Positions 1 to 32,543 of a DNA stretch of 32,543 nucleotides are shown in pieces. This DNA comes from an uncultured Opitutaceae bacterium. GTDB taxonomy: Bacteria; Verrucomicrobiota; Verrucomicrobiia; Opitutales; Opitutaceae. The position numbers and the translations under genes were made by a program. The notes below the pieces were generated by a model. It was not told the origin of the DNA. It ran no database searches and saw nothing but the letters and a program-made list of their open reading frames with translations. Numbering within the stretch: the first letter of the stretch is position 1; the number at the start of each line of letters is the position of its first letter. The stretch is taken from the NCBI GenBank assembly GCA_903862935.1, contig CAIOZY010000050.1:1-32543 (forward strand), in the 5' to 3' direction.

Positions 1-123
1 CCCGCCATTGCCGAGCCGCATCGATGACACTGCTGCGGGCCAAACCTCCTCTGAAAACCGCCAGCCCAACGCCGATTACGATTGAAGTGCATCAAGGGCA
101 CTGGGAAAACTCGTCCGTAACTC

Positions 124-1278
124 TTAAACTTCCGCTAGGGGGGCTATGGCGGGCGAGTCACCGAGGTTGACGACCAGCGTCTGGTCGTCGTCGGCCCGGC
201 AGTCGCCAAAGGCCCCGATCGTGGCGTGGCGGCCGACGTGCTGGGTGGTGCGCATCGTAAGCGGGGTGTAGCACCAGCGCTGGACGACCATCCTAGGGAT
301 GTGGCCGCGGATCTGCTCGGTGACCTCCTCGCGGGGGACCCAGGCGCACGCGTTGAGAAATGCCGTGAGATGCTCGTGGGGCCCGGGCAGCCAGCCGTCG
401 TCCTGGAGGGCGGGCGGCTTTGGCCCGAGCCAGCCGGCCGCCCAGGTGTGAGCCGCCAGGTCCGCCCGGCCCCGCATGAAGCCGGCCCCGTGGCTGCTGG
501 CCCCGCCGGGCCTCTGGCCGGCAGTCCACCAGTTGGCGGCGAGGTCCGTCCAGATGTAGTTGATGCCGATCTCGGCCACCTGCCTGCCTGCCTTGTGGGT
601 TCCGTACCGTGCGATGAGGGCGAGGGCGTCCAGGTCGACCGCGTAGCCCGCCGGGGTCCCGAACTCGGCGATGCCGTTCAAGACCGTGTAGCGGATCCAC
701 TCATCGAGGTGCTTGTAGCCCTCCTCCGCGGTCGGGCCGCGGCCGAGGGCCTCCCCGATCGCGATAAAGTTCCAGCTGCGGAGCAGGTGCAGGCTCGAGT
801 CGTAGGGCGTGACCCGGTGCCGGCCGAGGGCCGGCAGGGCGTCGTCTAGAATCCGGTCGAGAAGCCTTCGGTCCGCCTCGGGCAGGCCCGCGCCCCAGGC
901 GATCCGCAAGAGCGATGCGAGCTCGGCCGCGAATTCGACGGCGGCCGGGTCGTCGGCCGCCCGGTCGGCGAGATGCCACCGGAAGTTGCCGTGGGTGGGG
1001 CTCGCCGGGTCGGTGTCCTGCATCGAGCGAGCGAGCAGGAGCGCGTCGTGCAGGCAGCCGGGGTTCCCGTGCGCGGCCGCCGCCTCCAGGGCGAAGCGGA
1101 GGACCCCGCGGATGTCGGTCGAGGGCGCGGGGTACCTCACGGCTCCCGACTGGGCCTCCAGCTCGGCCGCCGCCGCGGCCGGGTCCACGGGCCAGGCCGG
1201 CGGGGCCCCCTTCAAGGGCAGGGGCAGACCCGCCAGGGCGAGGGCGGCGAGCAGGGCAGACAGCGTCGCACGGTCCAT
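124..1278 (-). CDS. exported protein of unknown function, probably alpha-helical
   Basis: The 384-residue product starts with a hydrophobic signal-peptide-like segment (residues about 1-24, ending near the sequence KGAPPAWP). I do not recognise the family. The body is rich in helices and aromatic residues. A stretch around 'SSLHLLRSWNF' and a later 'NWWTAGQRPGG...SSHGAGFM' region recall alpha/alpha-toroid polysaccharide lyases or hydrolases, but no catalytic motif can be assigned. The reading frame stays open well upstream. I place the start at 1278 because this ATG shares its first base with the stop of the NagB-like gene (TGATG) and is followed directly by the signal peptide. The 1-base overlap implies translational coupling and a shared role, perhaps in sugar or polysaccharide use (inference). 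Confidence 0.72.
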   Translation of the reverse strand: MDRATLSALLAALALAGLPLPLKGAPPAWPVDPAAAAAELEAQSGAVRYPAPSTDIRGVLRFALEAAAAHGNPGCLHDALLLARSMQDTDPASPTHGNFRWHLADRAADDPAAVEFAAELASLLRIAWGAGLPEADRRLLDRILDDALPALGRHRVTPYDSSLHLLRSWNFIAIGEALGRGPTAEEGYKHLDEWIRYTVLNGIAEFGTPAGYAVDLDALALIARYGTHKAGRQVAEIGINYIWTDLAANWWTAGQRPGGASSHGAGFMRGRADLAAHTWAAGWLGPKPPALQDDGWLPGPHEHLTAFLNACAWVPREEVTEQIRGHIPRMVVQRWCYTPLTMRTTQHVGRHATIGAFGDCRADDDQTLVVNLGDSPAIAPLAEV

Positions 1279-2213
1279 CAGTAGGCCTTGTCCCAATACG
1301 GGCGTATATCCACCGTGCTCGACTCGGCGATCCAGCAGTCGGTCTCCAGCAGCTGGTGGATCGAAGTCGGCAGGAGAGGGGTCACCGGGCCGTGCACCAC
1401 GAGGCGGGTCATCAGCCGCTGCCAGGAGGCAAACGAGCCGTCTATCCGGAGCCTGTGGGTCTCGAGGCGGTTCTTCGCGCCGACCACCTCGGCCGGGCCG
1501 ATCGTGGCGGCCATCGGAGGCACCGCGCAGAGGTTGCCGGCCATTCCGAAGCTGCCGTGCAGCGAGTTCTGGGCGAGCGTGAATGGGCTTAGGGTGCAGA
1601 TCCGCGGGCCGAACGTCATCCACTCCTTGAGGCTTGGGGCGCCGAACTCAGGGGCGTCAGGCTCGATGAACGCCAGGTGCCCGGTCCAGCCAGGGCCGCT
1701 GTAGCAGATGTCGGCGCCGCCCAGGTCGGCGATCATCTTGCCGTAGTCTTTGATGTTCTTGTGGGTCGGGCCGAGGACCTGCTTTTCCGGCGGGCGCAGC
1801 TTCGGGTCAATCTGGTGGAAGAAGTACTTCTTGAACTGGTGCGCGAAGCCCTGCGGCCAATCCTCGGGCGCGGTCTCGCCCTTCTCGTTGGCGTACTCGT
1901 CCATGTTGAACGTGTGCAGTTTCTTGCAGTTCACCCGGAACTTGTTGATCAGGTAGGCGACTTTCTTGTAGCTGCCGTGCGGGTTGGGAGTGATGACGAC
2001 GATCCGGCGGTTGTGGTCGGCGGCTTCCTTGATCCGGCAGAACATGTCCATCACCCAGCGGAACTCGAAGTCGGCGTCCGGGACGATCTGGATTCGGAAC
2101 TTGGGGTTTTTGTGCTTGGTGAGATCCTCCCGTTTGATCCGGATCACGCGCTCGATGGCCTTGGTGTCGCGGAAGGGGATGATCGGGGAGGGGGCGAACA
2201 TGAAGCGGCTCAT
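1278..2213 (-). CDS. NagB-fold (glucosamine-6-phosphate deaminase/isomerase-like) protein
   Basis: The 311-residue protein carries NagB landmarks. Residues 101-107 read TFNMDEY, the segment that holds the general-base Asp72 of E. coli NagB (here D105). Residues 177-185 read TGHLAFIEP, matching the DGHIAFNEP loop. His143 and Glu148 of E. coli are kept (H179, E184), but Asp141 is replaced by Thr177. The protein is longer than E. coli NagB (266 residues), with an extra N-terminal portion of about 30 residues. This may be a deaminase/isomerase on a related sugar phosphate or a family member with altered chemistry. It is coupled to the downstream exported protein gene. Fold assignment is confident; the substrate is unknown. 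Confidence 0.8.
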   Translation of the reverse strand: MSRFMFAPSPIIPFRDTKAIERVIRIKREDLTKHKNPKFRIQIVPDADFEFRWVMDMFCRIKEAADHNRRIVVITPNPHGSYKKVAYLINKFRVNCKKLHTFNMDEYANEKGETAPEDWPQGFAHQFKKYFFHQIDPKLRPPEKQVLGPTHKNIKDYGKMIADLGGADICYSGPGWTGHLAFIEPDAPEFGAPSLKEWMTFGPRICTLSPFTLAQNSLHGSFGMAGNLCAVPPMAATIGPAEVVGAKNRLETHRLRIDGSFASWQRLMTRLVVHGPVTPLLPTSIHQLLETDCWIAESSTVDIRPYWDKAY

Positions 2214-2402
2214 GGGGGAGAGGTTACCAGTCCGCTCCGGTTCTCTGCGACATCAAATCTCTCGGCGCTGACGGGATGGGCCGGGTGCGAACCTCCCCCG
2301 GGGCCAAGGACCAAGCGGCCGTCTGCGCCGCCAGGGCCGCCGCCGGGCCATGGGGAAAAACGCGCGGGGTGTGTCTCCGCCGTGCGCCCCGGAGGCTGCG
2401 CC

Positions 2403-2999
2403 TCAGTGCCCGCCCTTTTTCGGCGGCGGGGCCAGCAGGCGGGCAACCTCGCGTTGCGCCGCCTCGAGCTTTGCCTGAAGCTCCGCTGCGCGGGATTTCC
2501 CCTGGTCGAGGTCGAGCCGGGACTGGCCGAGATCGGCTTCAGAGCGGCGGAGCCTGGCCTGGAGGTCCTGCAGCTGGGGGCCGAGCTGAGCGAGCTGGGC
2601 CTGGAGGGCCGCCTTCGCGGCTTGCGATCGCTCCGCCTCGGCCTGCGCCTGGCCGGCTAGGCCCTTGGCTAGGTCGAGCCGGGCCCTGAGGTCAGTCGCC
2701 TGGGCCTTGGCCAGGTCGAGCCGGCCCGACAGATGGACCGATTCGGACTTAGCTTGGTTGAGCTGCAGCTGGAGCTGAACTGACTCCGAGCGGGCCTGGT
2801 CGAGTTGGGTCTGCAGCCAGGTGGCCTCGCTGCGGGCCTCCTTCAGGCGGGTCTGAAGGTCGTACGCCTTGGCGTTCAGATCGTGGACCTTGATCCCGAG
2901 GGCAGCGATGGCGACCGCGGCCGTTGCGCAGAGCAGTCCGACGATCACTGGTGCCCGAGCGCTCCTGTCCTGGGGTGAGGGGGATGCGATTTCAGTCAT
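2403..2999 (-). CDS. membrane-anchored coiled-coil protein with 14-residue repeats
   Basis: The 198-residue product has a short polar N-terminus, one transmembrane helix at about residues 17-36, and a long predicted coiled coil from about residue 40 to 190. Residues 48-117 are five consecutive 14-residue units, each beginning with L or LQ (for example LQTRLKEARSEATW, then LQTQLDQARSESVQ). That is an exact double-heptad periodicity. Less regular Leu/Gln/Ala-rich coiled coil follows, and the C-terminus is proline/lysine-rich (PPPKKGGH). It is probably a bitopic inner-membrane protein with an elongated rod. No family can be named. It is separated from the NagB-like gene by about 190 bases and is not obviously in one operon with it. 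Confidence 0.75.
   Translation of the reverse strand: MTEIASPSPQDRSARAPVIVGLLCATAAVAIAALGIKVHDLNAKAYDLQTRLKEARSEATWLQTQLDQARSESVQLQLQLNQAKSESVHLSGRLDLAKAQATDLRARLDLAKGLAGQAQAEAERSQAAKAALQAQLAQLGPQLQDLQARLRRSEADLGQSRLDLDQGKSRAAELQAKLEAAQREVARLLAPPPKKGGH
2649..2858 (-). repeat. five in-frame 42-bp tandem repeats coding coiled coil
   Basis: These bases encode residues 48-117 of the coiled-coil protein: five tandem 14-residue units with near-identical pattern (L-x-x-x-L-x-x-A-[KR]-x-x-x-x-x). The DNA units are diverged copies rather than identical ones, which suggests older internal duplication followed by substitution. Confidence 0.7.
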
Positions 3000-3250
3000 G
3001 GGGGGTATGAGATTGACCCGCAGTTTAGCCCGCTATGCCCGGACTATCCGGGGAAAGTGGGGTGAGCGCAAGCCTGCGGATCGCTGCCGCCGCAATAGTC
3101 TTGAGTCAGATCGGCCCGCAGGACACGGTTTGATAGGGACACGGCATTTACGGGAGCGCGCTGGCTTGGGCCGACCCGGTCTCGCTGGTCCCCTTTCTCC
3201 CCCGTGATCCCACATGGAAAGTTGATGACCCGCAACGGAAAGGCCGCGCG

Positions 3251-4258
3251 ATGACCTCTAAAGAACGGGTCCTGTGTGCTCTCGCTGGGTCGACCCCCGA
3301 CCGGGTCCCCTTTGCCGAGCACCAGATCGATCCGCCGGTGCTCAAGGCGCTCTTCGGCGAGACCCTGGCGAAGGACCCCGTGCACGTAGCCGACCAGCTG
3401 GGGTTGGACGTGTTGAGTTTCGCGATGCACCCGCCGCTCTTTGTGGAGCTGGAGACCCTTCCCGACGGAATGGCCTACCAGACCTCGGGGCGGTTGCACA
3501 CGCGGGCCGACCTTGGGCTGCTTGACGCGCTCAAGGACCCGACCGACCCCAAGCTCTACGAGGGGCTGGAGGCGCTGGTCGCCCGTGCGGGGAACCGAGC
3601 CGTCGTGGGCAAGTCCCGACTGGGCCTGTCGTCCATGATGATGAGCATGGACCTGGCGGGCTTCTCCTTCGCACTGGCGGACGACCCGGAGCTGATCCTG
3701 ACGATCCTCAAGCGCTACCTGCAATGGGCCGAGGTGGCCGCCCGCGAGATGTCCCGGCGCGGTGCGGATGTCCTTTGGTTTTTCGACGACATCGCCCACC
3801 ATTCCGGCCCGATGATGGCCCCCAAGGTCTTCCGGGAGTTTCTCCTGCCTGCGGTCCGCGAGATGGCCGCGCGCCTGCCCCATCCCTGGATCTTCCACAG
3901 CGACGGGGACCTGACGCTGATCCTAGACGACCTGCTCGGGCTCGGCATGGACGGGCTCCACCCGATCGAGCCTGAGAGCATGTCGCTCAAGCACCTCAAG
4001 CAGCGGATCGGCAGCCGGGTGTGCCTGGTGGGCAACGTCTCGGTTGATATCCTCGCCCGCGGCACCGTCGAGCAGACCCGACTCGAGGTCCGCCGCAGCC
4101 TCAGCGAGGGGGCCCCGGGAGGCGGCTACATGATCACCAGCTCCAACAGCATACCGCCCTACGCTATCCCTGAGAACGTGGCTGCGATGGCGCGGACGAT
4201 CCGCGACGACCCGCTCGCCGTCTACGGCGAGCTTGAAACGAGGAGGGCGACCCCATGA
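3251..4258 (+). CDS. uroporphyrinogen decarboxylase (URO-D) family protein
   Basis: The 335-residue protein has the URO-D/MtaA/CmuA superfamily layout: N-terminal K-E-R-V-x-x-A-L-x-G-x-x-P-D-R-V-P (residues 4-20), central WFFDDIAHHSGPMMAP (176-191), HSDGD at 216-220 and GLHPIEPES at 235-243. Haem-pathway HemE is not indicated: the N-terminal arginine-containing substrate motif of HemE is absent, and this divergent branch is common in Planctomycetes and Verrucomicrobia. Corrinoid methyltransferases of the superfamily have a Cys after the central His; here the segment is H-S-D-G-D, so a MtaA-type zinc site is not obvious. First gene of a five-gene run; its end overlaps the next start by 4 bases, with AGGAGG at 4241-4246 inside it serving the next gene. 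Confidence 0.82.
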   Translation: MTSKERVLCALAGSTPDRVPFAEHQIDPPVLKALFGETLAKDPVHVADQLGLDVLSFAMHPPLFVELETLPDGMAYQTSGRLHTRADLGLLDALKDPTDPKLYEGLEALVARAGNRAVVGKSRLGLSSMMMSMDLAGFSFALADDPELILTILKRYLQWAEVAAREMSRRGADVLWFFDDIAHHSGPMMAPKVFREFLLPAVREMAARLPHPWIFHSDGDLTLILDDLLGLGMDGLHPIEPESMSLKHLKQRIGSRVCLVGNVSVDILARGTVEQTRLEVRRSLSEGAPGGGYMITSSNSIPPYAIPENVAAMARTIRDDPLAVYGELETRRATP

Positions 4259-5466
4259 CCCCATTCAAGATTGCAGTCCCGGATGCGGTCCTCGAGGACC
4301 TCAGGCGCCGGCTCGCGGCGACCCGCTGGCCCCGCCCGGTCCCGCGCGGCGGCGGCTGGGCTTATGGAGCGGACCTCGGCTACATGAAGGACCTGGTGGA
4401 CTACTGGCTCAACCGCTTCGACTGGAGAGCGCAGGAGCGGCGGCTCAACCGCTTCGCGCAGTTCAAGGCGGACGTCGGCGGAATCGGGGTCCACTTCATC
4501 CACGAGAAGGGCAGGGGACCGAATCCGGTCCCGCTGCTCCTCCTGCACGGCTTCCCGTGGTCGGTGGCGATGTTTGAGAAGATCATTCCGATGCTCACCG
4601 ATCCGGCTTCGCACGGTGGCGACCCGGCGGACAGCTTCACGGTCGTCGCACCCTCCCTGATTGGGTTCGGCTTCTCGGACGCCGCTCCCGAGCAGGGCTT
4701 CCAGTTCGTGAAGCAGGCCGACACCCTGCGGGAACTCATGGTGGGGCCGCTCGGCTACACGAGGTTCGGGGTGCAGGGCGGAGACTGGGGCGGGATCATC
4801 TGCACGCCCTTGGGCTACCAGTACCCGCAGAACGTCATCGGCATGAGCCAGAACTACATGGGGGTCACGATCCGCCAGGAGCACACGCCGGCCCCCAACG
4901 AGATCCGGGGCCACGGGATGGAGACCGCGCCCCTGTGCCCGACCGACCCGGAAACCCTCAAGTTCTGGAAGATATTCGAGGCGTGGTGTGAGGGCGAGGG
5001 CGGCTACCGCCACATCCAGATGACCCGGCCTCAGACCCTCGCCTACGCGATGAGCGACTCGCCGGCGGGCCTGGCGGCATGGATCGCCGAGAAATTGCGG
5101 GCCTGGAGTGACTGCGGCGGGGACGTGGAGACGGTTTTCACCAAGGACGAGATTCTCACCACCGTGATGCTCTACTGGCTGGAGTGCTCGTTCTCCTCGG
5201 CGATCCGGATCTACTACGAGACCAAGCACCATCCGTGGAAGCTCAAGCCTGGGGACTGTGTCACGACGCCGGCGGCCTTCACCGCCTTCCCCAAGGAGCA
5301 CACGCCGATCTTCAAGTCCCGCGCGGCAGCCTACTACAGCGACATCCGGCGTTTCACCGAGATGAAGCGGGGCGGGCACTTCGCGGCCTTCGAGTGCCCG
5401 GAGGACCTGGCCGGGGAGCTCCGCGCCTTCTTCCGTCCGCTCCGGGGCAAGGAGACTCTGCCATGA
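4255..5466 (+). CDS. epoxide-hydrolase-like alpha/beta hydrolase with N-terminal EHN domain
   Basis: The 403-residue protein resembles microsomal-type epoxide hydrolases. An N-terminal EHN-like segment covers residues 1-110 (PFKIAVPD, LRRRLAATRWP). The oxyanion motif HGFP is at 98-101, the nucleophile elbow GGDWGG is at 175-180 with Asp177 as predicted nucleophile, and the C-terminal catalytic His375 lies in KRGGHFAAFECPEDL. An aspartate nucleophile fits epoxide hydrolysis through a covalent ester, but this family also includes enzymes with other substrates. The start overlaps the URO-D stop (ATGA), and its own stop overlaps the next start in the same way, so translation is coupled. The substrate is unknown. 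Confidence 0.85.
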   Translation: MTPFKIAVPDAVLEDLRRRLAATRWPRPVPRGGGWAYGADLGYMKDLVDYWLNRFDWRAQERRLNRFAQFKADVGGIGVHFIHEKGRGPNPVPLLLLHGFPWSVAMFEKIIPMLTDPASHGGDPADSFTVVAPSLIGFGFSDAAPEQGFQFVKQADTLRELMVGPLGYTRFGVQGGDWGGIICTPLGYQYPQNVIGMSQNYMGVTIRQEHTPAPNEIRGHGMETAPLCPTDPETLKFWKIFEAWCEGEGGYRHIQMTRPQTLAYAMSDSPAGLAAWIAEKLRAWSDCGGDVETVFTKDEILTTVMLYWLECSFSSAIRIYYETKHHPWKLKPGDCVTTPAAFTAFPKEHTPIFKSRAAAYYSDIRRFTEMKRGGHFAAFECPEDLAGELRAFFRPLRGKETLP

Positions 5467-6455
5467 CCCGGAAGTATTACGACAAGGACGCCGACCTGGC
5501 TGACCTGCGGGGCCAGGTGGTTGCCGTCCTCGGGTATGGAAACCAGGGCCGCTCGCAGGCCCTGAACCTTCGCGACAGCGGGGTCGAGGTGCTGGTCGGC
5601 AGCGGCCAGGCGGACGCCTCAGAGGAGGCCGCCCGAAAGGACGGCTTTGAGGTGTTCTCCTTCGCCGCGTGCGCGGATCGCGCGGACATCCTGATGCTGC
5701 TGCTGCCCGACGAGATTCTCCCGCAGCTGTACTGCGAGCACCTGTTTCCCCGCCTCAGGGCCGGGCAGGCCCTGTGCTTCGCCAGCGGGTACAATGTCTA
5801 CTACAAGGCGATCGAGCTGCCTGTGGGCGTTGACGTGGTCCTCCTGGCGCCCCGCATGATCGGCAGGGCGGTTCGCGAGCTTTTCGTCAAGGGCGGCGGC
5901 GCTCCGGCCCTGATCGCTGTCGAGCAGGACGGCTCCGGCCGGGCCCGGCAGCGGGTGCTCGCGCTGGCCAAGGGGATCGGGGCGACCCGGTCCATGGCCC
6001 TCGACAGCAGCTTCGAGGAGGAGACGGTGGTCGACCTGCTCGGCGAGCAGGCCGGCGGGGGGGCGATGATCTACTTCAACCGCCTGCTCTGTGAGGTGCT
6101 GATCGAGGCGGGCTGCAGCCCGGAGGCGGCGCTTCTGGAGGTCTACGCGAGCGGGGAGAACATCGCCGTCAGCGAGGCCATCAACCAGATGGGGCTATGG
6201 GGCCAGCTTCACCTGCACTCCCACACTAGCCAGTACGGGCATCAGACCCGGGGAAAGCGGTTCGCAACCGAGGAGACCCGCGAGTTGCTCCGGACCCTGG
6301 TCAAGGAGGTCCGCAGCGGCGCCTTCCACCGCGAGTGGTCGGCGGTGCAGAAGGGCGGGATGCGGGAGTTTAAGGAGGTGTGGGCCGAGGGCTTGGCGCA
6401 CCCGGTGATCCGCGCCGAGGAGTCCCTCTACCGGGAACTCGGGAGGAAGGGCTAG
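5463..6455 (+). CDS. ketol-acid reductoisomerase-like protein with altered active site
   Basis: The 330-residue product aligns by eye along its length with class I ketol-acid reductoisomerase (IlvC). The Rossmann motif GYGNQG is at 24-29, GGGAPALIAV at 144-153, and EEETVVDLLGEQ at 185-196 keeps the Mg2+-binding D191 and E195; E226 and S253 also match. Three canonical residues differ: the SGHN histidine is Tyr110, the APKGPG lysine is Arg131 (APRMIG), and the second Glu of the E-x-x-H-E motif is Ser230. Normal acetohydroxyacid isomeroreductase activity is therefore unlikely (inference). NAD(P)-dependent reduction of another 2-keto or ketol acid is more plausible. The start is set by the ATGA overlap and AAGGAG at 5449-5454. 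Confidence 0.85.
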   Translation: MTRKYYDKDADLADLRGQVVAVLGYGNQGRSQALNLRDSGVEVLVGSGQADASEEAARKDGFEVFSFAACADRADILMLLLPDEILPQLYCEHLFPRLRAGQALCFASGYNVYYKAIELPVGVDVVLLAPRMIGRAVRELFVKGGGAPALIAVEQDGSGRARQRVLALAKGIGATRSMALDSSFEEETVVDLLGEQAGGGAMIYFNRLLCEVLIEAGCSPEAALLEVYASGENIAVSEAINQMGLWGQLHLHSHTSQYGHQTRGKRFATEETRELLRTLVKEVRSGAFHREWSAVQKGGMREFKEVWAEGLAHPVIRAEESLYRELGRKG

Positions 6456-6457
6456 CC

Positions 6458-7744
6458 ATGGGGCCCACCCGGCAGATTTCGCTGCGGTACGGGGGTTCGA
6501 CCCGGACCCTGACGATACCGGAGGCAAACGTTCTGGCCGTGGTGGAACCCCGCCGCGTGGAAGCGGGGCCGCCGGCCCTGCTCATCGCACGGGCCCTGGA
6601 CAATCCCGTCGGCAGCCCGCCCCTCTCCGCGCTGGTTAGCCGCGGCGGACGGGTGACGATCCTGGTCGACGACAACACCCGGCCGACCCCGGCCCACCTG
6701 ATCCTGCCCCCGCTCTTGGAGCGGCTCGGCTCGGCGGGCGTGGAACCCGGCGCGGTGACGATTCTCATGGCTGGGGGAACCCACCGTCCGATGACCGAGG
6801 CGGAGACGCTGGCCAAGGTGGGCCCTGAGGTCTTACGGAGCTGCCGGGTCGTGGGCCACCGCTGGATGGAGGCCTCGGAGCTTGCGCAAGTCGGCTGCAC
6901 GGCGAGCGGTGTCCCCGTCGAGGTGAATCGCGCGATCGTCGAGTCGGATCTGTGCATCGGCGTGGGCGACATCTGCCCGCATCCCCTGGCCGGCTGGTCC
7001 GGAGGGGCTAAAATCCTGCAGCCGGGGGCGTGTGGCGCTCGGACCACGGCCGCCACCCATGGGAGGCTGGCCGACTTTCCGGTCCTGTCCTTCCTCGGCA
7101 GGGAGGACTGTCCGGTCCGTCTCGAGATCGAGCACGTGGCCCGCAGGGCGGGGCTGCGCTTCATTGTAAACACGGTCCTCGACGCCGACTCCCGGATAGC
7201 CGGGGTCTTCGCCGGCGACCCCGTGGCTGCCCACCGCGCCGGAGTCGCCTTCGCGCGCGATATCTGGACCCAGACCGTGCCCGACCTGGCCGACATCGTG
7301 GTCGCGAGCTCCTACCCCGCGGACATCGACTTCTGGCAGGCCCAGAAGACACTTCACTTCATGGAGTGCGCGGTCAGGAGGGGCGGGGAGCTGATTCTGC
7401 TCACGCCGTGCCCTGAGGGGATGAGCGGCGAGCCTCACCACAGGCAGATCCTGCTCAAGTACTCCCGGAGTCCGGCCAAGCGGATCCTCGCCGAGGCGAG
7501 GGCCGCGGGGGAATGGGACTTGGCGGGCCTTAACGCGGCAGTGCGAGTCGCCACGAGCCGCGAAGTAGCCGACATAACGATTGTCTCGGACGGCCTGGGG
7601 GCGCAGGACTGCGAGGCCATGGGAGTCGCCTGGGCCGGCAGCCTGGCCGGGGCCCTGGAGGGTGCCTTCAGCAGGCAGGGCCCCGCCGCAAAGGTGCTCG
7701 TCCTGACCCATGGCCCGAAGGTGATTCCCGTTTGCGGCGCCTGA
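6458..7744 (+). CDS. LarA-family nickel-pincer racemase/epimerase homologue
   Basis: The 428-residue protein has every residue I can check of the lactate racemase LarA site: DDNTRP with D72 and R75, GTHR with H109, then H175, K185 (the lysine that binds the nickel-pincer nucleotide) and H201 (nickel ligand). The H-to-K (10) and K-to-H (16) spacings match those of Lactiplantibacillus plantarum LarA (H174, K184, H200). It should interconvert D and L forms of a 2-hydroxy acid. Many LarA homologues act on other acids, so lactate is not assured. The cofactor genes larB, larC and larE are not in this window. A strong RBS (AGGAAGG, 6444-6450) precedes the ATG, two bases after the upstream stop. Confidence 0.85.
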
Positions 7745-7755
7745 ACGATTTTCCC

Positions 7756-8820
7756 ATGTCCGGCACGGCCGACGTCCCCGCACCGATCCCCGCAGAGGTT
7801 CACTCCCGGTTCCGGTTCCTGCGAAACCTCGTGGGCAACACACCGCTTGTTGCGATCGACTACCGCTACCGGAGCAGGCCCCGCACGCTCTACGCCAAGG
7901 CCGAACACTACAACCTCACCGGCAGCATCAAGGACCGCATGGCCCTCCACATCCTCGAGCGGGCCTACGCCGCGGGGCGGATCGGGCCGGGGGACCGGAT
8001 CGCCGAGGCGACGAGCGGCAACACGGGGATATCGTTTTCGGCCCTGGGCCGGGCCCTTGGGCACGAGGTCACGATCTTCATGCCGGACTGGATGAGCCGC
8101 GAGCGCGCGGACCTGATCCGCAGTTTCGGGGCCAGGATTGTGCCGGTGTCCCGGGAGGAGGGGGGCTTTATCGGGAGCATCCGCAAGAGCGAGGAGTTGG
8201 CGGCCCGGGACCGGCGCGTGTTCCTTCCCTGCCAGTTCTCGAACTCCGCCAACTCCGAGGCCCACGAGCATACGACCGGCCCCGAGATCTTGGCTCAGCT
8301 GGAGGAGGGTTTCGGGGCCAGTCCCGAGGCGTTCGTGGCGGGCGTGGGGACCGGCGGGACGATCATGGGGGTGGGACGGTGCCTGCGCGCCCAGAAGGCG
8401 GGAGTGCGGATCGTCCCGGTCGAGCCGGCCGAGTCTCCGACCTTGACCACCGGCCACAAGGTGGGAAGGCATCGCATCCAGGGGATCTCCGACGAGTTCA
8501 TCCCCGCAATCCTGGACTTGGGGGCGATCGATCCGGTCGTTTCCGTGCACGACGGCGACGCGATCCTTATGGCCCAGAAACTGGCGGCCGGTCTTGGGAT
8601 TGCCGTCGGGATCTCCTCGGGTGGAAACTTCGTGGCGGCTGCGGCGGTCCAGGAACAGCTTGGTGGCGACGCGGTTGTCGTCACGGTGTTCCCCGACGAC
8701 AACAAGAAGTACCTATCCACGGACCTCCTGAGGGAGGAACCGGCCCAGGGGACCTTCCTTACCCCCGAGATCGAGCTGCAGGGCTTCAGGAGCTGGCGCG
8801 GAACTCCGGGGCGGGACTGA
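7756..8820 (+). CDS. cysteine-synthase-like PLP-dependent enzyme (fold type II)
   Basis: The 354-residue protein is a beta-substituted-alanine synthase family member. LVGNTPLV is near residue 25-32, the PLP lysine is K59 in TGSIKDR, the asparagine loop is SGNTG (87-91), the phosphate cup is GVGTGGT (196-202), and GISSGGN and [11 protein letters not shown] lie near the C-terminus. It should perform beta-elimination/replacement on an activated serine or cysteine. It is more diverged than housekeeping CysK, and like specialised members (SbnA, cystathionine beta-synthase) it may use another nucleophile. The chosen ATG lies 11 bases after the LarA-like stop; an ATG at 7732 would lie inside that gene. 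There is no clear RBS, so translation is probably coupled. Last gene of the five-gene run. Confidence 0.85.
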
Positions 8821-8845
8821 CCCTAGGCTCCCGCCGCGGTTGGGT

Positions 8846-10540
8846 TCAGTAGTGGAAGCTGCTGTGCCCTATGAACTCGCGCAAGATCGAGGTCGGCGGC
8901 ACGGCCTGCTCGGGCACGCTCAGAAAACTCGACAGGAATGCCTGCAGGCGCCGGGCCTCTGCGTACTGCGGGTGGTGCGGCTTGATCTCAGCCAGGACCG
9001 GCTCGACGAAGGGCTTCAGGACCGCCAGCTCGTAGTCGAGTGCTGAGTTGAAAGCGATGTCGGCCTCCTGCTGGAAGGGGAAGATCCACTTCTGCTCACC
9101 CCGGCGCACGCTGGGCCACATGTTGAGGGTGGTGAGGGCAGAATTGCCGCGGAAGTTGTTGTCCCGAACCATCCTGCGAACCAGGCGGTTGTCTGTGGTG
9201 GAGATGCGGTTGTTGGAGTCCAGGTTGAGCTGGGTGAGGGCGCTGATGTAGATCCGGAACTTGTGCGCCTGGGGAATGGCCTGGGTCAGGCGGGGGTTCA
9301 GGCCGTGGATCCCTTCGATCAGGACGATCTGGTCGGGCTCGATCTTGAGCTTGTCGCCCTTGTACTCCCGCTTGCCCTTCTCGAAGTTGAAGCTCGGCAC
9401 CTTGACGTCGCCGCCCTTGTCCAGCTGGGCAAGATGCTCGTTGAGCAGCGCCAGATCCACAGTCTCGACGTTTTCGAAGTCGAGCTTGCCGTGCTCGTCG
9501 GTCGGGGTCTTCTCCCGGTCGACGAAGTAGTTGTCGACCGAGATCGTCACCGGCCTCAGACCGTTGACCCGCAGCTGCACAGCCAGGCGCTTGGCGAAGG
9601 TGGTCTTCCCCGAGGAGGACGGCCCGGCAATCAGGGCCCACTTGATCGCCTCGCGGTTCTTGTAAATGTGGTCGGCTATCTCGGCGATCTTCTTCTCGTG
9701 GAATGCCTCGGAGATCTTGATAAAGTCGCCGATCTCGCGGCCGGCGATGATCTCATTGAGCCTGCCGACGGTGTTGACGCCGAGGAGCCGCCCCCACTTC
9801 TTGTGCTCCTTGAAGATCTCGAACAGATGGGGCTGCGGCTCGAAGGGCGGAAGCTCCTTGGGCCGGTCGCGGTCCGGGATCTGCAGGACGAAGCCCTGCG
9901 AGTACAAGATCAGCTTGAATAGGGACAGGGCCCCCGTGCTCGATGCGAGCGGGCCGTGGTCCAGGTCGGAGAACTCCTCGCACCAGTAGGTTGCGACCTT
10001 GGGCGGGTTGCTGAAGCGCAACAGGTTGAACTTGTCCCATTGCTTCTCGCGCTCAAAGCGCTGGACGACCTGGGTGAAGGCGATCTTGCGCCGCTCGATC
10101 GGGACATCACGATCCACCACCGCCCTCATGTGGGTGTCGATTGCCTGAAGCTGGGGCTCGGTGATGCCCGCGTCCCCGTTCACCCCGAAGCTGCAGAAGA
10201 ATCCCGAGCCGAGCGAGTGCTCGATTGCAAAGCGGCCGTCGGGGAAGAGTTCCTTGACGACTTTGGCCAGCAGGAAGCACACGGACCGTCCATAAATCTG
10301 GAACCCCTGGGAGTCGGCCCGGGTGAGCAGAACGACCGTGCTGTCCACCTCGACCGGGTAGGACAGGGACACGGCGTCGTTGTTGACCAGCGCCCCCACG
10401 TAATCGAGGCCTTCCTGGGATCGGTGCTGGGGCAGCAGATCCCGTACGCGGGTTCCCACTGCGCAGCGCACCTGGGCTCCGCCGTCCAGGGTGACCGTGA
10501 TCGTGTTGAGGTTTGTATCCATACCAGGGGCTCGGGACAT
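8846..10540 (-). CDS. TGS-domain nucleoside (uridine-type) kinase
   Basis: The 564-residue protein combines an N-terminal TGS-like beta-grasp segment (about 10-75), a ThrRS/AlaRS second-additional-domain-like region (about 80-240) and a uridine-kinase/phosphoribulokinase-type P-loop domain. The Walker A is GPSSSGKTT at 306-314, followed by SVDNYFVDRE (334-343) and VLIEGIHGLNP (406-416). It likely phosphorylates a nucleoside using a nucleoside triphosphate in the cytoplasm; such fused kinases occur in several bacterial phyla. An alternative ATG lies at 10522 (MDTNLN). It converges with the PLP gene (25 bases between stops), so it is not part of that operon. Confidence 0.85.
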   Translation of the reverse strand: MSRAPGMDTNLNTITVTLDGGAQVRCAVGTRVRDLLPQHRSQEGLDYVGALVNNDAVSLSYPVEVDSTVVLLTRADSQGFQIYGRSVCFLLAKVVKELFPDGRFAIEHSLGSGFFCSFGVNGDAGITEPQLQAIDTHMRAVVDRDVPIERRKIAFTQVVQRFEREKQWDKFNLLRFSNPPKVATYWCEEFSDLDHGPLASSTGALSLFKLILYSQGFVLQIPDRDRPKELPPFEPQPHLFEIFKEHKKWGRLLGVNTVGRLNEIIAGREIGDFIKISEAFHEKKIAEIADHIYKNREAIKWALIAGPSSSGKTTFAKRLAVQLRVNGLRPVTISVDNYFVDREKTPTDEHGKLDFENVETVDLALLNEHLAQLDKGGDVKVPSFNFEKGKREYKGDKLKIEPDQIVLIEGIHGLNPRLTQAIPQAHKFRIYISALTQLNLDSNNRISTTDNRLVRRMVRDNNFRGNSALTTLNMWPSVRRGEQKWIFPFQQEADIAFNSALDYELAVLKPFVEPVLAEIKPHHPQYAEARRLQAFLSSFLSVPEQAVPPTSILREFIGHSSFHY

Positions 10541-10678
10541 ACTAATCTATGGGGGAAAAGGGTTAGACACTACCCCATTAGAATCGCGGAGGCCACAATA
10601 ATGTACGCCCGATTCCGATGCGGCCTCGGGGGGGCGGTTACGCGGGCGCGGGCCGAAGCATGGAACCCTCCTGCCCGT

Positions 10679-11743
10679 TCAGCCGGCCTGCGCGGCGTGG
10701 GCGATCAAAATGATGTTGGCGGCCACGTAGGTCACAAATAGGCCCGCCCCCATCCACCAGTCGACCCGGTAGGCGTGCTCGGCCTGATCCCGAACATGGA
10801 ACCGGCGGGAGACCAGGGAGCCAATCAGGGCGCAGAGGAGCGCTGCAAGGGTGAGCACGTGGATCTTGTCGGGAAGCGTGAAGGCGTCGGTTTGGCCTAG
10901 GGCCGTGGCGATGCGCTGGGTGTTCAGGACCGTCGCAAAGATCATGCCCACCAGCAGGCTGATCCTCCCGCCGAACAGGCCGTCTTTGGAGGTATCCAGG
11001 AAGAACGAGATCATGCCGATCAGAAACGCGATGTAGACGGCCGAGTGCAGCTTGAAGAACAGTCCCATCGCGCGGCGGGAGACAAAGATCGACACCACCG
11101 CCTGCGCATAGGTCGAGTTCGGCGCGCTGCCGGGCTCGCCGAAGGTCGAGCTGAACGAGTGGGTGCCGGTCTGGATCTTGACCGCATCGATCTTCCACCC
11201 CTCCACCTCCACGCTCGGCTCTATCCCGGTGTTCGCCCCGTCGGCCGTGTAGGTCAGGGCGGAGACCTCGTCCTGCCCCTCGCCGAGAGAGATCTTCAGT
11301 TCGTGCCGGTCGAAGGGGAAGTTCTCGACGTTCCAGTTGTAGCTGAACACCCCGCGGACCTTTTGTGCATGGTAGCGCACCGGGTCGTGCTCCTCCGTGG
11401 TGTCCAGACTGGTTGCGAAGGAGCGCGCGTTGTCCGGCTCCATGGTCTTGAGCGGCTTGATGTCATAGCGCTTGTCGTGCACGGCCCACAGCCAGAAGTC
11501 GGCCGCGAACGTGTTGTTGTTGGCGTTCAGGTCGTAGAGGCTCATCACGTAGGCGCCAATCTTGACCTGCTTGGGCTCTTCCTTGGTGGACGCCGCGCTT
11601 CCGGGCTCCTCGGCCGCCGCCCGCGCCAGGGGCGAGGCAGCCCCGGCAAGCAGCAAGCCGAGGACAAACAGACCGGAAACCGCCCGCGGATGGCGGCTTC
11701 CCGCCGTACGGAGGGCTTTGGGAGACAGGATCGAAGGGATCAT
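10679..11743 (-). CDS. pentameric ligand-gated ion channel (GLIC-like) homologue
   Basis: The 354-residue protein starts with a signal peptide (hydrophobic about 21-42, cleavage near ARAAAEE), then a mainly beta extracellular domain (about 58-220) carrying NFPFDRHELKI at 141-151. This matches the FPFD signature of the Cys-loop region; as in other prokaryotic members, the loop cysteines are missing. Four membrane segments follow: about 228-249 (M1), 260-280 (M2, pore-lining), 291-312 (M3) and 328-350 (M4). It should form a pentameric ion channel in the inner membrane with a periplasmic sensing domain. Ligand and ion selectivity are unknown. The open frame extends upstream into the divergent methyltransferase; the ATG at 11743 is chosen because it is followed by the signal peptide. 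Confidence 0.78.
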   Translation of the reverse strand: MIPSILSPKALRTAGSRHPRAVSGLFVLGLLLAGAASPLARAAAEEPGSAASTKEEPKQVKIGAYVMSLYDLNANNNTFAADFWLWAVHDKRYDIKPLKTMEPDNARSFATSLDTTEEHDPVRYHAQKVRGVFSYNWNVENFPFDRHELKISLGEGQDEVSALTYTADGANTGIEPSVEVEGWKIDAVKIQTGTHSFSSTFGEPGSAPNSTYAQAVVSIFVSRRAMGLFFKLHSAVYIAFLIGMISFFLDTSKDGLFGGRISLLVGMIFATVLNTQRIATALGQTDAFTLPDKIHVLTLAALLCALIGSLVSRRFHVRDQAEHAYRVDWWMGAGLFVTYVAANIILIAHAAQAG

Positions 11744-11897
11744 CGGAAATGGGAAAGCAAAGAAAATGCGGCTTAGGGCAGGGGATTCAAGCCTTCCCGC
11801 AGCAGGCTGGCTGACTCCCGGTCCCCGAGCCGTCTTGGGTTGCCAACCAGGGGTTGAGAGGGAACATGAGCAGCCTCGGGAGAGCCCTCCCGACCGC

Positions 11898-12713
11898 ATG
11901 CCGATAAACTCCCCGGACTTCTCGAAAAACCTTGAGCGCTTCACCGGTTTTGCCGGCGCGTACGACTCCTTCAGGCCGGCGCCGCCCGATGCGCTCGCTT
12001 CCTTGATCCAGCGATATTCCGGCCTCGGAGCAATTGGGCGGGTCGTCGACCTCGGGAGCGGCACGGGACTCTCGAGCCGGTACTGGGCGGGGCGTGCTAC
12101 GGAGGTTGTCGGCATCGAACCGACACCGGACATGCGAAATGAGGCAGCCGCCAAGACCCGGGACTCCAACGTCCGCTACCAGCCGGGTTTCTCCCACGCA
12201 ACGGGGCTGCCCGATCGGTCGGCCGACGTGGTCAGTTGCTCCCAGGCGCTGCACTGGATGAAGCCTGAGGGAACCTTTGCCGAGGCGAGGCGGATCCTGC
12301 GCCCGGGCGGTGTCTTTTCTGCCAATGACTACGACTGGCCTCCGACGGTGGGATCTTGGGAGGCGGAAGCCGCGTACGAGGCATGCATGCGGGCGGTGCG
12401 CCGACTCGAGAAAGAACGCCGTACGGGCGAAGGGCTCCAGCAGTGGGAGAAGGGCGGGCACCTCGGACGGATGCAGGCGAGCGGCTGTTTTCGCCACACC
12501 AAGGAGGCGGTGCTCCACCATGTCGATCGGGGCAACGCAGACCGGTTGGTCGGGGTGCTCCTGAGCCAGGGTAACGTGATGGGGTTGTTCAAGAGTGGAC
12601 TCACCGAGGCCGAGCTGGGGATCGATGCGCTGCGAGAGGTTGCGCAGAGGACTCTCGGTCCCGGGCTGCGGGACTGGTTCTGGAACGCCCGGGTGCGGAT
12701 GGGAATCGTCTAG
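11898..12713 (+). CDS. class I SAM-dependent methyltransferase
   Basis: The 271-residue protein has a methyltransferase type 11 core. Motif I is VVDLGSGTGLSS (about 49-60), the acidic end of strand beta-2 is in VVGIEPTPDM, motif II is DVVSCSQALHWM, and LRPGGVFSANDYDW follows. The W-x-P-E-G-T-F-x-E-A-x-R-x-L-R-P-G-G pattern is typical of small-molecule methyltransferases of this superfamily. The substrate cannot be told. The frame is open further upstream, but the ATG at 11898 gives the usual length (MPINSPDF start). It is divergent from the ion-channel gene with about 154 bases between. Confidence 0.83.
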   Translation: MPINSPDFSKNLERFTGFAGAYDSFRPAPPDALASLIQRYSGLGAIGRVVDLGSGTGLSSRYWAGRATEVVGIEPTPDMRNEAAAKTRDSNVRYQPGFSHATGLPDRSADVVSCSQALHWMKPEGTFAEARRILRPGGVFSANDYDWPPTVGSWEAEAAYEACMRAVRRLEKERRTGEGLQQWEKGGHLGRMQASGCFRHTKEAVLHHVDRGNADRLVGVLLSQGNVMGLFKSGLTEAELGIDALREVAQRTLGPGLRDWFWNARVRMGIV

Positions 12714-12900
12714 GGCCCGGGTGGCAGAAAAAATTCCCGGCCTTCTTCCGATGTCGGCGGAGAGAAGGTTGCGCCCGCTTCCTCACCTGTCTCCGGGAGA
12801 TTGGATGCCCAAAGCAAGAGGGAAGTCTCTGATTGCAGGAGGCTCCGATGGGCGATAGAAGCCATCTAGTGGCCAAGCATGAGGCCCAGCTTAAGCAAAG

Positions 12901-13368
12901 ATGCCAAAGATCATGAAAACAAGAACGCTTGGGGGAAACCTAGCCAGGGCTGCGATCTTTGTGCTCCTGTTCGTCGCTGCGTGGACGCCTCGGCTGTCAG
13001 CCGAGAACTTGGTCTATGTCACCAGGGACTTGGTGGGTATCAACAACGCGTACGGGTCCTTCTACATCGATGCCGACAGCGTCATCCGGAACGGCGATAT
13101 GTTCTATTTTACGCAAGTCCTGGTGTATGACACCCCCGACACGCTTGGCGTAAAAAAGGCGGTCACCAAGGAGGAGGTCAGTCTGGCGGCGAACCCGGCC
13201 AAGGCTCGCTGGCTTGAATCTAGCCGCTACGACAGCGCGGGGAAGCTGTATGACCACACAAAGAATACGCTTTATTTGGAATTCTCGAACGCCTGGTCGC
13301 CCTACGGGAAGAGCAGCGACACGACTACGGGCAAGGAAATCACCGTGGCGCTGAAGTACGTGAAATAA
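12901..13368 (+). CDS. small exported protein, surface-adhesin-E-like
   Basis: The 155-residue product has a signal peptide (hydrophobic about 15-30, cleavage near RLSAEN) and a short beta-rich mature domain with 'YIDADSVIRNGD', 'FTQVLVYD' and 'ARWLESSRYDSAG'. This layout resembles small periplasmic proteins of the surface-adhesin protein E type, where an 'Y-[ID]-D-x-x-S-I' strand is followed by a trailing Y/D segment; the match is by general pattern only. An alternative start is the ATG at 12913 (MKTRTL). It is the lone gene on this strand and converges with the next one (16 bases between stops). Confidence 0.6.
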   Translation: MPKIMKTRTLGGNLARAAIFVLLFVAAWTPRLSAENLVYVTRDLVGINNAYGSFYIDADSVIRNGDMFYFTQVLVYDTPDTLGVKKAVTKEEVSLAANPAKARWLESSRYDSAGKLYDHTKNTLYLEFSNAWSPYGKSSDTTTGKEITVALKYVK

Positions 13369-13384
13369 GGCCAGGCCCGGCGCC

Positions 13385-14149
13385 CTAGGGAGTGGGGTTC
13401 GGGCTTATCCGCTTTTTCCACTCGCCGTCCAGGAATGCCTGGACCTCCTTCGCGGTCTTGTCGCCCCGGGCCGCCTCTGCCGCAACCCGAGCGTATAGAA
13501 CCCCGTACGGTTTGCCCATCTTTCCGTCGACCGGGTAAAAGAGAAATTTGTAGTCGGATGACTCTGAAGGCAGTCCGCTGCGGCTGCGCAGTAAGTCCAC
13601 AATCCCCTCCAGGGGGAAAGTGACGGCGACATGGCATTGATGAGCCTCTGCCACCGCGTCCATCGCCTGGGACCAGAACGTGAACCACTCACCTAGGCGG
13701 ACCTTGACTCTCTTGTCCACCGCGGCGCCTTCCTCGGCTAGTCTGACCTCTCCGTGCTGCGCGGCTGCGTCCACCGCGACCGCCTCCTCAAAGTTGACCC
13801 GCTCGATGACGGCGAGATCGGCTATGGTCTGGAGTCTTTGCCTCCGCTCGGACTCCGCGTACAAGCGTGTGATCAGGGACGAGGCCGCGCCGTCGTCCCA
13901 GATTTTTCCCATCTGAGCCCGTTGCTCATCGGTGAAGACTTCTGGGCCCTTCTCTGTGACGGCGTTGAGCTTGCGGGTGATCTCGTCCATCTTCCGGAAC
14001 AGGTCATCTGTCCGTTTTACGCTCTCGGTGTACATTTGTTCCGCGGCCAGCTCGATCGCGCCCTTCTGCTCTTGAGGCGCCTTCTCTGGCGGAGCCGCTG
14101 CCGGCATCGCTGCCGCAAATATCGCGACAGCCATCAGTGGGGTGTTCAT
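13385..14149 (-). CDS. exported protein of unknown function
   Basis: The 254-residue product (from ATG 14149; an in-frame TTG at 14155 is possible) begins with a short signal peptide (LMAVAIFAAAMPAAAPPEK). The mature part starts with a charged helical stretch (about 28-100, heptad-like, 'TDDLFRKMDEITRKLNAV'). A mixed region follows with 'GEWFTFWSQAMDAVAEAHQ' and 'DYKFLFYPVDGKMGKPYGVLY'. I do not recognise a family. It stands alone on this strand with a long non-coding stretch upstream. Confidence 0.62.
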   Translation of the reverse strand: MNTPLMAVAIFAAAMPAAAPPEKAPQEQKGAIELAAEQMYTESVKRTDDLFRKMDEITRKLNAVTEKGPEVFTDEQRAQMGKIWDDGAASSLITRLYAESERRQRLQTIADLAVIERVNFEEAVAVDAAAQHGEVRLAEEGAAVDKRVKVRLGEWFTFWSQAMDAVAEAHQCHVAVTFPLEGIVDLLRSRSGLPSESSDYKFLFYPVDGKMGKPYGVLYARVAAEAARGDKTAKEVQAFLDGEWKKRISPNPTP

Positions 14150-14418
14150 AATCAATGGGATGTCCGAATGTTACGTGAAATGCGGAACCGGACTACCTCG
14201 GATGTCGATCGGAGGCGTTACCGAGCATGATGCCTTCGGTTGCGCCTGGCAATCCTAGGCGAAAACGCGGAACACCGCCCCTCGGTCTTCCGCTCGTGGG
14301 CTGCCGAATGACGATCCGAGCCAGCCTGGACGTTCCGACCAGCAGATTCAACATTCCTGCTGCGGATGCAAACACCTGCGCCTGTTCGTTGGGCACAGAG
14401 GGTAGGTTGTGCGGTAAC

Positions 14419-14474
14419 CAGATGTCCGGCTCGAATCGAACCGGGACGGATTCCGACAATTCAGTTTACTGAAT
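14419..14474 (+). repeat. dispersed intergenic repeat, copy A
   Basis: Copy A of a three-copy family (with 15732-15828 and 16705-16800). It shares the CAGATG start, the ACCGGGACGGA-type middle and the ATTCAGTTTACTGAA end. The end is a palindrome with arms AATTCAGT and ACTGAATT around TT (14458-14475). It is truncated relative to the other copies, which continue for about 35 further bases. Confidence 0.7.
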
Positions 14475-14605
14475 TACAATTATTGATCTGCTGACCGTTG
14501 CAGGGTCGCCCGCGGTTCTCAGCAGAGCGTCTTACACGATTTGAACCACACTTCGCAATATCCCACGTTTCAACCGTGTTAACTTCGACTTTGAGGGAGC
14601 GTGAG

Positions 14606-14623
14606 CCCGCTTCTCAAAGCGGG
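14606..14623 (+). terminator. short hairpin, possible terminator or attenuator
   Basis: Arms CCCGCTT and AAGCGGG enclose a 4-base loop (CTCA), and AAGCGTTTT follows. The T tract is short and separated from the stem, so termination is uncertain. It lies about 60 bases upstream of the glycosyltransferase start and could equally affect its leader. Confidence 0.3.
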
Positions 14624-14683
14624 AAGCGTTTTGGGCGGGGCGATCGAATCCGTCATGGCGGAATAATGCGGGGCTTCCTATAA

Positions 14684-15646
14684 ATGAATCCGTTTGATCC
14701 CTCACGTATAAGGCGTCTCTCGAAGCAGGTCTTCCGCCTCGGATCGCGCGTTGTCCACTATGGCCTGCCAGCCCGTAGCCTTCTTTTCGGGCCGTTGACG
14801 CCCGGCGATGATCTGCTCTGCACCACCGTGCTCCACGAAGCCCGCCTTCGCGGAAGGCCGTTGGCCATGATGACCTCTCGGCCCGAGATCTTCGAACACA
14901 ACCCCGATCCGAGCAATCTCATCCCCGTGGACGATTACTACGTCCAACTGCTGCGCTTCCTGGGAAGGTCCGTCGTCCAGCCGTATTATGCGAAGATCGA
15001 TCCCGAGAATCGCGACCGCGACATATTTGGCTCTGACCACATCCTTACAAATATGTGCCGGGCTGCAGGGATTGGTGGAGAGATCGCGCTCCGCCCGTAT
15101 TTCTACCTAACAAGCTCAGAGTTGCAGGCGGGGGTCCGCGCCCGCCGGCAGGTCGCCATTCAGAGCACGGCCTCTGGAGCGGCTTTGCCCTTCGCCAATA
15201 AGGAATGGCAACCCGATCGGTTTGCGAGTGTCGTGGCCGGGCTGCCCGCCGGCATGACCGCGGTCCAACTGGGGATCGCCTCGGATCCGGCGCTGCCTGG
15301 CACGGTCGATCTCAGGGGCCGTTCCACCCTTCGCGAAGCAGCAGCGGTGATTGCTCAAAGCGAGGTATTCATCGGATTGGAGGGGTTTTTGGCCCATCTC
15401 GCCCGAGCAGTGGACTGTCCAGCAGTCGTTGTCTTGGGAGGCCGTGTCTCGGCGACAACGACCGGGTACTCTGGGAACGAGTATTTAAGCCATGAGGCTC
15501 CATGCGCGCCATGCGGCCAACGAGATCTCTGCGATAGAAGCCGGGAATGCATCATGGGGGTCAGAGTTGATGAGGTTTTGGATGCGATCGGCCGCGTCGT
15601 GCAACGGGGCCGCGCGCCTCTACCCACAACCCGAGTACAGATTTAG
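14684..15646 (+). CDS. glycosyltransferase family 9-like (heptosyltransferase-like) protein
   Basis: The 320-residue protein matches GT9 (ADP-heptose:LPS heptosyltransferase fold). The N-terminal GDDLLCTTVLHEARLRG (41-57) corresponds to the G-D-x-[LI]-x-x-[ST]-x-[AV] motif. 'NKEWQPDRF' followed by the nucleotide-sugar-binding C-half 'RSTLREAAAVIAQSEVFIG' is typical. Instead of the usual acceptor-site D-S-G-P-x-H motif it reads FIGLEGFLAHLARA. Four cysteines near the C-terminus (C274, C277, C283, C289) fit the Cys cluster of some GT9 enzymes. It likely adds a sugar to lipopolysaccharide or another surface glycan. Its AT-richer composition and flanking repeats suggest it was transferred with the next methyltransferase. 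Confidence 0.74.
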   Translation: MNPFDPSRIRRLSKQVFRLGSRVVHYGLPARSLLFGPLTPGDDLLCTTVLHEARLRGRPLAMMTSRPEIFEHNPDPSNLIPVDDYYVQLLRFLGRSVVQPYYAKIDPENRDRDIFGSDHILTNMCRAAGIGGEIALRPYFYLTSSELQAGVRARRQVAIQSTASGAALPFANKEWQPDRFASVVAGLPAGMTAVQLGIASDPALPGTVDLRGRSTLREAAAVIAQSEVFIGLEGFLAHLARAVDCPAVVVLGGRVSATTTGYSGNEYLSHEAPCAPCGQRDLCDRSRECIMGVRVDEVLDAIGRVVQRGRAPLPTTRVQI

Positions 15647-15731
15647 ACTCTAGCGACCTTGCGTGTCCAAACCCTCGGTGCTGAATGCATCTGACTAAGG
15701 CGCGCGAACTCCGTTACGGCGGACAGACTTA

Positions 15732-15828
15732 GGATCAGATGCCTAGGCTTAGGTCAGAACCGGGACGGACCTCAGATATTCAGTTTATTGAACCCGCCGA
15801 AACGTCCAAGACCTACGCACTGACCCGA
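15732..15828 (+). repeat. dispersed intergenic repeat, copy B
   Basis: Copy B aligns with copy C (16705-16800) over nearly its whole length. The first 57 bases (from CAGATG to TGAA) align without a gap, followed by CCCGCCGAA and ending in GACCCGA. The palindrome arm pair is TTCAGT/ATTGAA here, one base changed from ACTGAA; as RNA it would still pair through G-U. Confidence 0.75.
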
Positions 15829-15952
15829 CATTGAGCCGGGAAGTGAGCCCGGCGGACACTTTCAGTCACCGTGATCTAATCCCGTCTTTGGTCATTTGGA
15901 GTTGACTTCTAGAAGCGCGGGCAATCACGATTGCTAGGTTGGCTCCATCTTA

Positions 15953-15958
15953 GAAAGG
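15953..15958 (+). promoter_or_regulatory. ribosome-binding site supporting a TTG start
   Basis: The purine run GAAAGG ends five bases before the TTG at 15964. No comparable run precedes the upstream in-frame TTG at 15931, so it decides the start of the methyltransferase gene. Confidence 0.5.
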
Positions 15959-15963
15959 TTCCA

Positions 15964-16629
15964 TTGAGTACTTCTCGTGCCCTGCCGATTCGTGCCTTAC
16001 GCGCCATTCTAAGACTGCTAGGTCTTGAAGCCCGGGGACGGGCAATATGGCACAGCTTCCAGCGGATCGTTATGTGGATTGGCGGACATCGGACGTTAAA
16101 GATTCCTAGCGAGACGTCAAAGTGTAGGTCGAGGCTTGCGCCCTACTGCCTCGGTGACGGAGTCGATCTCGGGTTCGGAGGAGATCCCATCACGCAGGAT
16201 GCCATCCGCGTCGATATGCCCGCCCAATACGCGGCGGTCGGCTCCCATAGGGCGCAGCTTCGGGGTGACGCCACTGACCTTAAGTGGTTCCGCGATGAGT
16301 CGTTGGACTACGTTTTCTCTTCGCATCTACTTGAAGACTTTGTGGACACCCGGGCTGTGCTTCGTGAATGGCTCCGTGTGCTCAAGCCAAGCGGTCGACT
16401 CGTCATCTACTGCCCCGACGAGAGGGTCTACAGTGACTATTGCCGCAAGAATAATTGGCCTTACAATGTTCATCATAAACACGCGGACTTTTCGCTGAAG
16501 TATGTGCAGGACCATCTCAATGCGCTTACGCCAAATCTCCGCTACCTCGTCGCCAATCCAGCAGTGGAAGATTACAGTTGGGAACTCGTTGCTGAAAAAA
16601 TTCCGGTCACCAATCACGGCGAGGCTTAA
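15964..16629 (+). CDS. SAM-dependent methyltransferase, polysaccharide-locus type
   Basis: The 221-residue protein (TTG start) has a short class I methyltransferase core: GVDLGFGGDPI (motif I), an acidic D in 'IRVDMP', 'DESLDYVFSSHLLEDF' (motif II region) and 'EWLRVLKPSGRLVIYCPDE'. This compact type, with 'S-S-H-x-L-E' and 'L-K-P-x-G-x-L', often sits in O-antigen or glycan loci, consistent with the adjacent GT9 gene. Its GC content is clearly below that of the housekeeping genes. A possible longer form starts at 15931 (TTG). The N-terminal 40 residues are basic and may be peripheral to membranes. The acceptor is unknown. Confidence 0.75.
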   Translation: MSTSRALPIRALRAILRLLGLEARGRAIWHSFQRIVMWIGGHRTLKIPSETSKCRSRLAPYCLGDGVDLGFGGDPITQDAIRVDMPAQYAAVGSHRAQLRGDATDLKWFRDESLDYVFSSHLLEDFVDTRAVLREWLRVLKPSGRLVIYCPDERVYSDYCRKNNWPYNVHHKHADFSLKYVQDHLNALTPNLRYLVANPAVEDYSWELVAEKIPVTNHGEA

Positions 16630-16704
16630 TCAAGATTGAGCCAGCGCCTGTTGCTGGACACGCAGTCTCCGCTGGTAAGCTCGGGCGAACCGTCAGTGGG
16701 CTGA

Positions 16705-16800
16705 AGATCAGATGACCAGGTTCGAATCAATACCAGGACAGATTCCGGGCATTCAGTTTACTGAACCCGCCGAATGCCTAGGACCTCGACACAGACCCGA
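16705..16800 (+). repeat. dispersed intergenic repeat, copy C
   Basis: Copy C matches copy B nearly end to end and carries the perfect palindrome TTCAGT-TT-ACTGAA (16752-16765). It ends six bases from the 3' CCA of tRNA-Arg, so it lies immediately downstream of the tRNA in the direction of transcription. Confidence 0.75.
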
Positions 16801-16806
16801 AGAAAG

Positions 16807-16883
16807 TGGCGCACCCATAGGGAGTCGAACCCCAAACCTTCTGATCCGTAGTCAGATGCTCTATCCAATTGAGCTATGGGTGC
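16807..16883 (-). tRNA. tRNA-Arg(ACG), CCA encoded
   Basis: The minus strand folds into a complete cloverleaf. The acceptor stem is GCACCCA/TGGGTGC, the D arm GCTC...GAGC, and the anticodon stem TCTGA/TCAGA with loop CTACGGA (anticodon ACG). The T arm loop is TTCGACT, the discriminator is G, and an encoded CCA follows. A34 would be deaminated to inosine by TadA, reading CGU, CGC and CGA. Confidence 0.95.
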
Positions 16884-16961
16884 GTTACGGAAGGGAAGAA
16901 GAAGCAGGCAATGCCGGGTGAGGGCAAGCGCGAAATCGAGGCCCGTACCTGGCCAAAACAA

Positions 16962-16987
16962 GCCCGCCGGCCTAGCGGCCGGCGGGC
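16962..16987 (-). terminator. Rho-independent terminator of the hpf gene
   Basis: Two perfectly complementary 11-base arms (GCCCGCCGGCC / GGCCGGCGGGC) enclose the loop TAGC. On the minus strand the T-rich run TTGTTTTGG follows directly. It starts six bases after the hpf stop codon. Confidence 0.85.
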
Positions 16988-16993
16988 GGGATC

Positions 16994-17371
16994 TTAGGCG
17001 GTGGCGACCTTGGGCAAGGCCACGTCGAACTCGACAGGGTGGGTTTCCTTGCGCTTGACCTTAAAGTACCGGGCCCGCCGCCGGAGCATCCGGTTCAGCT
17101 TGTCCAATAGCAGGGAGATCGCCTTGTGGCACTCGTCGGCCTCGACCACAGCGTCCATGTCGGGGCCGCGAATCTGGATGTGACCCTTGGCCTTGAACCG
17201 ATTGGAGACTCCCTGTTTGGGATCATACTCCAGCTCCACGCGAAGACGGACGATACGCTCCTCGTGCCTAAATAACCGCTCGGCTTTCTCACGGACGAAG
17301 TTTTTCAACGACGGGGTGAGGTCTAGGTGGATGCCGGAGACGATCAATTCAGGGCTGTTTTGTCTGTTCAT
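16994..17371 (-). CDS. hpf: ribosome hibernation promoting factor (HPF/YfiA family)
   Basis: The 125-residue basic protein begins with an IVSGIHLDLTPSLKNFVREK-type segment and continues with 'RLRVELEYDPKQG', 'AKGHIQIRGPDMDAVVEADE' and 'AISLLLDKLNRMLRRRARY'. This is the beta-alpha-beta-beta-beta-alpha fold of the S30AE family. It binds the 30S subunit at the decoding region and inactivates ribosomes in stationary phase. It is a short-type factor: the long-HPF C-terminal dimerisation domain is absent, but a tail of about 20 residues follows. The ATG at 17371 (MNRQNSPEL) fits the family start; the longer open frame upstream overlaps the divergent SDR gene. Confidence 0.88.
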   Translation of the reverse strand: MNRQNSPELIVSGIHLDLTPSLKNFVREKAERLFRHEERIVRLRVELEYDPKQGVSNRFKAKGHIQIRGPDMDAVVEADECHKAISLLLDKLNRMLRRRARYFKVKRKETHPVEFDVALPKVATA

Positions 17372-17444
17372 GGTCCAGTGTTTGTTGTTTTGGGTTACTA
17401 GCAAGCCGGTGCATAGTCGGCTGAAAGATGACTCCCTTTTACTC

Positions 17445-18260
17445 ATGCCATCGCTAAGCGAAGCGCTCCACGAATTCTCGGCCATCGTCTTGACTGGAGG
17501 ATCTTCCGGTATTGGAAAATCGTTCATCGAGCTGACTTGGAAGCTGCACCCAAAAGCGGTGATTTGCAACCTTTCGCGGCATAAACCCGAGGGTCTGATC
17601 GGGGGTATAACCGTGCATCATTTTCCCTGCGACCTCTCCCAGCCGCAGGCGCTGTCGGCCGTGGTTCCTGAGGTGCTCGGGCTGCTCTCCCGAGAGGCGC
17701 CCTTGGGCAGGGTACTATTGGTCAACAACAGCGGATTCGGCGGCTACGGCCGCTTTCCGGATCCCGGCGTCGGCCACCACACCGAGATGATCGACGTTAA
17801 CGTCCGGGCGGTCGTCGAGCTGACGGGCCGCCTGCTCCCGCTGCTCCGGGCCCGCGGGGGGTGCGTCCTGACCGTCTCCTCGCTCGCTGCGTTCCAGCCA
17901 ACCCCCTGGACGGCGACCTACGGGGCGACAAAGGCCTTCCTGCTGAGCTGGAGCCTTGCCCTCAATGAGGAGCTGCGCGGCACGGGGGTGCGCGCGCTGG
18001 TCGTCTGCCCGGGCCCGACCGGCACCAATTTCTTCCGCCGGGCAGGCCTGCTGCAGGGCAGCGTCGGCAGTTCGCTCAGCCAGTCCGCCGACCAGGTCGT
18101 CCTCGAGGCCGTCCGAGCCCTCGGCAGGGGTCGGAGCGTCGCCGTGACCGGATGGACGAATCGCCTCGGGGCGGCCCTGGCCGGCCTGCTTCCCAGGGTG
18201 CTGGCCGCGCGCCTGGCCCGGATCGTCCTCGGCCGCTACAGGCTCAAGCATGTCCGCTGA
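17445..18260 (+). CDS. short-chain dehydrogenase/reductase
   Basis: The 271-residue protein has a classical SDR core: cofactor motif TGGSSGIG (17-24), VNNSGFGGYG after strand 4, a catalytic Ser in TVSSLAAF, and YGATK with catalytic Tyr and Lys. After that, PGPTGTNFF replaces the usual P-G-x-x-x-T-x-[MF]. It resembles DltE-type and KDSR-like SDRs that reduce lipid-linked ketones or sugars, but the substrate is unknown. The last 11 bases overlap the start of the pseudouridine synthase gene in another frame, so the two are coupled. It is divergent from hpf with 73 bases between starts. Confidence 0.84.
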   Translation: MPSLSEALHEFSAIVLTGGSSGIGKSFIELTWKLHPKAVICNLSRHKPEGLIGGITVHHFPCDLSQPQALSAVVPEVLGLLSREAPLGRVLLVNNSGFGGYGRFPDPGVGHHTEMIDVNVRAVVELTGRLLPLLRARGGCVLTVSSLAAFQPTPWTATYGATKAFLLSWSLALNEELRGTGVRALVVCPGPTGTNFFRRAGLLQGSVGSSLSQSADQVVLEAVRALGRGRSVAVTGWTNRLGAALAGLLPRVLAARLARIVLGRYRLKHVR

Positions 18261-19107
18261 CCCCGAGCCGGGCATCTTCTCCCACGGCCGCGCCTGCGCC
18301 TGGCCCCGCCGTTTCTGGCAGGGCCCGGTCCGGATGCTCACCCCCGAGGAGGTCCGCACCTGGATCCTCTACGAGGACGAGCGGCTGCTCGTCATCAACA
18401 AGCCCGGCGACGTCGTGTGCCACCCGTCGAAGTCGGGCCCCTGGTCGAGCCTCGTGGGTGCGGCCCGGGAGGTGACGGGGCTGCCGACGGTGCACCTCGT
18501 CTTTCGGCTGGACCGGGAGACAAGCGGGATCGTGCTCATGGCGAAGGACCCGAGGATGGCCAGCCGCCTGCAGCGCGCGGCGGAGCGGCACGCCGTGAGC
18601 AAGTCCTACCTCGCGGTTCTCTCCGGAGAACTGGAGGGCCCCATCTCGGTCGACCAGCCACTGGGAGACGACACGGCGAGCCCGGTTTTCGTCAAGTCTG
18701 CTGTCCGGCCCGACGGCAAACGATCCCTCACCCATTTCATGCCCCTGGCGACCGCGGGAGGCTTCACTCTTGCCCGGGTCAAGACCGAGACGGGCCGGAA
18801 GCACCAGATCCGGGCCCACGCCCAGTGGATGGGGAAGAGCATCGTGGGGGACAAGATCTACGGGCCCTATCCGATGGCCTACCTGGAGTTCATCGACGGG
18901 GGCTGGACCGAGTCCCTGGCCTCCCGGCTTCTGATGCGGCGCCAAGCCCTTCACTGCGCCGAGCTTGACCTGCGCGTGGCAGAGCTGCCGCTTTTCCTGA
19001 AGGCGCCGCTCCCGGAGGACATGAGACAGTTCTGCGAGGCCCACGGGCTTCGCTGGGAGAATCGTACGGAGGATCCGCCGGCGCCCCTCAGCGCAGGGCC
19101 AGGCTGA
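18250..19107 (+). CDS. RluA-family pseudouridine synthase
   Basis: The 285-residue protein has the RluA-family catalytic motif at 85-93 (FRLDRETSG), with the catalytic Asp at D88. The usual first residue of this motif is His; here it is Phe. Before it are LLVINKPGDVVCHPS (46-60), the KPxG-type motif, and after it KSYLAVLSG and ETGRKHQIRAHAQWMGKSIVGD. No N-terminal S4 domain is visible. It should isomerise uridines in rRNA or tRNA. The target cannot be given. It overlaps the SDR stop by 11 bases and has antisense overlap with the M14 peptidase gene over its last 20 bases. Confidence 0.86.
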   Translation: MSADPEPGIFSHGRACAWPRRFWQGPVRMLTPEEVRTWILYEDERLLVINKPGDVVCHPSKSGPWSSLVGAAREVTGLPTVHLVFRLDRETSGIVLMAKDPRMASRLQRAAERHAVSKSYLAVLSGELEGPISVDQPLGDDTASPVFVKSAVRPDGKRSLTHFMPLATAGGFTLARVKTETGRKHQIRAHAQWMGKSIVGDKIYGPYPMAYLEFIDGGWTESLASRLLMRRQALHCAELDLRVAELPLFLKAPLPEDMRQFCEAHGLRWENRTEDPPAPLSAGPG

Positions 19108-19861
19108 GCGCGGCGGTGACGGCCGTGCCCAGGGCCCGGATCCGCTGCTCGAGAGGGAAGGACGATGGCGACTCGAGCGTGTAATGGAGCCCCGAGTGGT
19201 GGTGGGTCCTCAGGTAGATCGATTCCGGCCAGCGCTCCCGGAGAAGGGGGTCTCCGGCGGGCCGGATGACCCCGGCCCGGGCGGGGCGGCCGTCGATTGT
19301 CTCGCTCGGGTCGACGGGGCAGACAGCCCCGACGGCCCCGAGTATTCCCTCGGCACAGGAGGTCCGCCCGGCCGTGTCCAGCTCGTAGAGGTAAAATCCC
19401 TTCGACTCCCAGTCCTCGTGGAGGCACAGCGTCAGGTCGAAATTCGGCTGGCGCCGGAGCCAGTCGACGTGCGCCTGGATCTCGAGGGCCTGGGCCTCGC
19501 GGTAACCGCGGTTCAAGTCGAGTCCGTCGGCGTTCTCGCGTGTGCCCCGGGCGAGCCCCGCCGGGTTGAGAAGCGGGCAGACAAACCAGGTTGCTCGGCC
19601 GTCAAAGGCTCCCTGTTCGATCAGGGATAGCAGGGCGAGAGGCGGGGCGGGCTCGTCCCCGTGGATCCCCGCCGAGAGGTACACCCGGGGCCTGGGCCCG
19701 GGAGCGCGCTTGGTCAGGGCTAGAAGGGGGCAGCCCTCGATCTCACCGAAACGCCCGACGCGGAAGCCGGCCGCCGCCCCGGCCGCCTCAAACCGACGCG
19801 CGAGGATTGCCGGCTCGGCCGGGGAGTCTTTGACAGGGACCGGTGGATTGATTGAATTCAT
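19088..19861 (-). CDS. M14-family metallocarboxypeptidase/amidase, MpaA-like
   Basis: The 257-residue protein has the M14 zinc ligands H67 and E70 in GIHGDEPA and H148 in [13 protein letters not shown] (110-118) holds the Asn-Arg substrate motif, and the C-terminal TLESP has the putative catalytic Glu. This subset includes MpaA (murein tripeptide amidase) and succinylglutamate desuccinylase-like peptidases. A cytoplasmic role in peptidoglycan peptide recycling is plausible but unproved; no signal peptide is seen. The ATG at 19861 is preferred to a GTG at 19918 because the extra 19 residues lie near the divergent gltX start and look unconserved. Confidence 0.8.
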
Positions 19862-19930
19862 CGCTTCGGCCCAGCCTGGGCCGGAGCGCCCCAAAGCCGG
19901 GTGGCCCACAAAACTCACTCAATTTCCTCC

Positions 19931-21307
19931 ATGTCTCAAGTCCGAGTCCGATTTGCCCCGAGCCCGACGGGATTTTTCCACATCGGCAGCGCCCGCACGG
20001 CGCTGTTTAACTGGCTCTACGCCCGCCATACCGGGGGCGTCTTCGTCCTGCGAATCGAGGACACCGACCAGGCCCGCAACAGCGACGAGTACCTGCGGCT
20101 GATCTACGACAGCCTGCGCTGGCTGGGACTGGATTGGGACGAGGGCCCCGAGGCGGGCGGGGCCGTCGGGCCTTACCGCCAGAGCGAGCGGGCCGCCCTT
20201 TATAGGGAGTACCTGCAGAAGCTGAAGGACTCCGGCCGGGCCTACGAGAAGGACGGGGCCGTGTACTTCCGGCTCCTGGGAGACCGCCACGAGGTCTTCG
20301 ACGAACACCGCAAGAAGACGGTCGTCAAAGTCCGCAACACCCCCGTCGTGATCGACGACATGATCCGCGGGCGGGTCGAGCGGCTCGAGGACGAGGATTT
20401 CGTGATCTTCCGCTCGGATGGGAACCCCGTGTTCCACTTCGTCAACGTCGTGGACGACATCGCGATGGGGATCACCCACGTGATCCGCGGCGAGGATCAC
20501 CTCTCGAACGCAAGCAAGCACATCGAGCTTTTCCGGGCCCTCGGGGCCCCGGTCCCGCGCTACGCCCACATTCCGCTGATCTTGAAGCAGAGCGGTCCGG
20601 GAAAGATGTCCAAGCGCGACAAGGGGGCCCTGGTCGAGGAGTACCGCGCCCGGGGCTTCCTGCCCGAGGCCCTGGTTAACTTCCTTTCCCTGCTCGGCTG
20701 GAACCCGGGGGACGACCGGGAGAAGATGGCGGTCGCCGAGGTGATCCGGCTCTTCGATTTTCCCGGTGTCAACCAGAGCAACGCCCGGTTCGACGAGAAG
20801 AAGTTGGCCCACATGAACATGCTCTACCTTCTGGAGCTTCCGGCCGACCGCTTCGTCGCCCTGGCAGGCGAGCACTTCGCCCGGCGGCCGGAGGAGGCGC
20901 CTGCCCAGGCCCTGGCCGATCCGGCGTACTTTCGCGAGGTGATGCTCCTCAGCCAGCCCAAGGTGAAGGGGATCGACGAACTTCCCGCCTACACCCGGTA
21001 CTTCTTCACCGAGGACTACCCGGTCGACGCCAAGGCCGTAGAGAAGGCGCTCTCCCGGGGCGATCCCAAGGCGAGGTTGCGGGAACTCGACGAGGCGCTG
21101 CGGACGGCCGACTTTTCAAGCGACACGAAGCTCGAGGAGACGATCAAGGCCGTTGCGGCGAAAGCCGGCCTGGGGTTCGGCGACTACCAGGGTCCCGCCC
21201 GCCTGGCCGTGTCTGGTACGGGCGTGGGGCCCAACCTGACGGGCCTTTTCCGCGTCCTTGGCCGGGACCGGGTCTTGCGCCGGATCGAGCGCTTCCTCGG
21301 GGCCTGA
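19931..21307 (+). CDS. gltX: glutamyl-tRNA synthetase
   Basis: The 458-residue class I synthetase has [20 protein letters not shown] at its N-terminus (HIGH-equivalent HIGS at 17-20) and GKMSKRD with K225-M226-S227-K228-R229. The length is usual for bacterial GluRS. It charges tRNA-Glu with glutamate. Because AsnRS and GlnRS are both encoded within 7 kb, this GluRS is probably discriminating (it need not misacylate tRNA-Gln). The ATG at 19931 is chosen; a GTG 30 bases upstream is in frame but less likely. Confidence 0.94.
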
Positions 21308-21317
21308 GGCTCCGGGG

Positions 21318-23486
21318 TTATTTCGCGACGGATACGCCGAGCTTCTTCAGGGCGTCCGCGAGCCTGTGGTCCCCGTCGTCATAACCCACGATCACGTCGG
21401 CGACCTTGCCGTCGGCGCCGATCACAAACTGGGTCGGGATTCCGGAGACCCCGTAGAGGCGGTGGGAGACCCGCTCCGGGGCCCGGCCCGCCGGGTCAAA
21501 CGTGAAGACGAGGTCGGGGTACTTCGCCCGGTTCTCCTTGACCCAGGCCTCAAAGTGCTCGCGGGTGTCACTCGTGCAGGAGGCGAGCACCACGGCGCCC
21601 GAGGCTTTCGCAGCCGCGGCCACCTCCTGCGTGTGCGGCATCGATTTCATGCACGGACCGCACCAGGTAGCCCAGAAGTCCAAAACGACCACCTTGCCCT
21701 TGAAGTCCGACAGGCGCACCGCGCGCCCCTGGGCGTCCTCGGTCGCGAAGTCTGTCGCAACAGCGCCGGGCTTGAGAGCCTCGACCCGGGCCTCGGCCGG
21801 GCCCGGCGGGTGGCCTTGCATCGCGGCCTGCGGGATGATCCGGGGCATGTCCTCCTTGGACAGGGCGACCCCGGCCTGGAGCAGGAGGTTTCCCAGGGCA
21901 TCCGGCGAATAGGGCCCGGCTCCCACGAAGCTTCCGACCAATTTTCCCGCCGGATCTATCACCGCCGTCGTCGGCAGGGGGCTCATGGCTGCCGAAAGCG
22001 ACAATAGGATCGTCTTTTGGTAGGCGCCCTTGTCCTTGGGGTCGGGTTTCCCGACCGGATCGAAGGCCGTCTCGAACGTGTACTTGCCCTTGTTCGCGGC
22101 GAGCCACGCATCGTAGGCCGGCCGGGTGTCAAAGCAGCAGATTCCGAGGACCACGACCCCCTTGTCCCGGTATTTCGTGGCAATCTCCTGCAGGTGGGGC
22201 ATTGCCTTCTGGCACGGGCCGCACCAGGTCGCCCAGAAGTCGAGGACCACGGTCTTGCCCTTGAAGTCGGACAGCCGCACGGGCTTCCCATCGGGACTAT
22301 CCGCGGTGAAGTCCGGTACGGGAGCTCCGGCGGCGATCTTTCCCCAGCGGCTCTGGAAGAGCTGCCTGGGCGGGGGAAGGTCCTCCTCGGCGAGCCGGAT
22401 CCCGGCTGTCTGCAGCCAGCCGTGGACCAAGATGGCGACGCCCGGGCCCATGCCGATCGCGCCCCCGACGGCGTTGCCTGCGCGGTCCACGACGCCGTTG
22501 GCCGGGTACATGCCGATCCCGAAGATGGTGTTGCTGATGCTCTCGGCCCAGGCCTTGCCCGCAGGATCCCAGGCGACCGGATAGCCCGTCTTGCCCTGGT
22601 CCTTGGCCAGCCAGGCGTCGAAGTCCTGCCGCGATGTCGCCGAGAACACCCCGAGGACGACCAGGCCCTGGTCGCGGTACCGCTCGTAGGCGGCCGTCAG
22701 AGTGGGGGCCGGTCCGTTCCCAGTGAAGAAGGCCAGGAGCACGGGTTTCCCCTTGAAATCGGACAGCCGCACGTCCTTTCCGTCAGCGCCGACCGCCTTG
22801 AAGTCGGGGACCGGGTGGCCCGCGGCGATCTGGCCAAACTTATCCGGCGCCCGCTGCGTGGCCGCGCGCATGGCCGGAGTCTTTGTCGATGCCGGAATCG
22901 AGCGGCGCTGGCTCGGGTCGCGCTTGGGCTCCGGGGGCAGGCTCGCCAGGTCCACCTTCGCCCCGGCCCGGGCGAGGGCGTACTCCAGCCGGTGGTCCTC
23001 CCCGGGGCCGCCGCCACCCACGATCTCCGAGATCTTCCCGTCGCGGCCGATGACGAACATCGTGGGGAAGCCGGTCACGTGGTACTGCAGGCTAAAGACG
23101 GACTTGGCCCACTCCTGCTTGCCGGCCGGATCGAAGGCCATCGTGAAGGCGTATTTGTCTGCGTTTCGAGCGACCCAGCCCTCGTAGCTTTCGCGCGAGT
23201 CGTCCGCGGTGACGCCCAGGAGGACGACCCCCTGGTCCCGGTACTTGCGGTAGACGCGGTCGTTGTTGGGCATCGCCGCCTGGCACGGGCCGCACCAGGT
23301 GGCCGACACGTCGACGATAACGATCTTCCCCTTGAAGTCCGAGAGATGGATCGTCTCGCCCTTGGGGCCAGCGACGGCGAAGTCGGGCGCGGTGTCCCCC
23401 GGGTGCAGGAGCGCGGGTGCAGCCGGGCAGCTGCAGAGGAGAGAGGCGAGGGCCGAGGCTAGGGCGAGGATTCGTGCTTTGGGCAT
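21318..23486 (-). CDS. exported four-domain thioredoxin-like (TlpA/redoxin) protein
   Basis: The 722-residue protein starts with a signal peptide (residues 1-22; 'LLCSC' may be a lipobox variant, so it may be a lipoprotein). Four TlpA/AhpC-TSA-type domains follow: about 29-175, 222-368, 385-542 and 570-722. Domains 1, 3 and 4 carry WCGPC (64-68, 421-425, 608-612). Domain 2 has G-N-G-P-A at 256-260 in the same place, so both cysteines are lost. Each domain keeps LSDFKGK before the active site, and domains 1, 3 and 4 keep a likely cis-proline (G-F-P-T, L-P-T-T, G-I-P-T). It is probably a periplasmic thiol-disulfide protein with one structural domain. The start is the ATG before the signal peptide. 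Confidence 0.85.
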   Translation of the reverse strand: MPKARILALASALASLLCSCPAAPALLHPGDTAPDFAVAGPKGETIHLSDFKGKIVIVDVSATWCGPCQAAMPNNDRVYRKYRDQGVVLLGVTADDSRESYEGWVARNADKYAFTMAFDPAGKQEWAKSVFSLQYHVTGFPTMFVIGRDGKISEIVGGGGPGEDHRLEYALARAGAKVDLASLPPEPKRDPSQRRSIPASTKTPAMRAATQRAPDKFGQIAAGHPVPDFKAVGADGKDVRLSDFKGKPVLLAFFTGNGPAPTLTAAYERYRDQGLVVLGVFSATSRQDFDAWLAKDQGKTGYPVAWDPAGKAWAESISNTIFGIGMYPANGVVDRAGNAVGGAIGMGPGVAILVHGWLQTAGIRLAEEDLPPPRQLFQSRWGKIAAGAPVPDFTADSPDGKPVRLSDFKGKTVVLDFWATWCGPCQKAMPHLQEIATKYRDKGVVVLGICCFDTRPAYDAWLAANKGKYTFETAFDPVGKPDPKDKGAYQKTILLSLSAAMSPLPTTAVIDPAGKLVGSFVGAGPYSPDALGNLLLQAGVALSKEDMPRIIPQAAMQGHPPGPAEARVEALKPGAVATDFATEDAQGRAVRLSDFKGKVVVLDFWATWCGPCMKSMPHTQEVAAAAKASGAVVLASCTSDTREHFEAWVKENRAKYPDLVFTFDPAGRAPERVSHRLYGVSGIPTQFVIGADGKVADVIVGYDDGDHRLADALKKLGVSVAK

Positions 23487-23605
23487 GGGGCGTGAGGGAG
23501 CCCGAGACCTTTGCCCGGGATTGCCCCCGCCGCAACAGCTTTCCCCTTTTCGTGCGGGCCGAAATTTCCTTTTCAGCGGGCCTCCTCCGTCATTGCATGG
23601 TATCC

Positions 23606-24994
23606 ATGCAAAAGCCGATCTCCGTACGGGACGCACTCTCTAGCACTGCGGCGCAGGAATCCGCCTCGGTCCAGGGCTGGGTCCGAACGCGGCGCGACGC
23701 GAAGGCGTTCAGCTTTCTCGAGGTCAACGACGGCTCCTGCCTGAAGAACCTGCAGGTGATCGCCCCGGCGGGGCTTTTCAACTACCCGGAGGTCCAGCAC
23801 CTGATCACCGGGGCCTCGGTAGCGGTCCGCGGCAAGCTGGTCGCCTCCCAGGGCCAGGGCCAGAAGTGGGAGCTCGTGGCCGACGAGGTGCGGGTAGTCG
23901 GCCCGTCCGACGCGACCTATCCCCTCCAGAAGAAAGGGCACACTGCCGAGTTTCTTCGCGAGATCGCCCATCTGCGGCCCCGCTCGAACCTCTTCGGCGC
24001 GATCTTCCGGACCCGCAGCCGGCTCGCCTACGCCGTCCACCGGTTCTTCCAGGAGCGGGGGTTTGTCTACGTCCACGCCCCGATCATCACCGGCAGCGAC
24101 TGCGAGGGGGCGGGGGAGCTTTTCCGCGTGACCACCCTCGACCCGTCGGCCCCGCCGAAGCGTCCCGACGGCGCGGTCGACTTTGCGAAGGACTTCTTCG
24201 CCCGCCCCACCTACCTGACCGTCAGCGGCCAACTCGAGGCGGAGGCCTTCGCCTGCGCCCTGTCCAAGGTCTACACCTTCGGGCCGACATTCCGCGCCGA
24301 GGATTCAAACACCTCGCGCCACGCGAGCGAGTTCTGGATGATCGAGCCGGAGATGGCCTTCTGCGACCTGGCCGGGAACATGGACCTTGCGGAGGAGTTC
24401 GTTAAGGCCCTCATTCGGGAGGCGCGGAGCACGTGCGCGGAGGACCTCGAACTCTTCGGCAAGTTTGTGGACAAGGACCTGATCTCGCGCCTGGACTTCG
24501 TCCTGGAGCGCCCGTTCCAGAGGGTGAGCTACACCGAGGCCGTGAAGCTTCTGGTGGAGAGCGGCAAGACATTCGAGTACCCGGTCGCCTACGGAACCAA
24601 CCTGCAGTCCGAGCACGAACGGTTCCTCACCGAGTCGGTCTTCAAGTGCCCGGTCACCGTCTACAACTACCCCAAGGAGATAAAGCCCTTCTACATGCGC
24701 CTGAACGACGACGACCGGACGGTCACGGCGATGGATGTGCTCGTGCCCGGAATCGGCGAGATCGTGGGCGGCAGCCAACGCGAGGAGCGCCTGGACGTGC
24801 TCGAGGCAAGCATGCGCCGCCACAAGCTCGATCCCAAGGACTATGGGTGGTACCTGGACCTGAGGCGGTTCGGGACGGTGCCGCACGCGGGCTTCGGGCT
24901 CGGCTTCGAGCGCATGCTCATGTTCGTCACCGGCGTCTCGAACATTCGCGACGTGATCCCGTTCGCCCGAACGCCGGGCAACGCTGCCTTCTAG
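23606..24994 (+). CDS. asnS: asparaginyl-tRNA synthetase
   Basis: The 462-residue class IIb synthetase has an N-terminal OB anticodon-binding domain ([20 protein letters not shown]). The catalytic domain includes motif 2 ([25 protein letters not shown]) and motif 3 ([15 protein letters not shown]), and '[19 protein letters not shown]' is characteristic of AsnRS. The length is normal. It charges tRNA-Asn directly, so the amidotransferase route is not needed for Asn. An ATG nine bases upstream (23597) is also possible. It converges with glnS (seven bases between stops). Confidence 0.93.
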
Positions 24995-25001
24995 GCGGCG
25001 G

Positions 25002-26723
25002 CTACCGGTCGCCCGACTTGGCCCAGGTGTCCCTGAGCGTGATCGTCCGGTTGAACACCGGCCGGTCGGGGGTGCTGTCGGCCGAGTCGAGCGTGAAGTA
25101 GCCCAGGCGCTCGAACTGGTAGCGCTCCTCCGCCCGGGCGTCGCGCAGGCACGGCTCGAGCTTGGCCGTCACGACCTCGAGGGAGTGCGGATTCAGGGTC
25201 TGCCGGAAGTCGCCTCCGATTTCCGGGTCGGCCTGGGTGAAGAGCCGGTCATAGAGCCTGACCTCGGCCTCGAACGCGCTCGCGGCGCTGACCCAGTGGA
25301 TCGTGCCCTTGACCTTGCGGGCCGCGTTCGCCCCGCCGGCTTTTGAGTCCAAGTCGGCGGTGCACCGGATCTCCGCCACGCGCCCGGAGGCGTCCTTGAC
25401 GACCTCGGTGCACGTCACGATGCAGGCGTACTTCAGGCGCACGTCGCCGCCGGGCTTGAGGCGGAAGTACTTGGGAGGGGGGGCCTCCGAGAAGTCGTCG
25501 GCGTCGATGAAGACCTCGCGGGTCAGGTCCACGTGGCGGGTCCGCGGGTTGTCGTCTTGGGGGTTGTCGACCGCCTCGCAGGGGATCGCCTCGCCCTCGG
25601 GGATGTTCGCAATGACGAGTTTGACCGGGCGCAGGACCGCCATCCGGCGCAGGGCGAGCGCGTTCAGGGCCTCCCTGACCGTGTGCTCGAACAGGGCGAT
25701 CTCGGTCACGCTCTCGTACTTGGTCACGCCGACCGAGGTGACGAACCGGCGCAGGGCGGCGGCCGGGATCCCCCGGCGGCGGATCCCGCTGATCGTGGGC
25801 ATCCTCGGGTCGTCCCATCCGCTGACCGACTTTTCGTTCACCAGCTGGATCAGCTTGCGCTTGGAGACGATCGTGTAGCTGGGGATCAGCTTTGCGAACT
25901 CGTACTGGCGCGGAAGGGCCCGGGGAAGCTCCAGGCTCTCGAGGATCCAGTCGTACAGCGGCCGGTGCACCTCGAACTCGAGCGTGCAGATGCTGTGGGT
26001 CACCCCCTCGATGTAGTCGCTTAGGCAGTGCGCAAAGTCGTACATCGGGTACAGGCACCAGGCGTCCCCGGTGTGGTGGTGGGAGGCGTGCCGGATGCGG
26101 TACAGGACAGGGTCCCTCAGCCAGATGTTCGGAGACCCCATGTCGATCTTGGCTTTCAGAGCGCGCGCCCCGTCGGGGAACTCCCCGGCCCTCATCCGCT
26201 GGAACAAGTCCAGGCTCTCGGCGACCGGCCGGGACCGGTGGGGACTCTCGCGCCCGGGCTTGTCGGGCGAGCCGCGATACAGTTCGGTCTCCTCGGCGTT
26301 CAGGTCGCAAACGTAGGCGCGGCCCTTGCGGATGAGGGCGACGGCGTACTCATAAAGCTGCTCGAAGTAGTCGCTGGCGTAGTAGGGCGCCTCGGAGCCC
26401 GAGACGGACCGCATGCCCAAGACGTGATCGGCCCAGCCCGCGATCAGCCACCGCACATCGGTGAGGATCGAGTCGACGTACTCAACATCCTCCTTGGTCG
26501 GGTTGGTGTCGTCCATGCGCAGGTTGCACCGGCCGGCGTTCTCGCGGGCGATGCCGAAGTTCAGGCAGATCGACTTGGCGTGCCCGATGTGCAGGTAGCC
26601 GTTCGGCTCCGGGGGGAACCGGGTTACGATCCCCGGATAGCGCTTCTCGGCGACATGCTGGGACACGATGTCGCGGATGAAATCGCTCGGCGCGGGCGCT
26701 GCGGCTTCGGTGGGCTCGATCAT
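25002..26723 (-). CDS. glnS: glutaminyl-tRNA synthetase
   Basis: The 573-residue class I synthetase has RFPPEPNGYLHIGHAKSICL (HIGH at 45-48), DDTNPTKEDVEYVDSI, 'IWLRDPVLYRIRHASHHHTG' and the KMSKS equivalent VSKRKL. The C-terminal anticodon-binding beta-barrel region ('FIDADDFSE', 'YFRLKPGGDVRLKYACI') is present. It charges tRNA-Gln directly. GlnRS is patchily distributed in bacteria and is often acquired, so its presence beside AsnRS is notable. The start ATG at 26723 fits the family. Confidence 0.93.
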   Translation of the reverse strand: MIEPTEAAAPAPSDFIRDIVSQHVAEKRYPGIVTRFPPEPNGYLHIGHAKSICLNFGIARENAGRCNLRMDDTNPTKEDVEYVDSILTDVRWLIAGWADHVLGMRSVSGSEAPYYASDYFEQLYEYAVALIRKGRAYVCDLNAEETELYRGSPDKPGRESPHRSRPVAESLDLFQRMRAGEFPDGARALKAKIDMGSPNIWLRDPVLYRIRHASHHHTGDAWCLYPMYDFAHCLSDYIEGVTHSICTLEFEVHRPLYDWILESLELPRALPRQYEFAKLIPSYTIVSKRKLIQLVNEKSVSGWDDPRMPTISGIRRRGIPAAALRRFVTSVGVTKYESVTEIALFEHTVREALNALALRRMAVLRPVKLVIANIPEGEAIPCEAVDNPQDDNPRTRHVDLTREVFIDADDFSEAPPPKYFRLKPGGDVRLKYACIVTCTEVVKDASGRVAEIRCTADLDSKAGGANAARKVKGTIHWVSAASAFEAEVRLYDRLFTQADPEIGGDFRQTLNPHSLEVVTAKLEPCLRDARAEERYQFERLGYFTLDSADSTPDRPVFNRTITLRDTWAKSGDR

Positions 26724-26807
26724 GGGGGTTTACGATGCAAAGCCGGCCGCGGGGAGGCAACCGAACAATTGGAGTTTGGCCCCGGGATTTGCTAGGATGC
26801 CGGTCTC

Positions 26808-27974
26808 GTGGAACTGCCGACCATCCTGCACCTAGACGCCGACGCCTTCTTTGTGTCGTGCGAGCTGGCGAAGGACCCTTCGCTGCGGGGCAAGGCCTGC
26901 GCTGTGGGGGGGGCGGAGCGGGGTATCATCTCGTCGGCAAGCTACGAAGCGCGGGCCCGCGGGGTGTACACCCCGATGCCGACCCGCAAGGCGCTGCAGG
27001 TGTGCCCGGAGCTGATCCTGCTGCGCCACACGCGGGGCCTTTACGGCGAGGTGTCCCGGCGGATGTTCGAGCTGTGCGAGCGGGTGACCCCGATTGTCCA
27101 ACGCAACTCGATCGACGAGGGCTACCTGGACCTGTCTCCGTGCGGGTTGAGGACCGAGCCGCAGATCGAGGCGGCAGCGCGCGCCCTTCAGGCCGAGATC
27201 TGGGAGAAACTCCAGATCCCGGTCTCCCTGGGGATCGCGCGCAACAAGATGGTCGCCCAGATCGCCTCGAAATTGCGCAAGCCCCGGGGCTTTGTCGTCG
27301 TCCCCCCGGGCAAGGAGGCGGCCTTCCTGGCGCCCCTGTCCATCGGCAGGCTGCCGGGGGTGGGCGTGAAGACCGAGGCCGCGCTGGCGGCCCAGGGGAT
27401 CCGCTTCGTCCAGGACCTGTTTTCAAGGACCGAGAGCGAGCTCGCGGCGATCTTGGGCGAGGGCTGGCGCGAGATGCTGGCCCGCGCGCGCGGCGAGGAC
27501 GAGCGGCAGGTCGAGACCGCCGAGCAGGCAGCCAAGAGCTATTCCGAGCAGGTGACGTTCCCCCGGGACGTCGGGGACCCCACGGAGGTGGAGCGCGTGG
27601 CCAAGGGGATGGTGGATGAGCTCATGGCGAAGGTGCGCTCGGACGGCGCGCGCGTACGCACGCTCACGGTCAAGGTCCGCTACCCGGACTTCACCCATGA
27701 GTCCCACGCCCACACCCTGGACTCGGCCACCGACATCGAGGCCCCGTTCTACCCGCTGGTGGGGCCGCTTCTCAGGGCGGCCTGGCGCAAGCGCCGGCCG
27801 CTGCGGCTGGTCAGCGTCAAACTCTCGGGGGTCGACCCGGGGCCGGCCCAGCTGGAGATGTTCGCCCAGGCCGACGAGAAGCGGCGGCGCCTGGCGGGGG
27901 TCCTCGACCGGCTTAACCGCGGGGGGAAGGACTCCGTCGTCACGCGCGGCCACCAGTTGGGCCGCCCCACCTAG
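26808..27974 (+). CDS. dinB: DNA polymerase IV (Y family)
   Basis: The 388-residue protein (GTG start) has the Y-family palm acidic residues: HLDADAFF with D10 and D12, and SIDEGYLDLS with D103 and E104. Thumb and little-finger regions follow, and a QLEMF peptide at 348-352 looks like a beta-clamp-binding motif (Q-L-x-L-F). It carries out translesion and error-prone DNA synthesis. It stands in its own transcript: glnS diverges upstream with 84 bases between starts, and the SDR gene converges (seven bases between stops). No LexA-type operator was recognised in the gap. Confidence 0.92.
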   Translation: MELPTILHLDADAFFVSCELAKDPSLRGKACAVGGAERGIISSASYEARARGVYTPMPTRKALQVCPELILLRHTRGLYGEVSRRMFELCERVTPIVQRNSIDEGYLDLSPCGLRTEPQIEAAARALQAEIWEKLQIPVSLGIARNKMVAQIASKLRKPRGFVVVPPGKEAAFLAPLSIGRLPGVGVKTEAALAAQGIRFVQDLFSRTESELAAILGEGWREMLARARGEDERQVETAEQAAKSYSEQVTFPRDVGDPTEVERVAKGMVDELMAKVRSDGARVRTLTVKVRYPDFTHESHAHTLDSATDIEAPFYPLVGPLLRAAWRKRRPLRLVSVKLSGVDPGPAQLEMFAQADEKRRRLAGVLDRLNRGGKDSVVTRGHQLGRPT

Positions 27975-27981
27975 GCGAGGG

Positions 27982-28758
27982 TCACTTGGCCGTGTAGCCG
28001 GCGTCGACCGGCAGGTTCACGGCCGTTATGTAGGAGGAGGCGTCGCTCAGCAGAAACACGATCGCCCCGCCCAGGTCGCGGTCCCCGGCCATGCGCCCGA
28101 GCATCGTGCACTTGTTGTAGCGGTCGACGAACACCGGGTCCTGACCCGTGAAGTAGCCCCCGGGGGACACGCAGTTGACCCGCACGCCGGCCGGGCCGTA
28201 GAGGCTCGCGAAGTAGTGGGTCAGGCTGATCATCCCGCCTTTGTGGAAGAAGTAGTCCGGGACGGTTGTCATGCCGGTCCCCTCGTAGTTCGAGAAGTTC
28301 GGGCCGACGATCCCCATGATGGAGCTGATGTTGACGATGCTGCCCCCGCCGCTCTTGGCCATCACGTCGCCCACCGCCCGGGACAGGGCGAACAGGCCCG
28401 TCGCGTTGACCTTCATCGACTCCTCCCACGTGGACAGGGGGCTGTCGGGGTTGCGCATGGGCCTAAGGACCGCGTTGTTGATCAGCCCGTCGATCCGCCC
28501 GAAGCGGGAGACCAGCCGGTCGCGCAAGGCGAGGATGCTTCCCTCGTTGCCCTGGTCAAGCGACTCGGCGATGACCGAGTAGCCGCGGGCGGTCTCCGAG
28601 GCGGCGACCTTTGCCAGGGCCTCGGTGTTGCGCGAGGCCAGGACCAGGGTCGCCCCGGCCTCGGCGACCTGGGAGGCGAGCCCATGGCCGTACAGGCCCG
28701 CTCCGCCGGTCAGGAGCACGACTTTGCCGTTGAGGCTGAAGGATTCGAGGGTGTTCAT
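27982..28758 (-). CDS. short-chain dehydrogenase/reductase (third gene of an apparent operon)
   Basis: The 258-residue protein has the SDR core: TGGAGLYG (17-24), NNAV (94-97), catalytic Ser145 or Ser146 in NISSIMG, and Y169/K173 in YFFHK, with the C-terminal 'FLLSDASSYITAVNLPVDAGY' typical of the family. It belongs to the gluconate-5-dehydrogenase-like or 3-oxoacyl reductase-like SDRs; the substrate is unknown. The ATG at 28758 is used; an earlier in-frame start would add an unlikely tail. It begins 22 bases after the propeller gene stop, so the two are probably cotranscribed. Confidence 0.86.
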   Translation of the reverse strand: MNTLESFSLNGKVVLLTGGAGLYGHGLASQVAEAGATLVLASRNTEALAKVAASETARGYSVIAESLDQGNEGSILALRDRLVSRFGRIDGLINNAVLRPMRNPDSPLSTWEESMKVNATGLFALSRAVGDVMAKSGGGSIVNISSIMGIVGPNFSNYEGTGMTTVPDYFFHKGGMISLTHYFASLYGPAGVRVNCVSPGGYFTGQDPVFVDRYNKCTMLGRMAGDRDLGGAIVFLLSDASSYITAVNLPVDAGYTAK

Positions 28759-28780
28759 GGATGGGTGTATTTGAGAGAGT

Positions 28781-29746
28781 CTACTTGCGGGCAAATTTCA
28801 TCACCCGGCTGCCCCTGGGGTCTATGGTGGTCTCGGCGATGTAGATGAATCCGTCACGGTCAACCGAGATTCCGTGGGGGTAGTCCCCCTCGGGGAACGG
28901 CTTCAGGTTGCGGTCGGGGTAGTCCCCCTTGTCGGCGTCGGCCCACACCTGAGCGGGGCGCCCGCCCGGGCCGAACTCGATGATCGAGTGGTCGATCCCG
29001 CTTGAGCCGTAGTACTTGCCGTCGGGCGCCCACCACAGCCCGTCCAGCGAGTGGAGTCCGTTCCACACCTCGAGAAAATTGCCGTCCAGGTCGAAGATCT
29101 GCACCCGGTCGTTCTCGCGGTCCGAAACGTGGAGGTTGCCGTCGGAGCCGACTGCGAGCGTGTGGGGGGTGTGGAACTGCCCGGGGCCGATCCCGCGGGT
29201 ACCCCAGTCCTTGATGAATGTGCCGTCGCGGGTGAACTTTGCCACCCGGGAGTTCCCGTATCCGTCCGAGACAAAGATCTCGCCCGAGGGAACCACCCAG
29301 GTGTGGGTGGGCTGGTGGAAGTGGGTGCCGTCGCACCCCGGCACGCCGTCCACACCGAGGGTGAGGGTCAGCTTTCCCTCGGGGCTGAACCGCATCACAA
29401 GGTGGCGCCCGGTGTCGGTCACCCACAGGTTGTCCCACGGGTCGACGTGGACTCCGTGCAGGCAGTAGGCCTCCTCCATCGGCACGGGCTTCGGCCCGTT
29501 CAGGTTGTAGCCGGTCGACTTGCGGATCACTGCGGCTCCAATCACGGAGCGCAGCGTCCCGTCGGGATTCAGGGAGAACAGGGGATTGTCCCCTCGGTGC
29601 GCGACGTAGATGATTCCGCGCGAGTCCGGGACGACCATGCTCACCTTGTACAGGTGCATGGCTGAGGGCAGGCGCGGCCAGTCGGGGACGCGGACCAGGC
29701 GGGTCGAGGCGGAGTGGGGCAGGGCGGGGGCTCGGGTGGGGAACAT
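28781..29746 (-). CDS. NHL-type beta-propeller protein (amidating-lyase-like)
   Basis: The 321-residue protein contains NHL-like blades with repeating 'G-[VI]-x-V-D-x-x-[DG]-N-[LI]-[WY]-V-[TS]-D' patterns ('GVHVDPWDNLWVTDT', 'LAVGSDGNLHVSDRENDRVQIF', 'GISVDRDGFIYIAET'). These resemble peptidyl-alpha-hydroxyglycine alpha-amidating lyase and 6-bladed propeller proteins. No signal peptide is visible, so a cytoplasmic or non-classically exported protein is indicated. It lies between the M28 peptidase (22 bases upstream) and the SDR. Enzymatic activity is uncertain; binding or lactonase-type function is possible. Confidence 0.78.
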   Translation of the reverse strand: MFPTRAPALPHSASTRLVRVPDWPRLPSAMHLYKVSMVVPDSRGIIYVAHRGDNPLFSLNPDGTLRSVIGAAVIRKSTGYNLNGPKPVPMEEAYCLHGVHVDPWDNLWVTDTGRHLVMRFSPEGKLTLTLGVDGVPGCDGTHFHQPTHTWVVPSGEIFVSDGYGNSRVAKFTRDGTFIKDWGTRGIGPGQFHTPHTLAVGSDGNLHVSDRENDRVQIFDLDGNFLEVWNGLHSLDGLWWAPDGKYYGSSGIDHSIIEFGPGGRPAQVWADADKGDYPDRNLKPFPEGDYPHGISVDRDGFIYIAETTIDPRGSRVMKFARK

Positions 29747-29768
29747 GGGTCAGGGATAAAGGGAAAGG

Positions 29769-31094
29769 TCAGAGGCGCATTCCAAAGTAGGTGCGGGCGA
29801 GGCCGCGGGTCCTGGCTCGGACCGCAGCGGGCACCGCTTTTCCGAACGGCCAGACGGGGGCGTTTGCCAGCCGGAGCGCGGGCGGTAGCAGCGCATCAAG
29901 CAGGCCCGCGACCTGGCCGGCCGAGACGTTTGTGAGGGAATCCTTCGGGCCGTGGTGCTGCCAGCGGTGGCCGCCCCGGACGTTCCAGCGGTACAGCCAG
30001 ATGGCCGGCACTCCGAGGGCGGCAAAGGGGAAGTGGTCGGCATACGGGCAGACCGTGTCATCAATCCCAACGTCGCAGCCGCCGCGGCGCAGCGCCCGCT
30101 GGAAGAATGGGGCAAGCCGGGCGTGCCCGGAGTGGAACAGGCTCGTGTGGCCCAGCGGCGAGGACACCGAGTCGAGGTTGATCACCAGGCCGACGCGGCC
30201 CAGCTGCCTGCGGTGGCGCCCGACATAGCGCGCGGAGCCCACGGACAGCTGCTCCTCCGCCCCGAAGGACACAAACTGGATCGTCCGGAGGAGCGGGGGG
30301 CCTCCGGCGAGGAGCCGGGCCGCCTCGAGAAGAAAGACGACGCCGGAGGCGTTGTCGTCGGCGCCGATCGTGCCGGGCTGGGTGTCGTGATGGGCGCAGA
30401 AGAGAAGGCCAGGCAACCGAGGGTCGGTCCCCGGCAGGGTCCCGACGGCATTGGAGGACAGGGCCCGTGCGTGGCGCGCGGCCGCCGCGACCCGGGCGCG
30501 TGTCAGGCCTCGGGCCCGCCAGCGCCAGGCCGCCTGGTAGGGCACCGAGAGGACGGGAAGCGACCCGAACCGGCTCACCCAGTGGGGGAACAGGGCGTCG
30601 CCCTTGTGCCATGAAAACGGAAGCCGGTCGTCCACGCAGAGGACGGCGGCGGGAGCGGAAGCGAGCAGGCGCCGGTGCGAGTCAGGCTCGTCGGGCAGCG
30701 CCCCAAACAGGAGGGCTATCTTCCCCCGCAGGGAACCCGGCCTGAGGCGATGGGCTGCCTCGGGAAAGTCGAGCCAGGCGATCTCGCCCTCGATGGGCTG
30801 GCCCGCTGGGGTCGAGGCACTGCCCACCAGACACTGCGAGGAACAGCGGCTCCAGCGGTTTCCATCCCGGGCTGCGACCTCGGATGCGCCGGACACAAGG
30901 GTGAGGCACGGGAAGCGCTCGATCCGGGCCTCCAGGCCCGAGTCGGCCAGGCGCGCGGCGATGTACCGGGCCGCCCGCAACTCCCCGGCCCCCCCGGCCC
31001 TGCGCTCGCCGATTGCCGCGCACAGCTGCCGCCAGTGCGCGCGCAGGTTTTTCTCCGAGGCGGCGGGGCAGGGGTGGGGCTGGAGTTCAGCCAT
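29769..31094 (-). CDS. M28-family zinc aminopeptidase-like protein
   Basis: The 441-residue protein has an apical-domain-like region (about 95-200, PA-domain insert) and an M28 catalytic core. The zinc ligands are CAHHD (H235 or H236 and D237), GADDNASG (D246), FGAEEQ (catalytic E280 and ligand E281), INLDS (D308) and a C-terminal ADHFPFAALGVPAIW (His). It should remove N-terminal residues or hydrolyse similar amide bonds using two zinc ions. No signal peptide is seen in the chosen frame (ATG at 31094, MAELQPHP), which is unusual for M28. First gene of the three-gene minus-strand run. Confidence 0.84.
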   Translation of the reverse strand: MAELQPHPCPAASEKNLRAHWRQLCAAIGERRAGGAGELRAARYIAARLADSGLEARIERFPCLTLVSGASEVAARDGNRWSRCSSQCLVGSASTPAGQPIEGEIAWLDFPEAAHRLRPGSLRGKIALLFGALPDEPDSHRRLLASAPAAVLCVDDRLPFSWHKGDALFPHWVSRFGSLPVLSVPYQAAWRWRARGLTRARVAAAARHARALSSNAVGTLPGTDPRLPGLLFCAHHDTQPGTIGADDNASGVVFLLEAARLLAGGPPLLRTIQFVSFGAEEQLSVGSARYVGRHRRQLGRVGLVINLDSVSSPLGHTSLFHSGHARLAPFFQRALRRGGCDVGIDDTVCPYADHFPFAALGVPAIWLYRWNVRGGHRWQHHGPKDSLTNVSAGQVAGLLDALLPPALRLANAPVWPFGKAVPAAVRARTRGLARTYFGMRL

Positions 31095-31343
31095 AAGGGC
31101 GCCCGGATGTTTGAAAGTTCGGCCGAACCGAGTCAATCCGTCCTCCTCGCAGCCCCAAAGTTTTCCTTGGGGGAGGGTAGCCGCGTTCGCCAGGTAACAC
31201 TTATTCTTTTGCACTTCCGCAGAGGAATTCGTAAACCAACCACTGCTGATTCGCAAAGTGCTGAGAAGCGCTGCCTTGTCAAAGGCTAGGCTCCATTGCT
31301 CATCCATCCCGGTTCTTAATTCCTGATAGGGAATCTTTTCACC

Positions 31344-32543
31344 ATGAAATCCTGCCGAATGCTATCCCGCGTCCTCATCGTGCTTGCCTTGCTTGCCTCC
31401 GCTCGGGAGGCCTCGGCCCAGCAGGCTGTGTACGTGCAGAAAATGCATAATTACGTTCAGACCAACGCCTCGAGCACCGGCGACGACACGTCCGCCTCCG
31501 CGACCTGGCAGTTCAAGGTGCACATGGACTCTACGGTTACTGGGCCCTTGGCGTTTCACCTTCCGGACGGTTCCTTAGGAGGGGCGGTGACGCTCAATAA
31601 TGGCGACGGCTCGAACTACGGCTTCTCGCAGAGTTTTACGACCCAGACCGCCTTGGACGCGGCCTATCCCAACGGGAACTACACGGAGACTTTCAGCGGG
31701 CATACCTACACGGTTCCGCTGACCGGAACCGGGTTGTATCCGAGCGCGCCGGTTGGGACGGTCACCCAGACGGGATCGAGCCAGCCCACCTGGCAGGCTG
31801 GGAGCGGGGGCTATTCGGGAACCGTGACCGTGGATCCCACCAAGGCGGTGACGATCCAGTTTTCGCTCACGGACAGCGGCCCCACCGCCAACCACACCCA
31901 CATGGACATCAACGTCCAGTCGGTCGACAATTCGGGCTCGAATTACTACAACAGCGCGAGCACCAGCGACTTCAGCACGACGACGCTCTCCATGACGATT
32001 CCGGCCAATGCAATGACCTATGGCGCCACGTACACGGTCGATCTGGAGAATGACTACGGCGTGAATCTGGACCAGACGACGGCGCCCCCCTTTATCCTGG
32101 TTGGGCTGTTCGCCTCCCACACGGCTTTTCGCCTCCAGGCCGGTGCGGCGACCGCGCCGTCGATCCAGTCTCAATCGCCGCAGCCCCTGAACCAGACGGT
32201 GGCGATCGGCTCATCGGTGACCTTCCAGGTGAATGCGAGCGGGACGGCCGTTCTCACCTACCAATGGAACAAGAACGGAGTGCAGATCGGCGGCGCGACG
32301 CAGAGCAGCTACACGATCGGCTCGGTCGGAAGCAACAACGCGGGCAACTACACGTGCACGGTGAGCAACACCGCCGGCTTGGCGACGAGCAGCGCGTGGA
32401 CGCTGACGGTGACCACGAATTCTGCGCCGAGTTTCACGATGCAGCCGGTGTCGGTGACGGTGACCCCCGGCGGCACCGCGGCCTTCACGGTTGGGGTGGG
32501 CGGGAGCCCGACCCCGACCCTGCAGTGGAGCCGAAACGGTTCG
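31344..32543 (+). CDS. secreted Ig-like-domain protein, 5' part (runs off the window)
   Basis: An open frame begins at the ATG at 31344 and has no stop through the window end, giving 400 codons so far. A signal peptide (SRVLIVLALLASAREASAQ) is followed by a Thr/Ser/Asn-rich beta region of about 240 residues. A likely Ig-like domain follows, with 'VTFQVNASG', 'LTYQWNKNG', 'YTIGSV' and 'GNYTCTVSNTAG'. A second one begins near the end with 'PGGTAAFTV' and 'LQWSRNG'. These are the classic strands around W and Y-x-C. It is likely a large surface-attached or secreted protein with tandem Ig domains, common in Opitutales. The rest lies beyond the window, so any catalytic or autotransporter domain is unknown. 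Confidence 0.85.
   Translation, partial: MKSCRMLSRVLIVLALLASAREASAQQAVYVQKMHNYVQTNASSTGDDTSASATWQFKVHMDSTVTGPLAFHLPDGSLGGAVTLNNGDGSNYGFSQSFTTQTALDAAYPNGNYTETFSGHTYTVPLTGTGLYPSAPVGTVTQTGSSQPTWQAGSGGYSGTVTVDPTKAVTIQFSLTDSGPTANHTHMDINVQSVDNSGSNYYNSASTSDFSTTTLSMTIPANAMTYGATYTVDLENDYGVNLDQTTAPPFILVGLFASHTAFRLQAGAATAPSIQSQSPQPLNQTVAIGSSVTFQVNASGTAVLTYQWNKNGVQIGGATQSSYTIGSVGSNNAGNYTCTVSNTAGLATSSAWTLTVTTNSAPSFTMQPVSVTVTPGGTAAFTVGVGGSPTPTLQWSRNGS

Follow-up and report, generated by a model that had tools for sequence, protein, structure and literature searches.

In the MtaA/CmuA methyltransferases, the zinc ligands are supplied by an H-x-C motif and a C-terminal cysteine, and in epoxide hydrolases of the EHN type, an aspartate and a histidine serve in the catalytic triad. 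Canonical IlvC carries its catalytic lysine in an APKGPGH motif and the glutamate of its fourth metal site in a CLHE motif. Residues K184 and H200 have established roles in LarA. Among CysK-like enzymes, PDB entries 5b53 and 5z5c presumably represent Fn1055, a cysteine (hydroxyl) lyase of Fusobacterium nucleatum. One report (PMC12940168) gives T73, S74, Q147, and Asp232 as the key residues of Fn1055. Roles have likewise been described for H108 and H174 of LarA, and the substrates of this family are 2-hydroxy acids that include malate, tartrate, and sugar acids, according to PMC11770544. Furthermore, PMC9359912 describes the cyclopropanol synthase BurG (PDB 7pcc) as a KARI homologue that converts hydroxypyruvate to glycerate with NADH, which is an instance of the KARI fold being employed outside branched-chain synthesis.

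Relatives of all these enzymes are encoded together in the 32,543-nucleotide stretch analyzed here (the window) from an uncultured Opitutaceae bacterium (contig CAIOZY010000050.1), where five co-directional enzyme genes are packed into positions 3251 to 8820 of the plus strand. In order, they encode a URO-D family protein, an epoxide hydrolase, a KARI-like protein, a LarA-like protein, and a CysK-like protein. All five score over the Pfam gathering cut-offs, which bears out the family names given in an earlier, sequence-only reading. The first and second genes overlap by 4 bases, as do the second and third, and the remaining spacings are gaps of 2 and 11 bases. These distances are as first described, and the accompanying call of a single operon stands. 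Both overlaps, together with the gap of 2 bases, suggest that coupled expression has been selected for. Because the nearest flanking open frames (2403-2999 and 8846-10540) both lie on the minus strand, the run comprises exactly five genes. The flanking frame at 8846-10540 (minus strand) encodes a PRK-family protein, and another at 1278-2213 has no Pfam match.

The same reading had described the internal ribosome-binding sites as strong. This holds for three of the four internal genes (GAGGAGG, AAGGAG, and GGAGGAAGG) but not for the CysK-like gene, upstream of which no such site is visible by eye. A search for operon signals found no sigma-70-type promoter and a single terminator-like site, which is located within the LarA-like gene, where chance alone would have given 2.4 such sites. 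GC content at third codon positions of the five genes (0.86-0.91) is inside the range of the window's other open frames.

The CysK-like PLP enzyme (7756-8820; 354 amino acids from its ATG) scores 226.3 bits with the Pfam PALP model (cut-off 35). An in-frame TTG upstream, at 7732, would give an alternative of 362 amino acids. Its best solved relative is PDB 5b53, at 393 bits, with the next distinct protein at 242, and the alignment to Fn1055 extends beyond the usual CysK end. When Fn1055 numbering is transferred by counting along the printed chain, a residue-by-residue alignment reveals that the equivalents of T73, S74, Q147, and D232 are retained (segment PCQFSN). By sequence, the protein is of the Fn1055 type, which would form serine and H2S from cysteine and water. 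Ties of this type to the other four families were not observed elsewhere.

The URO-D family protein (3251-4258; 335 amino acids) scores 89.9 bits with its Pfam model (cut-off 23.9) and only 62.8 with the NCBIfam MtaA model (cut-off 400); its MtaA/CmuA matches all fall far under the cut-offs. Judging from these comparisons, it is a distant relative of the MtaA/CmuA-type methylcobamide methyltransferases. It shares the URO-D family with MtaA (methylcobamide:CoM methyltransferase, PDB 4ay7), to which its C-terminal half can be aligned. However, that alignment places H-S-D (within HSDG) where the zinc motif reads H-x-C, and S-S-N-S at the position of the C-terminal cysteine of MtaA, such that both zinc cysteines are substituted and the MtaA/CmuA zinc site is not preserved. 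Because the protein is without these cysteines, thiol or coenzyme M chemistry was dropped as a proposal for it. A predicted structure of the protein alone had a mean pLDDT of 41 and was set aside. A paralogue in the same genome (G000:C25) is 65% identical, and the gene after it encodes a corrinoid protein. None of the operon's five genes encodes a corrinoid protein.

The epoxide hydrolase, which is of the EHN/microsomal type (4255-5466; 403 amino acids), scores 120.3 bits with Pfam EHN (cut-off 22.8) and 295.5 bits to PDB 5f4z. It retains the segments GGDWG and GGHFAAFE, with the aspartate nucleophile and the triad histidine.

The fourth protein resembles LarA-type 2-hydroxyacid racemases/epimerases (6458-7744; 428 amino acids), with 182.9 bits for Pfam Lar_N (cut-off 23.3) and 42.5 bits for LarA_C (cut-off 25). 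The best named model is LarAH6 malate racemase, and the best solved relative is LarAH6/Mar2 (PDB 6d6z; 198.7 bits), with which the protein has the four NPN-site residues in common: equivalents of H108, H174, K184, and H200 are all present. It differs from LarAH6/Mar2 in that its LarAH6 score, 319 bits, lies below the cut-off of 500 and in that its host genome, given as 95.55% complete, has no detected match for LarC. In this genome, the best matches for LarE (40.5 bits; cut-off 150) and LarB (23.7 bits; cut-off 175) are both below their cut-offs. With no LarC match, and with nothing above the cut-offs for LarB or LarE, the LarA step may be without its cofactor. The genome also carries two LarA-like paralogues of the operon protein.

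LarB and LarE were searched for in this genome, and LarC was surveyed in 15 genomes of this order that have a strong Lar_N match; LarC went unmatched in 10 of them, this genome counted. The neighborhoods of 17 LarA-like genes contain one recurring set, which consists of a UxaA-like gene and others (G000:C10 and G027:C14), as well as two more families that are each common to two loci. No substitute for LarB, LarC, or LarE was recognized around these 17 genes. It is conceivable, albeit rather unlikely, that the LarA-like racemase and its two paralogues work without the known NPN cofactor genes. In that event, either NPN would be obtained by another route or by uptake, or a different chemistry would take place on the same residues.

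The KARI-like protein (5463-6455; 330 amino acids) scores 186.8 bits with KARI_N (cut-off 20.6) and 96.6 bits with KARI_C (cut-off 29.1). It is not the canonical IlvC of this genome, which is encoded elsewhere (G000:C13) and is 38% identical to it. The canonical APKGPGH motif is not preserved, reading instead APRMIGR(A), and CLHE is replaced by YASGE, whose glutamate may take over the fourth metal site; the protein retains the aspartate and glutamate of DLxxEQ, the first C-terminal glutamate, and the serine. In a MAFFT alignment of 24 rows, the fourth-site metal glutamate is paired with E232 of a divergent clade after a two-residue insertion, and given this pairing we have softened the view that this glutamate is plainly lost. 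The KARI-like protein falls within this clade, which is marked by APRMxG and is separated as 8 rows versus 16 with support of 100/100; the split was recovered in 100% of 200 bootstrap trees, and the final tree omits the canonical row L042_b and the duplicate row L042. Other members are PDB 6jcv and proteins from Sulfitobacter, haloarchaea, Phycisphaerales, and the genome G090. The protein of PDB 6jcv ("putative ketol-acid reductoisomerase 2"), which we take to come from Saccharolobus solfataricus and presumably to have acetolactate activity, carries the motifs APRMVG, YASGE, and HHSTTSQYG and is 40% identical to the operon protein.

On plasmids of haloarchaea and Sulfitobacter, members of this clade have sugar-acid or glycerate genes as neighbors. 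In Halomarina, the clade gene adjoins a talarate/galactarate-dehydratase-like gene, an enolase gene, and an APH-type kinase gene; in Haladaptatus YSMS36, it adjoins a GarL-like aldolase gene; and in Sulfitobacter dubius, its neighbors are a glycerate-2-kinase-type gene and a TRAP transporter. The neighbors in three members (G090, Phycisphaerales, and Haladaptatus halobius) give no sign of glycerate metabolism. The sugar-acid and glycerate neighbors fit a step from tartronate semialdehyde or hydroxypyruvate to glycerate. BurG scores 274 bits against a profile of the APRMxG clade, lower than 30 other KARI sequences, which is a score and not a clade placement, and its sulfonium substrate has no known counterpart in this operon.

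Our tentative reading, to which we assign a probability of roughly 0.3, is that this is a genuine operon of peripheral metabolism and that the substrate of its enzymes is a small acid of the 2,3-dihydroxy or 2-keto-3-hydroxy kind, on a par with glycerate or serine. Candidates at this level include glycerate, hydroxypyruvate, tartronate semialdehyde, and serine. In this scheme, the epoxide hydrolase would convert an epoxide into a vicinal diol, inversion at C2 of the hydroxy acid would fall to the LarA-like enzyme, and the KARI-like enzyme would use NAD(P)(H) to pass between the 2-hydroxy and the 2-keto form. Serine would be made or consumed via aminoacrylate by the Fn1055-type CysK, and the URO-D protein might exchange a methyl group with a corrinoid protein provided by another locus, such as C25. 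Against this reading stand the quite different epoxides on which EHN-type hydrolases of solved structure act, the substituted zinc cysteines of the URO-D protein and the absence of a corrinoid gene from the operon, the possibly missing LarA cofactor, the ketol-acid reductoisomerase name of PDB 6jcv in the same KARI clade, and the three clade members whose neighbors give no sign of glycerate metabolism. An amino-acid-like compound containing an epoxide or a 2-hydroxy acid had been suggested originally; the predicted identities, as now sharpened, are no less compatible with small 2,3-dihydroxy acids at the glycerate/serine level.

The five genes might instead be a loose assembly that shares one promoter and has separate housekeeping or detoxification roles, such as H2S/cysteine balance, epoxide detoxification, and methyl recycling, which we likewise regard as possible but somewhat doubtful. 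Consistent with such an assembly, none of 38 other loci of at least 6 kb holds two of the five families together. These loci were sampled from genomes of this phylum, from plasmid records, and through a single pattern scan across the species genomes of GTDB. Furthermore, the closest CysK found (66-67% identical) has in G255 none of the other four families beside it, and the genes surrounding the KARI relatives of G090 and of Phycisphaerales look unrelated by eye. The two overlaps and the 2-base gap argue against it, however, in pointing to coupled expression. Because no other locus examined joins two of the families, it is the operon layout by itself that argues for a shared pathway.

The sequence-only reading had proposed conservation of the neighborhood as a check, and within the DNA sampled the outcome was negative: with no second locus carrying the same families there, a multi-phylum conserved cluster is unsupported. 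Close relatives of the KARI-like, LarA-like, and CysK-like proteins are rare in the DNA searched, where the operon set is so far known from one genome. Since the searches did not turn up the five-gene set anywhere else, it probably encodes a local, unassigned pathway that handles a small hydroxy acid, and a pathway of wide distribution that has escaped discovery is less likely. The statement that no described pathway has this set stands within the open-access literature searched, where we found no paper naming essentially all five families with an operon.

It is less probable that the operon makes a small amino-acid-like or epoxy/hydroxy-acid metabolite, with CysK adding or removing a beta-substituent and KARI performing an unusual rearrangement like that of BurG. 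CysK-like enzymes are common in natural product pathways. KARI homologues have also been recruited to natural products, as indicated for a valanimycin paralogue (PMC4353338) and, as a second case, for BurG (PMC9359912). Against this stand the absence, by Pfam, of a ligase, synthetase, exporter, or resistance gene among the five, and the catabolic look of the informative KARI-clade neighbors elsewhere. Quite improbable is a second true acetohydroxyacid isomeroreductase in an auxiliary branched-chain or sulfur amino acid unit, for although the KARI-like protein exceeds the TIGR00465 ilvC cut-off (250.4 versus 226.15) and shares its clade with a named ketol-acid reductoisomerase, it misses the NCBIfam NF004017 cut-off (282.7 versus 336), its APKGPGH and C-terminal glutamate segments are altered, the genome already has a canonical ilvC, and the operon holds no further branched-chain genes.

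Returning to the small hydroxy acid pathway, the operon brings known families together in a new combination, which will be of local interest as long as it has no second instance and no substrate assigned to it. Two points might reach further. The finding that 10 of 15 genomes lack a LarC match could reflect a common cofactor-orphan state of LarA in this order, which raises the question of where the nickel-pincer nucleotide originates for LarA homologues with intact cofactor-site residues. In addition, the KARI clade is annotated as ilvC, yet some members belong to clusters for sugar acids or glycerate and may act as reductases that form glycerate, in which case automatic ilvC annotation may mislead for these members.

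The five-gene operon is real. The genes lie where the sequence-only reading placed them, in succession and all on the plus strand, encoding a URO-D protein (3251-4258), an epoxide hydrolase (4255-5466), a KARI-like protein (ketol-acid reductoisomerase; 5463-6455), a LarA-like protein of the 2-hydroxyacid racemase/epimerase family (6458-7744), and a CysK-like protein (7756-8820), and all five exceed their Pfam gathering scores. The strong internal ribosome-binding sites also claimed there were recovered at three of the four internal starts, with none of good quality at the CysK start. Because the nearest open frames (2403-2999 and 8846-10540) are both on the minus strand, the run comprises five genes only. 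We found no consensus promoter and one terminator-like site versus 2.4 expected by chance, an outcome that says little given the base composition of this genome. Further upstream, a 311-residue protein (1278-2213, minus strand) matches nothing in Pfam at a threshold of 0.001. The assembly to which the window belongs, as contig 50, measures 3.35 Mb in 62 contigs and is listed as 95.55% complete. Elsewhere in it, the operon DNA matches a URO-D paralogue on contig C25 (65% at the protein level), a further LarA-like gene on C10, and, on C13, the canonical ilvC.

Conservation of the gene set, which the sequence-only reading proposed as a check, was found in none of the searches made. Operon DNA matched 29 of 57 genomes (its own and 56 relatives), but beyond its own genome the matches are short and fall mostly within the ilvC portion. 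A KARI-like pattern scan of 84,980 species (one genome each), which reaches close relatives only, returned seven loci, one with the KARI signature described below. Among 288 genomes of the phylum, LarA matches at E <= 1e-60 occur in this genome and G173 (39%), and CysK matches at E <= 1e-95 in this genome and G255 (67%), where the other four families are absent from the 20 kb fetched. Each operon protein was also compared with 72,556 plasmid records, giving top-ranked identities of 45.5% for KARI (118 records), 36.3% for LarA (19), 55.8% for CysK (521), 27.9% over 55% of the length for URO-D (1), and 47.4% for the hydrolase (658), with neighborhoods fetched for eight hits only. The plasmid of Halomarina BND7 appears in two of these lists, its KARI-like gene and an ordinary-looking cysK (41%) being about 190 kb apart. 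Besides the operon, 38 loci of at least 6 kb, several from this same genome, contain one family in 36 cases, none in two, and two or more in zero (E 1e-5 or better), a count that rare partial clusters elsewhere may escape because most of these loci were chosen for matching a single operon gene. The enzyme combination is new within what was searched, and is an isolated case.

The closest solved relatives of the CysK-like protein are 5b53 (393 bits) and 5b55 (391 bits), and the next distinct protein scores 242 bits. In the alignment the operon protein retains the T-S pair and the Gln, as well as the Asp within GISDEFIP, a position at which 5b55 has Asn. Since PMC12940168 lists T73, S74, Q147, and D232 among the residues on which Fn1055 of Fusobacterium nucleatum depends, the operon protein is, judged by sequence, an Fn1055-type enzyme. 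According to PMC12940168 and PMC9600241, Fn1055 converts cysteine to serine and H2S.

The KARI-like protein scores over the TIGR00465 (ilvC) cut-off and below that of NF004017. In contrast to canonical IlvC, it has APRMIG in place of APKGPG, YASGE in place of CLHE, and LHSHTSQYG in place of a VSETAKYG-type segment. Other carriers of this signature are G090, a genome from the order to which the operon's host belongs, one Phycisphaerales genome, two Sulfitobacter plasmids, and plasmids of Halomarina and Haladaptatus. Eight signature sequences, including PDB 6jcv, form one group (100/100) apart from 16 other KARI sequences. A three-member HMM matched 12 of the 288 phylum genomes at E <= 1e-90, and among those loci only that of the window bears the signature; G090 bears it and yet is missing from the 12. 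A search of this genome together with 94 relatives gave matches in 84 of the 95, nearly all of them canonical ilvC as judged from the loci returned plus two further stretches, which are part of the listed places. On the plasmid of Sulfitobacter sp. DSM 110093, a KARI-like copy shortened at its start and annotated as hypothetical (L070 9001-9855) is flanked on both sides by IS transposase genes.

Three plasmid-borne clade members annotated as ilvC, from the Sulfitobacter, Halomarina, and Haladaptatus set (L066 9001-9984, L067 8992-9987, and L068 8974-10002), have sugar-acid or glycerate genes nearby. The Halomarina neighbors include an APH-type kinase, an enolase that passes its model's cut-off, and a protein whose best model is talarate/galactarate dehydratase (199.5 bits, cut-off 500). 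A neighbor in Haladaptatus YSMS36 is nearest to aldolases of the GarL type (234 bits against cut-offs of 393 and 407), whereas Sulfitobacter dubius has a TRAP transporter close to the KARI-like gene, along with a gene of the glycerate-2-kinase type (209.8 bits against a cut-off of 550). GarL-type cleavage yields tartronate semialdehyde, which a reductase then converts to glycerate. The KARI-like protein could be such a reductase, and the three plasmid genes are candidate tartronate semialdehyde or hydroxypyruvate reductases. Not every clade member fits, as the neighbors in Haladaptatus halobius, G090, and the Phycisphaerales genome (L005) are uninformative by eye. The idea draws support by analogy from BurG, another KARI homologue, for which PMC9359912 reports NADH-dependent reduction of hydroxypyruvate, with glycerate as product and a kcat of 16.3 per minute. 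Of four papers found to mention both tartronate semialdehyde and ketol-acid reductoisomerase, PMC4353338 alone concerns KARI enzymes, and its sole mention of the former is a reference title.

The reading that draws on the most evidence is that the operon acts at the level of glycerate and serine, a tentative proposal to which we give a probability of roughly 30%. It is just as likely that the five genes are a loose assembly without a single pathway. The epoxide hydrolase is full-length and EHN-type, with GGDWG and GGHFAAFE segments. URO-D matches MtaA in its C-terminal half only, and the zinc cysteines are absent. A corrinoid protein gene follows the URO-D paralogue on C25, and B12-binding_2 scores over its cut-off at five places in the genome; therefore, methyl transfer with a corrinoid partner encoded at another locus is possible for URO-D. 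That C25 cluster (L043, G000:C25:5000-24900) combines three URO-D-like proteins and the corrinoid protein with altronate-dehydratase-, enolase-superfamily-, SDR-, and transaldolase-like genes (named by eye), and possibly serves the breakdown of a methylated sugar acid.

The LarA-like protein is nearest to malate racemase Mar2 (6d6z) among solved structures, has LarAH6 as its best model (below cut-off), and has equivalents of the NPN-site (nickel-pincer nucleotide) residues H108, H174, K184, and H200. Its genome has three Lar_N genes (window 6458-7744, G000:C10:3749-4348, and G000:C53:64402-65016) and zero matches to LarC (PF01969), and the other known cofactor genes appear only below cut-off (LarE, 40.5 versus 150 bits; LarB, 23.7 versus 175 bits). 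Across the genus, none of the 13 genomes, this one included, matches LarC, although four of them (this one, G006, G010, and G012) have a strong Lar_N match. Lar_N matches at E <= 0.001 occur in 26 of the 95 genomes, 15 of them strong (E < 1e-50). Within the strong set, LarC is present in five (G024, G045, G064, G087, and G091) and unmatched in ten (this genome, G006, G010, G012, G021, G027, G033, G050, G051, and G089), a count that leaves aside 11 weaker genomes whose matches may be other family branches or fragments; five of those (G020, G022, G048, G059, and G067) have LarC. Missing sequence is unlikely to explain the absence in all ten, because these genomes are 92 to 100% complete. The four residue equivalents are retained in the protein compared from each of the 15.

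A UxaA-like gene (named by eye) adjoins or lies near the LarA-like gene at L086 2390-4993 (G000:C10) and at L129 (G027:C14), two loci in different genera that share further neighbors. A partial Lar_N match at G059:C1:3520960-3521304 has two in-frame TGA codons and is probably a decayed gene. The reverse case, LarB, LarE, and LarC without LarA, occurs in about 15% of genomes according to the available part of a survey (PMC11796402). Our literature search found no paper on LarA without LarBCE, and the accessible portions of PMC7583248 and PMC11770544 do not mention it. Two leads are more general than the operon itself, namely the clade of KARI-like proteins and the LarA genes unaccompanied by known cofactor genes.
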